Positions 1 through 60,997 of a stretch of DNA of 60,997 nt are shown piece after piece. The stretch spans positions 1-60,997 of the forward strand of contig REDL01000078.1 of assembly GCA_007693505.1 (NCBI GenBank), read 5' to 3'. Below the pieces are notes generated by a model, which was not told the DNA's origin, made no database searches, and saw only the letters and a list, made by a program, of their open reading frames with translations. Source of the DNA: Desulfovibrionales bacterium. Its GTDB lineage: Bacteria > Desulfobacterota > Desulfovibrionia > Desulfovibrionales > Desulfonatronaceae. The position numbers and the translations under genes are program-made. Within the stretch, counting starts at the first letter, position 1. The number at the start of each line of letters is the position of its first letter.

Positions 1-278
1 AAGAAGAGAAATTCCCCTTCGGCCTGGTCCGCGCCGAAGTTGCAGGCCCTGCCGAACCCCAGGTTTTCCGGCAGAGGAAGGTAGTTGAAACGATCGGGAA
101 AGAGGCTGGTTCCAAGGGCTTCGCAATGGGTGGCGGTTTCATCCGTGGAGGCGTTGTCCACGACGATGACTTCAAAAAAACGACCAGGGGTGTGCTCGCG
201 AAGACTGCGCAGGCACTGTTCAGTCAAGGGCCACTGGTTGAAGACCGGGATGACGATGGACAGGTGGGGGGAGGTCAT
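1..278 (-). CDS. Family 2 glycosyltransferase, N-terminal part (runs off the window)
   Basis: Translating the minus strand from an ATG at 276-278 gives about 92 residues that start MTSPHLSIVIPVFNQW and continue with a VIVVDNASTDET segment, then a GFGRACNFGA segment. This is the nucleotide-sugar-binding N-terminal half of a GT-A (GT2) glycosyltransferase, including the VDNASTD motif typical of rhamnosyl/galactosyl-type enzymes. The reading frame stays open to base 1, so the catalytic C-terminal part lies outside. Its ATG overlaps the TGA of the upstream CgeB-like gene (ATGA), which suggests translational coupling. The acceptor and sugar cannot be told; a role in surface polysaccharide or protein glycosylation is inferred. 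Confidence 0.85.
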   Translation of the reverse strand, partial: MTSPHLSIVIPVFNQWPLTEQCLRSLREHTPGRFFEVIVVDNASTDETATHCEALGTSLFPDRFNYLPLPENLGFGRACNFGADQAEGEFLF

Positions 279-1330
279 TTGCCGCGGCTCTCCGGCGTGT
301 TAAGGGGTTGTCTTGCGCTTGCCTGGTAGTAGCGCGTTCGCAGGTCGTGGTCTTCGGGCAGGGCCTCGCTCAGATGCAGAAACAAGGGGCGCAGCGTGTC
401 GCGGTGGACGTCCATTGCGATGCGTTGACGTCTGGCGATCAGATCGGACCAGTCATGCTCGCGCAGCCAGTTGGTGAAGGTGGCGGCGCGGTGGGAGGCT
501 CTGTGGCCGGCGTTGACTTTGACCTGACCGCTCCGGGCCAAGCGGACGCGGAGCGCGTCGTCTTCCAGCAGGCGGCGAAGCTGATGGAACAGGTCGGTCA
601 CGTCGCTGCCATCCGGGGACTGGTCGTAGAGCCAAAAGTCCTCGCCGTGGCGGAACAGATCGTCCTGGCCGTGGCCGATGCGCGGAGAAAGCAGGGCCGT
701 TCCGCAGGCCAGGGCCTCAAACACGCGGAAATTGAGATCGTCCAGGTCGCAGAAGTTGAGGACCACTTTGGCCTGCGGGAACAGTTCGGGGAAGCTGCCT
801 TGGCGGACTTCCAGGCTTGGAAGGTCCTGTTTGAGGGCTTGCAGGGCGCTGTGGCGTCTGGGCGTCAAGTCGGCGTCGACCTTGCCCACGAACAAGGCGT
901 CCCAGATTTGATCCTTGGGCGCGGGGTGGAGAGTGTCTTGGGCAAACGGCGGACTCCAGAGCACACGGCTTGAATCGAGGTGCGAACCGGAAAAGCGAGG
1001 CAGATGGTCGCGCAGGCTGACCAGGCACAGATCAAAGGCCTGGGCATACAGCGGATGCCAGGAATGGATGTGCGCGTCTACGCTGTAGAAGACGGTCAGG
1101 CAGGGGCAGGTGTGCGGGTCCAGCAGGGGCGGCGGGCCGCTGTAGTCGGCCACGACCAGGACGTCGGGCGGAGCTGGCAGATCCGCGAAGAGTTCACGCC
1201 AGGAGACGGCGGCGGGCTGGTACTGGCGTTTGATCGTTGTATTCCAGCCGAGGTCGGAAAGGGCTTTGGAGAAAAATGATGCTCCGTACCAGAGCAGACT
1301 CGGGGGGGGCGGCGGGATGGTGTTGGTCAT
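275..1330 (-). CDS. CgeB-like glycosyltransferase
   Basis: About 351 residues. The C-terminal part has the donor-site pattern of the Glyco_trans_1_2/CgeB family (FRVFEALACGTALLSPR, then a DLFRHGEDFWLYD segment), a GT-B fold enzyme often found in polysaccharide or flagellin-modification loci. I chose the ATG at 1328-1330 (protein starts MTNTIPPPPPSLLWYG). A longer frame reaches 1501, but its extra residues look non-coding and would overlap the upstream glycosyltransferase gene. The stop codon overlaps the start of the next glycosyltransferase. The substrate is unknown. Confidence 0.8.
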   Translation of the reverse strand: MTNTIPPPPPSLLWYGASFFSKALSDLGWNTTIKRQYQPAAVSWRELFADLPAPPDVLVVADYSGPPPLLDPHTCPCLTVFYSVDAHIHSWHPLYAQAFDLCLVSLRDHLPRFSGSHLDSSRVLWSPPFAQDTLHPAPKDQIWDALFVGKVDADLTPRRHSALQALKQDLPSLEVRQGSFPELFPQAKVVLNFCDLDDLNFRVFEALACGTALLSPRIGHGQDDLFRHGEDFWLYDQSPDGSDVTDLFHQLRRLLEDDALRVRLARSGQVKVNAGHRASHRAATFTNWLREHDWSDLIARRQRIAMDVHRDTLRPLFLHLSEALPEDHDLRTRYYQASARQPLNTPESRGK

Positions 1331-1400
1331 GCGCGTAGTCGACTCAAAGGTGCAAAGAGCCCTGGGGTTCCAGGGAAGGCTATCGAAAGCGTCATGAAAC

Positions 1401-2078
1401 TTACCAGCCGGCCTGAGATTTTTTTTGGTATATGAGCAGATCGTGTTGCCGCTGGTTGACGCCTTCCGGGTCCAGCCCGGCTCCTGCATCATAGATGCCA
1501 ACGATATCCTCCGAATGCTGTACGGACTTGGCCCGTCGCCAGTAGCGCAGGATATTCAGGTAGTCGGACTCATATTTGCCGTGAGATTGCCAGCCCTGGC
1601 CGCGGACGACCACTAAATCCCGCGAGAGGCAGAGACACAGCGGATCGATATTGCCTTGGCGGATCAGGGACTTGCCAGGTTTGTCCACGGGCAGGAATGG
1701 GCTGGTGAAGGCTTTGCCGGTGTTGATCCGGGCGATGAGCATGTCCGCGTTCATATGCCGGAGGTAGGTGGCGAAGGCGCCAGGCGTCAAGGCATTGTCG
1801 TCGTCCAGGAAAACGAGCCGTTCACCTTTGGCCCGACGGAGCAGGATGTTGCGAATCCCGTTGCCCCAGTTCTGGTCACGGGGCAGGTCAAAGTAGTGAA
1901 CATTTTCCGCCGTGACGACCCTATCTCCGCGAATACCATCAAAGCCCACCAGGATTTCCACTTTCGCCGGTTCAATCTTGTCTGCTGCATGGTCCACAGC
2001 CGTCAGGACGCTGCGGATGGCCTGGGCCAGGGCCTTGGGGCGAGTGCCGCGGCTGGGGATAATGATGGAGAAGAGCAT
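1401..2078 (-). CDS. Family 2 glycosyltransferase (GT-A)
   Basis: About 225 residues from the ATG at 2076-2078 (MLFSIIIPSRGTRPKALAQA). The N-terminus has the IIIPSRG strand of GT2 enzymes, and a DDD metal-binding motif sits in GERLVFLDDDNAL near residue 95. A GTG nine codons upstream (2105) is an alternative start; neither has a strong ribosome-binding site. It is the first of three consecutive minus-strand glycosyltransferases, so a shared surface-glycan pathway is likely. The sugar donor is not predictable from sequence alone. Confidence 0.8.
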   Translation of the reverse strand: MLFSIIIPSRGTRPKALAQAIRSVLTAVDHAADKIEPAKVEILVGFDGIRGDRVVTAENVHYFDLPRDQNWGNGIRNILLRRAKGERLVFLDDDNALTPGAFATYLRHMNADMLIARINTGKAFTSPFLPVDKPGKSLIRQGNIDPLCLCLSRDLVVVRGQGWQSHGKYESDYLNILRYWRRAKSVQHSEDIVGIYDAGAGLDPEGVNQRQHDLLIYQKKSQAGW

Positions 2079-2162
2079 GGTCGCCAAGGATGATTCTTGG
2101 TTCACGCGACGTCGCGAAACCGCGAAGATGGAGGATGCGGGAATGTTCGGTTCATGACCTCC

Positions 2163-2345
2163 TCACGTTCGCGACTTCTTGGCCCGAAGCACCTCCCGCA
2201 ACCGATTACGCTCCGCTTTGGCCCGAAGCAGTTCCAGGTCGATCTTATCCTGGCGGGGAGGTGGGGCCTGCTTCAGTTCATGGCGCAGGCGTTCCACCTC
2301 CCGTTCCAGAGCATAGAGTTCTTGGGCCAGGGCGCGGACGGACAT
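2163..2345 (-). CDS. Small coiled-coil protein
   Basis: A 60-residue, strongly charged protein starting MSVRALAQELYALEREVERL, with heptad-like Leu/Val spacing throughout, so a single long helix or coiled coil is likely. It starts nine bases after the ferredoxin:thioredoxin reductase gene on the same strand, which supports co-transcription, but the ribosome-binding site is weak. I do not recognise the family. It could be a partner of the redox proteins upstream, but nothing in the sequence shows this. Confidence 0.55.
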   Translation of the reverse strand: MSVRALAQELYALEREVERLRHELKQAPPPRQDKIDLELLRAKAERNRLREVLRAKKSRT

Positions 2346-2354
2346 GAGTGGTCA

Positions 2355-2687
2355 TTAAACCGGAGTGCGGCGCTCCGGCACGTACTCGTGGGGAATTTTT
2401 TCCTCGTTCCAGTCCCGGGAGACATACAGGCCGCAATAGCAGCTGCCGTAATCCTTGACGTCCGGTTCCCGGTAAACGCACGGGCAGATGATGTCCTTGT
2501 CCTGGTCCCGGTCTCCGGAAGCCAGGCGGCAGGGGCAGACCATGTAGCCGTAATGGTCCTTGTTGGCCTGGAGCGCGGCCAGGAGTTCCAGGACCATCTC
2601 TTTGTCCTTGTTGAAGAAATAGCCTTTGGACTCCTGGATCTTGCGTAGCGTCTCGTAGAGTTGGGCGGCCTTTTCCTCGGAGTTCAT
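2355..2687 (-). CDS. Ferredoxin:thioredoxin reductase catalytic subunit
   Basis: 110 residues with the three diagnostic motifs CPC (51-53), CPC (68-70) and CYC (83-85). In the plant enzyme the equivalent cysteines bind a [4Fe-4S] cluster next to a redox-active disulfide that takes electrons from ferredoxin to reduce thioredoxin-like partners. No variable (beta-barrel) subunit gene is adjacent. Its start overlaps the 3' end of a glutaredoxin gene, so that glutaredoxin is a plausible partner. Length and motif spacing are normal for the family. Confidence 0.93.
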   Translation of the reverse strand: MNSEEKAAQLYETLRKIQESKGYFFNKDKEMVLELLAALQANKDHYGYMVCPCRLASGDRDQDKDIICPCVYREPDVKDYGSCYCGLYVSRDWNEEKIPHEYVPERRTPV

Positions 2688-2962
2688 GATGCGGTAGGAT
2701 CCTGTTCCTGATCTTTGCCCAACGCTTTTTCAATTTCATCCTTCTTGAAGCCGACGATAACCGTATCGCCGATGAGGATGGTCGGGAAGCTTTGGGCCGG
2801 GTTATGCTTTTTCATTTCATTGAGGGCGTCGGTGCGTTCCTGACCGGTCATCCAGTCCAGGTGCACCGGAGTGTAGTCAACGCCGCACTGGTCCAGATAT
2901 TCCTTGGCCCGCTTGCAATGGATGCAGGTGCTCAGGGCGTAGACACGAATGGAATCAGACAT
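2684..2962 (-). CDS. Glutaredoxin family protein
   Basis: 92 residues with the dithiol active site CIHC (13-16) and the cis-proline region SFPTILIGDTVIVGF, both typical of glutaredoxin/NrdH-like thiol reductants. A clear AAGGAG site precedes the ATG. The gene overlaps the ferredoxin:thioredoxin reductase gene by four bases (ATGA), so the two are probably translated together. Inferred role: an electron carrier reduced by the adjacent FTR subunit, passing reducing power from ferredoxin to cytosolic thiols. Confidence 0.9.
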   Translation of the reverse strand: MSDSIRVYALSTCIHCKRAKEYLDQCGVDYTPVHLDWMTGQERTDALNEMKKHNPAQSFPTILIGDTVIVGFKKDEIEKALGKDQEQDPTAS

Positions 2963-3028
2963 AAGAGGCTCCTTCTTCTGTAGTGGAGAGGTTGCGGATG
3001 ATATGCTGGCTGGATGCGGTTTCCTTGT

Positions 3029-3775
3029 TCAGCCGGCCTTGGCCTGGTCAGCCACGGCACGGATGGACGCGGATATGGTTTCCTGGTCCCCGAGATACCG
3101 GCTGTTGAGCGGGCGCAGGTCCTGGTCCAGCTCATAGATCAACGGCACTCCGGTGGGGATGTTCAGGTCGGTGATCTCCTCATCGGAAATAGCATCCAGG
3201 TATTTGACCAGACCACGCAGGCTGTTGCCGTGGGCGCAAATCAGCACCTTGCGCCCGGACTTGATCACCGGGGTCAAGACATCGTGCCAATAGGGCAGGA
3301 CCCGGTCAATGGTTATCTGCAGGCTTTCTGTTGCGGGCAATTCACTGGTTGGCAAGGGAGCATAGCGGGGATCATATCGAGGGTGGCGGGGGTCGTCCGC
3401 TTCCAGGGACGGCGGAAGGACGTCATAGCCGCGCCGCCACTGGAAAACCTGGTCTTCGCCATAGCGCTCGGTGGTCTCCGCCTTGTTCAGTCCCTGGAGG
3501 GCGCCGTAGTGCCGCTCATTGAGCTTCCAAGAATTGTGTACCGGCAACCACATCAGATCCATATGGTCCAGGACGATCCAAAGGGTGCGTATGGCCCGCT
3601 TCAGCACGGAGGTGAAACAAATGTCAAAGGAAAACCCTTCCGCGAGCAAGATTTTGGCCGCGGCTTCGGCTTCCCGGCGACCGTGTTCGGTGAGATCGAC
3701 ATCGGTCCAGCCGGTAAAGCGGTTTTCCTGGTTCCAGGTGCTTTGGCCGTGGCGTAGCAGTGTGAGTGTGTACAT
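3029..3775 (-). CDS. gpmA: 2,3-bisphosphoglycerate-dependent phosphoglycerate mutase
   Basis: 248 residues from the ATG at 3773-3775 ([20 protein letters not shown]). The phospho-acceptor His lies in LLRHGQ (His9), and the second histidine region appears as [17 protein letters not shown]. This is the GpmA type, which interconverts 3- and 2-phosphoglycerate in glycolysis and gluconeogenesis. Length matches the family. It begins 10 bases after the D-2-hydroxyacid dehydrogenase stop and is probably co-transcribed with it. An upstream in-frame extension to 3811 is rejected because the RHG motif belongs close to the N-terminus. Confidence 0.95.
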
Positions 3776-3785
3776 GGCTGAAAAT

Positions 3786-4757
3786 CTATGAGGTTGCCGG
3801 CGTGTTGACAATATTGGTAGGCCGCCCGGCCAGGAAAGCCTTGATGTTTTCCACCGTGGCCTCCAGCAGTCGGCGTCGGGAATTCAGGCTGGCCCAGGCC
3901 ATATGCGGGGTGATGATGCAGTTATTGGCCGAGAGCAAAGGGTTGTCCTTGCGGATGGGTTCTTCGGCCACCACGTCCACCGCAGCCCCGGCCAGTGTGC
4001 CGGCATTCAGAGCTGCGGCCAGATCGTCCTCGTTGACCAGGGCTCCCCGGGCCGTGTTGATGAAAAAAGCCGAAGGCTTCATCCGACGTAACAGGGCTTT
4101 GCGCACAAAACCGGCATTGTCCGGCTTCAAGGGGCAGTGCAGGCTGACAATGTCGGCCTGCTCAAAGACCTCCTCCAGGGATTTCCAGGCAAAGGGCTGG
4201 TAAGGGGGAGTTTCCCTAATCCGCGGGGTGTAGACAAGGATGTCCATGCCCAGGGCGTGGGTCAGTTCGGCCACGAGGCGCCCGGTGCGGCCGAAACCGA
4301 CAATGCCCATCTTCAGACCGGTCAATTCCACCTGCGGGGTTTTCCAGAAACAGAAATCCTCTGCCGAGGTCCATTCTCCGGATTTGACCGCCCGATCGTG
4401 CAGCGCGACCTGATGGCAGTGTTCAAGGATCAGCGCCAGGACGAACTGGGCCACGGACTTGGCGGCATAGCTGGGCACGTTGGCAACAGGTATGCCCCGG
4501 GCCGAAGCCGTGTCCAGGTCAATGACGTCATACCCCGTAGCCATTACGGCAATGAACCGCAGGTTGGGCAATTGGGCCAGAGTTTCCGCTCGTAACGGGG
4601 TCTTGTTGCTCAGGAGGATGTCCGCGGATTCGGCGCGATGAACGATGTCCTCGATGGCTGTTCGGTCGTGGATTGTCACCGTTCCCAGAGCCTCCAGGGG
4701 CGTCCAGGGATTGTCGCCGGGATTGATGGTTTTGCCGTCCAGTACGACGATGCGCAT
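3786..4757 (-). CDS. D-2-hydroxyacid dehydrogenase (glycerate dehydrogenase-like)
   Basis: 323 residues from an ATG with a good GGAGG site. It has the NAD-binding GFGRTG motif (near 154-159) and the catalytic Arg (NTARG, near 237), Glu (near 266) and His (ITPHMAW, near 285) of the D-isomer 2-hydroxyacid dehydrogenase family. The enzyme reversibly reduces a 2-oxoacid with NAD(P)H. Its position next to gpmA suggests hydroxypyruvate or glycerate metabolism, but the substrate is not fixed by these motifs. The frame extends upstream to 4829 without support. Confidence 0.9.
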
Positions 4758-5222
4758 GTGGGAACCTCCGGAACTTTTTTCAGGGAACGACGGGGGAATA
4801 GGGGGGCAACGGGAGTAGATTTGAACCACAACGTGTCGAGAGCACCAAGCACCCCAGACGCTCCAGCTGCTTTATGAACCGGCACCTGGGAACTGAACTG
4901 TCAGTCGCGTTCTCGTGTGGTTGCGTCCGTGACTGTTTCCGTGTCTGTTTCCGTGCTTGTTGCTGTGCTTGCGTTCCTGAATGGCTACCATCGATGGGCG
5001 GGGAATATCAAGTGCAGTCAACACACTTTATCGTGAGTGCCTTTTTCACATGATTTCTGAAGGATACCGACGGATATCTGCCCATTCCCGGACCCGCAAA
5101 TGGATATGACGCGGGTGGGGCAGGGGTTGTGTCCCGTATCCGGGAGGGGTAAGAGAGCATCGCCCAGAGCGGGCGGGGTAGGGAAATTAAATTATTTTTT
5201 TGATTCAGGAGATGGATTCATC
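4758..5222. other. Divergent intergenic region, 465 bp
   Basis: This lies between the minus-strand hydroxyacid dehydrogenase and the plus-strand UDP-glucose dehydrogenase and should hold both promoters, though I see no convincing -35/-10 pair. A degenerate hexamer tract lies near 4910-4975. The ugd ribosome-binding site (AGGAGA) is just before 5223. No coding frame here looks real. Confidence 0.6.
4910..4975. repeat. Degenerate 6-bp tandem repeat (CCGTGT / CTGTTT type)
   Basis: Successive hexamers such as CTGTTT, CCGTGT, CTGTTT, CCGTGC, TTGTTG, CTGTGC can be laid out without gaps, with many substitutions. The tract is non-coding and upstream of ugd. It resembles the other degenerate short tandem repeats in this window in style but not in sequence. 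Confidence 0.55.
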
Positions 5223-6575
5223 ATGAACTTATGCATTGTTGGAACGGGATATGTCGGGCTGGTCACCGCGGCATGTTTTGCGGAAATGGGCAACAACGTG
5301 ATCTGCGTGGACGTCAATCCAGAGATTGTCAAGAATTTGACTGCGGGCAAGATCCATATTTTTGAACCTGGCCTGGAGGAGATCGTTCAACGGAACATCG
5401 AGCAGGGGCGGCTGCGGTTTACCACGGACCTTACCGAGGGGCTGGAAACGGGTCTGTTCGTGATGATCTGCGTCGGGACTCCGTCACAGCCAGACGGAAG
5501 CTGCGATCTGCGTTTCGTGCATCAGGTGGCTCGGGACGTGGGCAAACATATGCGCGAGTACAAGGTCGTGGTCAACAAGTCCACCGTACCAGTGGGCACG
5601 GCCGATCAGGTTCGCAACCTGATCCTGGAGGAACAGCGGGCCCGTGGGGTGGCGATCGAGTTTGACGTGGTTTCCAACCCTGAATTCCTCAAGGAAGGGG
5701 ACGCGGTCAACGATTTCATGAAGCCGGACCGGGTGATCGTCGGCACGGACAACGTCCGGGTGGCTGAACTGCTCAAGGCCCTTTACGCACCCTTTGCCCG
5801 CAGCCGGGAGAAGTTGATTATCATGGGCGTGCGCAGCTCAGAGATGACCAAATACGCATCCAACTGCATGCTGGCCACCAAGATTTCGTTCATCAATGAA
5901 ATCGCCAATATTTGCGAGCGGGTCGGCGCGGACGTCAACGACGTGCGCATGGGCATCGGTTCGGACCAACGCATCGGCAGACATTTCATTTACCCTGGCC
6001 TGGGTTACGGCGGTTCCTGCTTTCCCAAGGATGTCCGGGCCCTGATCGATACGGCTGTGAATACCGGATACGAGCCCGGGGTGCTCAAGGCCGTGGACGG
6101 CTTGAACATGCGTCAGAAGCGCGGCCTGGTGGACAAGATCAGCGCCTTTTTTGCCGACAAGGGGGGATTGCAAGGCAAGACCCTGGCGTTGTGGGGCGTG
6201 GCTTTCAAGCCCAACACGGACGATATTCGGGAAGCCCCAGCCCTGGAGTTGATCGCTGAAGTGACCGCTGCCGGGATGCGAGTCCGGGCCTTTGATCCGG
6301 CAGCCGGCGAAAAGGCCCGGGAGGTCCTGGCGGAGAACTCGCTGGTAACCATTGTGGACACACAATACGAGACACTGGATGGCGCGGATGTGCTGGCCGT
6401 GGCCACGGAGTGGAACCAATTCCGGAATCCGGATTTTGACAGGATTCGGACAACCTTGAAAGAGCCGATCATCTTCGATGGACGCAATCTGTATGATCCT
6501 GAATTCCTGAAGCGTTTTGGCCTGGAGTACGTCTGCATCGGTCGAGGGCGACCGGCTGGAAAGGTCGCGACGTAA
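5223..6575 (+). CDS. ugd: UDP-glucose 6-dehydrogenase
   Basis: 450 residues starting MNLCIVGTGYVGLVTAACFA, with the N-terminal GxGYVG NAD site, FEPGLEE, VNKSTVPVGT, and the catalytic Cys266 in GYGGSCFPKD. The C-terminal UDP-binding domain contains the GVAFKPNTDDIREAP segment. It oxidises UDP-glucose to UDP-glucuronate, a precursor for surface polysaccharide. The ATG at 5223 is preceded by AGGAGA; the frame opens further upstream at 5100 but that part is unlike the family. It stands alone and is followed by a strong terminator. Confidence 0.96.
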   Translation: MNLCIVGTGYVGLVTAACFAEMGNNVICVDVNPEIVKNLTAGKIHIFEPGLEEIVQRNIEQGRLRFTTDLTEGLETGLFVMICVGTPSQPDGSCDLRFVHQVARDVGKHMREYKVVVNKSTVPVGTADQVRNLILEEQRARGVAIEFDVVSNPEFLKEGDAVNDFMKPDRVIVGTDNVRVAELLKALYAPFARSREKLIIMGVRSSEMTKYASNCMLATKISFINEIANICERVGADVNDVRMGIGSDQRIGRHFIYPGLGYGGSCFPKDVRALIDTAVNTGYEPGVLKAVDGLNMRQKRGLVDKISAFFADKGGLQGKTLALWGVAFKPNTDDIREAPALELIAEVTAAGMRVRAFDPAAGEKAREVLAENSLVTIVDTQYETLDGADVLAVATEWNQFRNPDFDRIRTTLKEPIIFDGRNLYDPEFLKRFGLEYVCIGRGRPAGKVAT

Positions 6576-6593
6576 AGTGGTCCTGGTGGGTGT

Positions 6594-6650
6594 ATGCACG
6601 CAATATCGGGGCGCGGCACGACAGCCCCTTATGTTGCGTGCATTTTATAT
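6594..6650 (+). terminator. Nested hairpin terminator after ugd
   Basis: A perfect 10-bp stem (ATGCACGCAA at 6594-6603 with TTGCGTGCAT at 6634-6643) encloses an inner GGGGC/GCCCC pair and is followed by TTTATAT. It sits 19 bases after the ugd stop codon. Confidence 0.75.
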
Positions 6651-6692
6651 GATGCGAGTGGCCGGGCAAGACAAACCCGGAGAGGACATTCA

Positions 6693-6955
6693 CAGTTCGT
6701 TCAAAAACCCCGACTACTGCGACGCTGTCCGGCACCCACATGTTTTGGAAAACTTTGCAAGCCTCAAGGTATCCCATACCTTTGGTGGGTGCCGGATTCT
6801 AACGCTCACGTATGAATACCTCCGCTTCGATCTTGATTCGATTGCCAGGACGGCAAATTGAAAATGTGGCGAAGCTACAGCCCGTAGGGGCCGGATACAG
6901 CACGTGTCCGGGTAGCTTTTTTTGCTCCGTGCACTTGGGGTTTTTGAACGGACTG
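6693..6955. repeat. Structured ~263-bp repeat with terminal inverted repeats, copy 1
   Basis: The ends are 19-bp inverted repeats, CAGTTCGTTCAAAAACCCC at 6693-6711 and its near-perfect complement at 6937-6955. Inside are an 11-bp stem (6729-6739 with 6785-6795), a nested AAGGTAT-CCC-ATACCTT hairpin (6766-6782), a short GTGGC-GAA-GCTAC hairpin (6866-6878), and an 8-bp hairpin (6891-6911) followed by seven T residues (6917-6923), which looks like a Rho-independent terminator. A second copy lies at 7618-7879. No transposase is encoded, so it is MITE-like or a structured RNA cassette. Confidence 0.75.
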
Positions 6956-7060
6956 CCGGATAACACTACAGCGAAAGTTACCAGAATTACGCGATCTTTT
7001 ACTGTGAACTATCAGTTCAGGAAAGATATTCTGTGAACAATCAAGGCCGCAGAAGAATGG

Positions 7061-7145
7061 ACCACGGGTCACACGGGGGGCACGGAGGAGCATATTGCCA
7101 AAAACCTGGATTTTTTTCCCCTGTGATCCCCGTGTGCCCCGTGGT
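7061..7145. repeat. 18-bp imperfect inverted repeat between the two structured elements
   Basis: ACCACGGGTCACACGGGG (7061-7078) pairs with CCCCGTGTGCCCCGTGGT (7128-7145) with a single mismatch, around a 49-base spacer. The arms are made of CACGGG-like words. Between 6956 and 7223 I see nothing else of note. The tract lies downstream of the small minus-strand gene at 7224-7481 and could end its transcript. Confidence 0.6.
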
Positions 7146-7223
7146 GAAACAAATTGGTCAGACGATGGAAATGGTAGTGTCGCTGTAGTGATAAGGATTT
7201 TTTCAACACCAGTTAAGGCAGAC

Positions 7224-7481
7224 TCAGAAGGGGCAGGGCATTTCAATTTTCGGTTGGATGACAAAGGGGTGACCGCGCTGGCAAAACCGCAATTGCAGTT
7301 CCTGAAGAATGAGCCGCTCGTAGTTTTCCACCGGCACATCCGGGGCGAAGTCATGCTCATGAAAGAACCCCTCCATGAACTGGCTTTCCTCCCAGAAATC
7401 CAACAAATCTTCGTCCCCAAGCATCTTGACATGTTCGTCCAGGGATACCGATACGGCGGAGTGTTCGTGGTAATAACCCAT
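7224..7481 (-). CDS. Small acidic protein of unknown function
   Basis: 85 residues from an ATG at 7481 preceded by GGAGGT, starting MGYYHEHSAVSVSLDEHVKM. The N-terminal part is acidic and rich in aromatics (DEDLLDFWEESQFMEGFFHEH) and the C-terminal part is basic. No signal peptide or membrane helix is seen. I do not recognise the family. It lies alone between two copies of the structured repeat. The good ribosome-binding site and protein-like composition make it a likely real gene. Confidence 0.65.
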   Translation of the reverse strand: MGYYHEHSAVSVSLDEHVKMLGDEDLLDFWEESQFMEGFFHEHDFAPDVPVENYERLILQELQLRFCQRGHPFVIQPKIEMPCPF

Positions 7482-7617
7482 GCGTTCAGAAGACCTCCGG
7501 TGGCTTTTTGCTGAATGCGTGCGGGGGCTTTTCCAACATCGCCCCTGACTCGCGACAGGGGGCAGTTGTAATGAACTGGGAGATTTTTGCAACCGGGGTG
7601 TATTGCACTCCGCCCGC

Positions 7618-7879
7618 TATCCGTTGAAAAACTCCCAATTGCTGTGTTGCTGTCCTGCACCCACATGTTTTGGTAACTTTGCATGCCTCAAGGTTTCCCA
7701 TACCTTCGGTGGGTGCCGGATTCAAACGCGCACGTATGAATAAATACGCTTCGATCGTGATTCGATTGCCAGGACGACAAATCGAAAATGTGGCGAAGCC
7801 ACGGCCCATAGGGGCCGAACACAGGACGTGTCCGGATAACTTTTTTTGCTCCGTGCACCTGGGATTTTTGAACGGACTG
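7618..7879. repeat. Structured ~262-bp repeat with terminal inverted repeats, copy 2
   Basis: A diverged, collinear copy of 6693-6955 in the same orientation. The right end GGGATTTTTGAACGGACTG (7861-7879) matches copy 1 closely; the left end (7618-7636) is more degenerate. The outer stem GCACCCAC/GTGGGTGC (7657-7664 with 7709-7716) is kept, as is the terminator-like hairpin 7815-7835 followed by T7 at 7841-7847. Some differences between copies keep pairing, for example G-U to G-C in the GTGGC stem. It ends about 80 bases before mfd; the rest of 7482-7960 shows only the mfd leader. Confidence 0.75.
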
Positions 7880-7960
7880 TGGATCAGGAATTTTTTCAAC
7901 ACGCAGCTATACCCTGGGTGGGAAGGAAGTGTTTGCGACCATGAGGCGAGGTAACGGTTC

Positions 7961-10900
7961 GTGTATTTGACAAAGGACGTGCAGGATTTTTTGCGGGGTC
8001 GCAAGGACGCGCTGAATGTGCATAAAAGCGGTCCGGCAACCCAGGCGTATCTGGCCGAAGCTCTTTTGGCTCGAGAAGAAAACGTGATCCTGGTGGTGCC
8101 CGAGGCCAAGCAGGTTCCGGAAATGGAGGCCCTGGTTCGGCTGTTTTCCCGGGACAACCAGGGACTGTTCTGGAAGCGGCGCTGGTTCACTCTGCCGGCG
8201 TACCCCCCCGAAGATCCGCTTCGCGCGGACCACTCGGCCTGGAGCAAACGCTGGCTGGCCCTGTTTGCCCTGCACGGCGCGGTGCGTCCCTTTGGCCTGG
8301 TTGTGAGCGTGGAAAATTTCCTGGCCAAGTGGCCGCCCCGGGAAGCGGTGGAAAACGCGTTTTTGCATCTTCGCGTCGGTGAGGAGCTCTCTCCGGACGT
8401 GATTCTGGAGCAGCTGATTTCCTGGGGGTATCGACGGTCTTCCATGGTTGCCGCCATTGGTGAGACAGCCCGGCGCGGCGACATTCTGGACGTTTTCCCT
8501 CCGGGCTTTGACATGCCGCTGCGCATGGAATTTTTCGGTGAAACCCTGGAAAGCATGCGGTTGTTCGAACCTTTGCGGCAGCGCTCCATGGAGGATGTTC
8601 CGGACGTGGTCATCCTGCCGGTGGCACCGGCCCTCTTGAGCCCGGAGGCCATGACCGCCGCCCAGGCCTGCTGGCAACGCTTTGACGCGACCGGGGAGGT
8701 TTCCGAGGGCGCTCATGGTGCCTTGCTGCGGGCCTTGGAGCGCGGTGACGGTCAAATGGCCCCTGGAGTCTACTACGACCGATTTTCGACTTTGAACCAA
8801 TGGATACCGGAAAAATCCGCTTTTCTGCTGTGCGGCTCGTCCCAGCTGCGTCCGCGTCTGGAAGAGGCGGAATGGGCGTGGCAGACGTTTCTCGATGAGG
8901 CTGCTCGGGAAAATGACTGTGAGGCCGATGGCCGCTGGCTGCGGTCCAGCGTGATTCAGTCCGCCTCATCAGCCAGACTGGTCTGGCACGACCAGCGGCA
9001 GATCGTTTTTGAAGACCTGCTCATTGGTGTTGATCGGCAAGGCATTGATCTCCCGGAAAAAACGTTTGGTGTTTTTCAGGACGTGTTCTGGCATCCGGAA
9101 GCGCGCCAGCGCCCCTGGAGTACGCTGATGCAGTCATTGCGCACATGGCGGGAGGAACGCCCTCAGGTGCTGATCAGCTTTCATACCGAACACTCCCGGG
9201 TACGGTTCGGCAAGCGCTTGGCCGAAGAGGGGATCGTCTTCAGCCAGGATTACGATTCCGAGGGGCAAGGGGTGGCCCTGGTCCGCTCCTCCCTGCGCAA
9301 GGGATTGGACCTGGAATGGAACGGTATGCTGCTGCTGGCCGAGGATGTACTGCAGCCTGACGAGAAGAAGGGGGTCTCACGCCAAACCTTGAAAAAAGGG
9401 TTTGCCGGACTGGATTCATTTGACGACTTGTCCGCCGGGGACCTTTTGGTGCACCGGGATTACGGTCTCGGACGATTTGACGGTCTGCACCGGGTGCGGA
9501 TTGGGGATGCGGCAAATGATTATCTGCTGGTCGAATATGCGGGTGAAGATAAGTTGTATTTACCCGTGGATCGGTTGAATCTGGTACAGCGATACAAGGG
9601 GCCCGAGGGCGGTTCTCCAGGACTGGATCGACTGGGTGGTGGACAATGGACCAAGACCAAGGAGCGGGCGCGCAAGGCCATTGAAAAGATCGCCCAGGAT
9701 CTGGTGGAAATCTATGCCTATCGGCGAATTGCCAAGGGGTACGCCTATAGCCCCATGAACGAGATGTACCGGGATTTCGAGGCCTCGTTCGGATACGAGG
9801 AAACCCCGGATCAGTCCCGGGCCATCGACGAGGTGCTGGCGGACATGGATCTGCCCCAGCCCATGGATCGCCTGGTCTGCGGCGACGTGGGCTTCGGCAA
9901 GACCGAGGTGGCCATGCGCTCGGCTTTCCGGGCGGTGATGGACGGCAAGCAGGTGGCCCTGCTCTGCCCGACCACGATTCTGGCTGAACAACATTACCAG
10001 AATTTTCGCATGCGCATGGAGCATTTCCCGGTCCAGGTGGCCATGCTCAGTCGGTTTGTGCCCAAGGCACGCCAGAAGCAGATTCTGGAGGCAGCGGCCC
10101 GGGGGCGGGTGGATATCCTGATCGGCACCCACCGATTGATCTCCAACGACGTCCACGTGCCCAATCTCGGCTTGCTGATTCTGGACGAGGAGCAGCGCTT
10201 CGGGGTCAAGCACAAGGAAAAGCTCAAAAAGCTGCGTAAGAACGTTGATGTTCTGACCCTCACGGCCACGCCCATCCCCCGAACCCTGCAGCTATCGTTG
10301 TCCGGTATCCGTTCTCTGAGTGTCATTGAAACGCCCCCTCAGGACCGCAAACCGGTGCAGACCTATCTTTTGGAGCGCGATGCTGGAATGCTGCGTCGCG
10401 CCTTGGCCCAGGAGTTGGAACGTGGTGGGCAGGTCTTCTGGGTGCACAACCGGGTCCAAGGTCTGGAGCAGGTTACCGAATACGTCCGCTCTTTGGCTCC
10501 GGAAGCCCGCATCGGCACGGCCCATGGCCAGATGAATCCGGCCATGCTGGAAGAGGCCATGCACTCATTCTGGCATGGCGAGCTGGACATTCTGGTCTGT
10601 ACGGCGATCATTGAATCCGGCTTGGATTTTCCGCGGGCCAACACGCTGATCGTGGACCAGGCCCAGATGTTCGGCCTCGGACAGCTTTATCAATTGCGAG
10701 GCCGGGTGGGTCGCAGCGAGCGCCAAGCCTTTGCATATTTCGTGGTCAACAACCTGGACGGCCTGCCGGAGTCCACCCGGAAACGGTTGCAGGTCATCCT
10801 GGACATGGATTATCTGGGCGCGGGTTTTTTTGTAGCCATGGAGGATCTGCGATTGCGGGGGGCTGGGAACATTCTGGGGGAAACCCAGTCCGGGACCATT

Positions 10901-11494
10901 TCCAAGGTCGGATTGGAGCTGTTTCTGGAAATGCTGGAGAACGAGGTCCGCCGACTCAAGGGGGATGCTCCGCGGGAAGAAATTCAAACCGAGATGAACG
11001 TCCTCTACCCGGCGCATATTCCGGAGGACTACATTCCCGAAGCCCGGGACCGGTTGCATTTTTACAAGGCCCTCTCCTCGGCGGCCACGGATGCGGCGGC
11101 TCAGGAGATCGAGGAGGAAATCAAGGACCGGTTCGGGGCATTGCCCGAAGAACTGCGGACATTCCTGGAGGTCGTCCGGTTGAAGCGATTGCTGACAGAC
11201 CTGCGGGCGACCAAGGCCGATCTTCTTTTTGGCAAGGTCGTCGTGGCATGGGCCAATGGTGCAAGTGGCGCGAGTAACGGCAGGGGTGGCCAGGTTGCGA
11301 ATGCAGAGCACGGCGACGCGGCGGTTCTGGATGCCATCGTGCCCTGGGTTCTCCGACATCAGGACCAGGCCCGCTTGCTCCCTCCCAGCCGGGTGGAGTT
11401 GCGCTTTGCGGACAAGGTGGCTAATTATGAACATCTGCGGCAAGCCACTGCTTTGCTCTCTGAACTGATTCCGACGCATCCCACGGTTTTATAG
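7961..11494 (+). CDS. mfd: Transcription-repair coupling factor Mfd
   Basis: 1177 residues, normal for Mfd. Order of domains: N-terminal UvrB-like region, RNA-polymerase-interacting domain (from about residue 500, SAGDLLVHRDYGLGRFDGL), and a superfamily 2 translocase with Walker A GDVGFGKTE (near 641) and a DEEQ box (near 740), then the C-terminal TRCF domain. It removes stalled RNA polymerase from lesions and recruits UvrA. The start is GTG at 7961 with GAGGT upstream. A low-complexity Gly/Ala/Ser insertion (GASGASNGRGGQVANAEHGD) lies near residue 1103-1122. It begins a likely operon with the SurA-like genes. Confidence 0.97.
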   Translation: MYLTKDVQDFLRGRKDALNVHKSGPATQAYLAEALLAREENVILVVPEAKQVPEMEALVRLFSRDNQGLFWKRRWFTLPAYPPEDPLRADHSAWSKRWLALFALHGAVRPFGLVVSVENFLAKWPPREAVENAFLHLRVGEELSPDVILEQLISWGYRRSSMVAAIGETARRGDILDVFPPGFDMPLRMEFFGETLESMRLFEPLRQRSMEDVPDVVILPVAPALLSPEAMTAAQACWQRFDATGEVSEGAHGALLRALERGDGQMAPGVYYDRFSTLNQWIPEKSAFLLCGSSQLRPRLEEAEWAWQTFLDEAARENDCEADGRWLRSSVIQSASSARLVWHDQRQIVFEDLLIGVDRQGIDLPEKTFGVFQDVFWHPEARQRPWSTLMQSLRTWREERPQVLISFHTEHSRVRFGKRLAEEGIVFSQDYDSEGQGVALVRSSLRKGLDLEWNGMLLLAEDVLQPDEKKGVSRQTLKKGFAGLDSFDDLSAGDLLVHRDYGLGRFDGLHRVRIGDAANDYLLVEYAGEDKLYLPVDRLNLVQRYKGPEGGSPGLDRLGGGQWTKTKERARKAIEKIAQDLVEIYAYRRIAKGYAYSPMNEMYRDFEASFGYEETPDQSRAIDEVLADMDLPQPMDRLVCGDVGFGKTEVAMRSAFRAVMDGKQVALLCPTTILAEQHYQNFRMRMEHFPVQVAMLSRFVPKARQKQILEAAARGRVDILIGTHRLISNDVHVPNLGLLILDEEQRFGVKHKEKLKKLRKNVDVLTLTATPIPRTLQLSLSGIRSLSVIETPPQDRKPVQTYLLERDAGMLRRALAQELERGGQVFWVHNRVQGLEQVTEYVRSLAPEARIGTAHGQMNPAMLEEAMHSFWHGELDILVCTAIIESGLDFPRANTLIVDQAQMFGLGQLYQLRGRVGRSERQAFAYFVVNNLDGLPESTRKRLQVILDMDYLGAGFFVAMEDLRLRGAGNILGETQSGTISKVGLELFLEMLENEVRRLKGDAPREEIQTEMNVLYPAHIPEDYIPEARDRLHFYKALSSAATDAAAQEIEEEIKDRFGALPEELRTFLEVVRLKRLLTDLRATKADLLFGKVVVAWANGASGASNGRGGQVANAEHGDAAVLDAIVPWVLRHQDQARLLPPSRVELRFADKVANYEHLRQATALLSELIPTHPTVL

Positions 11495-11501
11495 TCCACC
11501 C

Positions 11502-12464
11502 ATGCCCCAGAAGCACATGCATTTTCATCCAAGCCAGGCTCCGAGTCTGGCCGTGGTGATGTTCCTGGTCGTCTCCCTGTTGACCGGCTTTGGCTGTTCC
11601 GAATCCCTCGAGGAGCCTGGGGTCGTGGCCAGGGTCAATGGCGAGCCGATCCTGCTCGTCGAGATCGAAGCCGTGCACGACTTGAAGTATCTGGGGTTGT
11701 CTTCCCGCCACGGGACTTCAATGCATCGCTTGCAGGAAGAATACGGGAACGTGCTGGCCGAGATTCTGGTGCAGCGGCTGGTGGCCCAGTTTCTGGACGG
11801 ACGAAATCTTGCCGTCTGCGATCAGGAGGTTGAGGCCGCCGAGCAACAGGTGCTGGCGGATTATCCCGAGGGAGCCTTTGAGCAGATGCTTATCGAGGAA
11901 TATATTCATCTGGAGCGATGGCGTGAGCAGCTCCGGGCCGGTTTGCATCAGGAAAAGCTGATCCAGAAGGTGCTGCGGCCAACGGTTTCCATTGATTATC
12001 TGGAAGTGGACGCCTATTATCGGGAGAACATCGCTGATTTCTATCTGCAACCTCGAGTGCGGTTTCTGCTGATCCAGGGTCAGGACCGGGAGCTGGTGGC
12101 AACAGCTTTGGAACGGTTTGCAACGGAAACCGACACGGACATGTTGGACAGGCGTTTTGGCGCTGTTGAGGTTCAAGTCCATACGCTCCGCGAAGACAAT
12201 ATTCCTGGCGACTGGCAGGCACTGCTTTCCGGCCTGGAGCCGCAGGAGGCCACGGAACTGCTTTCGCGCGGTCCGGGCGGCTACCAGGTTCTGGTGCTTT
12301 TGGAGCGCACCGAGGGCCGGATCATTGACCCGGCCCAGGCCTATCCACTGGTGGAACGCATTCTGCTTGAAAAAAAACTGCACCTGGCCTTTGACACCTG
12401 GCTGGCCGACGCGTTGCAATACGCAAGGGTTGAGGTCAATGAGCACCTGCTGACGCGGCAATAA
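11502..12464 (+). CDS. SurA-like peptidyl-prolyl isomerase / chaperone, probably periplasmic
   Basis: 320 residues. A hydrophobic N-terminal segment ending in LLTGFGC suggests a signal peptide and a lipobox-like Cys32, although the -3 position is not ideal for a lipoprotein. After it comes VVARVNGEPILLVEIEAV, the start of the SurA/PrsA N-terminal chaperone domain, and the C-terminal part has a parvulin-like layout (EVDAYYRENIADFYLQPRV). It begins seven bases after mfd and is followed by a second SurA-like gene. Likely role: outer-membrane protein folding. An ATG at 11517 is an alternative start. Confidence 0.75.
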   Translation: MPQKHMHFHPSQAPSLAVVMFLVVSLLTGFGCSESLEEPGVVARVNGEPILLVEIEAVHDLKYLGLSSRHGTSMHRLQEEYGNVLAEILVQRLVAQFLDGRNLAVCDQEVEAAEQQVLADYPEGAFEQMLIEEYIHLERWREQLRAGLHQEKLIQKVLRPTVSIDYLEVDAYYRENIADFYLQPRVRFLLIQGQDRELVATALERFATETDTDMLDRRFGAVEVQVHTLREDNIPGDWQALLSGLEPQEATELLSRGPGGYQVLVLLERTEGRIIDPAQAYPLVERILLEKKLHLAFDTWLADALQYARVEVNEHLLTRQ

Positions 12465-12546
12465 ATTTGGATGAGTCGCGACGCGGCCGCATGGCCGCCG
12501 CATGACCCATACCGCAAACTTTGGACGCTTTGCGTGGAGATATTGA

Positions 12547-13491
12547 ATGCGCTTTCGCTACTTTTCTCTTGTACTTGCGATGATCTTGCTTTTGGGGACG
12601 TTCTCCGGAATTGCGACGGCCCGGGATGTGGTGGACCGGATCGTCGCCGTGGTCAATGGGGATGTCATCACCCTTTTCGAGTTGAACCAGCGTTTTCGGC
12701 CGGTAGTGGAACAGTTTCAAGGCCAGGAACTGGGCGATGCCGAAGCCCGAATGCTTCTGGACGGCAAACGTCGCCTTTTGGACCGGATGGTCGAAGAGGT
12801 GCTGCTGCGCCAGGAAGCGCAACGGCTGGATATCGAGGTTTCGGATGTGGAAGTCCAGAACCAGCTGCGGCAACTGCGTGAACGAGCCGGTTTGACCGAA
12901 TCCCAGTTTCTGGAACAGCTGACGCTGCAGGGTTTGACCAGGGAGCAGTATGAGCGCAGATTGCGGGACGAGATGATCCGGCACCGGTTGCTGAGTCTTA
13001 TGGTCCGACGCAAGGTTGTGGTCACCACGGATGAGGTGCGGGCCTATTATCAGGCCAACCAGGAGCGATTCGCACAACAGCGTCAGGTGCGGCTTGGTCT
13101 GATCATGCTTGCATCAAGAGATGCCGCCGAAGATCTCAGGTCCAGGCTGGTGGATGGAGATCTGACTTTTGCCGAGGCCGCGCAGCGGTACTCACAAGGC
13201 CCGGCGGCGGAGCAGGGCGGGGACATCGGGCAGTTTGCCTGGCAGGATCTTTCCCCTGAGTGGCGCGGTGCGGTGGAGTCCTTGCACGTTGGTGACGTTT
13301 CTTCCGTCGTGCTGATCCAGGATCGTCCGGCCTTGATCCAGCTGCTGGATGAGCAAGCCGGCGAACTGAAGGCACTGACCGACGTGGAGGACGAGATCCG
13401 CGAAGCCCTGATGGAGCCCCGCCTGGAGGAACGGTACGATGAATACCTGGAGAATTTACGCAACAGGGCGCTGATCGATATTCGGCTCTAG
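12547..13491 (+). CDS. SurA-like periplasmic peptidyl-prolyl isomerase
   Basis: 314 residues with a clear signal peptide (cleavage likely after ATA near residue 25), then DVVDRIVAVVNGDVITLFEL, the SurA N-terminal motif. A parvulin-type rotamase domain follows (about 170-275), including FAEAAQRYSQGPAAEQGGDIG. It should help outer-membrane proteins fold in the periplasm. GGAG precedes the ATG. Two SurA-type genes in a row after mfd point to a duplicated or divided chaperone function. Confidence 0.88.
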   Translation: MRFRYFSLVLAMILLLGTFSGIATARDVVDRIVAVVNGDVITLFELNQRFRPVVEQFQGQELGDAEARMLLDGKRRLLDRMVEEVLLRQEAQRLDIEVSDVEVQNQLRQLRERAGLTESQFLEQLTLQGLTREQYERRLRDEMIRHRLLSLMVRRKVVVTTDEVRAYYQANQERFAQQRQVRLGLIMLASRDAAEDLRSRLVDGDLTFAEAAQRYSQGPAAEQGGDIGQFAWQDLSPEWRGAVESLHVGDVSSVVLIQDRPALIQLLDEQAGELKALTDVEDEIREALMEPRLEERYDEYLENLRNRALIDIRL

Positions 13492-13599
13492 CCCATCTGC
13501 AACATCATCAATAATCCCGGCGCGAGCCTTTCCCGCTCCGGCTGAAAGCCGCATGGGCAACCGGACCTGGGAGCGTTCGGCTTTGTTGGGGAGAATGTT

Positions 13600-14652
13600 A
13601 TGGATTTGAAGGAATTCGGAAGACTGCTGAAAGAGGAACGCCTCCGGCAGGGCTTGGAAATCGCTGACGTGATGGACAAGACCAAGATCAGCCGGATGAA
13701 TCTGGTAGCCATTGAGGAAGGCAATGAGCAGGCCTTGCCGCACCCGGTCTACGCCAAGGGTTTTGTCAAAAACTACGCTCGTTTTCTGGGCATGGACGCG
13801 GATAAAATGGGCAACACCCTGGCCCAGATTTATGTGTCTCAAGAGGACTCGGAATACGATGATCTGGTTCTGGCCGACGCAAAAAAATTGCCTGGCGTGC
13901 GTGAAGGGGTTCCGCGGGCAGTTCTTATGGCTGCGGTGCTGGTTATTTTCAGCCTTGTTCTCGGCGGGATCTGGTTGTTCAAGGACGATATCCGCGAGGT
14001 GTTCACCTGGGGTCGCGCCGATGACGCCGCCACGGTGACCGGACGACCAAGTGCGGAGCCCTTTCCGGGATCTGTGCCGATCCAGGAGGAAATTCCCGGA
14101 GAATCTGCCCCGGCACTTGAGGGGGAGCCCGGTTCCCTGGCCTTTCCTTCCTTGGCCGAAGAACCGGTTGGCGATGCGCCCGAGGACGCCAGGCTGCCGG
14201 AGTTGCAATCCTTGGCCGAGGAGTCGACAAGCGTGCCGGAATTTCCTGATACACCCACTGAAGCGCCACCGGCAGCTCCAACGGATGCACCATCGCATGA
14301 AGCTGTCGAACCCCCAGCTCCACCCGTGACGGAACCGGAACAGCCTGCATCAGCGACCATCCCGGAGCAGCCCGAGGAGACACCCACTGCCCGGGCCCCG
14401 GTGCTTGCCCCGGCAGGAGTGGAGAAGACACTGGAGATTCGCGCTACGGAGAACTGCTGGCTGTCTGCTCAGGCTGATGACGCTCGTCCCCGGGAAGCGT
14501 TTCTCCGACCCGGGGAACGTTTTGTGATCACGTTTGCAAACACCTTGGAACTGCGTCTGGGCAATGCCGGAGGGGTGAATCTGTACCTGGATGGAGAGCC
14601 ATGGCCGCTCTCAGCCCAATCCGGAGAAGTGATGTCCCTGCGCTTTCCATGA
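13600..14652 (+). CDS. RodZ-like protein (HTH, one membrane helix, DUF4115)
   Basis: 350 residues. An N-terminal Cro/XRE-type helix-turn-helix (about 1-75, LKEERLRQGLEIADVMDKTK) is followed by a single membrane helix (about 105-127), a long Pro/Glu/Ala-rich periplasmic linker (about 135-270), and a C-terminal beta domain (ENCWLSAQADD...LYLDGEPWPL) like DUF4115. This is the RodZ architecture, a cell-shape protein linking MreB to the wall machinery. GGAG precedes the ATG. It lies between surA-like and recO genes. Confidence 0.85.
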   Translation: MDLKEFGRLLKEERLRQGLEIADVMDKTKISRMNLVAIEEGNEQALPHPVYAKGFVKNYARFLGMDADKMGNTLAQIYVSQEDSEYDDLVLADAKKLPGVREGVPRAVLMAAVLVIFSLVLGGIWLFKDDIREVFTWGRADDAATVTGRPSAEPFPGSVPIQEEIPGESAPALEGEPGSLAFPSLAEEPVGDAPEDARLPELQSLAEESTSVPEFPDTPTEAPPAAPTDAPSHEAVEPPAPPVTEPEQPASATIPEQPEETPTARAPVLAPAGVEKTLEIRATENCWLSAQADDARPREAFLRPGERFVITFANTLELRLGNAGGVNLYLDGEPWPLSAQSGEVMSLRFP

Positions 14653-14703
14653 ACCGGGCATGCAACCCATAACCATTCGAACAGCAATTTCCCAGGACCC
14701 TTC

Positions 14704-15534
14704 GTGCATCAGGAGTGGATCGATGAGGGCCTGATCCTCAAAGTTGGTCGGTTTCGAGAAATCGATTGCTGGGTGCGGTTTTTTGCCCCGAGACATGGCA
14801 TGATCACGGCCATGGCCTTTGGTGGCTCCCGAAGTCGACGCCGCTTTGGCGGCTGTCTGGACGCCTTGAACAGCGTATTGTTCAAGGTGCGTTTTTTTCC
14901 GGCCAAGGGCCGCCATGTCCTGGAGGAGGGAACGCTGCTTCGGGGATTCCCCCGGTTGCGTCAGGATGCGGCCCGGACAGGTCTGGCGGCCAACTGTCTG
15001 CAGTTCGTTCAGGCCATGCGGATCAGCCTGGACGATGCTCCGGCGATCCACAAGCTTTTATTGGAAACCCTGGATGCCTTGGACCAGGCCGAGAGCGTAG
15101 CTCCGGTGTTTACTCAGCTTTTCCGGGCCAAGATCTGTTTTACCCAGGGCTATGCTCCAGAGCTGGACATCTGTACGGTTTGTGGACGCCTGATGGCCGA
15201 GGAGCCGCGGAGCGGTGATCGGCCGCTCAGGTCAGCTGAAGGACATGCAGAGGGCAGGACGGGAGGCAAAAGGGGAGGATCTTCCGGGGTGACCGTGGCC
15301 ATGGAGACTGGAGGCGTATTTTGCGCATCCTGTCCTCCAGAGGCTGGTCACCAAATCCGCATCGGCCCGGAAACCCGATCCATCCTGAGCCATCTGGCCT
15401 CCAGCAGCCCCCGACACTGGGCGGATATGTCCATATCCCCGGCAACCCGGGGAGAACTGTTTCAACTGGTGGACGGGTACGTGCGGCGACACCTCGGTCT
15501 GCGCTGGTGCAACAACCGCTTTGTTGCCGAGTAG
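14704..15534 (+). CDS. recO: DNA repair protein RecO
   Basis: 276 residues, starting at GTG (MHQEWIDEGLILKVGRFREI) with AGGA upstream. The N-terminal OB fold is followed by a helical domain and a zinc-binding pair of CxxC motifs, CTVC (about 158-161) and CASC. Between these pairs is an unusually long Gly/Arg/Ser-rich insertion of about 40 residues. RecO loads RecA onto SSB-coated DNA with RecR. The stop is followed by a hairpin and then glyQ. Confidence 0.9.
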   Translation: MHQEWIDEGLILKVGRFREIDCWVRFFAPRHGMITAMAFGGSRSRRRFGGCLDALNSVLFKVRFFPAKGRHVLEEGTLLRGFPRLRQDAARTGLAANCLQFVQAMRISLDDAPAIHKLLLETLDALDQAESVAPVFTQLFRAKICFTQGYAPELDICTVCGRLMAEEPRSGDRPLRSAEGHAEGRTGGKRGGSSGVTVAMETGGVFCASCPPEAGHQIRIGPETRSILSHLASSSPRHWADMSISPATRGELFQLVDGYVRRHLGLRWCNNRFVAE

Positions 15535-15547
15535 CCAGTTCGTGCCG

Positions 15548-15579
15548 CCTGGATTTGTGATTATAAGCAAATCCTCAGG
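15548..15579 (+). terminator. Hairpin after recO
   Basis: GGATTTG and CAAATCC pair around a 10-base loop, extended by CCT/AGG across a small bulge. There is no T-run after it, so it may be a processing or pausing hairpin instead of a true terminator. Confidence 0.35.
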
Positions 15580-15658
15580 GCATGCGGGTTATCCGCAAAG
15601 CTGGCCGAACATGGACGCATAAGATCCTTATTCAATCACTCTCAAACCAGGAACGACT

Positions 15659-16639
15659 ATGTACTTTCAAGACATCATTTTCGCCCTGCAAACCTATTGG
15701 GGGCAACGGGGGTGCGTGGTCCAGCAGCCTTATGACATCGAAGTGGGCGCCGGAACGTTCAACCCGGCCACTTTTTTGCGGGTCATCGGGCCGGAACCCT
15801 GGAATGTCGCCTACGTGGAGCCCTCTCGCCGCCCCACGGACGGCCGGTACGGTGCGAATCCAAATCGGCTGCAGCACTACTATCAATTCCAGGTGATCAT
15901 GAAGCCCTCGCCCAATCGAGTCCAGGAGCTCTATCTGGAGAGTCTGGCCGCCCTGGGTATCCGGGCAGCGGAGCATGATATCCGGTTCGTGGAGGACGAT
16001 TGGGAGTCTCCGACCCTTGGAGCCTGGGGCCTGGGTTGGGAGGTGTGGTTGAACGGCATGGAAGTGACCCAGTTTACCTATTTTCAGCAGGTAGGGGGGA
16101 TTGACCTGAAGCCGGTCAGCGTGGAGATCACCTACGGCCTGGAACGGCTGGCCATGTACCTGCAGGAAAAGGAGTCGGTCTACGATCTGCAATGGAATCA
16201 GACTGTGACCTACGGCCAGGTGCATCATCAGGGGGAAGTGGAGCATTCCCGTTACAACTTTGAAATCGCAGATGCGGACATGCTGTCGCAGCTGTTCACG
16301 ATGTACGAGGCCGAGAGTACCCGGCTGGGGGAAGCCGGCCTGCCCTGGCCCGCCTATGATTATTGCTTGAAATGTTCGCATACCTTCAACCTGCTGGATG
16401 CCCGGGGAGCCATCTCCATCTCTGAGCGGACGGGGTATATCGCGCGGGTACGCCGATTGGCCTCCCGAGTGGCCAAACTCTACGCGGTCCAGCGTGAGGA
16501 ACTGGGCTTGCCCCTGCTCCAGCCCCAATCCTCGTCTCAGGCCTCATCCCAGGCCTCATCCCAGGCCACATCTCCGTCCGCGGCGCACCCCGTCTCTTCC
16601 GCGGAAACTCCGGCATCCCTCCAGGAAGGTGCGTCATGA
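15659..16639 (+). CDS. glyQ: Glycine-tRNA ligase alpha subunit
   Basis: 326 residues. It has the family signatures [20 protein letters not shown] and [20 protein letters not shown] near the N-terminus. The alpha subunit carries the class II catalytic core and pairs with GlyS to charge tRNA-Gly. It is longer than the usual ~300 residues because of a low-complexity Ser/Gln/Ala tail of about 40 residues encoded by a 12-bp tandem repeat. It overlaps glyS by four bases (ATGA). AGGAAC precedes the ATG. Confidence 0.97.
16532..16567 (+). repeat. 12-bp tandem repeat inside the 3' end of glyQ
   Basis: Three copies of TCATCCCAGGCC (the first with two changes) encode repeated Ser-Ser-Gln-Ala. The unit is a multiple of three, so changes in copy number would alter only the tail length of GlyQ. 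Confidence 0.8.
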
Positions 16640-18738
16640 GCGGCGTGCCTTTTGTTCTGGAACTGGGTACCGAGGAGATGCCCGCGGGATTTTTGGCTTC
16701 GCTGGAACATCAGCTGGCTTCGACGTTGCAACAGGCCCTGGAAGCCGCCCGGATCGAGGCCGCGGGGGTGCGCACCGCCTCAACACCCAGAAGGCTGACG
16801 ATTTCCTGTCCGGACATGAGCCAGCATCAGCAGGTGGTTGAGGAACTGTTCATCGGCCCGCCGTGGAAGGCTGCCTTTGCTCCGGACGGGCACCCCCTGA
16901 AACCTGCCTTGGGGTTTGCCGCCGGCCATGGGGTTGATCCTGCGCAATTGTTCGCTCATGACACGCCCAAAGGGGCCTATGCCGCGGTCCGCAAGCAGGT
17001 GGGTGGCGGGCGGAGCGTGGACATTCTGCCCGGACGGCTGGCCGAGATCATCGCCGGCCTGACCTTTCCCAAGAAGATGCGCTGGGCTGACGGCGATACG
17101 GCTTTCGGTCGGCCGCTGCGCTGGATTTTGTGTCTGTTAGGTCCGGATGTGGTCGAGGTCAGCTTCGCCGGAGTGGCCGCCGACCGCATGACCTACGGAC
17201 ACCGGGTCATGGGCCGGGGGCCGTGGAACATTCGGGACGCCGGGGAGTATTTCACAGTCCTGGCCGGTCAGGGGCATGTTGTTCTGGCCAGTCAGACCAG
17301 ACGCGAGACGGTTATCGCCCAGGGCAACGACCTGGCCGCCGGAATCGGGGCGCGCATTGTCTGGAAAGAGGGGCTATTGGACGAGGTGGTTCAACTCGTG
17401 GAGCATCCGGTACCCCTCTTGGCAACATTTGAGACCTCCTTTCTGGAGTTGCCCAGGGAGGTCTTGCTGACCAGCATGGAGCAGCACCAGAAAAGCTTTG
17501 GGGTGGAGGACGCCTCCGGCAAGCTGCTACCGTATTTCCTGACCGTGATCAATTTGCGGCCGCAATCCGAAGCGCTGGTGCGCAAAGGATGGGAACGGGT
17601 TCTCCGGGCCAGGCTGGAAGATGCCCGGTTCTTTTTTCACGTTGACTGCCGGGCTTCTTCAGCTACGTGGTTGAAGATGCTGGAAAGCGTCGTCTTTTTA
17701 GCCCCATTGGGCAGCATGGGCGACAAGTGTCGTCGGCTGGAGCACCTGACCGGGATGTTGGCCGAGAGGTTCATGGTTGGCGACCGTGACGCAGCCTCTC
17801 GGGCCGGGCTGCTGGCCAAGATGGATCTGGTTTCGGAAATGGTCAAGGAGTTCGCTGAGCTGCAAGGGACCATGGGCGGCATTTACGCCCGTCGTCAAGG
17901 CGAAGCCGAGCAGGTGGCCCAGGCTTTGGCCGAACAGTACTTGCCCGCCGGGCCGGACAGTCCGGTTCCGTCCAGCCGGTTGGGGGCCTTGCTGGCTCTT
18001 GCGGACAAGGCCGACACCCTGGTGGGATGTTTTGGCCTGGACATGACGCCCACCGGAGCCAACGACCCCTACGCCCTGCGCCGAGCCGCCCTGGGGATTT
18101 GCCGGATCATCATGGAGCACGGCTTGCGCCTGGACCTGGAACAGTTGATGCTGGATGCCCAGCAGGCCTATGGGACGGCACCCTGGAAGCTCGATACGGC
18201 AGCGAGCCGGGCGAAGTTGATGGATTTTTTCGTTCAGCGCCTGAAGGCCTATTTTCAAGGCCAGGGAATACCGACCAAGATTGTGGATGCGGCGGTGGGA
18301 GCGGGATATTCCGATGTCTGGGCCCTGCGGGCCCGGGTCGAGGCCCTGCTTCGGTTCAGTGCGCAGTCGGAATTCACGGCCGCGGTCCAGACGTTCAAAC
18401 GCGCCGCGAATATCATCCGCAAGCAGGCCATGGACAGCGCGGACGGTCCCGATCTGACCGGGGAACACGATGATGCATTGCTCATTGAACCCCAGGAACG
18501 GGCTCTGGCCCAGGCATGGCAAGCCATTGTCCCGCGCTGGGAAGAGATGGCGGCCCAGGACCGGTATGCGGAGATGCTGGCCTTGCTTTTGGAGGTCAAG
18601 CCGGTTGTGGACGATCTTTTCGATCACGTCATGGTCATGTGTCCGGAACCGGAGTTGCGACAGAACCGTTTGAACCTGCTCAAGTCGCTTGTGGACCGGT
18701 TCGACATTCTGGCCGACTTTCCGGCCTTGCAGGTGTAG
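16636..18738 (+). CDS. glyS: Glycine-tRNA ligase beta subunit
   Basis: 700 residues, close to the E. coli length. It begins [20 protein letters not shown], the conserved N-terminus of GlyS, and contains LPKKMRW-like [20 protein letters not shown]. The C-terminal HD-like and anticodon-binding parts are present ([20 protein letters not shown], then [11 protein letters not shown]). The subunit recognises tRNA-Gly in the alpha2-beta2 enzyme. Translation is coupled to glyQ by a four-base overlap. Confidence 0.97.
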
Positions 18739-18885
18739 CGGGGAGAAATGCCATCGCGCTCAGGGTCTTGACAATTCCGTTTTCCTTTGGCATGCATATC
18801 TTTTTGCAGTCGAGATAAACAGAGCGGCACGGTGTGCCGATTATATTCAATTCAGGTCAGACCATTTATTTGAGGAGGAAAGACG

Positions 18886-19152
18886 TTGGCTAATCATGCA
18901 TCGGCAATCAAGCGGCACCGACAGAGCCTGAAAGCCCAGGCCCGGAACAAGGCGACCAAGACCCGGATCAAGAACGCTGTCAAGGCGGTTCGCATGGCTC
19001 TGGAACAAAAGGATATGGAACAGGCCCAGGCCCGGTTGGTGCAAGCCACGGCCATTCTCGACAAGGCCGCCGGAAAGAAGGTCATCCATTGGGGGTGCGC
19101 GGCCCGCAAGGTGTCCCGTCTGACCACGGCGGTCAATAAGCTGAAAGCCTGA
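18886..19152 (+). CDS. rpsT: 30S ribosomal protein S20
   Basis: 88 residues, starting [20 protein letters not shown] after the initiator. The start codon is TTG at 18886, set by a strong GAGGAGG site and by the conserved N-terminus; a rare start is also used for rpsT in E. coli. The protein binds 16S rRNA early in 30S assembly. A TTGACA hexamer lies upstream at 18768 but I see no good -10 at the right distance. A strong terminator follows. Confidence 0.97.
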
Positions 19153-19177
19153 ACGGTTTTCCTCTCACAGTGCCATC

Positions 19178-19213
19178 AAGCCCGTTGCAGTTAGCTGTAA
19201 CGGGCTTTTTTTG
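19178..19213 (+). terminator. Rho-independent terminator after rpsT
   Basis: AAGCCCGTTGCAG pairs with CTGTAACGGGCTT (one G-U pair) around a TTAG loop and is followed by a run of T residues up to 19212. Confidence 0.93.
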
Positions 19214-19223
19214 TCTTTTCTTC

Positions 19224-21197
19224 ATGCTTCCCGTATTGCTCGTTTCCCCGCCTTGGGCTCTCTTCAATCGACCGTCCATCCAACTGGGGACGCTGAAGGC
19301 GTTTTTGCGACAGCGCTTTCCGGAGTTGCCGGTCCAGGCGGCGCATTTCCACCTGCAAGCCGCTGCTGGAATCGGGTTTCCACTTTACCAGGCCGTCTCT
19401 GAGCGCAGTTGGATCGCCGAGAGCGTTTCCGCGGCCTTGTTGTATCCGGAACAGCATGCGGATGTTCAGGGCGTCTTTGATCGAGAAAGCCGGGGCAACC
19501 GGTTGATCTCCACGGTTGGCCTGAACCGGCTTGCCCGGAGGCTGGACCAGGTTTTGGAACGGTTCATCCAGCGCATCGACTGGGCGGGTTTGGGGCTTTT
19601 CGGGGTCAGCGCCTCCCTGTGCCAGACAACGGCGGCATTGCTGCTCATCCGCCGGGTCAAGCGCCAGCATCCCCGCTTGCCCGTTGTGATCGGCGGGGCG
19701 AGTTTTTCCGGGAGCCGATCCGAAAACCTGCTTGCCCTGTTTCCGGAAATCGACCATCTGGTCCAGGGTGAGGGGGAAATGGCCTTGGCGGAGTTGGCGG
19801 AACAGTATTGCCGACCAGAGGCGTCGGTCACGGGAAAGCCTGCGCGGAGTGGAGCCGGATTTGCAGCAAATCGCTTGATTCCGGATCTGGATCAATTGCC
19901 TCAGCCGGACTTTGATGAGTATTTCCATCTTGTTCGTTCCCTTGCCCCGGAAACCAGGTTTTTCCCGGTGTTGCCGGTGGAAGCCTCCCGGGGTTGCTGG
20001 TGGCAGGCGCGGAGCGGGCCAGGTCAGCGGAACCTCCCGGTTGCTGGAGACAATCTGCAAAATCGCGGCCAGGTTCCTGGGGACAAGGCTCTGCGCGAAC
20101 CGGATGATGCAGCCCATTCCAGGTGCTTGTCCGAATGCTCTTCTGGAGTCTTTTCCGGTGGCTGTGTCTTTTGCAATCTCAATCTGCAGTGGACGGGATA
20201 TCGTTGCAAGTCTCCAGACAGGGTCGCCGGGGAGATCGATGCCCTGACCTCCAAGCACAAGGTGCTTTCCGTGGCTTTTATGGACAATTTGCTGCCTCGC
20301 AAGGGAGCGGAGGAACTCTTTGCAAAGCTGGCGGGAACAGGTAAGAATTTTCGTTTGTTCGCCGAGATTCGCGCGGATACGCCTCTGGCCCTGCTCCAGG
20401 CCATGTACCGGGCTGGAACCCGGGAACTGCAGGTGGGTATCGAGGCCCTGAGCACCCATTTGCTACGCCGAATGAACAAGGGGGTCTCGGCCCTGCGCAA
20501 TATCGAAATGATGCGCCATTGCGAGGCCATGGGCATGCACCACGGGGGAAATCTTCTGCTGCGGTTTCCCGGTAGCACGCCGCAGGAGGTCACCGAGACC
20601 CTGGCCGTAATCCAGGGTATCCGAGCGTACCGGCCGCTGAAACCGGTAGCATTCTGGCTGGGCCTGGACAGTCCGGTGCATCGGGCTCCGGAGCGGTCCG
20701 GCATTCGGTGTACCGGAAACCACTGCTACTGGTTTTCCCTGTTTCCAGAGCACGTGGCCAGGGGTCTGGGCTTTCTGGTCCAGGGATATCGCGGCGGTCA
20801 AATCCGACAGCGCCGGATTTGGGCTCCGGTGCGACGTCGGCTTCGGGAATGGGAGAGGGACTACGCCGCATTGATGCGGGAATGCCAGGGACGGGGCGGA
20901 TACCGACCGATCCTGGGGTACCAGGATGGCCGTGATTTTCTGGTTATTGTGCAGCGTCGAGTTGGTGCGCCGAATGTCCTGCACCGGTTGACTGCGGTCT
21001 CTCGGGATGTCTACCTGTACTGCCGCACGATCCGTTCCAGGCAGCGCATTCAGGCTGCGTTTCCGGCATTGCCCGCGGAGAAGCTGGACGGGTTTTTGCG
21101 AATGATGCAGGACAAGGGACTGATGATCGAGGAAGCCAATCGCTTTCTGAGTTTGGCGATCCCCATGGAACCGGGCATAGAACACATGGAGCAGTAA
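19224..21197 (+). CDS. B12-binding radical SAM protein, RiPP-maturation type (rSAM_ocin-like), with interrupted Cys motif
   Basis: 657 residues from the ATG at 19224, just after the rpsT terminator. The start PVLLVSPPWALFNRPSIQLG and the following text match the cobalamin-binding N-terminal region of radical SAM proteins annotated as RiPP-maturation C-methyltransferases. The radical SAM motif should read RGCWWGGCVFCNLN, but 51 residues (encoded at 20004-20156) sit between CWW and GGCVFC. The remaining barrel (KSPDRVAGEID, LQVGIEALSTHLLRRMNKG) is normal. Without removal or looping-out of the insert, [4Fe-4S] binding is doubtful. Its stop overlaps the epimerase start (TAATG). No RiPP precursor gene is obvious nearby. 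Confidence 0.8.
   Translation: MLPVLLVSPPWALFNRPSIQLGTLKAFLRQRFPELPVQAAHFHLQAAAGIGFPLYQAVSERSWIAESVSAALLYPEQHADVQGVFDRESRGNRLISTVGLNRLARRLDQVLERFIQRIDWAGLGLFGVSASLCQTTAALLLIRRVKRQHPRLPVVIGGASFSGSRSENLLALFPEIDHLVQGEGEMALAELAEQYCRPEASVTGKPARSGAGFAANRLIPDLDQLPQPDFDEYFHLVRSLAPETRFFPVLPVEASRGCWWQARSGPGQRNLPVAGDNLQNRGQVPGDKALREPDDAAHSRCLSECSSGVFSGGCVFCNLNLQWTGYRCKSPDRVAGEIDALTSKHKVLSVAFMDNLLPRKGAEELFAKLAGTGKNFRLFAEIRADTPLALLQAMYRAGTRELQVGIEALSTHLLRRMNKGVSALRNIEMMRHCEAMGMHHGGNLLLRFPGSTPQEVTETLAVIQGIRAYRPLKPVAFWLGLDSPVHRAPERSGIRCTGNHCYWFSLFPEHVARGLGFLVQGYRGGQIRQRRIWAPVRRRLREWERDYAALMRECQGRGGYRPILGYQDGRDFLVIVQRRVGAPNVLHRLTAVSRDVYLYCRTIRSRQRIQAAFPALPAEKLDGFLRMMQDKGLMIEEANRFLSLAIPMEPGIEHMEQ
20004..20156 (+). 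other. 153-bp in-frame insertion splitting the radical SAM cysteine motif
   Basis: Removing these 153 bases restores the exact family motif CWW-GGCVFC in frame. The insert (QARSGPGQRN... to ...SECSSGVFS) has no similarity to a radical SAM barrel, is a multiple of three, and has no stop codon. GGTGGC occurs at both junctions (19999-20004 and 20157-20162), which could reflect a short target duplication or slippage, though those copies are 158 bases apart. The source is unknown. Confidence 0.6.
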
Positions 21198-22180
21198 TGA
21201 CCGAAATGCGAATTCTGGTCACCGGAGCCAATGGATTTATTGGGCGGGCGCTGTGCCCGGTCCTGCGAAGCCGCGGGCATGTTGTGCGGGCTGCCCTGCG
21301 TACCCGGAGCGTGCTGGATGAAGCCACGTCTCTGGAGGCAACGGATGAAAGCGGCGTGGAGAGCGTTGAGGTGGGCGACATCGACGGCCAGACGGATTGG
21401 TCCGCGGCTTTGGACGGGATTCAGGTCGTGGTTCATCTGGCCGGCCGGGCTCACCAGGTCCAGGACCGGGCCAAGGCGCTGAGCACCTATCGCGTGGTCA
21501 ACCTGGACGGAACGGAAAATTTGGCCCGCCAAGCGGCCAAACACGGTGTGCGGCGGGTGGTTTTTGTCAGCTCGATCAAGGTCAATGGCGAGGAAACCCA
21601 CGGCAAACCATTCACCGAGGCTGCCCCCCCCAAGCCGAAGGATCCCTACGGAATCACCAAGTGGGAGGCGGAGCAGGTTTTGGCCGAGGCATCCGCGGCC
21701 ACCGGCCTGGAGGTGACGGTTTTGCGTCCCCCCCTGGTGCACGGCCCTGGGGTCAAGGGCAATCTGCTGCGCTTGATGGACGGTATTCGTCAGGGCAAGA
21801 CCTTCCCTCTGGGAGCGGTGCGCAATGCGCGCAGCATGCTGGGTATCCACAACCTTTGTGACGCATTGGAATGCTGTATAACCCATGAGGCAACCGGGAC
21901 CTTTCTTGCAGCGGATGCGGAAACGATATCTTCCCGGGATCTGGTTCGCGAACTGGCCGAAGGCATGGGGCGCAAGGCCAAGCTCTTTTCCGTGCCCGTG
22001 GCCTGGATGGAGGTGGCCGCCAAGGTTGCCGGTCGGCAGTCCGAATTTCGGAGACTGACCGGCTCCCTGGAGGTGGATGCCGGGAAAATCCAGAAGGAAT
22101 TGGGCTGGGTTCCGGCCAAGGGTCTGCACGACGGCCTGATGGAGATGGCCCGCTGGTATGCAACAGTGAACTTGAAGTGA
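21197..22180 (+). CDS. NAD-dependent epimerase/dehydratase
   Basis: 327 residues of the extended SDR type: the GxxGxxG motif in TGANGFIGRAL, and the catalytic YGITK (Tyr-x-x-x-Lys) with upstream FVSSIKVNGEE. It probably acts on a nucleotide sugar or an undecaprenyl-linked sugar, because the next gene is a WecA-like transferase and such pairs start O-antigen synthesis. The ATG overlaps the upstream stop (TAATG). The precise substrate is not known. Confidence 0.88.
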   Translation: MTEMRILVTGANGFIGRALCPVLRSRGHVVRAALRTRSVLDEATSLEATDESGVESVEVGDIDGQTDWSAALDGIQVVVHLAGRAHQVQDRAKALSTYRVVNLDGTENLARQAAKHGVRRVVFVSSIKVNGEETHGKPFTEAAPPKPKDPYGITKWEAEQVLAEASAATGLEVTVLRPPLVHGPGVKGNLLRLMDGIRQGKTFPLGAVRNARSMLGIHNLCDALECCITHEATGTFLAADAETISSRDLVRELAEGMGRKAKLFSVPVAWMEVAAKVAGRQSEFRRLTGSLEVDAGKIQKELGWVPAKGLHDGLMEMARWYATVNLK

Positions 22181-22186
22181 ACCGGC

Positions 22187-23278
22187 ATGCCCGTTTTTCA
22201 TGGTCCGCCGGTTTTTCTTGCCCTCTTGTTCGTGGCCGTGATCGTCAGCGCGGTGACTACGGCCTATCTGGCCTCCGGCAGGGCCCGGTTGCGTATTCTG
22301 GATCATCCCAATGAACGATCTCTGCATTATGCCCCCGTTCCCCGAACCGGAGGCCTGGCTATCCTTGCCGGACTGGTCGCCGCACTGGCCAGTGTGACGG
22401 TCGTGGAACTCGGCGGCCTGCATCCGCAAACCACCCCCCTTGCGGAGGCGTCAGCCGCCAACATTCTCCGGGGGCTGCGCTGGCCGCTGGCAGCCCTGCT
22501 GCTGGTGGCCGTGGTCTCGTTCATCGACGATCAGCGCGGACTGGGGGCCGGACCACGATTTGTCGTGCATCTTCTTGCCGCGGTGCTGGCCCTGGTCGGC
22601 GGTTTGGCCCTGGCGGTGCTGGATCTTGGTATCTGGAACCCGGCCTTGCCGGGAATCGTGGGAGGACTGTTCTCCGTTCTTTTCCTGATCTGGATGACCA
22701 ACCTGTACAATTTCATGGATGGCATGGACGGATTTGCCGGGGGCATGGGCGTGATTGGCTTCGGCTTTCTGGGACTGTTTGGCTGGATGGGCGGCGAATA
22801 CGGTTATGCCCTGCTGTGCTGGTGTACGTCTCTGGCCTGTTTGGGGTTCCTGATCTTCAATTTTCCTCCGGCCAGAATCTTCATGGGCGACTGCGGGGCC
22901 TCGACCCTGGGGTTCTGGGCGGGCGTCCTGATCCTCTGGGCCGACGTGCGCGGGGTCGTGCCGTTGTGGGCCGGGGTGTTGGTTTTTTCTCCGTTCATTG
23001 TGGACGCCACCGTGACCCTGTTGCGGCGCTTGCTGGCCGGAGAAGCGATCTGGCAGGCCCATCGCAGCCATTATTACCAGCGGCTCGTGCAACTGGGCTG
23101 GGGGCATCGCAAGACCGTCCTGGCGGAGTACACCGTGATGCTGGCTGCCGGGCTTTCCGGCTTGATGCTGCTCTGGTTCACCGATCCGCGCTGGGTGTTG
23201 CCCGGTCTTTTGCTTTGGGGAGGAATCTATCTTGCCCTGGGCGTCATGGTGGGGCGGCTGGAGCGATGGCGAGCGTAG
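22187..23278 (+). CDS. WecA/MraY-family undecaprenyl-phosphate sugar-1-phosphate transferase
   Basis: 363 residues, strongly hydrophobic with about ten membrane segments. It carries the family motifs VSFIDDQRGLG, NLYNFMDGMDGFAGG, PPARIFMGDCGASTLGF and the C-terminal HRSHYYQRL. The enzyme transfers a sugar-1-phosphate (commonly GlcNAc or a deoxy relative) from UDP to undecaprenyl phosphate at the inner membrane, the first step of O-antigen or similar glycans. It follows the epimerase by six bases. Confidence 0.92.
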   Translation: MPVFHGPPVFLALLFVAVIVSAVTTAYLASGRARLRILDHPNERSLHYAPVPRTGGLAILAGLVAALASVTVVELGGLHPQTTPLAEASAANILRGLRWPLAALLLVAVVSFIDDQRGLGAGPRFVVHLLAAVLALVGGLALAVLDLGIWNPALPGIVGGLFSVLFLIWMTNLYNFMDGMDGFAGGMGVIGFGFLGLFGWMGGEYGYALLCWCTSLACLGFLIFNFPPARIFMGDCGASTLGFWAGVLILWADVRGVVPLWAGVLVFSPFIVDATVTLLRRLLAGEAIWQAHRSHYYQRLVQLGWGHRKTVLAEYTVMLAAGLSGLMLLWFTDPRWVLPGLLLWGGIYLALGVMVGRLERWRA

Positions 23279-23408
23279 GAGCCGAGTCGTGGACGAACTC
23301 ACCGGAATATGAGCGCATTCTTCCGTGCCTTGACGCGTGCTCCGCTCATCTGCGGCTCATCGAATGCTTGAATAAACCTCGCCTCCAGACTGCGTATAGA
23401 GGATGCTT

Positions 23409-23825
23409 ATGAACAGCTATGATTTTTCCTTGGAAATGTCTGTTCGCGATTATGAGTGCGACATGCAAGGCATTGTCAACAATGCCGTGTACCAGAATTA
23501 TCTGGAGCATACCCGCCACGAATGCATGAAGTCCGTGGGCATTGATTTCAAGCGGTTTACAATGATGGGTATCCATTTTGTCGTGGTTCGGGCTGAAATC
23601 GACTACAAAAGTGCCTTGACCAGTGGGGATTCCTTTCGTGTCGGCCTGCGTCTCATCAAGGAATCCCGTTTGCGGCTGGTTTTTTACCAGGACATCCATC
23701 GCCTCCCGGATGAAAAGTTGGTGCTGAAGGCCAAGATTACGGCCACGGCGTTGAACCAGCAGGGCAGGCCGGAGATCCCCAAGGAAGTGGAGAATGTTGT
23801 CAGGGCACATTTTGCGGGAACGTGA
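23409..23825 (+). CDS. Acyl-CoA thioesterase, 4HBT/YbgC-like hot-dog fold
   Basis: 138 residues from the ATG at 23409 preceded by AGAGGA. The sequence VRDYECDMQGIVNNAVYQNYLEHTRHE carries the catalytic Asp region of the 4-hydroxybenzoyl-CoA thioesterase/YbgC family. It hydrolyses acyl-CoA or acyl-ACP thioesters. It faces a TolQ/ExbB-like gene tail to tail; in many Proteobacteria ybgC and tolQ are co-directional in the tol-pal operon. Confidence 0.85.
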   Translation: MNSYDFSLEMSVRDYECDMQGIVNNAVYQNYLEHTRHECMKSVGIDFKRFTMMGIHFVVVRAEIDYKSALTSGDSFRVGLRLIKESRLRLVFYQDIHRLPDEKLVLKAKITATALNQQGRPEIPKEVENVVRAHFAGT

Positions 23826-23852
23826 CGTTGAGGATCGGCACGACGCCGCACC

Positions 23853-24539
23853 TCAGTCGGTCCGCTTGTGCAAGTCATGTTTCACCAGCTTCAGGAACAG
23901 TCCGGCAAAGTGATCAAGGCCACGTTCCAGTTCACCCTGGCGACCCAGAAAGTAGTTGAAGAAGAGTGTGGCCGGAATGGCCACCAAGAGACCGACGATG
24001 GTCGTGCCCAGTGCTTCGCCCAATCCCTGGCCCACGGTCATCAGGCTGGCGGCCCGGCTCAGTTCGCCAAAGCCCTGGAAGGAATGGAAGATGCCCCACA
24101 CCGTGCCGAACAGACCCATCAGGGGCGCGGCATTGGCACAGACGCCCAGGAAAGCCAAAGGACGGAAGCTGTTGCCAGATTGGCGCCGGACCTCGTCCCG
24201 AAGGGTATGCCGCAGGCTTTCCAGGACGACCGGAGCCCGCTCTTCCTGGGACAAGCCCAGTTCTTGAAGCTCCAGGTATTCCTCGTATCCTGCCTGGGCC
24301 ACCTTGCGGGTGATGGAGTTTGGAGCCGGAGGCAGATTCAGGATGGCGGCATGGAGTTCCTTTGATTCCTGCAGGGTTTCCGTGTCATCGGCCACGATTT
24401 TCGTGAACCGGCGGTATTGAAGCAGTTTGGCAAAGACCAGCGCCCAGCACACCACGGACATGGTTGCCAAGACGATATAGACACCCTGGATGATCGCCGA
24501 GGAGCGAAGGAAAATTTGCAGGTAGGCGATCTCGGACAT
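23853..24539 (-). CDS. MotA/TolQ/ExbB proton channel family protein
   Basis: About 228 residues from an ATG at 24539 (MSEIAYLQIFLRSSAIIQGVY). One N-terminal membrane helix, a cytoplasmic loop, and two C-terminal helices with FLGVCANAAPLMGLFGTVWGI and TTIVGLLVAIPATLFFNYF are the TolQ/ExbB pattern. Such proteins convert proton motive force into work on the cell envelope, together with TolR/ExbD. No tolR/exbD gene is beside it in this window. A TTG start 20 codons upstream is possible. Confidence 0.88.
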   Translation of the reverse strand: MSEIAYLQIFLRSSAIIQGVYIVLATMSVVCWALVFAKLLQYRRFTKIVADDTETLQESKELHAAILNLPPAPNSITRKVAQAGYEEYLELQELGLSQEERAPVVLESLRHTLRDEVRRQSGNSFRPLAFLGVCANAAPLMGLFGTVWGIFHSFQGFGELSRAASLMTVGQGLGEALGTTIVGLLVAIPATLFFNYFLGRQGELERGLDHFAGLFLKLVKHDLHKRTD

Positions 24540-24680
24540 GGAGGGTGTTCTGGTGTAGAGAGTGGGCGAGGCAGTTCGTTTTGCCGAATTGCCGTCCAAT
24601 TCAGTGATGCTCTAGCGGGCAACCCTGGAGAAATCAATCAACAGGCCATGGTTACGGACGTTACGCCCAAGGAGGGCAGG

Positions 24681-26219
24681 ATGATGCAGGAACGGATACT
24701 GGTCACCGGAGCCACGGGATATATCGGCGGACGGCTGATCAAACGATTGCTGGAGCAGGGGTACGCGGTCACGGCCATGGCCCGTTCCCTGGATAAGATC
24801 GGTTGCAGGCCCTGGGCCGGGCATCCCAGAATTTTACTGGCCCAGGGCGACGTCATGGACCAGGCATCCCTGGAGCGGGCCATGACGGGCTGTTCCGCGG
24901 CCTATTATCTGGTGCACTCCATGACCCCCGGAGCCAAGGATTTTGCCCAGACCGACCGGATCGCCGCGGAAAACATGGCCCGGGCCGCTGAGGTTCAAGG
25001 GCTTGCCCAGATCATTTATCTGGGTGGCTTGGGGGAGGAGAGCGACGTCCATCTGAGCAAGCATCTGCGCTCCCGCCTGGAAGTGGCCAAGGTGCTGCGT
25101 CAGGGCAAGGTGCCCGTAACCTTTTTCCGGGCGGCCATGATCATCGGGGCGGGCAGTGCATCCTTTGAAATTTTGCGGTACCTGACCGAACGGCTGCCGG
25201 TGATGATCACTCCGCGTTGGGTACACACCGAATGCCAGCCCATCGCCGTATCCAACGTCATTGAGTACCTCGCGGGTTGCCTGGAACATCCGGAAACCTC
25301 CGGCCAGACCTACGACATTGGTGGTCCGGACGTGCTCACCTATGCCCAGATGTTCGCGCTCTACGCCGAAATCGCCGGACTGCCCAGGCGGATTCTCATC
25401 CCTGTGCCGCTGCTGACCCCGCATCTGTCCTCCCTGTGGATCAATTTTGTCACCCCGGTGCCCACGGCCTTGGCCAAACCGCTGGTGGTCGGCCTGCGCA
25501 ACAGGGTTGTCTGCACGGAGAACCGCATCCGGGAGGTCATTCCCCAGCCGCTCTTATCCTGCCGGGAAGCCATCTCCACTGCGTTGCAGAAGGTCCAGCA
25601 GCTGGACGTGGAGACCTGCTGGAGCGACGCCGGATTCCAGCCGCCCCCGGAATGGCTGGATTGCGGGGATGCCCCTTATGCCGGCGGGACGCTTCTGGGG
25701 TTGTCCTATCATATCCGGATCGCCGCCAAGCCCGAGGACGTCTGGCCGGTGGTGGCTGCCCTGGGTGGAGAAACAGGCTGGTACTACGGTGATTTTCTCT
25801 GGCAGTTGCGGGGCGTTATGGACCGCATGGTCGGAGGCGTGGGACTACGCCGCGGGCGCCGTCATCCGGCGGAGATCCGTGTCGGAGACGCCCTGGATTT
25901 CTGGCGGGTGCTCCAGCTTGAACCTGGCCGGCGGCTTCGGCTCCTGGCGGAGATGAAGGTACCCGGCGAGGCCTTGCTGGACTTTGAACTGCGACCCATC
26001 GGCCCGGACGGAGCGTATACCGAAATCATTGAGCGCTCCCGGTTCCTGCCCAAGGGGCTCTGGGGTCTGGCCTACTGGTATGCCACCTACCCCTTCCACA
26101 TCCTGATCTTCAAGGGCATGCTGGAAAAAATCGCCCATCAAACCGGACGGGCCGCCAGCCAAGCCAAGCCGCTACGATCCTCGGCCGCATCAAGTTGCGC
26201 CCTGCCCGGCGGACACTAG
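24681..26219 (+). CDS. SDR-family oxidoreductase with C-terminal DUF2867 domain
   Basis: 512 residues from the ATG at 24681, which has AAGGAGGGC just upstream. The first ~300 residues are an atypical extended SDR (VTGATGYIGGRLIKRLLEQG), and the rest (SYHIRIAAKPEDVWPVVAAL onward, with WYYGDFLWQLRGVMDRMVGG) matches DUF2867. The fused form is found in many bacteria, but the reaction is not known. Monocistronic as far as visible. Confidence 0.85.
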   Translation: MMQERILVTGATGYIGGRLIKRLLEQGYAVTAMARSLDKIGCRPWAGHPRILLAQGDVMDQASLERAMTGCSAAYYLVHSMTPGAKDFAQTDRIAAENMARAAEVQGLAQIIYLGGLGEESDVHLSKHLRSRLEVAKVLRQGKVPVTFFRAAMIIGAGSASFEILRYLTERLPVMITPRWVHTECQPIAVSNVIEYLAGCLEHPETSGQTYDIGGPDVLTYAQMFALYAEIAGLPRRILIPVPLLTPHLSSLWINFVTPVPTALAKPLVVGLRNRVVCTENRIREVIPQPLLSCREAISTALQKVQQLDVETCWSDAGFQPPPEWLDCGDAPYAGGTLLGLSYHIRIAAKPEDVWPVVAALGGETGWYYGDFLWQLRGVMDRMVGGVGLRRGRRHPAEIRVGDALDFWRVLQLEPGRRLRLLAEMKVPGEALLDFELRPIGPDGAYTEIIERSRFLPKGLWGLAYWYATYPFHILIFKGMLEKIAHQTGRAASQAKPLRSSAASSCALPGGH

Positions 26220-26314
26220 TGACGTAACCATGAGACCCTGCCAGAAAAAGCAAGAAATTGTTGTCGGTTATTTGCTAATTGGTTTTCCTGGTAACAAATA
26301 GCTGATAACTGGGT

Positions 26315-26331
26315 TGCGGGCAAAGCCCGCA
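26315..26331. terminator. Compact GC-rich hairpin downstream of the SDR-DUF2867 gene
   Basis: TGCGGGC-AAA-GCCCGCA is a perfect 7-bp stem with a three-base loop, about 95 bases after the stop. No T-run follows. The rest of 26220-26433 shows an AT-richer tract with repeated GCTGATAACTG-like words and the ribosome-binding site of the next gene. Confidence 0.35.
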
Positions 26332-26433
26332 TTAGATCATTGAATCCTGCGTCCTGATCGTAAAAACGATTGACCTCCTGAGCGAAACGGCCTAGCGCAA
26401 AATGCTTTGAACCGGACGTCATGGAGAGTGGAT

Positions 26434-27879
26434 ATGTTCATGGACGAAGACGATGTTTTTTTTTCGGACATCAAGCTGGACCCCGCGGTTTCGTATTTTT
26501 TGTATATCGGCGAGCTGAAGTCCGACTGTCTGAATCAGTTCGTCACGGAAACCCTGACCAAGATTCATGGTCAACCATTTGACTTCATTTCCATCCTGCC
26601 GGATGTGCTGGAGTCCTATCCGCACAAGAATACCCTGGTGATCAACCCCATGGCCCGCCAACTTTACCGGGCCAAGGGCCGCAAGGTCAGTTTCCGCATC
26701 GCACCCAGGGAGTTTGCCTCCCTGGTCTCCGCCTCAACCACGATCAACGACCTGGTTCGGGAACTGCTGGACCGGCAAGGTCACGTCTTCATCCATGTGT
26801 TCGAGTCGGTACCGGAATTAACCCTGGCCCTGGTTCCCGGCGTGCGCATTCTCGGTCCCAGCGGCCATATCGCCAATATCTGGAACAACAAGCTCTACCA
26901 GTTGCAGATGCTCAAGGGCACGGCGCCGCTGATCGATTACCGGGTCTGCCGGGACGCCGAGCAGATGTTGGAAACCGCTCGAGAGCTTTGGGCCCAGTGG
27001 CCGGATGGGATTTTTGTCAGCCAGCCTTACTCCGCGGCCGGTGTAAACAGTTTTTTGGCCCACAGTCAGGAGGATATCGAGAACAAGGCTGCTCATCTCA
27101 AGGGCAAGTTTTTCATCAGCCGCTATGTGCCCCATCTTGATGACCCCACGGTGCTCGGGGTGGTGGCCAATGCCACGGATGTATTCATTGGGGCCATAGC
27201 GGACCAGGAGATCCAGGACGGCAACAAGTTTCGCGGTTCAACCTTCCCCTCGGCCTTGGCAGCATCCAAACAGCAGGAATTGCGGGAAATCACGCGCAAG
27301 ATTGGGCAGGTCATGGGCCGTAGCGGCTATCGGGGGATTTTTGGCTGCGATTTTATCGTGGACGCCCAGGGCCGGATTTTTTTCGTGGAGGTCAATGCCC
27401 GCAAGCAGGGGACGACCATGGAAATGTGTTGCACCCTGGAGAACGCGTTGCCTCCGGAAACGCCCGGACTGCTGGAACTGGAATACCACGCCGTCATGCA
27501 TGACCGTTTTCCGGAGAACAACGTGGAGATCAGCGACGCCCTGAACAACATCTGTTGGCGAACCTACAATTACAAGCTGGATGAAGAGGCCGAGACCAAC
27601 CAGATCGTTCCCCTGGACGAGGACGAACGGAACCTGTTTCGACAAGTGCGGGAGGGCAGCCAGACGCACGGCGTTATTGTCGTCGAGCATGTCGGCGGCA
27701 GATTGGCCGTTCAACCCGGAACGTTTCTCGGGCGCGTGGTGGCCGTAGGGCAGACCCGAGCCCAACTCGAGAACGATATCCGTGAAGGCGTCCAGCGCCT
27801 CAAGGAATCCATCTTCGATGCCCTGAAATCTTCCAACCTTTCACCATCAGGAAAAAACGACCATGCTGACGGAAACTGA
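26434..27879 (+). CDS. ATP-grasp domain protein, putative carboxylate-amine ligase
   Basis: 481 residues from the ATG at 26434 with GGAG upstream. The second half shows the ATP-grasp fold: FISRYVPHLDDPTVLGV, GYRGIFGCDFIVDAQGRIFF, and the Mg-binding FVEVNARK near 317-324. Such enzymes join a carboxylate to an amine through an acyl phosphate. The N-terminal 130 residues match nothing I know. It overlaps the KamA-like gene by 17 bases, and an M20 peptidase follows, so a peptide- or amino-acid-conjugating pathway is likely. The substrate is unknown. Confidence 0.82.
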   Translation: MFMDEDDVFFSDIKLDPAVSYFLYIGELKSDCLNQFVTETLTKIHGQPFDFISILPDVLESYPHKNTLVINPMARQLYRAKGRKVSFRIAPREFASLVSASTTINDLVRELLDRQGHVFIHVFESVPELTLALVPGVRILGPSGHIANIWNNKLYQLQMLKGTAPLIDYRVCRDAEQMLETARELWAQWPDGIFVSQPYSAAGVNSFLAHSQEDIENKAAHLKGKFFISRYVPHLDDPTVLGVVANATDVFIGAIADQEIQDGNKFRGSTFPSALAASKQQELREITRKIGQVMGRSGYRGIFGCDFIVDAQGRIFFVEVNARKQGTTMEMCCTLENALPPETPGLLELEYHAVMHDRFPENNVEISDALNNICWRTYNYKLDEEAETNQIVPLDEDERNLFRQVREGSQTHGVIVVEHVGGRLAVQPGTFLGRVVAVGQTRAQLENDIREGVQRLKESIFDALKSSNLSPSGKNDHADGN

Positions 27880-29482
27880 TCAGGCCCAGGACATAACAAT
27901 AGCCGGGCCATTGGATGCATTCACCCAGGAACTGTTCGACGACCTCTATATCAATGAGGAGTCCGCTGCTGCGCCGGAGGAGCTTCGACTCCATGTCGCC
28001 GGCCTGCTGGAGGCTGCTGAAACAGACACTGCTGATCTGCGGCATACCGGACCCATTGTGGCCCTGTTCGCGGAGCTGCACCGGATCGCCCATGAGCTGG
28101 ACTGGAACCCGGGGCAGTTGGGTCTGGCCCGGGAGGCACTGGAAAATTTGGCCCGCAGGCATGCACGTATCGACGAACACGGCGTGACCATCGGCGGTCG
28201 GGTGGGCAAGGCCTTGCCCATTGTTCACGAGGCCAGGACCCGCATCGCCGACTACCTGGATCGGCACGCCATCGAAGCCCCCAGCGGGTTGGAAGTCTGG
28301 GACCGGATTTTAGCCAATCAGGCCAGAATCAAGCAGGCCCTGGGCATGAGCGATGTCGATTGGGACTCCTACTCCGGGCAGTTGCGCCATGCCATTGAAA
28401 ACGTGGACACGCTGGCCTCGGTGGTGGACCTGCCTCCCCAGGCCGTGGATGAGGTTCGCCGGGTCACCCAGACCTACCGGATGCGCCTGACCCCGTACTA
28501 TGCCAGCCTGATTCTCTCCGGTCACGACAATGACCCCGTTCTGCTTCAGGCCGTCCCCACCGGGGAAATGGTTGACGCCGTTGGTGAGGAAATTCCCCCG
28601 GTGGCCGCGGATCATTCCCCGGCGCGGTTGATTGATCAGTTCTACCCTCGGGTGGCGACCATCAAGGCCACGAATATGTGCGCCATGTACTGTACCCACT
28701 GCCTGCGCATCGCCCATATCGGGGCCAAGGACCGCATTTACGGTAAGGAAGCCTATGGCGAGGCCCTGGACTATATCCGGGCCAACCCGGAAATCCGGGA
28801 CGTGCTGGTCACCGGAGGGGACGCTCTGGTGCTGCCCAATGCCATGCTCCAGTGGCTGCTGGGTGAGTTGGACGGGATTGAGCATGTGCGCATGAAGCGT
28901 TTGGGCAGCAGGATTCCGGTGACCACTCCGCAGCGGGTGGATGAGGAACTGCTGGATATCCTGGAGGCCAGCAACAACCGCAAGCCGTTGCGGGTGGTCA
29001 CCCAGATCAACACGGCCCAGGAAATCACCCCGGTCTCCAAGGCCGCGTTCACGGCGATTTCCCGGCGGGTGGCCGCGGTGATGAACCAGGCCGTACTGCT
29101 CAAGGGTATCAACGACTCCAAGATCAAGATGTGGAAGCTGTGCGAGACCATCCAGGAAGCCTATGTGCGGCCTTATTACGTTTTCAACTGCAGTTATCGC
29201 AATCCCCAGTTCAGCCACTTGCGTGTTCCCGTGGCTACCGGCCAGGAGATCGTCGAGAGCATGTACGGAAACATTTCCGGGGATGCGATCCCCCGGTACA
29301 TTGCCACGGCAGGGGGCAAAATTCCCTTGCACCGGACCAACATGCTCGGCCGCAAGGAGGGCGGGCTGCGACTGCAGAAGCCCTGGAGCGGAGACCGGGT
29401 GCTCTATCCGGATGCTGATGCCCGGGAATACGGGCGAGAGGATTTTGGATTTGCCAGGTTCCGGGATATGGACGGGGCATAG
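27863..29482 (+). CDS. KamA-family radical SAM aminomutase, substrate unassigned
   Basis: 539 residues. The radical SAM cluster is C273-x3-C277-x2-C280 (NMCAMYCTHCLR), and the PLP lysine is likely K486 in ATAGGKIPLH, as in lysine 2,3-aminomutase. The first ~200 residues are longer than in typical KamA. The two aspartates that bind the lysine side chain in clostridial lysine aminomutase (D293, D330) align with S444 (in NCSY) and T482/A483, so lysine may not be the substrate. Probably a beta-amino acid former, working with the upstream ATP-grasp enzyme. Confidence 0.85.
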   Translation: MLTETDQAQDITIAGPLDAFTQELFDDLYINEESAAAPEELRLHVAGLLEAAETDTADLRHTGPIVALFAELHRIAHELDWNPGQLGLAREALENLARRHARIDEHGVTIGGRVGKALPIVHEARTRIADYLDRHAIEAPSGLEVWDRILANQARIKQALGMSDVDWDSYSGQLRHAIENVDTLASVVDLPPQAVDEVRRVTQTYRMRLTPYYASLILSGHDNDPVLLQAVPTGEMVDAVGEEIPPVAADHSPARLIDQFYPRVATIKATNMCAMYCTHCLRIAHIGAKDRIYGKEAYGEALDYIRANPEIRDVLVTGGDALVLPNAMLQWLLGELDGIEHVRMKRLGSRIPVTTPQRVDEELLDILEASNNRKPLRVVTQINTAQEITPVSKAAFTAISRRVAAVMNQAVLLKGINDSKIKMWKLCETIQEAYVRPYYVFNCSYRNPQFSHLRVPVATGQEIVESMYGNISGDAIPRYIATAGGKIPLHRTNMLGRKEGGLRLQKPWSGDRVLYPDADAREYGREDFGFARFRDMDGA

Positions 29483-29493
29483 CCGGGTCGGCC

Positions 29494-30654
29494 ATGTTTG
29501 ACCGCCTTTTTGCCCAACTGCCCACGATGGAGCCCATGGCTCTGGATCTGTTGCGTCAATTGGTGGAGATCCAGAGCGGGAGCCGCAACAAGCCTGGACT
29601 GGACCGCATGGCTCAGGCAATGTCCAAGGTTTTGGGCGAATTGATGCCGAACGTTCGGGTGCTGTCTTTTGCGGAACATGGGGACATGGTCCAGGCGTCC
29701 ACGGCCCCGTACAGCTCCGGATTCGGGGCCCGTCGTTTCGCCCTGGTGGGCCACATGGACACGGTGTTTCCTGAGGATACCGCATTCACGGCCTTTGGCC
29801 GGGATGCCGAGCGCTGCTATGGCCCGGGTGTTTACGACATGAAGGGCGGCCTGGTGGTCGGGGTGATCGCCCTGACGGCTCTTCATCACATGGGCGTGCT
29901 GGATCGGATTCCGGTCACCTTTCTCTGCAATTCCGACGAGGAGATCGGTTCGCCGGCTTCCCGGCCCTGGATCGAGGAGCAGGCCCGTGACTGGACCGCC
30001 GCCCTGGTTCTGGAAGGCGGCGGGAGAAACAGGGCCGTGGTTACGGGGCGCAAGGGCCGGATGGGTTTCCAGGCCACGGTCCAAGGACGGGCCGGACACG
30101 CCGCCAAGGGGGGGGCGAAGGCCAGCGCGATTCTGGAACTGGCGCACATGATCGTGGCCCTGGAATCCCTGAACGACGATCCGGAAATTACCGTGAATGT
30201 GGGCCGGATTGAGGGAGGGATTGGCCCGAATACCGTTCCGGATCAGGCCGAGGCCCTGGTGGATGCCCGTTTTCTTTCATCAGAGGGCCAAGCTCGCCTG
30301 GAGAAGCGCATCGCGGCTGTCTGTGCCGAATCCGTGGTTTCGGGCACAATCCGTTCCATTGCCCCCACCACGGGGCGACCGGCCATGCCCCAATCCTCCG
30401 CAAACCGGGAGCTTTTCACCCTGGCCCGCCGACAGGCTGACCGGCTGGGCTACGATCTCCCGGAAGAGTTGCGTTTCGGGGTTTCGGACGCCAATTTCAT
30501 CGCCGGATGCGGCGTCCCGGTCCTGGATGGATTGGGCCCGATGGGGGGCATGGACCATAGCGACCAGGAGTACATTCTCACAGCAAGCCTGATGGAACGC
30601 GCCGCCCTGGTGGCGTCAATCCTGCTGGACATGTCGACCATGCAGAAGGCCTGA
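29494..30654 (+). CDS. M20-family metallopeptidase (ArgE/DapE/CPG2 type)
   Basis: 386 residues with the metal-site motifs GHMDTVF, YGPGVYDMKGG, the catalytic SDEEIGS pair of Glu, and a dimerisation domain in the middle (GRAGHAAKGGAKASA). It should hydrolyse an amide bond of a small peptide or acylated amino acid. Its position 11 bases after the KamA-like gene suggests that it releases or recycles the product of the ATP-grasp ligase. No signal peptide, so cytosolic. The ribosome-binding site is weak. Confidence 0.88.
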   Translation: MFDRLFAQLPTMEPMALDLLRQLVEIQSGSRNKPGLDRMAQAMSKVLGELMPNVRVLSFAEHGDMVQASTAPYSSGFGARRFALVGHMDTVFPEDTAFTAFGRDAERCYGPGVYDMKGGLVVGVIALTALHHMGVLDRIPVTFLCNSDEEIGSPASRPWIEEQARDWTAALVLEGGGRNRAVVTGRKGRMGFQATVQGRAGHAAKGGAKASAILELAHMIVALESLNDDPEITVNVGRIEGGIGPNTVPDQAEALVDARFLSSEGQARLEKRIAAVCAESVVSGTIRSIAPTTGRPAMPQSSANRELFTLARRQADRLGYDLPEELRFGVSDANFIAGCGVPVLDGLGPMGGMDHSDQEYILTASLMERAALVASILLDMSTMQKA

Positions 30655-30790
30655 CTGTGCCGGAGGCAATGGGGCAACATTATAGTTTGACATCTCCTCC
30701 CTCCTTCGGCATAGCAATTACGTATACACTGTGTGAGGTTGGCGTATTCTCCCGTTTCCTACAACACATTATGATGATGGAGGTGTGATG

Positions 30791-31750
30791 ATGTTTGGTA
30801 AAAAGTGGTTCATCGCCGTAGCGATGATGCTCGGGTTGGCGATGTCCGCGCCGCAGGCCATGGCCAAGCAGGACATCCTGTTTGGTGGCGCGTCCATTAC
30901 AGGGGTCTACTACCAGGTTGCCCTGCAGATCAGCAACATGATGAACAAGCATATGGGCGCGGAGTACAACTTCATCGGGCGACCCACCGGTGGTTCGGTG
31001 TTCAACATCAATGCCCTGGACCGGGGGGCGTTTGACTTTGCCGTGGCCCAGTCCGACAGAAATTTTCAGGCATATCACGGCACCGCCGATTGGGAAGGCA
31101 GGCCGATTTCAGGGCTACGCAGCGTATTCAGCATGCACCCCGAGACCGTCATGCTGGTTACCCGAAAGGACACGGGGATCACCACTGTTGACGGCTTGCG
31201 GGGCAAGCGGGTGAATATCGGCAATCCCGGTTCCGGACAGCGCGGCAACGCCGAGGACGTGCTGCGGTTGTACGGTCTGGACTTCAATACGGATTTCCGG
31301 GCCGAGGCGCTGCAGCAGCATGAAGCTTCCCGCGCCCTGGTGGACCGGAACATTGACGCATTTTTCTACACCGTGGGCAATCCCAGCGCGGCCATCGAGG
31401 AGCCGGCCCAGTCCGTGGACCTGGACATGGTTCCCTTGAATTCTGACGCCATCAGGGCGTTTGTGGACGAACATCCCTACTATATCATGACCAGCATCCC
31501 GTCCGGCACCTACCGGGGCATTGACCGGGACATTGAAACCTTTGCCGTGACCGCCACCGTGGTCACCAATGAGTCCGTCTCGGAGCAGGTGGTCTATGAC
31601 ATGGTCAAGACCGTCTTTGAAAACCTGGACGAGTTGCGCGCCTCGCATGCCGCGTTCCGGTATCTGAATCCCGAGGAAATGCTCCAAGGGCTTTCCGCTC
31701 CGCTGCACCCTGGAGCCGAGCGATTCTTCAAGGAACAGGGCTGGATCTAG
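30791..31750 (+). CDS. TAXI-family TRAP transporter solute-binding protein
   Basis: 319 residues from an ATG at 30791 seven bases after GGAGG (ATGs at 30785-30788 in frame are alternatives). A signal peptide ends near QAMA, followed by KQDILFGGASITGVYYQVAL, typical of the TAXI subfamily (TRAP-associated extracytoplasmic Immunogenic). It binds a ligand, often a glutamate-like compound or organic acid, in the periplasm and passes it to the membrane partner encoded downstream. A hairpin separates the two genes. Confidence 0.92.
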   Translation: MFGKKWFIAVAMMLGLAMSAPQAMAKQDILFGGASITGVYYQVALQISNMMNKHMGAEYNFIGRPTGGSVFNINALDRGAFDFAVAQSDRNFQAYHGTADWEGRPISGLRSVFSMHPETVMLVTRKDTGITTVDGLRGKRVNIGNPGSGQRGNAEDVLRLYGLDFNTDFRAEALQQHEASRALVDRNIDAFFYTVGNPSAAIEEPAQSVDLDMVPLNSDAIRAFVDEHPYYIMTSIPSGTYRGIDRDIETFAVTATVVTNESVSEQVVYDMVKTVFENLDELRASHAAFRYLNPEEMLQGLSAPLHPGAERFFKEQGWI

Positions 31751-31766
31751 CCTGGACCTCTTTGCT

Positions 31767-31792
31767 CAGGGGCGGTTTACGAACCGCCCCTG
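31767..31792 (+). terminator. Hairpin between TAXI-binding protein and TRAP permease genes
   Basis: CAGGGGCGGTT (31767-31777) pairs perfectly with AACCGCCCCTG (31782-31792) around a TACG tetraloop and is followed by CCTGTTTCC. A strong stem with a weak T-run here would let most transcripts stop after the binding protein gene, giving more binding protein than permease. Confidence 0.7.
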
Positions 31793-31837
31793 CCTGTTTC
31801 CTGTCCCGTATTCCTTTTCCATCTCCAAAGGCTCGCC

Positions 31838-34078
31838 ATGACCGCTCAGGACCAAACCGTCGCACAACCGGGTGCCCCCCACGTCGTGGAGCCCGGCAAG
31901 GATCAGTCCCGCAAGGAATCCAGGGTCCGTTCCGCCGAAGACATGGTGGCCATGGTCGAGGCCGGAGCCCGTGAGCCCAAACATCCCGTTGCCGCCTGGC
32001 TGATCACGCTGTTGTGCCTGGGCTGGTCCGGTTTTCAGCTCTACCTGGCCTACGAGCCGATGAATTCCCACATCGCCCGGGCCTGGCATCTGGGGTTTGC
32101 CATCTGTCTCGCTTTTTTGGCCTACCCGGCCTACAAGCAGTACAGTCCGCCGATGTGGGTCACCTGGACCCAGAAGGTCATTCCCAGCTTTGCCCGGCGA
32201 TCCATTCGAACGTACATCCCGATATACGACTTCATGCTTGCCATACTGGCCACGGCCGGAGCCCTGTATATCTGGTGGGACTATGGCGGGATCATCAACC
32301 GGATGGGATTGCCCTCGCAACTGGACATCTGGATGGGCGTGATCCTCATCGTGCTGCTGTTGGAAGCGGCCCGGCGCGCCCTGGGCCCGGCCCTGGCCAT
32401 TCTGGCCGGGATCTTTCTGCTCTACACCATGATCGGCCCCCACCTGCCCGCGTTGCTGCGGCATCGCGGCGTGCCCCTGGATTTCGTGATCAGTGACATG
32501 TACCTGACCACGACGGGCATTTTCGGTGTTCCGCTGGGGGTTGCCACGGACTTCGTATTTTTGTTCGTCCTGTTCGGCGCATTGCTGGATCGGGCCGGGG
32601 GCGGAAAATATTTTATCGATGTGGCCTTTTCAGCCCTGGGCACCTTCCGGGGCGGCCCGGCCAAGGCAGCGGTCATGGCTTCCGGGCTGACCGGTCTGGT
32701 TTCCGGCTCTTCCATCGCCAATACCGTAACCACCGGCACCTTCACCATCCCGCTGATGAAGAAGGTCGGCTTTCCGGCGCACAAATCCGCGGCCGTGGAG
32801 GTGGCCTCGTCGGTCAATGGGCAGTTGATGCCCCCGATCATGGGGGCGGCCGCGTTCATCATGGCGGAGATCATTGGCATCCCCTATCTGGACGTGGTCC
32901 GGGCGGCCCTCTTTCCAGCGCTGATTTCCTATCTGGCCCTGCTCTATATCGTTCATCTGGAATCCTTGAAAATGGGCATCAAGGCCCTGCCTCGCAAGGA
33001 GCTGCCCCAGTTCGGCAAGACCGTGCTCCGGGGCTGTCATTTTATCATCCCCCTGGGCGTGCTGATTTTCTACCTGGTCGTCCTGCGGCGCTCCCCCATT
33101 GCCTCGGCTTTGCACGCCATTGAGAGCCTGATCGTGATCATGCTCGTCCAGCGTCCGATCATCGCCTTTCTCTCCCTGGGCATGCACAGACGGGCCGGGA
33201 CCCTGGATCCGAACATCGACCTGAAGCGCTTCCTGCTCATCGCCACCTGGCAGGGCATTCACGACGTATGGAGCGGGTTGATCATGGGCGCGCGGAACAT
33301 GATTTCCGTAGGCGTGGCCACGGCCACCGCCGGGATCATCGTCGGCGTGGTGACCATCACCGGGCTGGTGGGCCGGTTCATCACCATCATCGCCACCCTG
33401 TCCATGGGCAATATCGCCCTGATGCTGATATTCACGGCGATCACCAGCCTGATCCTGGGCATGGGCATGCCCACCACGGCCAACTACATCATCATGGCCA
33501 CCCTGACCGCGCCGGTGATCATCCAGCTGGGCGGTGACGCCGGGCTGGTCTTTCCGCTGATCGCGGCCCATCTGTTCGTCTTCTATTTCGGCATTCTGGC
33601 CGACGTGACTCCGCCGGTGGGCTTGGCGGCCTATGCCGGGGCGGCCATAGCCCGCACGGACCCGATCAAGACCGGCGTACAGGGGTTCGCCTACAGCTTG
33701 CGTACAGGAATTCTGCCGTTCATCTTTCTGTTCAATACGGACCTGCTGATGATCTCCGGCGTGACCGAGGCCGGGAAGGTGATCTGGCTGGAGGACCCCT
33801 GGCATCTGACCTGGGTCTTCTTTTCCGGTCTGATTGCCATGTTTGCCTTTGCCTCGGCCCTTCAGGGCTGGCTGGTCACGCGTTGCAACTGGCTGGAGCG
33901 GTTGTACCTGCTGGCTGTTTGCGCCACCACCTTCCGACCCGGCGTGTTCGCGGCCTATCTGCCCTTTGATCGTCTGGGCATGCAGATCCTTGGCGTGGCC
34001 ATGTATTTTGCCCTGTTTGCTTGGCAGATGTACGGGTCAAAGCGGGCGGGGGGCGATGCCGCTCCGTCCACGGCATGA
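31838..34078 (+). CDS. TRAP transporter fused permease (4TM/12TM)
   Basis: 746 residues, with DctQ-like membrane helices in the first ~180 residues fused to a DctM-like permease (for example DRAGGGKYFIDVAFSALGTF, GMGMPTTANYIIMATLTAP). This fused form goes with TAXI-type binding proteins. It imports a solute using the sodium or proton gradient. Located between the TAXI gene and a UspA gene, probably one operon with both. Confidence 0.93.
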   Translation: MTAQDQTVAQPGAPHVVEPGKDQSRKESRVRSAEDMVAMVEAGAREPKHPVAAWLITLLCLGWSGFQLYLAYEPMNSHIARAWHLGFAICLAFLAYPAYKQYSPPMWVTWTQKVIPSFARRSIRTYIPIYDFMLAILATAGALYIWWDYGGIINRMGLPSQLDIWMGVILIVLLLEAARRALGPALAILAGIFLLYTMIGPHLPALLRHRGVPLDFVISDMYLTTTGIFGVPLGVATDFVFLFVLFGALLDRAGGGKYFIDVAFSALGTFRGGPAKAAVMASGLTGLVSGSSIANTVTTGTFTIPLMKKVGFPAHKSAAVEVASSVNGQLMPPIMGAAAFIMAEIIGIPYLDVVRAALFPALISYLALLYIVHLESLKMGIKALPRKELPQFGKTVLRGCHFIIPLGVLIFYLVVLRRSPIASALHAIESLIVIMLVQRPIIAFLSLGMHRRAGTLDPNIDLKRFLLIATWQGIHDVWSGLIMGARNMISVGVATATAGIIVGVVTITGLVGRFITIIATLSMGNIALMLIFTAITSLILGMGMPTTANYIIMATLTAPVIIQLGGDAGLVFPLIAAHLFVFYFGILADVTPPVGLAAYAGAAIARTDPIKTGVQGFAYSLRTGILPFIFLFNTDLLMISGVTEAGKVIWLEDPWHLTWVFFSGLIAMFAFASALQGWLVTRCNWLERLYLLAVCATTFRPGVFAAYLPFDRLGMQILGVAMYFALFAWQMYGSKRAGGDAAPSTA

Positions 34079-34181
34079 CAGCTGCGTCCATCCCCTCAGA
34101 ATGTGCTTGTCAATGATGTTCCGAATGCGTTCAACATGATTTTCGGCCCCCTTGAATTCCAACGTCGATCACGGAGTCGCC

Positions 34182-34634
34182 ATGTACAAACGGATACTTG
34201 TTCCCATTGACCTTCAGGAGGGTGAGCGTACCCGGACGATGAGTCTGCAGCACGCCGTCGATCTGTGCCGGCTCTACAATGCAAAGCTGTTCGCCTTGAC
34301 CGTTGTGCCGGACATGGGCATGCCCATCGTGGCCGACTATTTCCCGTCCGATGCCGGAGACAAGATCGTGGCCGATGCGGAAAAACTTCTGCATGAACTG
34401 GTGGATGTGCATATCCCGGAGGACATCGACGTCCAGCATCTCGTGGCCCAAGGTTCCATTTATCGTCGGATTCTGCGCATGGCTGAAAAGGTCGAAGCCG
34501 ACCTGATCATCATCCCCGCCCATCGCATGAAACTGCAGGACTACCTGCTGGGCACGAACACCTCCAAGGTTGTCCGCCACGCGACATGTTCCGTTTTTGT
34601 CCTGCGCTGTGATCGGCACCCTTGTCCGGAGTAG
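34182..34634 (+). CDS. Universal stress protein, UspA family
   Basis: 150 residues starting MYKRILVPIDLQEGERTRTM, with the C-terminal TNTSKVVRHATCSVFVLR that forms the nucleotide-binding end of UspA proteins. TRAP transporter operons often include a UspA gene of this kind (TeaD-like), where it modulates transport. GGAG precedes the ATG. A very strong hairpin follows the stop. Confidence 0.92.
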   Translation: MYKRILVPIDLQEGERTRTMSLQHAVDLCRLYNAKLFALTVVPDMGMPIVADYFPSDAGDKIVADAEKLLHELVDVHIPEDIDVQHLVAQGSIYRRILRMAEKVEADLIIIPAHRMKLQDYLLGTNTSKVVRHATCSVFVLRCDRHPCPE

Positions 34635-34678
34635 ATGCGAATATTCCGGTATCTGCCGATAAGCACATTGTTTTTCAG

Positions 34679-34734
34679 CCCTGAAACGCCAGAGCGCCTT
34701 CTCCCTGGGGAGAAGGCGCTCTGGCGTTTCAGGG
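34679..34734. terminator. 56-bp perfect palindrome between convergent genes
   Basis: Arms of 27 bp (34679-34705 and 34708-34734, beginning CCCTGAAACGCCAGAGCGCC) pair without a mismatch around TG. It lies between the uspA gene on the plus strand and the dodecin gene on the minus strand, so it may end transcription from both sides. The T-run after it is poor, and the stem is longer than most terminators. Confidence 0.7.
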
Positions 34735-34820
34735 AGAAGCCGTTTTGGATTATTTTGGTTGCAAACTGGTAATTTCGTTCAGATTTTATGGTGAGCCATC
34801 GGTGTCCGGCTCACTTGCGG

Positions 34821-35036
34821 TCAGTCTTTGGGCTGGTACTTGAAAGAGACGGTGACCCGTGCCCGGTAGGCAACTATTTTTCCGTTTTCAATTTTTGCAT
34901 CCAGTTTCTGCACCTCGGCGATACGCAGATCCCGCAAGGATGTGGACGCTTTCTCCACAACATTTTGAACGGCATCTTCCCAGGACTTCGAACTTGTTCC
35001 CACCAACTCGATGATTTTGTAAACGCTCTCGGACAT
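34821..35036 (-). CDS. Dodecin
   Basis: 71 residues, MSESVYKIIELVGTSSKSWE..., with the conserved core SWEDAVQNVVEKASTSLRDLR and the C-terminal RVTVSFKY. Dodecins form a hollow dodecamer that binds flavins, coenzyme A or similar and act as a small-molecule buffer. Length and pattern are normal. Transcribed alone on the minus strand. Confidence 0.93.
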   Translation of the reverse strand: MSESVYKIIELVGTSSKSWEDAVQNVVEKASTSLRDLRIAEVQKLDAKIENGKIVAYRARVTVSFKYQPKD

Positions 35037-35194
35037 GGAAACCTCCTTGGTATGCTGTGATGCTGAAAAAAGTTGATCGTAACAACTCCTCGGTGCCGCC
35101 GACCTTCCGTGACCCCACCATAAGCTGTCGCAAAGATCAAGGGTGCCACCCTGGTAAGGGCGGAAATCATCGAAATAACCATGGGAATCGGAAA

Positions 35195-35258
35195 GTTCTC
35201 AGAAATCGATTTCGATCACGATTTCGATACCGATTCAGCGTGCCTGTGGTCTGAGAAC
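35195..35258. repeat. Degenerate 6-bp repeat (CGATTT/CGATAC) between 9-bp inverted repeats
   Basis: GTTCTCAGA (35195-35203) and TCTGAGAAC (35250-35258) are a perfect inverted pair. Between them are hexamers such as AATCGA, TTTCGA, TCACGA, TTTCGA, TACCGA. Non-coding, between the dodecin gene and an outer-membrane protein gene on the same strand. Confidence 0.6.
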
Positions 35259-35293
35259 AAATCTGCCATGATGCAGGGTGCTGCCAAGGGGCT

Positions 35294-36268
35294 TCAGAAG
35301 GACCAGCTGATCTTGGCTTCCACCCCCAGGGTCGCGTCCAGTTCATGGCTGCGGCGTTTGCCGCCACTGGAATCGAAAAACTCCATTCGTCGGCTGAAAT
35401 TGTACGTCGGGCCAAGGCGGAGCAGCATCCCGGGAGTTGGAGTGACGTCCAGATAGAGGCCGGCGGTGGTCATCCGTTCCCGGAGATATCCTCTGGGCAT
35501 GACCGGGCTGTTGTCGGCCAGGCGGTAGGTATCGGAGTTGACCCCGAGACCAAGCCATGTCGACCAAAACGGTGAGCCGGTGTAGCGCAGTTCACTTTGC
35601 GGAAAAGCCAGGCGTCCGGATATCCCGGGGGCACGTGGATGCCGATATTGGATGAACGGACCGCCCATGGCAAAGGTGCTGGAAAAGGCGAATTTGCTCG
35701 TTGGATCGACACCAATGAACCCGCCGATGCCTACGGTCCAGTCCGGATTCCAGGCATAGACCAGCCCCGCGTTGGCCGCCAGACCTACGGAACGTGACAG
35801 CTCCGTTTCAAATCCGGAGCGGATCGCTCCCTGGATGAAATAGGACCAGCGAGGGGAAAGGCGGTCACGGTGGTTGGCCATCAACGTGAGCACGTGCAGC
35901 GAGTTCCAGGGGTCACTGCGTCCATCTCCAAAGGGCAGCATGGCGTTGTCCTGCCAGCTATACCAGTTGGAGTGCCAGCCCAGAGTGAAGCGGGACCAGG
36001 AGGCATCCGCGCGGGCCTGGGTCACGGAAACCTTGCCCTGATCATTTTCCAGGTGAGCATTGAACAGATGGAACCCCTGCAGGTCAATGCCTGCTTGCGG
36101 ACCATCCATTGGCGGGCCTTGCCGTGGCATAATTGCGGGATCATTTTCCTGGCTTTGGGCCAACACGGGGAAACTGACCAGGATTGCGAGGAGCAGGCTC
36201 GTGAATACGATTGTCACTATTGACAGCGAAAGTGACTTCAGGCTGTGGACTCTGGAAGGAAAGAACAT
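35294..36268 (-). CDS. Outer-membrane beta-barrel protein (DUF6268-like)
   Basis: 324 residues with a signal peptide ending near SFPVLAQ, then alternating hydrophobic/polar stretches typical of beta strands and a terminal Phe (AKISWSF), which is the sorting signature of barrel proteins. Several Gly-rich turns and Trp/Tyr girdle residues are visible. Probably a small porin-like or structural barrel; the exact function is unknown. GGAGG precedes the ATG. Confidence 0.7.
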   Translation of the reverse strand: MFFPSRVHSLKSLSLSIVTIVFTSLLLAILVSFPVLAQSQENDPAIMPRQGPPMDGPQAGIDLQGFHLFNAHLENDQGKVSVTQARADASWSRFTLGWHSNWYSWQDNAMLPFGDGRSDPWNSLHVLTLMANHRDRLSPRWSYFIQGAIRSGFETELSRSVGLAANAGLVYAWNPDWTVGIGGFIGVDPTSKFAFSSTFAMGGPFIQYRHPRAPGISGRLAFPQSELRYTGSPFWSTWLGLGVNSDTYRLADNSPVMPRGYLRERMTTAGLYLDVTPTPGMLLRLGPTYNFSRRMEFFDSSGGKRRSHELDATLGVEAKISWSF

Positions 36269-36336
36269 GGGACGGCCTCCATGGGGATATTCTGGTGGGA
36301 CGGGCTGCCCGCGGTCCGGAATACAGGCTCGACAGC

Positions 36337-36370
36337 AAAAAAAATCCCGCCATGCGCGAGCATGGCGGGA
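36337..36370 (-). terminator. Terminator downstream of plsY
   Basis: Reading the minus strand, TCCCGCCATGC pairs with GCATGGCGGGA around a four-base loop and is followed by eight T residues. It ends the plsY-containing transcript. Confidence 0.92.
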
Positions 36371-36383
36371 GGAAAAAGATGGA

Positions 36384-36971
36384 TCAGGCGCAGGCTCTCC
36401 AGGATTGTTCCTCGCCCTTGGCCAGACGTTGAATATTGTCCTTGTGTCGGGAGTAGACCAGGGCCATGATGACCAGGGTGATGGGGAGCAGGGTAAAGTT
36501 TTCGGTCAGTAGCATGAAAATGGGCATCAGGGTGACCAGCACCAATGATCCCAGGGAGACGAAACCGCCCAGCTTGATCACGGTCAGACAAACGATCAGG
36601 GCCAATATGGCGGGCCAGAAGGACAACCCGAGGAAAACACCCACGGTGGTGGCCACGCCTTTGCCGCCCTCGCCGTCCACAAAGACGGAGTACATATGGC
36701 CAAGGAGTACGGCCAAGGCAGTGAGGGACAGAAACAGCCAGGATTCGCTGAATGAGGACGCCACGCCCACCGCGAAAAGCCCCTTGAGGATATCCAGAAC
36801 CAGCACGGTCGCGCCGCAGCCTGTTCCACAGACACGGGCTACGTTGGTCGCGCCCATGTTCCTGCTGCCATGCAGCCGCGGATCAGGAAGCCCACGCATC
36901 TTGGTCAGCACCAGGCCGAAGGGAATGGCCCCGATTACATAACTCATTCCCAACCACAAGATCGTCAACAT
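36384..36971 (-). CDS. plsY: Glycerol-3-phosphate acyltransferase PlsY
   Basis: 195 residues, hydrophobic, with SRNMGATNVAR and the following DILKGLFAV and GEGGKGVATTVG signatures. It uses acyl-phosphate to acylate glycerol-3-phosphate at the inner membrane, the first step in phospholipid synthesis. GGAG precedes the ATG, and it starts three bases after the RNase gene stop. A strong terminator follows. Confidence 0.96.
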   Translation of the reverse strand: MLTILWLGMSYVIGAIPFGLVLTKMRGLPDPRLHGSRNMGATNVARVCGTGCGATVLVLDILKGLFAVGVASSFSESWLFLSLTALAVLLGHMYSVFVDGEGGKGVATTVGVFLGLSFWPAILALIVCLTVIKLGGFVSLGSLVLVTLMPIFMLLTENFTLLPITLVIMALVYSRHKDNIQRLAKGEEQSWRACA

Positions 36972-36974
36972 CGT

Positions 36975-39098
36975 CTACTCCTTTTTCTCGGTTTGATCAT
37001 CCATAACCTCCACTACCTTGATTTCATTCAGCAATGGATCAACCCTTCCCAGGCGGAGGCCGAAGTTCCCACCGATGAGAAACTTGTCCCCCAGCAGGCG
37101 TTTCGGTGCTCGAACCAGTACCTGCTCGGTGGGCAAGGAGAATACAGCCTGAGTTGGTGTTTCGTCCACTAAAACAGCACCCCAAATTTTTGTTTTGCCG
37201 TTCTGCTGACGGAGGTATTCCAGCTTCCAATAGCGCGAGCGTGTTCGCTGCACCCTGCCCACAGCCTCCAGACGAGCTCGCCAAAGCGGCAGCCCTGCGT
37301 CAAGATCGCGTTTGCTCAGTCGCGGAGCGCCTTGCTCCAGTGAGGTTGCCACCTGGGCCAAATTGATGAAGTCCACATACCGGCGCAACGGTGAGGTGAT
37401 CGATGCATAGGCCGTGACGCCCAGGCTGGCGTGCAGTGCGGGCCTGGTCTGGACCACCGCGTTGGCCAGCATCCGGGACATGCGGTACATGTCTTCGGGG
37501 CGGGTGTAGCATCCACCTGTTCCTGGCGGCAGGGCCACGTTCTGGGTGCGGAAGAGCAGGGGGATTTCCCTGATGCGGGCCCACATGGCTAGCTGCGTAT
37601 TGGCCAGGACCATGAATTCGCTGACCAGCATCTGGGCTCGGGGCGTAGGCGTCTTGTTCTCCAGCACGACTCGGGTCTGCGCACCGGAGCCGATCAGTTT
37701 CAGGCTTGGATCCGGCTGATCAAAGACCACCGCGTTGCTGGCGATGCGGTGATCCCGGAGCATTCCGGCCAATGCATGGGCCGAGGCAAATGGTTCCTGC
37801 CCGGTGACAATATCCCTTTCAACCTGTTCATAATGGGTATTGGCCTGCACCCGGATCCAGTCCAGGCGGGGCGTGACGGAACGAACTCCGGCCTCGGCAT
37901 CCAGATCAAAGTCCAACAGCAGGGCTGGCCGGTCAATGTCCTGCTGCAGGCTGAAGAGACCCAGTCCGAGGCGTTCCGGGAGCATGTGGCAATCGCCCTC
38001 CGGCAGATAGAGACTGGAGGCCCTTTGGGATGTAGCCTGGTCCAGTTCCGATAACCAGGGCCATTCCAAACAGGGGCGGGCAATGGCCAGGGTCAGGCGG
38101 AATCCCTGGTCCGGAGTCCGCTCCAGGGCAAATGCGTCGTCGATATCCCTGGTGGAGGGCGAGTCAACGCTGAAGAATCGTTCGGACGTCACCAGAGTTG
38201 CCTGACTTGCCGCTGCTGCCTGCACCTGATGGATTTGCGTGGCGAACTCCTCGCTCCAGGCGTCCTGCCAGTCGTACCCGGCCTGATCCAGGAGATGATT
38301 GTAGTGTGCTGGGACGATTCCCCAGGCCTGGGCCAGAAGCAGGGCCTGCTGCGGATGCTCGGGAATCCGTTTGGTCAGGTCCCGCCAGAGATCTCCGGTG
38401 TCTGGGTCTTCAGGGTGGCGGATTCTGCGCAGCAGCAGTTCCCGGAGCCTGGCTGCCGCGGCTTCCGTGGGGGGGGGCGGGTGTGATTCCGGGGATGGCG
38501 TGGAAGAAGAAGGCGTCCCGCAGCTCTTCCAAAGCAGGTGAAAAAAGTCCTGACCCGCACTGACCAGTTCCCGGTGCTCCCGGACGGCTTCCTGTTCGGC
38601 GAGGCGGGCAAGCACCGTGGCTTCAGGATAGATCAGAAAGGTGGGCGGTTGAAACTTGAAATGGGTCTTGGCCGTGAGCAGAACCCGCCCCAGGGCCGAG
38701 CGCCGGTCCGGGTCCGGATCGTCCCAGAGCAGATCCGCGAACCATTCCAACGGGGCTGCATCCATCTCGCCCTGGGCCAGATTCCAGATTTCCATGATCT
38801 CGATGGATTCCGCCAAAGTCGTCCGCTGTTCCAGGTGGCGGCTCAGCCGTTCTTCCTGTTCGGCGCGGGTTGCAGGCTGAGGATATCTGGGGCCGTGCCA
38901 GGGCAACAGCCGGTTCGCGGGGAGATTCATTTCCCGGCCGCGCTGGGTGAACAGCCGCAGCCGCCCTCCCTGTTCTTCCAAAACCACGGCCAGGTTGACC
39001 TGATTGTCCTGCAGGTATTCGACCACGGTTCCGGGACCGGGAGGCGAGGAGAGGGGCGGTTGGGGCAAAATCCGATCCGATGCGTTAGAGTCTTTCAA
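36975..39098 (-). CDS. RNase II/R family exoribonuclease (RNB domain)
   Basis: 707 residues. The catalytic RNB domain starts near residue 310 with SVDSPSTRDIDDAFAL, which supplies the Asp cluster that binds Mg. No C-terminal S1 domain is evident, only a short beta-rich end. The N-terminal GTVVEYLQDNQVNLAVVLEE region is as in delta-proteobacterial relatives. The start is uncertain: the first possible codon is TTG at 39098, with a stop just upstream and little ribosome-binding signal. It should degrade RNA from the 3' end. Confidence 0.85.
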   Translation of the reverse strand: MKDSNASDRILPQPPLSSPPGPGTVVEYLQDNQVNLAVVLEEQGGRLRLFTQRGREMNLPANRLLPWHGPRYPQPATRAEQEERLSRHLEQRTTLAESIEIMEIWNLAQGEMDAAPLEWFADLLWDDPDPDRRSALGRVLLTAKTHFKFQPPTFLIYPEATVLARLAEQEAVREHRELVSAGQDFFHLLWKSCGTPSSSTPSPESHPPPPTEAAAARLRELLLRRIRHPEDPDTGDLWRDLTKRIPEHPQQALLLAQAWGIVPAHYNHLLDQAGYDWQDAWSEEFATQIHQVQAAAASQATLVTSERFFSVDSPSTRDIDDAFALERTPDQGFRLTLAIARPCLEWPWLSELDQATSQRASSLYLPEGDCHMLPERLGLGLFSLQQDIDRPALLLDFDLDAEAGVRSVTPRLDWIRVQANTHYEQVERDIVTGQEPFASAHALAGMLRDHRIASNAVVFDQPDPSLKLIGSGAQTRVVLENKTPTPRAQMLVSEFMVLANTQLAMWARIREIPLLFRTQNVALPPGTGGCYTRPEDMYRMSRMLANAVVQTRPALHASLGVTAYASITSPLRRYVDFINLAQVATSLEQGAPRLSKRDLDAGLPLWRARLEAVGRVQRTRSRYWKLEYLRQQNGKTKIWGAVLVDETPTQAVFSLPTEQVLVRAPKRLLGDKFLIGGNFGLRLGRVDPLLNEIKVVEVMDDQTEKKE

Positions 39099-39141
39099 TC
39101 ATATGCCGTGGATGGCCGGGAGAGTTGCTTTGGCAGCGCGT

Positions 39142-40416
39142 TTAATGCCGGAAGGAGCGTTGGCCCGTAAAGACCATGGCCACTTGGGGCTCGGCCTGGT
39201 TGACCGCGGTGATCACCTCGTGGTCCCGGATGGAGCCTCCGGGCTGGGCAATGGCTGTCACGCCCTGGGCCACGGCCAGATCCACACCGTCCCGGAAGGG
39301 GAAAAAACCGTCGGAGACCATCACCGAGCCGGGCAATCCGCCCTTGGCCGCCTGGGTGCGATTCTGGATATTTTCCAGCCGTGCGCGGGCCTCCTGGTCG
39401 GTCTCGGCCTGGGCCTGGAGCTCGTAGAGGGAAAGGCCCTGCTCCGTGAAGCAGAGCCAGTCCGCATATTTGGTATAGGCCTTGTGCATGGTCAGCTGGA
39501 CGCATCCGACCCGGTCCTGCTCCCCGGTGCCCACGGCCACAGTGGCGCCGTTGCGCACGAAGAGCACGGAGTTGGAGGTGACACCGGCCTCCACGGCCCA
39601 GGCAAAAAGCAGGTCGTCCATTTCCTTGGCGTTGGGGGTGCGGGCCTGGACCAGGACACCGTCCCGCTCGGCCGTGGCCGGCAGAAAATCCACGGCATCG
39701 CGAATCCGGTTGCGGAAGGAGAACTGGACGATCAGCCCGCCATCGACCAGGGATTTGACGTCCAGAAACGGCTTGTGGGCGAGAAATTCCAGCTTGGCCA
39801 AGCCTGGAATGCGCAATATACGCAGGTTTTTGCGTTTTTTGAGTATTTCCAGGGCTTCTGGAGCATAGTCCGGGGCCGCGACAACCTCGAAATAGGAACT
39901 GTTGATGAACGCCGCACTGGCGGCGTCAACAGTCCGGTTGACCACAACGGTGCCGCCGAATGCCGCGATCCGGTCGCTCCAGAAGGCGTTTTGCAATGCG
40001 GTCTCCAGCCCCTGGTCGTTCCAGGCCGCGCCGCAGGGGTTGTTGTGCTTGAGAATGATTGCCGCGGGCTTGGCGGAAAGGTACTGAAGGATGTTGATCC
40101 CGTTGTCCACGTCCGTAAGATTGATTTTGCCAGGATGTTTGCCGGCCTGGAGCATGTGGTCCTCGGTCAGGGCGCAGACCAGACCCTCATCCGGTCCCCG
40201 GAAAGACACGCCGCCCAGTTCCAGGTTGCCCTGGGCCAGTGCATACAGGGCCGCGGGTTGGTCAGGGTTCTCTCCGTACCGCAATCCCCGTTCCTCACCG
40301 TCGATCCGCCATGTACGCTTTGCAAAGTGCAATTCCTGGTCGCCCAGGGTGATGGTCATGGACTGCGGAAACGGATCCGAGGACAGGGTGCGATAGATGG
40401 TTTTCAAGTCGGACAT
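39142..40416 (-). CDS. purH: AICAR formyltransferase domain protein (PurH without MGS domain)
   Basis: 424 residues that cover only the formyltransferase part of PurH: LRYGENPDQPAALY near residue 45, HNNPCGAAW near 122, and the C-terminal FTGQRSFRH. The methylglyoxal-synthase-like IMP cyclohydrolase domain of the usual ~520-residue PurH is absent, so a separate cyclohydrolase must exist elsewhere. It formylates AICAR in purine synthesis. A GGAGC site precedes the ATG. Confidence 0.9.
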   Translation of the reverse strand: MSDLKTIYRTLSSDPFPQSMTITLGDQELHFAKRTWRIDGEERGLRYGENPDQPAALYALAQGNLELGGVSFRGPDEGLVCALTEDHMLQAGKHPGKINLTDVDNGINILQYLSAKPAAIILKHNNPCGAAWNDQGLETALQNAFWSDRIAAFGGTVVVNRTVDAASAAFINSSYFEVVAAPDYAPEALEILKKRKNLRILRIPGLAKLEFLAHKPFLDVKSLVDGGLIVQFSFRNRIRDAVDFLPATAERDGVLVQARTPNAKEMDDLLFAWAVEAGVTSNSVLFVRNGATVAVGTGEQDRVGCVQLTMHKAYTKYADWLCFTEQGLSLYELQAQAETDQEARARLENIQNRTQAAKGGLPGSVMVSDGFFPFRDGVDLAVAQGVTAIAQPGGSIRDHEVITAVNQAEPQVAMVFTGQRSFRH

Positions 40417-40656
40417 GGTCGCTCCTTATACTGCCTGCATGCGGCTTGATTTCGTGTTCGTCCCTGTTTTTCCACCTTGAAAACATCGGACGGAAGGCAT
40501 ACTACATTGGATTGGCCGGTGGGCGTTCTTTGCGGATCGCCATGAAGACGTCGAAGCGGCGTATTGCCGGCCTTGCGGGAATATCTGCCTGCCGCATCGC
40601 AATAGCGCAGGTGAACGCTGATCCATAATCCAATAAACCAAGGATGGGCTTTACTC

Positions 40657-40983
40657 GTGGAAAAGGTGTTAATCAAGCTGGCTGACCAGCTTGCCCAGTT
40701 TGATGAAGCGTCATTGACGGCATTGATGGACAAGTACGAGGGACTGGTCGGGGAATTTCAACCCACCAAGAAATGGGAGCAGGCCGTGATGGTCCTGGGG
40801 CTGATTCAGGTGGTCCGTTGGAAAAACCATCTTTTTAACTACCATTGGGCCGAACAGCAGAAACCCAAGAAACATCTGGACACCCCGGCCCTGCCCGTGA
40901 CCGCTTCAGGAAAGAAGCCCAGCGCGCCCGAGCCGGCCAAAGTACTCCCCTTCCGGTCGTTCAAGAACAAGGAGTCCGTGTAG
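40657..40983 (+). CDS. Conserved-looking hypothetical protein
   Basis: 108 residues from a GTG, starting MEKVLIKLADQLAQFDEASL, with a helical N-terminal half (VGEFQPTKKWEQAVMVLGLI) and a Pro/Lys-rich tail. No signal peptide or membrane helix. I do not recognise the family. Its 3' end overlaps the 3' end of the mltF gene by 78 bases on opposite strands. It is read away from purH, from a 240-base divergent region with no clear promoter. Confidence 0.65.
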   Translation: MEKVLIKLADQLAQFDEASLTALMDKYEGLVGEFQPTKKWEQAVMVLGLIQVVRWKNHLFNYHWAEQQKPKKHLDTPALPVTASGKKPSAPEPAKVLPFRSFKNKESV

Positions 40984-42387
40984 GACATAGTAGTAGTAGC
41001 GGATCGCCTCCACATGGGCCACGGCCTCGAACCCCCGGGTGTATCCGTGACGGGCATTGCTGAAGTACTCGCGTTGGCTGAGCAGCGGGAAGACGCTTTT
41101 GACGTCGTTCCAGCTCGTGGCCTTCAGGTCCAGGCTTTCGGCCAGGGCCATGGCATCCCAGGTATGGCCGATTCCCTGGTTGTAGGCAGACAAGGCCAGG
41201 AACCAGCGATCCCACTCATCCAGATCAGGGCGATCCAGGCGATTGGAAATCTGGCGAAGGTAGCGGGCCCCAGCCAGAATACTCTTCCTTGCGTCCATGG
41301 GGTCGCTGAGGCCCAGTTCCCGGGCCGTGGCCTGGGTAATCTGCATGATGCCGCGCACTCCGGTCCGGCTGACCGCTTCCGGATCGAACCGGGACTCATG
41401 GTAAATCAGGGCGATCAGCAGCAGGGGATCAATGTCGTAGCGTTGTGCCGCCTTGAGAATGGTTTTTTCGTAGCGGGGCAATTCGCTTCGCAGGGTGGCC
41501 AGGAGATGGAGCAGGGCATGACGGTCACTGCTCTCCGGGAGAAAGCCGATGTATTTATCCTGGATGCGGGCCAATTCCCTGCTGTGCAGCAGGTCCTTCC
41601 AGAACTCCTGGAGTAATGGGGCCAACCGGTTGCGATCGTCACGCCAGAACCAGCGATATTCCAGGGAGGCATCGAGGTTCTCGGCCAGTTGGAGGTCCAC
41701 GAAGAACGGCTCCCAGAGTGCGAACCGACCGGTATCCACCAGCATGAAACGGGCTTCGGACGTGGACATGACCGCAAATTGGCGCGGCATTGTCCCTTCC
41801 GCAATGGTAAGCAATGGGGCGGCGCACCGCGATTCGCCGGCCATGGTCCGTTCCTGGGCAAATTCGTACGGGAGGTGAGCGATTGTCTGGAACAGTGCCG
41901 GGTTTTCCGGGATGAGCAGCCCACGACGGCAGGCCTCGGCGAGATCCTTTGGCGGCCGGTGTTGACGGTGGTGGACCATCCCCACCGGGTGCCGGGCGTA
42001 GACCGGACCGGCACTGACCGGCGCAACCAGGGAGTCCAGGAATGGCCGGGACGGCGCGTATCCAAAGCCGACAAGCAGATCCGCACGGTGGCGACGCAGT
42101 TCATCCCAGGCGGTTCCGGCTTCATCCATGTGCAGCCAGACCGGATGAACCCCGGTTCGGTTTGCGAAGAGTTCCACAAGTTCCCGTTCCATCCCCGGGC
42201 CAAAAGGGGATATGCGGGAGTGGACCAACTCGGATTCCGGGGCCAGCACACGGAGCACGGGCTTGATCAGGCCGGGTGGCTGGGTATCCCAGAGCAGACG
42301 GCTGACCAGGATCAATTGCAGAAAAATCAGAAGAAATACCAGCAGCCAAAGATGGTGGGCAAGAAATCGGGAAAAGAGTTGATTCAT
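40906..42387 (-). CDS. mltF: Membrane-bound lytic transglycosylase MltF-like
   Basis: 493 residues from the ATG at 42387. One N-terminal membrane helix or signal anchor (LWLLVFLLIFLQLIL) is followed by a solute-binding-like domain (about 60-270) and an SLT lytic transglycosylase domain with the catalytic Glu in YHESRFDPEAV (near 331) and GVRGIMQITQATARELG. It cleaves peptidoglycan glycan strands in the periplasm. An upstream in-frame extension to 42585 is rejected. The last ~25 residues lie in the overlap with the convergent gene. Confidence 0.9.
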   Translation of the reverse strand: MNQLFSRFLAHHLWLLVFLLIFLQLILVSRLLWDTQPPGLIKPVLRVLAPESELVHSRISPFGPGMERELVELFANRTGVHPVWLHMDEAGTAWDELRRHRADLLVGFGYAPSRPFLDSLVAPVSAGPVYARHPVGMVHHRQHRPPKDLAEACRRGLLIPENPALFQTIAHLPYEFAQERTMAGESRCAAPLLTIAEGTMPRQFAVMSTSEARFMLVDTGRFALWEPFFVDLQLAENLDASLEYRWFWRDDRNRLAPLLQEFWKDLLHSRELARIQDKYIGFLPESSDRHALLHLLATLRSELPRYEKTILKAAQRYDIDPLLLIALIYHESRFDPEAVSRTGVRGIMQITQATARELGLSDPMDARKSILAGARYLRQISNRLDRPDLDEWDRWFLALSAYNQGIGHTWDAMALAESLDLKATSWNDVKSVFPLLSQREYFSNARHGYTRGFEAVAHVEAIRYYYYVLHGLLVLERPEGEYFGRLGRAGLLS

Positions 42388-42421
42388 TGTAGCGGAAGGG
42401 AAGAAGTGGTGAGGGAGTTGA

Positions 42422-43822
<1,401 letters not shown>

Positions 43823-43833
43823 GCCGGGCAAGC

Positions 43834-44916
43834 ATGGCCACGGCCCGTCCAAAGCCGGGGACGGCCCAGTCTGGGGATCATGGTCCGGGCCCGTCCCCTC
43901 GGATCGTTCCGGATCTGTTCCGGATTTCGGGGCAGGATCGGGTTGTGGATGTCCTGGGCCGCCTGACGTTTCGCCCTCCACGGGTTCTGCTCCTGGAGGG
44001 CGGAACCGCTGAAGAACGTGAAAAACTGGGCCTCTATTGGGCGGCATTGCTCAATTGTACCGAAGCGGTTCCCCGCGCGCGCCATACCACACCGCCAGGG
44101 AGTGCCGCGACGTCCTCATCCGGACATGCTCCTGCCCGGCACCACTCTGAAACTCCGCCTGACACTGTCCCCAAATCCTGTCTTGGAACCGCCTCCGCCT
44201 CGGTCGGCCAGGCCGTGCCCGGGCCTTGCGGGCAGTGTCCGGCATGCTGTCGGATTCGCGACGGTGTGTTTCTGGATCTGATCTATCTGGACGGCCGGGA
44301 AGGTCGGATTGGCATTGACGCGGTCCGGGATCTGCGTGGGGTGCTGGGCCAGGCTCCCCGCGACGCCGTGCGCCGGGTGGTCATACTGGGTGAAGCCCAG
44401 GAGTTGACCGAGCAGGCGGCCAATGCCCTGCTCAAATCCATGGAGGACACGGAAACCCGCAATGCCTATGTCTTGCTGGCCCCGCAACGGGAGCGCCTGC
44501 TGCGCACCCTGGTTTCCCGAAGCTGGGTGGCGACCCTCTCCTGGGACCTGGAGGCCGGCGATGAAGGGATTGGGGAGAATGGGAAGGGAGGGGCGGATGC
44601 ACAGTGGTGCGAGGCTCTGGCAGGGTTTCTGAAGACCGGTCGTGGATGGTTTTCCAGGACGATGACCAAAGGCCAGGTGGACCGGCCACTGGCCTTTCAG
44701 GTCATCCGTTCCTGCCGTCGGAGCCTGATCACGGCATGCCAGGGCCGCCCGAAAACATCTCTGGCCCGGGTGTTCCACGATCTGGGCCGGCCCCAGGCTT
44801 GGCGCGCCATTGATCTGCGCCTGGACAACGCCGAGGAGGCATTGCGCACCCAGGTCGCGCCTGCCCTGGTCCTGGACTGGCTGGCTGTCGGGCTACGCCA
44901 GGCGCTGAAATACTGA
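43834..44916 (+). CDS. holB: DNA polymerase III delta' subunit-like protein
   Basis: 360 residues. It has the clamp-loader zinc module with CGQCPACCRI (about 128-137), the DLIYLDGREGRIGIDAVRDL segment, and the EQAANALLKSMEDTETRNAYVLLA sensor region. The P-loop region (LLLEGGTAEEREKLG) is degenerate, as expected for delta'. A variable Pro/Ser-rich insertion lies before the zinc module (about 87-127). It helps load the sliding clamp. Downstream of purA and probably co-transcribed. Confidence 0.88.
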   Translation: MATARPKPGTAQSGDHGPGPSPRIVPDLFRISGQDRVVDVLGRLTFRPPRVLLLEGGTAEEREKLGLYWAALLNCTEAVPRARHTTPPGSAATSSSGHAPARHHSETPPDTVPKSCLGTASASVGQAVPGPCGQCPACCRIRDGVFLDLIYLDGREGRIGIDAVRDLRGVLGQAPRDAVRRVVILGEAQELTEQAANALLKSMEDTETRNAYVLLAPQRERLLRTLVSRSWVATLSWDLEAGDEGIGENGKGGADAQWCEALAGFLKTGRGWFSRTMTKGQVDRPLAFQVIRSCRRSLITACQGRPKTSLARVFHDLGRPQAWRAIDLRLDNAEEALRTQVAPALVLDWLAVGLRQALKY

Positions 44917-45000
44917 ACATCCCATCGGATTGGATCATGACCAATAGTTGAAATGATCCAGGCAAGGTGCGCGGTCTTTCGAAAGAATCATGGACGAGGC

Positions 45001-45029
45001 TTGACAGTGAAACTGGTTATCAGTAGTTT
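45001..45029 (+). promoter_or_regulatory. Candidate feoA promoter with Fur-box-like site
   Basis: TTGACA at 45001-45006 is followed 17 bases later by TAGTTT (a weak -10). In the spacer lies TGAAACTGGTTATCA (45008-45022), which matches the classical Fur core TGAAAATGATTTTCA at 12 of 15 positions. A Fur site over the promoter spacer would repress feoA when iron is ample. Confidence 0.5.
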
Positions 45030-45160
45030 CCATTCTCCGGCGACGGAAGTTCCTACGCAGAGGCGCATGACCAAGAGGAAGAGCAAGAGATAAAGGGAAT
45101 GCCAACCCGGCATCCTGCTCAGCAAACCTCGAAACTGAACCCCCCCCAGGAGAAGCCGAA

Positions 45161-45475
45161 ATGTTGCATCGTTTCCAGAAGCAGAAAGGTCAGCAAACGC
45201 AAACATGTCCATCCTGCGCGCAGACCCAGCACGAAAGGGAATTCCCTGACCAGACGTTGACCCAGGTCGGCAAGGGCTGTCGGTGTCGGATTCGCCGGCA
45301 TCGAGCGCACGGCGCCATTCGTCAGCGTCTTCTGGATTTGGGGTTCGTACCCAATGCCGAAGTGGAGATGGTCCGGTGTGCCACGCTGGGCGATCCCCTG
45401 GAGTTGCGCGTGGGCGACTATTACGTCACTCTGCGGAAGCGCGAGGCGGATTTGATTGACGTGCGTTGCGCGTAA
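45161..45475 (+). CDS. feoA: FeoA, ferrous iron transport accessory protein
   Basis: 104 residues. The last ~75 residues are the SH3-like FeoA domain (RQRLLDLGFVPNAEVEMVRC and DPLELRVGDYYVTLRKREAD). The first ~28 residues, with CPSC and Gln-rich text, are an extra N-terminal extension. FeoA binds FeoB and is needed for Fe(II) uptake. AGGAGA precedes the ATG. Unlike the common tight feoAB arrangement, 200 bases separate it from feoB, and a second Fur-like site lies there. Confidence 0.9.
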   Translation: MLHRFQKQKGQQTQTCPSCAQTQHEREFPDQTLTQVGKGCRCRIRRHRAHGAIRQRLLDLGFVPNAEVEMVRCATLGDPLELRVGDYYVTLRKREADLIDVRCA

Positions 45476-45518
45476 AGGAAATGTCGTTGCAGGGGAAACC
45501 AGGGTTTTGTTTTGATGT

Positions 45519-45533
45519 TGAAAATCATTTTGG
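45519..45533 (+). promoter_or_regulatory. Fur-box-like site upstream of feoB
   Basis: TGAAAATCATTTTGG matches the core TGAAAATGATTTTCA at 12 of 15 positions and is nearly palindromic (AAAATCATTTT). It lies about 145 bases before the feoB ATG, in the AT-rich gap after feoA, and suggests that feoB has its own Fur-controlled promoter. Confidence 0.6.
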
Positions 45534-45675
45534 AAGCTTCTTGATTTTTTTTGTTTTTTTCTGAGTTCCTGCTTTCATGATCGGGTTCTGAGCAGAAGAC
45601 GCACACAATCCATTTGCCCGTTGGAGTATCCATTCGGGCACGGCGAATTGACCAGAAGTTTTTACAAAGGCCAGT

Positions 45676-48213
45676 ATGTCTTCCACCAAGAAAAACATCA
45701 TGATCGGTCTGGCCGGCCAGCAGAATGCCGGCAAGTCGACGATCTTCAACATGCTCACCGGGGCGAATCAGCATATCGCCAACTATCCCGGCGTGACCGT
45801 GGACAAGAAGGGCGGTCACTATCGCGATGAAACGGGCCGGGTGGAAGTCGTGGACCTCCCCGGCACCTACAGTCTGACCTCTTTTTCCCTGGAAGAACGC
45901 GTAGCCCGGGATTTTCTGCTCCGGGAGCGTCCGGACGCCGTCCTCAACGTCATCGACGCCTCCAGTCTGCGCCGGGGGCTGTACTTCACCTTCCAGGTCC
46001 TGGAAATGTCCTTTCCCGTGGTCATGGCCCTGAACATGGTCGATGTGGCCGAGGCCCAGGGGCGCAAGATCGACCACAAAAAATTGGCCGGTCTGTTGGG
46101 CATTGACGTTGTCCCAACAGTGGGACGCAAGGGGCGGGGCAAGCATGAACTGCGCCAGGCCCTGCGCCGTGCGGCCCGTGTGCAGCGGGACGAAGAAGCC
46201 CCGTTTCAGGATCAGCACGGACTGCGGATAAATTACGAGGAGCTGGAAGCAGACATCGCCGCTATTCACGAGCGCCTCCAGGAGTCGGAGGATCTGGTCA
46301 AGTCCGTTCCCTTGCGCTGGATGGCCGTCAAGCTCCTGGAGGATGACTCCGAGGCCAAAAAATTGTTGCTCAGGTATCATGCCCAGGCCGAGAGCGTGCT
46401 GGACGCCGTGGCCGCGGCCGCGGCCATGTTTCAAAAGAAGATGGACATCTCCCCGGCGGACTACATCGTCACCTGCCGGGACCGGCTGGCCGCCTCCCTG
46501 GTGGCCCAGTGCGTGGAGGTGACCAAGGCGGACACGGTTCGCTTTTCCGAGAAAATCGATCGTGTTCTTCTGCACCGGGCTTTTGCCCCGATCTTTCTGG
46601 TCCTCACCGTCTACCTGATTTACGAGCTGTCCATTGTTCAGGGCTACAAGCTGACCTTTTTGACCTGGCCGGCCCTGGCCTGGGTCCGCACCGTGGTGGC
46701 CGGCGTGCTACCCGACCCCGGGCTGCTCCAGGACACCATGCTTCGTTCCATGTCCCTGTGGATGGTGGACAGCGTGAATACATTGCTCAACTATGTGCCC
46801 ATCTTCCTGATTCTTTTCGCCCTGATCGCGATTTTGGAGGACTCCGGATACATGGCCCGGATCGCCTTCATTCTGGACCGGGTTTTCCAGAGTTTCGGTC
46901 TGCACGGCCAGTCCACCCTGCCGTTCATTCTCGGCGGGGTGTTCACCGGGGGCTGCGCCGTGCCGGGGATCATGGCCACCAAGGGCATTCCGGACGAACG
47001 CTCCCGACTGGCCACGATCCTGACCGTGCCCTACATGAACTGCCTGGCCAAGATTCCCTTGTACACCTTGCTGGTCACCATCTATTTCGCGGCTTACAAG
47101 TCCTATTTGATGCTGTTCATCTCCACGATCACCATTATCATGGCCATGATCATCGCCAAGCTGCTGACCTCCACCATTCTGCGCACCCGGGAGACGGCTC
47201 CGTTTGTCATGGAAATGCCCAACTACCATCTGCCCACCCTGACGGGCGTGCTCCGCCGGGCCATTGATCGGACCTGGGTCTACATCAAGAAGGTGGGGAC
47301 CATCGTGGTTGCCGTGGCTATCGTGGTCTATGTTCTCCTGCAGTTCCCTGGGCTGCCTGACGAGCGCATGGCCTATTTTGAAGGCCGCATGGATGAGGCC
47401 ATCACCGCGTTTCGCGAGAACATCCAGGATACGCCCTACGCCGATCTGCTTGCCGACGACCAGGCCGTGCTCAACCTGCTGAACACCGCGAACACCTACC
47501 GGGAGGCCAAGTTGTCCGCCTCCACCCAGGAAGCCTCTACCGCGGTGGACGATCGTTACGAGGCCCTGCATCCGGAAATTTTCCCCCTGCTGCGCCCCCG
47601 GGATGCGGATGCACGCACCATCAGCCGGCATTTGCGCGCCTTGTCCACGGAGCGGTCCAATCTGCGGACAACCATCCGCGAGGAAACCATCGTCTACAGC
47701 TATTTCGGCACCGTGGGGCGGGCCCTGGAGCCGGTGACCCAGTATGCCGGCTTCGACTGGAAGATCAACGTGGCCCTGATCAGCTCCTTCGCGGCTCGCG
47801 AGTCCAGCGTCGCCACCCTGGGCGTTCTGTTCCAGGAAGGCGCCGACGAATCGCTGTCCCTGGAAGAGCGCATGGAGCGCTCCGGCGAAGCCACCGGGTT
47901 TACCCCCTTGCACGCCTTTGCCCTGATTCTCTTTTTCGCTCTCTATCCCCCCTGTCTGGCCACCACGATCATGGTCAAAGTCCAGACCGGGTCCTACAAA
48001 TGGATGCTCTTTTCCATCATTTTTCCCACCCTTTTCGGCCTGGCCGTGGCCAGCGGGGTGTTCACCGTCAGCACCTGGCTCGGTCTGAGCGGCATCCAGG
48101 CCATGGTCGGATTCTACCTTCTGGCCTTGGGCACGGCCATCGCCTTGTCCTTTCTGCCGGATCCAGCCTGGAAAACCCCGGCCCCGGCCATTACCCCCGC
48201 CAAGGAGGTCTGA
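45676..48213 (+). CDS. feoB: FeoB, ferrous iron transporter
   Basis: 845 residues. An N-terminal GTPase domain has G1 GQQNAGKST (14-22), G3 DLPGTYSL (near 60) and NMVD (G4), followed by a GDI helix region and a membrane domain with two Gate motifs (VFTGGCAVPGI near 425 and the FALYPPCLATTIM segment). FeoB is the main Fe(II) importer of the inner membrane. The ribosome-binding site is weak (AAAGG). A small Cys-rich gene starts three bases after the stop. Confidence 0.96.
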   Translation: MSSTKKNIMIGLAGQQNAGKSTIFNMLTGANQHIANYPGVTVDKKGGHYRDETGRVEVVDLPGTYSLTSFSLEERVARDFLLRERPDAVLNVIDASSLRRGLYFTFQVLEMSFPVVMALNMVDVAEAQGRKIDHKKLAGLLGIDVVPTVGRKGRGKHELRQALRRAARVQRDEEAPFQDQHGLRINYEELEADIAAIHERLQESEDLVKSVPLRWMAVKLLEDDSEAKKLLLRYHAQAESVLDAVAAAAAMFQKKMDISPADYIVTCRDRLAASLVAQCVEVTKADTVRFSEKIDRVLLHRAFAPIFLVLTVYLIYELSIVQGYKLTFLTWPALAWVRTVVAGVLPDPGLLQDTMLRSMSLWMVDSVNTLLNYVPIFLILFALIAILEDSGYMARIAFILDRVFQSFGLHGQSTLPFILGGVFTGGCAVPGIMATKGIPDERSRLATILTVPYMNCLAKIPLYTLLVTIYFAAYKSYLMLFISTITIIMAMIIAKLLTSTILRTRETAPFVMEMPNYHLPTLTGVLRRAIDRTWVYIKKVGTIVVAVAIVVYVLLQFPGLPDERMAYFEGRMDEAITAFRENIQDTPYADLLADDQAVLNLLNTANTYREAKLSASTQEASTAVDDRYEALHPEIFPLLRPRDADARTISRHLRALSTERSNLRTTIREETIVYSYFGTVGRALEPVTQYAGFDWKINVALISSFAARESSVATLGVLFQEGADESLSLEERMERSGEATGFTPLHAFALILFFALYPPCLATTIMVKVQTGSYKWMLFSIIFPTLFGLAVASGVFTVSTWLGLSGIQAMVGFYLLALGTAIALSFLPDPAWKTPAPAITPAKEV

Positions 48214-48215
48214 CA

Positions 48216-48386
48216 ATGTTATGGGAATATCTAATCCTGGGAATCCTCCTGGCCTGGGCCGTGTTCTACATCTGGAAATCCTTTTTCAGAAAAAAAGGCT
48301 GCTCCTGCGAATCCTGCCCCTCGGCCCAGAAATTGCCGGGACAGGAAGGGATCGGGGATTTGCGGAAGGAGAAGAAAGAGGGTTGA
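48216..48386 (+). CDS. FeoB-associated Cys-rich membrane protein
   Basis: 56 residues: one membrane helix (LWEYLILGILLAWAVFYIW) followed by KKGCSCESCPSAQK with three closely spaced cysteines, the pattern of the small proteins found after feoB in anaerobes. AAGGAGG precedes the ATG. It probably binds metal near the FeoB cytosolic exit or helps assembly. It is read directly after feoB. Confidence 0.88.
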   Translation: MLWEYLILGILLAWAVFYIWKSFFRKKGCSCESCPSAQKLPGQEGIGDLRKEKKEG

Positions 48387-48467
48387 GGGATGAGGCCGAG
48401 GCAGGGGTGACCCTCGCGATCGCCCAGGATGATCGCGCCATGAAAATTTTGGGAAATTTGGGGGCCA

Positions 48468-48488
48468 GGGCAGGCGCAAGGCCTGCCC
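48468..48488. terminator. Hairpin after the feoB block
   Basis: GGGCAGGC (48468-48475) pairs with GCCTGCCC (48481-48488) around a five-base loop. No T-run follows on the plus strand. It may end or stabilise the feoB transcript before the next gene with its own ribosome-binding site. Confidence 0.4.
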
Positions 48489-48561
48489 CTGCCGGTGATA
48501 ATTGCCGGAATTGAGTTTGTGATCAGGATGTGTATCATCCCAGAAAATGGAGGTTTTCAAC

Positions 48562-48882
48562 ATGGTACGGCGTGGACTGATTCTGTTTTTTTTGGCTGCT
48601 TTTCTGACTATTCCGAGCCTGGCTGCGGCGCATACGCCGCTGTTTGCCTGTTTTGATAACGCGGATGGAACCATCTATTGTGAGGGCGGTTTTTCCGACG
48701 GTTCCACTGCCGCGGGGATTCCGATCATCGTCACTGATGGTGCCGGAGAGGTGATCAAGACCCTGGAACTGTCCCGCAACAGCGATGTCGAGTTCGACAA
48801 GCCCGAAGGCGAGTATTCGGTGCTTTTTGCCGGTGGAGAGGGGCATGAAATCCTGATTCCCGGATCGCAGATCTTTGAGTAG
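48562..48882 (+). CDS. Small exported protein, unknown function
   Basis: 106 residues from an ATG nine bases after GGAGG. A signal peptide (MVRRGLILFFLAAFLTIPSL) precedes HTPLFACFDN and a beta-rich domain resembling the carboxypeptidase-regulatory or DUF4198-like fold (EVIKTLELSRNSDVEFD). The next gene also encodes an exported protein of this general type. Probably periplasmic, possibly handling metal at the outer side of the membrane. I do not recognise it further. Confidence 0.7.
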   Translation: MVRRGLILFFLAAFLTIPSLAAAHTPLFACFDNADGTIYCEGGFSDGSTAAGIPIIVTDGAGEVIKTLELSRNSDVEFDKPEGEYSVLFAGGEGHEILIPGSQIFE

Positions 48883-48890
48883 GAAATGCA

Positions 48891-48922
48891 CGAGCCGCAA
48901 TCATGTCAGCGGCTCGGTTTTT
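48891..48922 (+). terminator. Terminator between two exported-protein genes
   Basis: CGAGCCGC (48891-48898) pairs with GCGGCTCG (48909-48916), followed by GTTTTT. It starts eight bases after the stop codon. Confidence 0.8.
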
Positions 48923-48986
48923 CATTTGGCTGGTGTGAGAAGGATTATTATTTTAAATTTTTATGAACTTCAAAGTGGAGGAAGAA

Positions 48987-49811
48987 ATGAAACGAGGATT
49001 GTTGCTTGCCGGTCTGTTGACCCTGTTTTTGAGCGCCCCGGCTTTGGCCCATTTCCAGATGCTGTACACGCCGGAAAGTGCCTTGAACCAGGGTGGAGCC
49101 ATGAATTTGAAGCTGGTTTTCACACACCCGTTTGACGGCGACCATATCATGGACATGGAACCGGTCCAGGAGTTCTATGTGGTACATCAGCGTGGTGAGG
49201 AAGGTGAGCCGCAGCAGTTCGATCTGAAGGAATATCTCTCGGAGATCACCTGGAAGGGGCTGGACGACGCCGAGGGCAAGGCTTTTGACGCCAACCTCCC
49301 GGCCCGCGTGGTCCGCTCCATGGGCGACTACGTTTTCGTGCTGGTTCCGACTCCCTACTATGAAAAGGCAGATGAAGGATACATCCAGCAGTTCACCAAG
49401 ATGGTCGTGAACGTGGGCGGCATGCCCGGCAACTGGAATGAGCCCCTGGGATTGCCCGCCGAGATCGTGCCCATGAACAAGCCTTATGCCAACTGGACCG
49501 GTGGTGTTTTCACCGGCGTGGTCATGTCCAACGGCGAGCCGGTTCCGAATATCGAGGTCGAGGTCGAGTACCTGAACGTGGACGTGGACATGGCCGCCAA
49601 CGCCTTTGTCGGTGAGCCCAAAATCGAGGCCCCGCATCCGGCCTTTGAAACCATGTCCGTGATGGCCAACGACAAGGGCGAATTCACCATCGGTCTGCCC
49701 AAGGCCGGCTGGTGGGGCATCGCCGTACCGGACGTGGTCGAACTGGAACATGACGGCAAGGAAATGGTGCAGGAAGCCGTGCTTTGGATTCAGGTCACGG
49801 ATATTCCGTAA
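48987..49811 (+). CDS. DUF4198 periplasmic protein (NikM-like)
   Basis: 274 residues from an ATG preceded by GGAGGAAGAA. A signal peptide (MKRGLLLAGLLTLFLSAPALA) is followed by HFQMLYTPESALNQGGAM and FTHPFDGDHIMDMEP, with conserved His residues near the new N-terminus as in DUF4198 proteins. The C-terminal half is beta-rich (GEFTIGLPKAGWWGIAVPD). DUF4198 proteins often sit beside metal-uptake genes and may bind or deliver a metal such as iron, nickel or cobalt. Confidence 0.85.
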   Translation: MKRGLLLAGLLTLFLSAPALAHFQMLYTPESALNQGGAMNLKLVFTHPFDGDHIMDMEPVQEFYVVHQRGEEGEPQQFDLKEYLSEITWKGLDDAEGKAFDANLPARVVRSMGDYVFVLVPTPYYEKADEGYIQQFTKMVVNVGGMPGNWNEPLGLPAEIVPMNKPYANWTGGVFTGVVMSNGEPVPNIEVEVEYLNVDVDMAANAFVGEPKIEAPHPAFETMSVMANDKGEFTIGLPKAGWWGIAVPDVVELEHDGKEMVQEAVLWIQVTDIP

Positions 49812-49830
49812 CCAGGCATTTTTTGCAAGA

Positions 49831-49861
49831 ATCCGCCTCTGTCTCGTTGATGGGGGCGGAT
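49831..49861 (+). terminator. Weak hairpin after the DUF4198 gene
   Basis: ATCCGCC (49831-49837) pairs with GGCGGAT (49855-49861) around a long loop, followed by ATGTTGTTT. A weak terminator candidate only. Confidence 0.35.
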
Positions 49862-49953
49862 ATGTTGTTTCCGAGGATTGCATGGCGAATGGTTTCTCAG
49901 TAGCCTGACAAGTTGCGAGGCAAACCATTATCGCAAATTTCAGGAGGTGCAGG

Positions 49954-50205
49954 ATGAACGACATGATACGAGGCGGATTGCTGTTTTTGGCCGGGGCGGT
50001 GGTCGGCGCGGCCGGCGCCAGCCTCATGGCCCGCCAGGACAACCCCTTGCGCGGGGCGGTTGTGGGAACCTTGGCCCAGGGATTGGCCGCAAAAGACAAG
50101 ATGCTGACATCCCTGGAAAAGGCCAAGGAGAACGTGGAGGACATGGTCGCCGAGGCCAAACAGGCCAAACCGAACCCGACAGGATTGCCCGACCAGTCCA
50201 AATAA
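49954..50205 (+). CDS. Small membrane-associated protein upstream of the P-type ATPase
   Basis: 83 residues, ATG preceded by AGGAGGTGC. The N-terminal third is a Gly/Ala-rich membrane helix (GGLLFLAGAVVGAAGASLM) and the rest is a charged helix with a Lys-rich end (EKAKENVEDMVAEAKQAK). Its place right before a P1B-type ATPase gene and its small hydrophobic form recall the small membrane partners in ferrosome (fez) clusters, but I cannot confirm homology. Confidence 0.75.
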   Translation: MNDMIRGGLLFLAGAVVGAAGASLMARQDNPLRGAVVGTLAQGLAAKDKMLTSLEKAKENVEDMVAEAKQAKPNPTGLPDQSK

Positions 50206-50223
50206 CCGTCGGACCCCACTGAT

Positions 50224-50407
50224 CGTCCACGTCCCCGTGTACGTCCCCGTTCACGTTCACGAGGATGGTTTTGAAAGACCAAGTCGGCGATTGGTTTTCG
50301 AAAAAAAAGCGAAATGAGTATCGTGGACGTGGACGTACACGTGGACGGGCACGTGGACGTACACGTGGACGTGGACGGGGCCGGGGACGGGGATGGGGAC
50401 GGGGATG
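50224..50407. repeat. Degenerate 6-bp repeat arrays in inverted orientation
   Basis: The left array (50224-50261) consists of hexamers like CCACGT, CCCCGT, GTACGT, TCACGT. The right array (50322-50407) consists of CGTGGA, CGTACA, CGGGCA, CGGGGA units. The two are complementary and 60 bases apart, so they can fold into a long imperfect hairpin just upstream of the ATPase gene. An open frame through the right array gives Arg/Gly repeats, but it lies before the better start at 50487. Confidence 0.75.
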
Positions 50408-50486
50408 GTTGTCTCTTTGTCCGGGCGGTATATTTGATTCCTATCCAGCCACTAGCTATCCAACCACCAATTTTTCAGGATTTCAC

Positions 50487-52673
50487 ATGGGCAGACCTCC
50501 AAAGCGCTTTCTCGTGGTTCTTGTTCACGCCATCCCCGGCCGCTTTCGGCTCCGCCTGGATCACGTTCCGGACCAGGCGACGTTGGACATGATCCAGCGG
50601 GGACTGACCGGTCATCATGGGGTGCGGGAAGTGCGGGTATCGGCGCGTACGGGCAGTGTTCTGGTTTTTCACGACGAGGGCGTCTCCCTGGAAAAGCTGC
50701 TCAGCTTGTTCCAGAACCAGGGGCTGACCCTGTGCGAGTTGAGTCAGGTGCCGCAATCGGCATCAGTGCTGTCGGCCGGTACCCCGGAGGTCGCTGAACC
50801 ATCCGGGCAACCCTCGTTGCTGCGCTCTCTGGCTTTTCCCGGGCTGCTTTTGCGTCCCTTCCTGCCGCCCTGGGTCCGTTTGCTCCTGGCCGCTCGCCGG
50901 GCGTTGCCGTTTTTACTCAAGGGGCTTGCATCCCTGTTGCGCGGACGGCTGAATATCGACGTCCTGGACGGCCTGGCCATCGGCATCTCTTTGGCCCGCC
51001 GCGATCTGCGTTCGGTGATGATCATCACCACGCTGCTTTCCCTGGGAGACTTTCTGGAGCAGTGGACCCGCAAGCGCTCCCGGGATCAGTTGGCTCAGGA
51101 TCTGCTGCACCTGCCGCCTTCGGTGTGGATCAAGAACGGCGAGCAGTTGGAGGAGCGGCCTCTGGAGCAGGTTCAAACCGGAGATCTGGTCGTGGTCCAT
51201 TCCGGCGCGCGGATTGCCGTGGACGGGGTGGTGGTGGACGGGGAGGCCATGGTCAACCAGGCCTCGCTGACCGGCGAGCCCCTGGCCGTGGTCAAGGGCC
51301 GGGGCATCTCGGTCTTTGCCGGAACCGCAGTGGAGGAAGGAACCATCATCATCCGGGCCGAGCAGGTGGGGGATGCGACCCGGGTGCACAAGATCGTCAA
51401 AATTCTGGAGGAATCCGAGCGGCTCAAGGCCGGATTGCAGGCCCGGGCCGAACAGTGGGCCGACCGTGTTGTCCCCCTGACCCTGGGGCTCAGTCTGCTG
51501 ACCTTGTTCCTGACCCGGAATCTGAACCGGGCCGTGTCCGTCCTGCTGGTGGATTTTTCCTGCGCAATCAAGCTCTCCACTCCGTTGACCATGCTCGCGG
51601 CCATGCGCGAGGCCTCCACCAAGGGCGTGCTGATCAAGGGCGGACGGTTTCTGGAAAAACTTGACCAGGCCGATACCTATGTTTTCGACAAGACCGGGAC
51701 CCTGACCGAGGCCCAGCCCCGCGGGCTGGAAGTCGTGCCCTTCAACGGCCATGAAGCCCATGAAGTATTGCGCATCGCGGCCTGCCTGGAGGAGCACTTT
51801 CCACATCCCCTGGCCCGGGCCGTGGTGGCCATGGCCGACCGGGAGGGTCTGCCGCACAAGGAAGAGCATTCCGAGCTGGAGCACATCCTGGCCCATGGGA
51901 TTGCTTCCAAACTGGACGGGCAACGGGTGCTGGTAGGCAGCCGCCACTTCATCCAGGAACACGGCAAGGCGGATCTCTCTGTCGCGGAACAGGCCGTGCG
52001 TCGGGCCGCGGAGCAGGGAAGTTCCGTGCTCTACGTGGGCATCGGCGGTGAATTGGCCGGGCTTATTTTGCTGGAAGACCCGGTGCGCCGGGAAGCGGCC
52101 TTGTTCATGCAGTTGTTGCGCCAGGGCGGCGTCCGCCACGTGCTGATGCTCACCGGCGACGGGGAGGAAAGCGCCGCCAACGTTGCTGGGCGGCTGAACA
52201 TCGATGCCTATCACGCCCAACTCCTGCCTGAGGACAAGGTCCGCATCGTCCAAAGCCTGCGCTCGTCCGGCAACGTGGTGGCCATGGTCGGGGACGGCAT
52301 CAACGATACTCCGGCCCTCTCCGCCGCGGATGTGGGCATATCCATGAAATCTGGAGCGGACATCGCCCATGAAGTCTGCGACGTGCTGCTGACCAACGCC
52401 GACCTGGACGGCATTCTCACGGCCCGGTCGATTTCCTCCCGGGCCATGAGCCGGCTGCGCTGGAACTATTCCGCGGCCGTGGGCATCAACGGCGCTCTGG
52501 TGGTCCTGGGGCTGGCCGGACGCATTTCTCCCACGCTTTCCGCCCTGATCCACAACCTGGCGACCATCCTGGTGACGGTGAACAGCCTGCGGCCCTTTGA
52601 GAAGGTGCCTTTTTCGCAGCATTTCGCCGGGCTGCGAGGGAGGGGAGAGAGGGGAGAGGGGGCTGAGACCTGA
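50487..52673 (+). CDS. P1B-type metal-transporting ATPase with SCA motif (P1B-6-like, FezB candidate)
   Basis: 728 residues from an ATG with CAGGA upstream. The N-terminal region (VLVHAIPGRFRLRLDHV) is an HMA-like domain without the CxxC pair. TGEP is at 262-265, the membrane metal motif reads DFSCAIKLSTP (SCA at 358-360) and not CPC, phosphorylation site DKTGT is at 401-405, and the GDGIND hinge is near 602. From memory of P1B classification, SCA marks P1B-6, the type needed for ferrosome iron storage. Neighbours with the same IPGR motif and feoAB nearby support iron as the substrate. Confidence 0.85.
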   Translation: MGRPPKRFLVVLVHAIPGRFRLRLDHVPDQATLDMIQRGLTGHHGVREVRVSARTGSVLVFHDEGVSLEKLLSLFQNQGLTLCELSQVPQSASVLSAGTPEVAEPSGQPSLLRSLAFPGLLLRPFLPPWVRLLLAARRALPFLLKGLASLLRGRLNIDVLDGLAIGISLARRDLRSVMIITTLLSLGDFLEQWTRKRSRDQLAQDLLHLPPSVWIKNGEQLEERPLEQVQTGDLVVVHSGARIAVDGVVVDGEAMVNQASLTGEPLAVVKGRGISVFAGTAVEEGTIIIRAEQVGDATRVHKIVKILEESERLKAGLQARAEQWADRVVPLTLGLSLLTLFLTRNLNRAVSVLLVDFSCAIKLSTPLTMLAAMREASTKGVLIKGGRFLEKLDQADTYVFDKTGTLTEAQPRGLEVVPFNGHEAHEVLRIAACLEEHFPHPLARAVVAMADREGLPHKEEHSELEHILAHGIASKLDGQRVLVGSRHFIQEHGKADLSVAEQAVRRAAEQGSSVLYVGIGGELAGLILLEDPVRREAALFMQLLRQGGVRHVLMLTGDGEESAANVAGRLNIDAYHAQLLPEDKVRIVQSLRSSGNVVAMVGDGINDTPALSAADVGISMKSGADIAHEVCDVLLTNADLDGILTARSISSRAMSRLRWNYSAAVGINGALVVLGLAGRISPTLSALIHNLATILVTVNSLRPFEKVPFSQHFAGLRGRGERGEGAET

Positions 52674-52881
52674 AATTTTTTTTGCGCGACTTCTGCTCTG
52701 TTCCCCTCCCTCGAGGGGAATGGTCCCCGGTTTTGCGGGGAGTGGGTGGATTGGCTGGTGAAATGATATCGGATTGACCTTGGAAGCACGGTGCAGTTCC
52801 CCATCCCTGGATGAGGATGAAGGGGAGGCTTTCAGGAGGGGAGAGGTTTCACGATAAACCGCAACATGGGAGGCACAAGCC

Positions 52882-53301
52882 ATGTACATCAGTTCCATTC
52901 CCGGAAGAGTGCGGATTCGCACCGACGACCATGCCGCACTGGATCGCGCCGCTGAATCCGTCGGCAAACTTGATGGCGTTCTCGACCTGCAACACAACCC
53001 ACGCACAGGCAGCCTGCTGGTCATCTACGACGCGGACAACCCCGCGGCTGCGGACAAGTTGGAAACACTGCTTGTGGAGCACTGTCCGAATATTGCTGCG
53101 TCCGGAGCACCTGTCCCGGCCAAGACACCCAGCAAGGTCGCATATATGCGCATCGCCAAACGGGGTATGCTCGGCAGTCTCGGCCTGGCCCTGGTTTTCG
53201 CCCTTCTGGACGAGGAGGACTGGCACATTGCCGCCGGTTCGGCATTCCTTGGCTTCCTGGGGTACCACTTGTACGGTTACCGCAAACGGATTCTGGCCTG
53301 A
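52882..53301 (+). CDS. HMA_2-like membrane protein with IPGR motif
   Basis: 139 residues from an ATG with GGGAGGC upstream. It starts MYISSIPGRVRIRTDDH, followed by a ferredoxin-like alpha/beta domain lacking cysteines (about 1-75), a linker, and a C-terminal hydrophobic hairpin (SLGLALVFALL, SAFLGFLGYHLYGY). The IPGRVRIR start resembles that of the ATPase next door and the following protein. Likely membrane-attached partner of the ATPase. The 5' gap (52674-52881) has a CCCTCGAGGG palindrome and a small TCCCCG/CGGGGA hairpin. Confidence 0.75.
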   Translation: MYISSIPGRVRIRTDDHAALDRAAESVGKLDGVLDLQHNPRTGSLLVIYDADNPAAADKLETLLVEHCPNIAASGAPVPAKTPSKVAYMRIAKRGMLGSLGLALVFALLDEEDWHIAAGSAFLGFLGYHLYGYRKRILA

Positions 53302-53350
53302 GTTCGACAAAGGCTGAGGACGGCAATCGGTGAATATTACCCGTTCTCAG

Positions 53351-53413
53351 CCCAACACCCCCAACAAACCCGACAAACCCAACAAACCCAACAAACCCAA
53401 CAAACCCAAAACC
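53351..53413 (+). repeat. 9-bp tandem repeat (CCCAACAAA) x7, next to an ATG
   Basis: Seven units of nine bases, of which four are exactly CCCAACAAA, end directly at the ATG at 53414. If translation begins at GTG 53330, which has GAGGA upstream, the tract encodes Pro-Asn-Lys triplets in frame. If it begins at 53414, the tract is the 5' leader. Confidence 0.85.
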
Positions 53414-53725
53414 ATGCACTTGAACGATATTGCGCGGTTGCGCAGTTACCTTACGGTGAAGCACCACATTCCGGGACGCATGCGGGTTCTTTTTCATCCG
53501 GCGCTGATCGGCAGACCTGAGGTGAAAGAACTGGTCAACAGCCATTCGGAATTGCCGCCTGGAGTGACGTCCGTCCGGGTCAACGCCCTGGCCATGTCCG
53601 TGGTCATTGAATACGACCCGCGACGCATACCGCCGGATCTGCTGGAAGAGCTGGTCCGGGCTGACGATCAGCGGGTTGTGGAAGTTCTGCGGGAACTTGG
53701 AGAAAAGCTGGGGATCACGTCCTGA
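53414..53725 (+). CDS. Small HMA-like protein with IPGR motif
   Basis: 103 residues from the ATG at 53414, starting MHLNDIARLRSYLTVKHHIP and then GRMRVLFHPALIG. The rest is an alpha/beta fold with no cysteine (TSVRVNALAMSVVIEYD), similar to the non-metal-binding HMA domains of this cluster. No ribosome-binding site precedes this ATG, because the 9-bp repeat occupies the leader. A GTG start at 53330 would add 28 residues rich in Pro, Asn and Lys and has a GAGGA site. It follows the other IPGR protein. Confidence 0.7.
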   Translation: MHLNDIARLRSYLTVKHHIPGRMRVLFHPALIGRPEVKELVNSHSELPPGVTSVRVNALAMSVVIEYDPRRIPPDLLEELVRADDQRVVEVLRELGEKLGITS

Positions 53726-53753
53726 CCGACGACACAGCCACTGCGAAAGAACC

Positions 53754-54089
53754 ATGGATACAACAAACGGAATGGACGAACTGCGGCAAAGCATCGCCGA
53801 GCTGCATCGCAAGGTGGACGTTCAGGCGCGCATCCTGGCCGAATTGACCGCAATGCGCGCAAAAATTGAATTTGAGAGTCAATCAAGTTCTCGGAATGGA
53901 CATTTCCGGGAAGACTATCTGGAGCAATTGATCCGCGATGCAATCACCACCCTTGAGCAGAGCAAGCGCTCTTTTCGATCCCGGCAGCTGGAGCAGCTGC
54001 GCCGCAGGTTGATGCAGGCCCTGCTGGATGAGGACTGCATCGGGCAAGGTGTTGCGGTGGGCAAAAGCGCCGTGACGGACAGGAACTAA
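53754..54089 (+). CDS. Coiled-coil protein of unknown function
   Basis: 111 residues, MDTTNGMDELRQSIAELHRK, nearly all helical with heptad spacing in the first 50 residues and again near the C-terminus (LEQLRRRLMQALLDEDC). No membrane helix. The ribosome-binding site is weak. I do not recognise the family. Its place between the HMA-like genes and the STAS-like gene suggests a part in the same iron-related system. Confidence 0.6.
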   Translation: MDTTNGMDELRQSIAELHRKVDVQARILAELTAMRAKIEFESQSSSRNGHFREDYLEQLIRDAITTLEQSKRSFRSRQLEQLRRRLMQALLDEDCIGQGVAVGKSAVTDRN

Positions 54090-54140
54090 TGATGTTGTTG
54101 TGAACAGGATGTACGTCTACACCGCAAATGGAGACCTGAG

Positions 54141-54461
54141 ATGCGATACGAATTTACCATCGCGCTGGAACATGTTGACGGGGTGTTGCGCATCAAGCCC
54201 TGCGGGGAATTTGATCGCGGGGCGGCTAAAAAATTGTTGGAAGTGCTGCGCAGACAACAAATCGGAGAGGAACCGCTGATCATCGACACGACGGAGCTTG
54301 GCAAGGTGCATACCGCGGCGTGCAGCCTGTTCAAGGAGGGTGTGCGTCGTTTCCAGATGGTGACGCCGAGGGTGCGGTTTATCGGATGCAAGGGCCGGGC
54401 CATGACCTTTGACCGAAGCCTGGTCCAGCAGGGCGGCTGCCGGGATACGGGTGCCCCATGA
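54141..54461 (+). CDS. STAS-like domain protein
   Basis: 106 residues. The pattern (LRIKPCGEFDRGAAKKLLEVL, PLIIDTTELGKVHTAACSLF) fits the beta-alpha repeats of STAS/anti-sigma-antagonist folds, with Cys residues at 21, 60 and 83 and again near the end. A Ser/Thr phosphorylation site in the usual place is not obvious. A related protein is encoded at 56353. The 3' end overlaps the thioredoxin-like gene by four bases. Confidence 0.6.
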   Translation: MRYEFTIALEHVDGVLRIKPCGEFDRGAAKKLLEVLRRQQIGEEPLIIDTTELGKVHTAACSLFKEGVRRFQMVTPRVRFIGCKGRAMTFDRSLVQQGGCRDTGAP

Positions 54462-54907
54462 CAAAGCCCCGCCACCCGCGCCCAGGATCGACCTTGGGAG
54501 GGAAGCGCCTCATCGGGCTGGTATTGGTTCTGTTGCTGGTGGCCATGGTGTACTTCGGCTCGGACGATGTTCGGAGAGGACCTGTCGGCGGTTTGCCCGC
54601 GGACCTTGTCGGCCGGGTGACCGTGCTGCAGCTCACGGCGGAGCACTGCCCGTCCTGCCGGGATATGGAACCGGTGGTCCATGCCCTCCGGGAACAATAC
54701 GAAGGTCGGGTTCACTTTCGGGATATCGATGTTTTCCAGCGCGCCGGCACGGCCACGGTCTACGGCATCCAGACCATTCCGGCTTTTGTCTTCTACGACC
54801 GTCAAGGACAAGAGCGGCATCGCCATGAAGGCATCCTGGATCAGGCCGTGATGGTCAAGTGGCTGGAGGAACTGCTCGCGGAGTCGATTGGAAGCGAGGC
54901 GGGTTGA
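54458..54907 (+). CDS. Membrane-anchored thioredoxin-like protein (CPSC)
   Basis: 149 residues. One N-terminal membrane helix (LIGLVLVLLLVAMVYFG) is followed by a thioredoxin fold with CPSC (near 64-67) and the cis-Pro region QTIPAFVFYDRQG. The active site faces the periplasm if the helix inserts in the usual way. It could reduce or oxidise cysteines of exported partners in this cluster. It overlaps the STAS-like gene by four bases. Confidence 0.82.
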   Translation: MTKPRHPRPGSTLGGKRLIGLVLVLLLVAMVYFGSDDVRRGPVGGLPADLVGRVTVLQLTAEHCPSCRDMEPVVHALREQYEGRVHFRDIDVFQRAGTATVYGIQTIPAFVFYDRQGQERHRHEGILDQAVMVKWLEELLAESIGSEAG

Positions 54908-54945
54908 ACCGTTCGGGAACGGAAATTCCACAAGAGGAAGGCAAG

Positions 54946-56115
54946 ATGATGAGCAGACTCAGTGCCTTGGTTCGTCGACAATGGAACCAGGGCGCAAATT
55001 TGGGCGCGAATTTGGCCGGGAGCGGGGAGCAGGGGCGGGGAAGTACTGCGGGATCGGGCGTTTCCCTCTCGGACTGCCAGGATCACGCACCTGTCTGCGC
55101 CGGGGCGGCGTCCGGCGGGAATCGGCCCGTTTTGTCCCCGGTGAGCCCCGGAACGGGCTGCGCGGCAGCGCAGCCGGTGATGGTCTGGCCCGCGGAGGCC
55201 TGCCGAGTGGTCCGGGAGTTGAAGGGTGAAGTGGCGGAGTTGGCCCAGGAGAACGACCGTCTGCGTCTGGCCTTGCGGGTTCGGGATCACCCGGTGGAAC
55301 CGGTTCACGGTGAGGCAACCGCCCACCATGTGTCCGAGTCGTCCGATACAGAGCAAGAATCGAGACAGCCCGGGGCCGTGCTGGAAAGCTCCCTGGTTGC
55401 CCGTTGTGAGCTGCTGCGCCAGTTTGACCAGCGGTTGCTGCCTCCGTTGCGAGAGATCCGTCATGCCTTGAACGTGCTCAATGTGCACAACAGGACGGAT
55501 CCGTCCGGTCAGGGATATCTGCATATGGGTATCGGAGCCTGCCACGAGCTGGAGCGCGGTCTGCGGGATATCCTGGAGCTGCGCTCAGCCTGCCTGGACT
55601 GCATTGCCTTGCGCCGGGACCTGTTCAGCATGGAAACCGTGCTGGACAATCTTCAGGCCTCGTTTGCGCCCTCCTGCCATGCCCGCTCGATAGATCTCCT
55701 GGTGAGGATATCTCCCCGCGTACCGAGGCAAATGGCCGGAGACCCTGGCCGCGTCGAGCAGATCCTCTTTTATCTCCTGGACAACGCCGTGCGCCATACC
55801 CGTCAGGGCCAGGTTCGGGTTGAAGTGGACACCCTGACATCTACGGACCCGGAGCAGGTTCGTCTCTCCCTGGCGGTTCACGATACCGGTCGGGGCATTC
55901 CAGCGCACCTCCTTGAGCACCTTTCAGAGTGTTTCGCGGAGGGAAGTGGAACCAAATCGCAGGGTTGCCGCGGGCTGGGGGTGGGGCTGGTGATGGTCAG
56001 AAAACTGGTGGGGCTGATGGACGGACAGTTCCGCCTGGAGAGCCTGGAGGGCGCATATACCTCGGCCTATTGCACGATCATCCTGGAGCGACTGCCCGAT
56101 GAGGAGTCGTGCTGA
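54946..56115 (+). CDS. Histidine-kinase-like protein with degenerate H box
   Basis: 389 residues from an ATG with GAGGAAGG upstream. No membrane helix is evident. A long variable N-terminal part with a coiled coil (about 85-110) is followed by a dimerisation-like segment LLRQFDQRLLPPLREIRHAL (from 157), and the ATP-binding domain has N box LLDNAVRHTRQG (278-288), G1 DTGRGIP (313-319) and G2 GLGVGLVMVRKL (343-354). In the H-box alignment the usual His is Gln162, so it may lack autophosphorylation on the standard residue; His173 is an alternative. Confidence 0.78.
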   Translation: MMSRLSALVRRQWNQGANLGANLAGSGEQGRGSTAGSGVSLSDCQDHAPVCAGAASGGNRPVLSPVSPGTGCAAAQPVMVWPAEACRVVRELKGEVAELAQENDRLRLALRVRDHPVEPVHGEATAHHVSESSDTEQESRQPGAVLESSLVARCELLRQFDQRLLPPLREIRHALNVLNVHNRTDPSGQGYLHMGIGACHELERGLRDILELRSACLDCIALRRDLFSMETVLDNLQASFAPSCHARSIDLLVRISPRVPRQMAGDPGRVEQILFYLLDNAVRHTRQGQVRVEVDTLTSTDPEQVRLSLAVHDTGRGIPAHLLEHLSECFAEGSGTKSQGCRGLGVGLVMVRKLVGLMDGQFRLESLEGAYTSAYCTIILERLPDEESC

Positions 56116-56352
56116 AGAAGGGGAAGTGTGCGGTCAGGGTGCGAGATCAGGTGCAATTTAGAGTCTATCTCAGAGAGGGTTGAAAAAAATAAAATGTTTT
56201 ACTTGATAAAAAAAATCAATTTCTCTATCTTCTGTCTCAGCGGCACGGATTCATCCCCTCGACCTGGGTTGTGAGCCAGGCGACAAGCCATGGACGTGGT
56301 GCCGTACCCATTTGGTGCATTCATCAACAACAAGACGAAAGGAGAGGCAGAC

Positions 56353-56775
56353 ATGGACACGATGTTTCGGATGCGGACCAGGAAAAGCATGAACAACCTG
56401 CATGTGCGTCTTGAAGGCGTATTCGATCCCGATTCAGCGACTACCCTGGCTTTGGCCCTGCGTGAGGAAGCCACTGGGTGCGAACGGTTTTTCATCAATA
56501 CCGATGGCCTGGAGCGTGTGGAACCGCAAGGGGTTCTGGCCCTGAAGGACTTCATGCGCGGAACCGTTCCTGGTTCCGGAGAAAACATGGCCTCGCGGAT
56601 TTATTTCAAGGGCAAGAACGGCAACGCGATGGCCCTGGAAGGCCAGCGCATTTTACAAATCAAGTCCAAGGCGGGTGGCGGCTGCTCAGGAACCTGCGGC
56701 TGCGCCGGGAAATGCGTGGTCTGCAAATGCGCCATGAGCCGTGAAAGGGGGCACAGGAACGACGGCAACGAGTGA
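56353..56775 (+). CDS. STAS-like protein with Cys-rich C-terminal tail
   Basis: 140 residues from an ATG with AAGGAGAGG upstream. Residues about 14-105 share the layout of the STAS-like protein at 54141 (VRLEGVFDPDSATTLALALR, then FINTDGLERVEPQGVLALKD). The tail reads GGGCSGTCGCAGKCVVCKCA, with six cysteines that could hold a metal or cluster. The upstream gap 56116-56352 is AT-rich with no clear promoter. The role is not known, but metal binding is a fair guess. Confidence 0.7.
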   Translation: MDTMFRMRTRKSMNNLHVRLEGVFDPDSATTLALALREEATGCERFFINTDGLERVEPQGVLALKDFMRGTVPGSGENMASRIYFKGKNGNAMALEGQRILQIKSKAGGGCSGTCGCAGKCVVCKCAMSRERGHRNDGNE

Positions 56776-56823
56776 CATCCTGGTCAGGAATAGAAAAACA
56801 TAAACAATGACATAAACAGTATT

Positions 56824-56838
56824 TGATATCAATTTTCA
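56824..56838 (+). promoter_or_regulatory. Fur-box-like site upstream of the DUF2325 gene
   Basis: TGATATCAATTTTCA matches TGAAAATGATTTTCA at 11 of 15 positions and lies 36 bases before the ATG at 56874. It would place the DUF2325 gene, and possibly the flavodoxin gene after it, under iron control. Confidence 0.45.
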
Positions 56839-56873
56839 TTGTCTTACCCAATCCAGCAAACAGGAGAATCACA

Positions 56874-57152
56874 ATGTGCGCAACACTGATCGGCGGCATG
56901 GACCGTCTGAAACCGAACTACCTGCTGACCGCCAGGCAGGCCGGCGTTGACCTGAAAATATTCACCGGCAAGGAAAATACCATCGCCTCGTCCCTGCGCG
57001 ACAGCGAAATGATCATCATCTTTACCAACAAGGTGTCCCACCAGGCCCGGAACGAGGCCATGCAGGTGGCAAAAGCCCGGAACATCCCCGTGCACATGCT
57101 GCACTCCTGCGGTGTCTCCAGTCTGAAGAAATGTCTGCAGGGCACGGCGTAA
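56874..57152 (+). CDS. DUF2325 family protein
   Basis: 92 residues: MCATLIGGMDRLKPNYLLTA with ENTIASSLRDSEMIIIFTNKVSHQARNEAM split by short loops, and a conserved LHSCGVSSL end. This is the DUF2325 pattern (a small Rossmann-like fold) found in many bacteria, with no proven function. CAGGAG precedes the ATG, and the Fur-like site lies upstream. Confidence 0.85.
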   Translation: MCATLIGGMDRLKPNYLLTARQAGVDLKIFTGKENTIASSLRDSEMIIIFTNKVSHQARNEAMQVAKARNIPVHMLHSCGVSSLKKCLQGTA

Positions 57153-57292
57153 CCAGGGCGAGAGTTCCGTTACGCGATTTTTTTTTGAAGCGTCAGCGTT
57201 CTAATAATACCCGCTATTCATCCGCACGGGGTGAGGCTGCGCGGGCAGCACGGCTCCAGGACGCGCGCCGAATACGCCAGAATACTTCTGCC

Positions 57293-57306
57293 CCCGCATA
57301 CGCGGG
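57293..57306. repeat. Small REP-like palindrome CCCGCATACGCGGG
   Basis: CCCGC and GCGGG pair around a four-base loop and are followed by AATCC, resembling the widespread CCCGC...GCGGGAATCC extragenic palindromes. Within the 245-base gap 57153-57397 I see nothing else firm. Confidence 0.5.
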
Positions 57307-57397
57307 AATCCGGAATCGGAATGCGGCACTATCCAGGTTGGGCTGGATAGGTATTGGTACACGAAATCCATTACATCCACAGACAGGAGAGAAGGTC

Positions 57398-57844
57398 ATG
57401 GGCAAAATTTTGATTGTATACGGTTCAACCACCGGGAATACCGAGCATGTGGCCGAGGTGATCGGCGGCGTTCTGCAGAAGGCCGGCAACGAGGTGGTGC
57501 TGAAGAACGTCACCGATGCCGGCGTGTCCGAACTCGGCGACGGCTACGACCTGACCCTGCTGGGCGTGTCCACCTGGGGGGATGAGGAGATCGAATTCCA
57601 GGAGGATTTCGAGCCGTTTTACCAGGACATGGACAATGCCCAGCTTCAGGACAAAAAGGTCGCCCTGTTTGGCTGCGGAGATTCCAGCTACCAGTATTTC
57701 TGCGGAGCAGTGGTCGAATTGCGCACCAAAGTGGACGCCCTGGGCGCGAATCTGGTCAACGAGCCTTTGCTGATCGACGGTGATCCTTCCATTATCCGCT
57801 CGGAGATCGAGGAATGGGCCGAGGAGGTGGGCAGGGCGGTGTGA
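57398..57844 (+). CDS. Flavodoxin
   Basis: 148 residues, starting MGKILIVYGSTTGNTEHVAE with the FMN phosphate-binding loop STTGNT. The aromatic-flavin loops are visible as LGVSTWGDEEIEFQ and FGCGDSSYQYFCGAV. It is the short-chain type common in Desulfovibrio. Flavodoxin replaces ferredoxin under iron limitation, which fits the iron-related genes on its left. CAGGAGAG precedes the ATG. Confidence 0.96.
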   Translation: MGKILIVYGSTTGNTEHVAEVIGGVLQKAGNEVVLKNVTDAGVSELGDGYDLTLLGVSTWGDEEIEFQEDFEPFYQDMDNAQLQDKKVALFGCGDSSYQYFCGAVVELRTKVDALGANLVNEPLLIDGDPSIIRSEIEEWAEEVGRAV

Positions 57845-57950
57845 TAAATGCCGTGATCCGAGATCCGGTGATCACAGACCGTACCTCTTGCATCGTGGCG
57901 GATATCGGCGAAGAACCTTGAGCTTTGAGCGCATCAACACGGAGGAATCC

Positions 57951-58139
57951 ATGATCGACCTGCGGCAGGCGCAGCAAGAGTATATTCAGCGGCGGATGGA
58001 ATTGGCGATTCTTCGTCAGCGATGGATGCTGAAAATGCAAGCCCACCGGCATTTTTTGGGACAACATGGGCTTGGCCGGGAACAGGAGCGACGGGAGTGG
58101 GCGGTGCAATCCACCTTCCGTGACCATTGCGATTGGTGA
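57951..58139 (+). CDS. Small basic helical protein
   Basis: 62 residues, MIDLRQAQQEYIQRRMELAI, rich in Arg, Gln and Met, helical and without a membrane segment. The ATG has a very good ribosome-binding site (GGAGG, spacing six), which is the main reason to call it. I do not recognise it. It lies between the flavodoxin and the diguanylate cyclase genes and is followed by a 7-bp repeat tract. Confidence 0.55.
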   Translation: MIDLRQAQQEYIQRRMELAILRQRWMLKMQAHRHFLGQHGLGREQERREWAVQSTFRDHCDW

Positions 58140-58165
58140 TGAGCAGCGTCGGCTGCCCAAAATCA

Positions 58166-58256
58166 AACGACGAACGCCAAACGTCGGGCAATGAACGACG
58201 AACGACGAACAACGAACAACGAACGACGAACGTCGAACGACGAACAACAACCGAAG
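58166..58256. repeat. 7-bp tandem repeat (AACGACG) x13
   Basis: Thirteen gapless heptamers, mostly AACGACG or AACAACG with variants, lie about 40 bases before the GGDEF gene. The unit is not a multiple of three, so this is non-coding or would shift frame when copy number changes. Confidence 0.85.
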
Positions 58257-58298
58257 TGCGTCCATCGAACAGCAATCAACCCAAAAAAAGGAATCCTC

Positions 58299-59303
58299 AT
58301 GCCGGATGCCGCCATGACCATGAAAAATATCCGCTTGGCCGGGCGACTGTATGATCTGCTGATCCGCCCGGTCATGGATTTTGTTTACGGCTGGAGCATT
58401 ACCACCAAGGTCCGCCTGCTGCTGATCGCGCTTGTGGTTCTGCCTTCCATCGGAGGGTTGATTCTGCTGGAGTCACGGCCCAATGACCTGCAGACCTATT
58501 TCATTGTCGCCCTGATTGGAACCCTGGTGCTTTTGGCTCCGCTATCCAACTTCATTGCCGATTACCTGGTAATGCGCGATCTGCGGGAAGTGGAGCGGTT
58601 CTGCCTGAAGCTCAAGGGCGGGAATTACCACGTCACGTTCGACCTGCCGCAGCAGGTCGACGAGGAGCGGGACATTCTGGTGCTCAAGCGCAACCTGAAC
58701 TGGATGGCCCATGTCATTTCCCGCCGGGAGATGCAGCTGGAGACGGAGCTGGCCAAGACCCACAAGGACCGGGAACGCTTCGCGGACATGTCTCTGCGTG
58801 ACCAGCTCACCGGATTGTACAATCGCCGGGGCATGGAAGAGCGCCTTGCCGTGCTGGGCCACGAGGCCTGGGCCGTGGATCGCCCCTTGACCATGCTCTT
58901 CCTGGATGCGGACAAGTTCAAGGAAGTCAACGATACCTATGGACACCAGGCCGGGGATGAGCTGCTCCAGAACCTGGGCGCGATCATTCGGACCAATGTC
59001 CGGGAGGGCATCGATGTTCCCTTCCGCTACGGCGGGGACGAGTTCGGCGTTCTGCTGGTGGGCAACGATCTGGAGCATGCCGAGCGGGTCGCCAGGCGGA
59101 TTCTCCGGGCGTACGAGGAGGTGCGCATTGGACAAAGCAGCCTCAGCATCGGCATTGCCATGATGACCAAGACCGATAACGGATATCTCCAGGACACCCG
59201 GCAGCTGCTGTCCGATGCGGACCAGGCGGCCTATGCGGCCAAGCGGGCCGGGGGGAACCGCGTTCATTTGCATACACCCACCGAGGGGCCCAAGACCATA
59301 TGA
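58299..59303 (+). CDS. Diguanylate cyclase (membrane GGDEF protein)
   Basis: 334 residues from an ATG with AAAAGGAA upstream. Two membrane helices (about 36-58 and 68-90), then a HAMP-like linker (about 90-130), then a GGDEF domain with DQLTGLYNRRGMEERL and the intact signature YGGDEFGVLL. It should make cyclic di-GMP. It overlaps the HD-GYP gene by four bases (ATGA). An in-frame extension to 58191 passes through the heptamer repeat and is rejected. Confidence 0.92.
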   Translation: MPDAAMTMKNIRLAGRLYDLLIRPVMDFVYGWSITTKVRLLLIALVVLPSIGGLILLESRPNDLQTYFIVALIGTLVLLAPLSNFIADYLVMRDLREVERFCLKLKGGNYHVTFDLPQQVDEERDILVLKRNLNWMAHVISRREMQLETELAKTHKDRERFADMSLRDQLTGLYNRRGMEERLAVLGHEAWAVDRPLTMLFLDADKFKEVNDTYGHQAGDELLQNLGAIIRTNVREGIDVPFRYGGDEFGVLLVGNDLEHAERVARRILRAYEEVRIGQSSLSIGIAMMTKTDNGYLQDTRQLLSDADQAAYAAKRAGGNRVHLHTPTEGPKTI

Positions 59304-60223
59304 AAAAAATGAATCTCTTGCGTGCATTTGGCGCCGGCGACGTGCCGTTCAAGACAGGAAATTTGTGCGGTCCCACGCATGATTTGGGACGTGATGCCGA
59401 AGCAGAGGCGGGCATGTGCGAGTCGCTGCATCAGGTCGCGGAATCCATGGGGCGGGCCATCGACGCCAAGGATCCGTCCACCTGCTCCCACTCCCTGCAA
59501 GTAGCCGACCTGGCCCGCTGCCTGGCCCTGCGAGCCGGGATGTCCTACCAGGAGGTGGATGCGATCCATGTGGCCGGACATCTTCATGATATCGGCAAGA
59601 TCGGCATTCCGGACGCCGTGCTGGGCAAGTCCGGTCCGCTGGATGATGCCGAGTGGCAAATGATTCGCCGCCACCCGGAGATCGGAGCGGAGATTCTCGG
59701 CCCGGTGCATGTCATGAACGGTCACACCGGAATCACCAGGATGATCCTGCACCATCACGAGCGTTGGGACGGCCGGGGGTATCCGCACAGGCTGCGCACG
59801 GAGGATATTCCCCTGGGAGCCCGGATCCTCTGCCTCGCGGACAGCTTCTCGGCAATGATGGAGTCCCGCTCCTACCGTAATCGGCTGACCCTGGGCGATT
59901 CGGTAGAAGAACTGCGAGTCAACTCTGGAACCCAGTTCGACCCGGACCTTTGTGCCATGATGGTGGAAATGCTCCTGGAAGCCGGGGTCCGGGACGAATA
60001 CTGCACCGTGGACCTGCTGGTCACCCGGATCATGTGTGAGCGGGTGCTGCGCAAACCCGCGGCGACACCCCCGCAAGCCTCACGGAACGTCACGCCGCAA
60101 CATCTCCGGATCAAGGGAAAACAACCCATTCCCCTGATCGTTTCGAGTTTCTCAAAAACTTGTGGCGGGCATGACCTGGCTGCCCACTCCCTGTTGGCAC
60201 GAGGACAGGTCTTGCGGGCATGA
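59300..60223 (+). CDS. HD-GYP domain phosphodiesterase-like protein
   Basis: 307 residues with the HD motif HLHDIGKIGIPD and GYP motif HHERWDGRGYPHRL. Residues from about 230 on lose the family pattern, and the last ~60 residues (SRNVTPQHLRIKG...) look low-complexity. HD-GYP enzymes degrade cyclic di-GMP; here the partner GGDEF protein is read in the same operon with a four-base overlap, which suggests a balanced pair. Confidence 0.92.
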   Translation: MKKMNLLRAFGAGDVPFKTGNLCGPTHDLGRDAEAEAGMCESLHQVAESMGRAIDAKDPSTCSHSLQVADLARCLALRAGMSYQEVDAIHVAGHLHDIGKIGIPDAVLGKSGPLDDAEWQMIRRHPEIGAEILGPVHVMNGHTGITRMILHHHERWDGRGYPHRLRTEDIPLGARILCLADSFSAMMESRSYRNRLTLGDSVEELRVNSGTQFDPDLCAMMVEMLLEAGVRDEYCTVDLLVTRIMCERVLRKPAATPPQASRNVTPQHLRIKGKQPIPLIVSSFSKTCGGHDLAAHSLLARGQVLRA

Positions 60224-60252
60224 CGAGCCTGAGTGAACGCGCCGCTTCAGCC

Positions 60253-60291
60253 ATTCCCCTGCAGGCCTGCCTGTGGCAGACAGGCGGGAAT
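60253..60291. repeat. REP-like imperfect palindrome
   Basis: ATTCCC at the left and GGGAAT at the right enclose GCCTGCCTGT-GGC-AGACAGGC, with a small bulge on the left arm. Similar to extragenic palindromes with GGGAATCC ends. It lies between the HD-GYP and DksA-like genes; the rest of 60224-60466 shows only the AAGGAG site before the next ATG. Confidence 0.55.
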
Positions 60292-60466
60292 CCAGCTGCA
60301 AAGGCAATTTCAGGAATTGTCCGACCTTTTTTGCGCAATGACAACGGGTACATCAAAGTCCGTCAACTCCCTCAGGACGTTTTCAACACTCCGCTGAGAC
60401 CGCTTCGTGTCCCATTGCCATGCGGTGCGCGCCACCGCTGTGAACGCCTGACCCAAGGAGCATGTC

Positions 60467-60871
60467 ATGACCCATGAACAGCTTTCCGGCTATCGGCAAA
60501 CCCTGGAAACCCTCCTGCACCAGACCCGGTCCAGCGTAGACCGCCTTGGCCGGTCCATCGGCCGGAGCTTTCCGAACTGCGCCGCCGACAACGATCGCGG
60601 AACCATGGAGGAGGAACGCCGCCTGCTGATCCTCCAGGCCGACCGCCAGCGCCGCCTGATCCAGGACATCCGCGCAGCCCTGCTGCGCATGGATCAGGGC
60701 GACTACGGTTACTGCGAAGCCTGCGGCGAGCACATCGACTCCCGCCGCCTCCATACCCAACCCACGGCCCGGTTCTGCGTGACCTGCCTGAAACAAATGG
60801 AAGAATCCGGCGGCTGGGGCTGGGCCTGGGGCGGCATGCGCCCCGGAAATCCAACGGGACAGGACCATTGA
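60467..60871 (+). CDS. DksA/TraR C4-type zinc finger protein
   Basis: 134 residues with a helical coiled-coil N-terminal part (about 1-75) and a C-terminal zinc finger CEAC...CVTC (GYCEACGEHIDSRRL, ARFCVTCL). It is of the short DksA/TraR type that binds in the RNA polymerase secondary channel and adjusts transcription initiation with ppGpp. The tail is Gly/Trp-rich. AAGGAG precedes the ATG. Confidence 0.92.
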   Translation: MTHEQLSGYRQTLETLLHQTRSSVDRLGRSIGRSFPNCAADNDRGTMEEERRLLILQADRQRRLIQDIRAALLRMDQGDYGYCEACGEHIDSRRLHTQPTARFCVTCLKQMEESGGWGWAWGGMRPGNPTGQDH

Positions 60872-60912
60872 GGGATGCTGGGATGAAAAGAGAGGGCTGC
60901 GGGCTGAAGTAA

Positions 60913-60997
60913 ATGTTGGGATGCTGGGATGTTGGGATGTTGGGATGCTGGGATGCTGGAGTGCTGGGATGCTGGGATGCTGGAGTGCTGGGATGCT
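60913..60997. repeat. 8-bp tandem repeat (ATGCTGGG), running off the window
   Basis: At least ten gapless octamers, ATGCTGGG with variants ATGTTGGG, ATGCTGGA and GTGCTGGG, continue to the last base. A related piece (GATGCTGGGATG) is at 60874. Non-coding as far as visible, just after the DksA-like gene. Confidence 0.9.

Follow-up and report, generated by a model that had tools for sequence, protein, structure and literature searches.

We found that three adjacent genes of a Desulfovibrionales bacterium resembling Desulfonatronum, encoding an ATP-grasp carboxylate-amine ligase (LIG), a long-form KamA-family radical-SAM, PLP aminomutase (KAM) and a di-metal amide hydrolase of the M20 family (M20), belong to a gene set that is conserved but without a name. 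The fusion of genes, their order and the families to which they belong are consistent with a single pathway that builds a beta-amino-acid amide and takes it apart again. We infer that the operon makes and recycles such an amide, probably of beta-glutamate, as a compatible solute, and we assign a probability of roughly 0.4 to this reading, in which the product, the order of the reactions and the link to salt are all part of what is proposed. To our knowledge, the salt balance of sulfate reducers from soda lakes and marine sediments is chemically little known. The conserved association of a radical aminomutase, an ATP-grasp ligase and an amidase would predict a new beta-amino-acid metabolite.

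The window, that is, the whole stretch of 60,997 nucleotides that was analysed, carries LIG (481 aa) at 26434..27879, stop codon included, KAM (539 aa) at 27863..29482 and M20 (386 aa, of the carboxypeptidase G2 type) at 29494..30654, all on the plus strand. LIG and KAM overlap by 17 bases (27863-27879) and a spacer of 11 bases (29483-29493) separates KAM from M20. These coordinates, together with the family profile matches (Pfam ATP-grasp_3, TIGR00238, and Pfam Peptidase_M20 and M20_dimer, respectively), agree with a preliminary description of this DNA, which had placed an ATP-grasp ligase, a KamA-type aminomutase and an M20 peptidase at 26434-30654 with the same overlap and spacing. The TAXI-TRAP importer and UspA that it had named downstream were also recovered, on the same strand. 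They comprise a TAXI-family TRAP solute-binding protein (30785..31750; TIGR02122, 309.9 bits), starting at GTG 30785 or at either of the two subsequent ATG codons, a fused TRAP permease (31838..34078; TIGR02123, 659.2 bits) and a UspA-type stress protein (34152..34634; Pfam Usp, 90 bits), whose reading frame opens with TTG, with translation more likely to begin at Met 11 (34182). Large antisense open reading frames over the three genes, such as the one at 28310-29785 on the minus strand, were taken as GC artefacts. No riboswitch match was obtained in the window at the Rfam gathering score, and promoter and terminator scans of positions 26100-34800 gave nothing clearly exceeding shuffled sequences (2 vs 3.3; 10 vs 7.7).

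Strong LIG matches occur in 38 of the 297 genomes of the class that were searched, and a protein search with E up to 1e-60, which scored no more than four candidates per genome, found the long-form KAM in at least 34, all of which have both genes. The coordinates place LIG and KAM next to each other on one contig in all 34 pairs, a count that includes two genomes in which one of the genes is split across two contigs (LIG in G214, KAM in G255). Co-occurrence of the two genes exceeds chance. Moreover, the three-gene order, which the preliminary description had proposed to check across genomes, is retained both in named loci (14 of 17, the rest being two loci cut by a contig end and one pair without M20) and in fetched regions (16 of 20, one of them a fusion), two sets that overlap in some genomes. 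The other four fetched regions comprise two LIG genes without KAM, one pair without M20 and one cut region. For the pairs at L051 and L073, no M20 was seen within 4-6 kb downstream. The group that holds the trio consists mostly of sulfate reducers from saline habitats, and the named matches include Desulfonatronum, Desulfonatronospira and Desulfonatronovibrio, which are soda-lake genera; genera with cultured members are among those holding the trio genes. Loci outside the class come from samples of genomes. In one such case, a contig of a Brocadiaceae-labelled bin (L051), its genome G675 stands alone among the matches listed for LIG in 199 genomes drawn from the phylum (E up to 1e-15, with no more than 8 candidates scored per genome), so transfer or mis-binning of the contig is possible. 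A search of 72,556 plasmid records returned no match to LIG at E up to 1e-5.

KAM exceeds the cut-off of NCBIfam TIGR00238 (227.6 bits against 199.2) and lies just below that of Pfam Radical_SAM (25.9 against 29.5). Its predicted fold matches lysine 2,3-aminomutase (2a5h) with a Z score of 43.3 and an rmsd of 1.9 over 335 residues. About 150 residues precede the matching part, and residues 1-150 gave no PDB sequence match (E up to 1) and no Pfam match. KAM retains CxxxCxxC (C273/C277/C280), R282, Q409 and K486, and we take the cysteine motif, the PLP lysine K486 and the carboxylate-binding arginine R282 to have their KamA-family roles. On the other hand, D293 and D330, which presumably hold the lysine side chain in lysine 2,3-aminomutase, are replaced by S444 and T482. 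Serine occupies the D293 position in all 28 long-form rows, and the D330 position holds threonine (22) or alanine (6); the three AblA rows (L082-L084) have aspartate at both. The best NCBIfam model of KAM is glutamate 2,3-aminomutase (TIGR04368), with 334 bits vs 277.6 for the lysine model (TIGR03820); the 334 bits fall far short of the TIGR04368 cut-off of 650. In glutamate 2,3-aminomutase we assume that lysine replaces D293 and asparagine replaces D330. Hence, a formal assignment of KAM to that enzyme was rejected on both the cut-off and the two specificity residues. Judging from an alignment, R446 and R478 of KAM may act as stand-ins for the carboxylate-binding charge.

A different, shorter aminomutase is found between LIG and M20 in six genomes of other classes (G353, G428, G883, G886, G887 and G889). 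These short forms score 605-633 bits with TIGR04368 vs 439-455 with the lysine model, all below the cut-off of 650 bits, and carry lysine at the D293 position (6/6) and threonine at the D330 position. Judged by sequence, they resemble glutamate 2,3-aminomutase. LIG and the aminomutase form a single open frame in G428 (926 codons) and G889 (934 codons). In the LIG tree, which includes two of the short-form loci, these two form a starred clade among the long-KAM loci. PMC9337991 counts eam, which encodes glutamate 2,3-aminomutase, among the genes under the control of Na+ riboswitches and links it to beta-glutamate. The model for this enzyme is the best NCBIfam match of both KAM and the short aminomutases. 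Unlike eam, the long-form KAM has serine and one extra residue where eam has lysine, about 110-120 extra N-terminal residues and different operon partners. The trio would offer a new aminomutase specificity, with two active-site solutions in one slot.

LIG scores 25.6 bits with Pfam ATP-grasp_3 (PF02655; cut-off 23.2), and its AlphaFold model (pLDDT 90.5) has an ATP-grasp fold. Fold matches include PurK, PurT, biotin carboxylase and PylC at Z scores of about 25-26; among them are 3k5h_B (Z 26.4, rmsd 4.0, 355 residues) and the PylC structures 4ffr (Z 25.2) and 4ffl (Z 24.6); the absence of a family from these lists proves nothing. Even the closest models that bear a name match LIG only weakly (19-34 bits), the best being a biotin carboxylase by name; two amino-acid ligases, BesA and LdmS, are also among these weak relatives. 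By sequence, the nearest solved relative is BesA (8yi6, E 1.3e-07), an L-propargylglycine-L-glutamate ligase, which differs from LIG in that about 94 residues only can be aligned. Membership of LIG in the BesA family was rejected at 29.3 bits with NF042917, whose cut-off is 750. The conserved loop and lysine of LIG are present in 30 of the 33 aligned rows, and the PYSAAG loop, K153 and the QGTT motif are lost in the LIG of G007, G010 and G016, where no KAM was found. LIG would supply an enzyme that forms bonds to beta-amino acids.

The third protein scores 90.6 bits with Pfam Peptidase_M20 (cut-off 24.6) and also reaches M20_dimer. Its closest solved relative is carboxypeptidase G2 (1cg2; profile E 6.2e-62), and the M20 alignment matches Beta-Ala-His dipeptidase (3dlj) weakly (profile E 7.7e-07). 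Seven residues that we take to be the metal ligands and the catalytic glutamate (H87, D89, D115, E149, E150, E174 and H355) are invariant in all 27 alignment rows. The same holds for H202, N246, R259 and R295, which in our hand mapping presumably correspond to the substrate residues H229, N275, R288 and R324 of carboxypeptidase G2. The position that the same hand mapping aligns with K208 of that enzyme is not conserved, and an invariant R186 lies nearby. Among the NCBIfam models, one for an unspecific "hydrolase" scores highest (264.8 bits, cut-off 357), followed by glutamate carboxypeptidase PRK06133 (224.2 bits, cut-off 349), both below their cut-offs.

A TAXI gene with an adjoining fused TRAP permease accompanies the trio in 12 of the 16 fetched trio regions, and the TAXI and permease pair is also present at L039, L041, L049, L050 and L085. 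It was not seen in the remaining four of the 16, two of which (L067 and L075) have little sequence past M20. Nor was it seen in 10 of the 14 named loci with the trio, a number of which are short. A Usp gene lies downstream of the permease at L039, L041, L070, L071 and L085. All 17 trio-linked TAXI rows retain the residues aligned with the key tyrosine and glutamine that determine glutamate binding according to PMC11574862. Such determinants are common, the glutamine being present in 54% of the alignment given there.

In the scheme that we propose for the substrate, the coupling partner, the reaction order and the physiological role, which builds on the observed genes, gene order, co-occurrence, fusion, conserved residues and predicted folds, KAM would turn an alpha-amino acid into its beta-isomer by a C2-to-C3 shift of the amino group, most likely converting L-glutamate into beta-glutamate. 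LIG would then spend ATP to form an amide between this beta-amino acid and a second amino acid or an amine, and M20 would hydrolyse this amide once the product is unneeded. The TAXI-TRAP system may import glutamate or recapture leaked product, and Usp may tune this importer. The product would be a metabolically inert compatible solute of haloalkaliphilic and marine sulfate reducers, and would sit beside the Nepsilon-acetyl-beta-lysine pathway of many of the same genomes. The preliminary description had suggested a beta-amino-acid conjugate that is made and broken, such as a compatible solute. The first part of this proposal fits the fusion, the gene order and the families, and the second part has support of an indirect kind, from the taxa, from the association of long-KAM with ablB and from the TAXI-TRAP-Usp genes nearby.

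The fold that KAM shares with lysine 2,3-aminomutase would also suit a plain lysine enzyme serving lysine breakdown or Nepsilon-acetyl-beta-lysine synthesis. However, KAM is not the lysine enzyme as judged from its residues, because both side-chain aspartates are replaced and the same genome has a separate, true ablA-ablB pair: an ablA (744 bits) with ablB on contig C48, apart from the trio. The sole ablB match in the genome (E up to 1e-40), at 8296-9099 of C48, adjoins this ablA, and the window operon has none. Together with the score of 277.6 of 525.4 bits for TIGR03820, these data make the plain lysine reading very improbable, and the objection that the preliminary description had raised against itself did not materialise; both lysine roles were rejected for KAM. 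Further KamA-type matches of this genome lie on C48, C111, C36 and C7. As described in PMC1224877, ablA-ablB is a two-gene operon in which a KamA aminomutase supplies a beta-amino-acid compatible solute. The likeness to the trio is a KamA aminomutase that would feed such a solute; unlike the trio, ablA-ablB uses lysine, has an acetyltransferase in place of the ATP-grasp ligase and, as described, includes no hydrolase. ablB is present in 21 of 34 long-KAM genomes vs 48 of 263 others, or, when counted by genus, which is the only way in which kinship was handled, in 8 of 11 vs 9 of 42.

We regard as rather unlikely a reverse order of reactions, in which a conjugate, gamma-glutamyl or similar, is first formed by LIG, KAM moves the amino group on this neutral-side-chain conjugate and M20 frees the parts. 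LIG is the first gene, and BesA, its nearest solved relative by sequence, reportedly forms a gamma-glutamyl bond, but the likeness between the two spans about 94 residues only. Serine with threonine or alanine at the side-chain positions of every long-form row would suit a neutral side chain, whereas the short aminomutases of the same slot carry lysine, as expected for a free carboxylate. The presence of the ATP-grasp ligase PylC among the fold matches of LIG (4ffr, 4ffl) raises a further reading, namely that the trio, like PylB-PylC or EpmB-EpmA, makes a signal or a cofactor or modifies a protein, and does not produce a bulk solute. We consider it improbable, since a dedicated M20, and in many loci an importer, better suit a small recyclable molecule. 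KamA enzymes also act in lysine fermentation, and the importer that neighbours the trio in 12 of the 16 regions could take up an amide that M20 splits, with KAM feeding amino-acid fermentation and LIG performing salvage only. Such a catabolic set seems quite improbable to us: the ATP-spending LIG accompanies KAM in 34 of 34 genomes and is fused to the aminomutase in two of the six short-form genomes, which argues for synthesis, and a crude clustering of the flanking genes, blurred by antisense frames, showed no degradation gene that recurs widely.

The synthesis and recycling of a beta-amino-acid amide has a known animal counterpart. In our preferred reading, the operon would act as carnosine synthase and carnosinase do together, but would supply the beta-amino acid itself. 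The carnosinase CN1 belongs to the M20 family. In PMC3407494, the ATP-grasp carnosine synthase ATPGD1/CARNS makes such an amide and CN1 cleaves it. The likeness to the proposed trio pathway lies in an ATP-grasp ligase that builds a beta-amino acid into an amide and a dipeptidase that cuts this amide; in contrast to the trio, this animal system has no aminomutase, and the M20 of the trio is nearest to carboxypeptidase G2, not to carnosinase. It is possible, though doubtful, that the trio represents a bacterial system that resembles the carnosine cycle and has an aminomutase of its own, giving an undescribed class of compatible solute (a beta-glutamate dipeptide or amide) that is made by LIG and KAM and recycled by M20 in sulfate reducers of saline habitats and soda lakes, with two KamA subfamilies of different active sites swapped in the slot. 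None of the papers listed by the literature searches describes the gene set, a weak negative given that most subscription journals lie outside the scope of the sources.

PylB-PylC also pairs a radical-SAM mutase with an ATP-grasp ligase: PylB rearranges an amino acid and PylC, a fold match of LIG, couples it. Unlike the trio, this pair is without an M20; moreover, PylB is not a KamA protein, and pyrrolysine is a genetically encoded amino acid. Three further KamA plasmid neighbourhoods, from the best 20 of 128 matching records, were examined beside a Rhizobium one. The Bradyrhizobium and Deinococcus stretches list no ATP-grasp gene beside KamA in gene tables that are incomplete, and an Acetoanaerobium plasmid record contains a KamA stretch without annotation. 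In the Rhizobium plasmid pair (L107), where the incomplete gene list of the stretch shows no M20, an ATP-grasp gene directly precedes a KamA gene, as in LIG-KAM. Its ligase belongs to another, PRK02186-like subfamily with a weak profile match to LIG; hence, it was rejected as the same system and represents a parallel only.

The operon is conserved and, as far as our literature searches reach, unnamed, no name or description of the trio having been found in the literature searched. It comprises an ATP-grasp carboxylate-amine ligase (LIG, 26434-27879), a long-form KamA-family radical-SAM aminomutase (KAM, 27863-29482) and an M20 amide hydrolase (M20, 29494-30654), three open reading frames on the forward strand of a contig from a 3.94 Mb genome that is 98.5% complete. 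These coordinates bear out the 17-base LIG/KAM overlap and the 11-base KAM/M20 gap claimed in the preliminary description, and the TAXI-TRAP importer and UspA that it placed downstream are present as a TAXI binding protein, a fused TRAP permease and Usp after M20. It had also proposed comparing the three-gene order across genomes, and this order proved conserved: 14 of the 17 named loci show the full trio in order, as do 16 of the 20 fetched regions, two counts that are not independent because some genomes are in both sets. The 17 named loci, retrieved via patterns taken from the window's own protein, include LIG relatives from Desulfonatronum (84 and 82% identity), Desulfomicrobium, Desulfonatronospira and Desulfonatronovibrio, and in the LIG tree the window clusters with a Desulfonatronum locus. 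The exceptions among them are two loci that end at a contig edge (L042, L052) and a LIG-KAM pair without M20 (L051). Among the fetched regions, two hold LIG only (L064, L069), one is without M20 (L073) and one is cut (L074); the 16 trio regions include one with KAM in two frames (L063) and one LIG-aminomutase fusion (L075).

Of the 297 genomes of the class Desulfovibrionia searched, 38 have a strong LIG match (>225 bits). A strong long-form KAM match (>500 bits, or two pieces jointly covering the bulk of the protein) was recorded in at least 34, which all belong to the 38; for each of these 34 the listed coordinates place LIG and KAM side by side. A phylum-wide draw of 395 genomes yielded LIG in 8: besides the window's genome, these were three members of the same order and four further genomes. 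The KAM broken over two reading frames (L063:6511-8105) belongs to a two-contig genome, G049, in which LIG and M20 look intact; the split reflects either decay or a sequencing error. The contig that carries the LIG-KAM pair L051 bears the label Candidatus Brocadiaceae (Planctomycetota). None of the 198 further genomes sampled from this phylum gave a LIG match, so L051 may reflect transfer or mis-binning.

Four of the 38 LIG genomes have no KAM match. In one of them (G264) the LIG match is fragmentary, at the edge of its contig, and the other three (G007, G010 and G016) belong to one genus. The LIGs of these three (L059, L069 and L064, respectively) no longer have the PYSAAG-type loop, K153, D237 and the QGTT motif, which persist, apart from small changes, in the remaining 30 of the 33 aligned rows. 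An altered LIG thus accompanies the absence of KAM. In G016 and G010, where wide regions were examined, LIG is followed by a different open reading frame with a radical-SAM-like CxxxCxxC stretch, read by eye.

The predicted structure of KAM (pLDDT 88.8) matches 2a5h, a lysine 2,3-aminomutase, over residues 150-510 (Z 43.3, rmsd 1.9 over 335 residues). The model shows the first 150 residues as largely helical, and a sequence search with them for a solved relative returned none. KAM retains the conserved cysteines, R282, Q409 and K486, of which we take the cysteines to be cluster ligands, R282 the carboxylate arginine and K486 the PLP lysine. D293 and D330, the aspartates that bind lysine in lysine 2,3-aminomutase, give way to Ser and to Thr or Ala, respectively, in all 28 long-form rows. 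These rows carry one extra loop residue compared with the short and AblA rows. Moreover, R446 and R478 are invariant in the 28 rows; their columns hold a gap and Thr in three AblA rows, and Lys and Thr in the single short row aligned. This pattern suggests that R446 or R478 may bind a side-chain carboxylate of the substrate. Outside the operon, the same genome codes for a true ablA (744 bits) adjoining ablB (C48:8296-10483), the gene pair for Nepsilon-acetyl-beta-lysine, both above their cut-offs, and has further KamA-type matches on contigs C111, C36 and C7.

A different, shorter aminomutase lies between LIG and M20 in five genomes (G428, G883, G886, G887 and G889) of a class where LIG occurs in 8 of 55. 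Two more genomes of that class, G880 and G881, carry the long form, and these may duplicate loci L053 and L052; G879 was left out of the fetched regions. The short form is also found in G353, the sole LIG genome of three in its own class. In G428 and G889, short aminomutase and LIG share one continuous open frame (926 and 934 codons, respectively). Against the glutamate 2,3-aminomutase model all six short aminomutases reach 605-633 bits, versus 439-455 against that for lysine 2,3-aminomutase, and all carry Lys at the D293 position. As they fall below the curated glutamate 2,3-aminomutase cut-off of 650, we do not call them members of that family. The two of the six loci taken into the LIG tree (L072, L075) form a starred clade at an open fork among long-KAM loci; this tree is rooted by midpoint only. 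The simplest interpretation is that the two aminomutase subfamilies play the same part next to a homologous ligase and hydrolase, in which case the short form's likeness to the glutamate enzyme offers the best hint at what both act on.

The predicted LIG fold is ATP-grasp, with PurK, PurT, biotin carboxylase and PylC as its nearest matches, nearly tied at Z 25-26, which does not fix the substrate. Among solved proteins, the amino-acid ligase BesA comes closest in sequence, though weakly, and NCBIfam matches are likewise weak ('biotin carboxylase' model, BesA, PurT, LdmS). For M20, the closest solved structure is carboxypeptidase G2, and in NCBIfam an unspecific hydrolase model and the glutamate carboxypeptidase model score best, both under cut-off. 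The residues that we take to be metal ligands and catalytic Glu are invariant across 27 rows, as are those aligned to H229, N275, R288 and R324 of carboxypeptidase G2; K208 has no counterpart. All five positions were mapped onto M20 by hand; the first four are substrate residues of carboxypeptidase G2. Altogether, the conserved M20 residues suggest a substrate whose amide would neighbour a free carboxylate.

Most likely, the operon makes and recycles the amide of a beta-amino acid, probably beta-glutamate: the aminomutase would supply the beta-amino acid, LIG would form the amide and M20 would recycle it. It would work like carnosine synthase and carnosinase, with its own aminomutase as the beta-amino-acid source. 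As a variant of known beta-amino-acid solute and dipeptide pathways, such a route would not be categorically new; the operon is real, conserved and open to experimental test. Beta-amino acids are described as well suited to the role of compatible solute, since proteins do not incorporate them and their turnover is low (PMC1224877). In our data, ablB is present in 21 of 34 long-KAM genomes and in 48 of the remaining 263 (p 2.8e-7 by Fisher's test at genome level, which ignores kinship), and by genus, counted by hand, in 8 of 11 versus 9 of 42 (p 0.0025). The taxa, this association and the importer with Usp indirectly support a salt (compatible-solute) role for the product.

TAXI and TRAP genes occur in 12 of the 16 fetched trio regions, frequently facing away from the trio and, in L072, at a distance of 4 kb; none was seen in L066, L067, L068 or L075, with little sequence past M20 in L067 and L075. 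TAXI was also seen in 4 of the 14 named trio loci (L039, L041, L049, L050), several of the rest being short. In the window and 16 other loci, TAXI retains the Tyr, Gln and Glu aligned by hand, via TtGluBP, to the glutamate-binding residues of VcGluP/TtGluBP, with a second Tyr replaced by Phe in two of the 17 rows. This Gln is common in the TAXI family, and TRAP importers have been described as paired with a Usp both in the case of VcGluP and, through TeaD, in that of the ectoine importer TeaABC (PMC11574862). Between the window's TAXI and permease genes lies a strong hairpin of 11 pairs (31767-31792), which might perhaps hold permease expression down relative to the binding protein.

Just 5' of LIG, an open reading frame at 24417-26219, whose listed TTG start is probably too early, codes for an NAD-binding domain and DUF2867; a gene of this type also precedes LIG in L040 and L070. 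Loci of Desulfonatronospira/Desulfonatronovibrio type carry a second, divergent KamA-like gene beside the trio, 26-29% identical to KAM (L043:124-1425, L044:6376-7503, L045:189-1337, L066:10235-11557 and L067:5972-7180). The L066 copy (P0013) is above the TIGR00238 cut-off, and the C7 match in the window's genome has scores similar to these genes. Another ligase-aminomutase pair, with the ATP-grasp gene immediately 5' of KamA and a small unknown gene after it, is found on a Rhizobium ruizarguesonis plasmid (L107:6539-9146).
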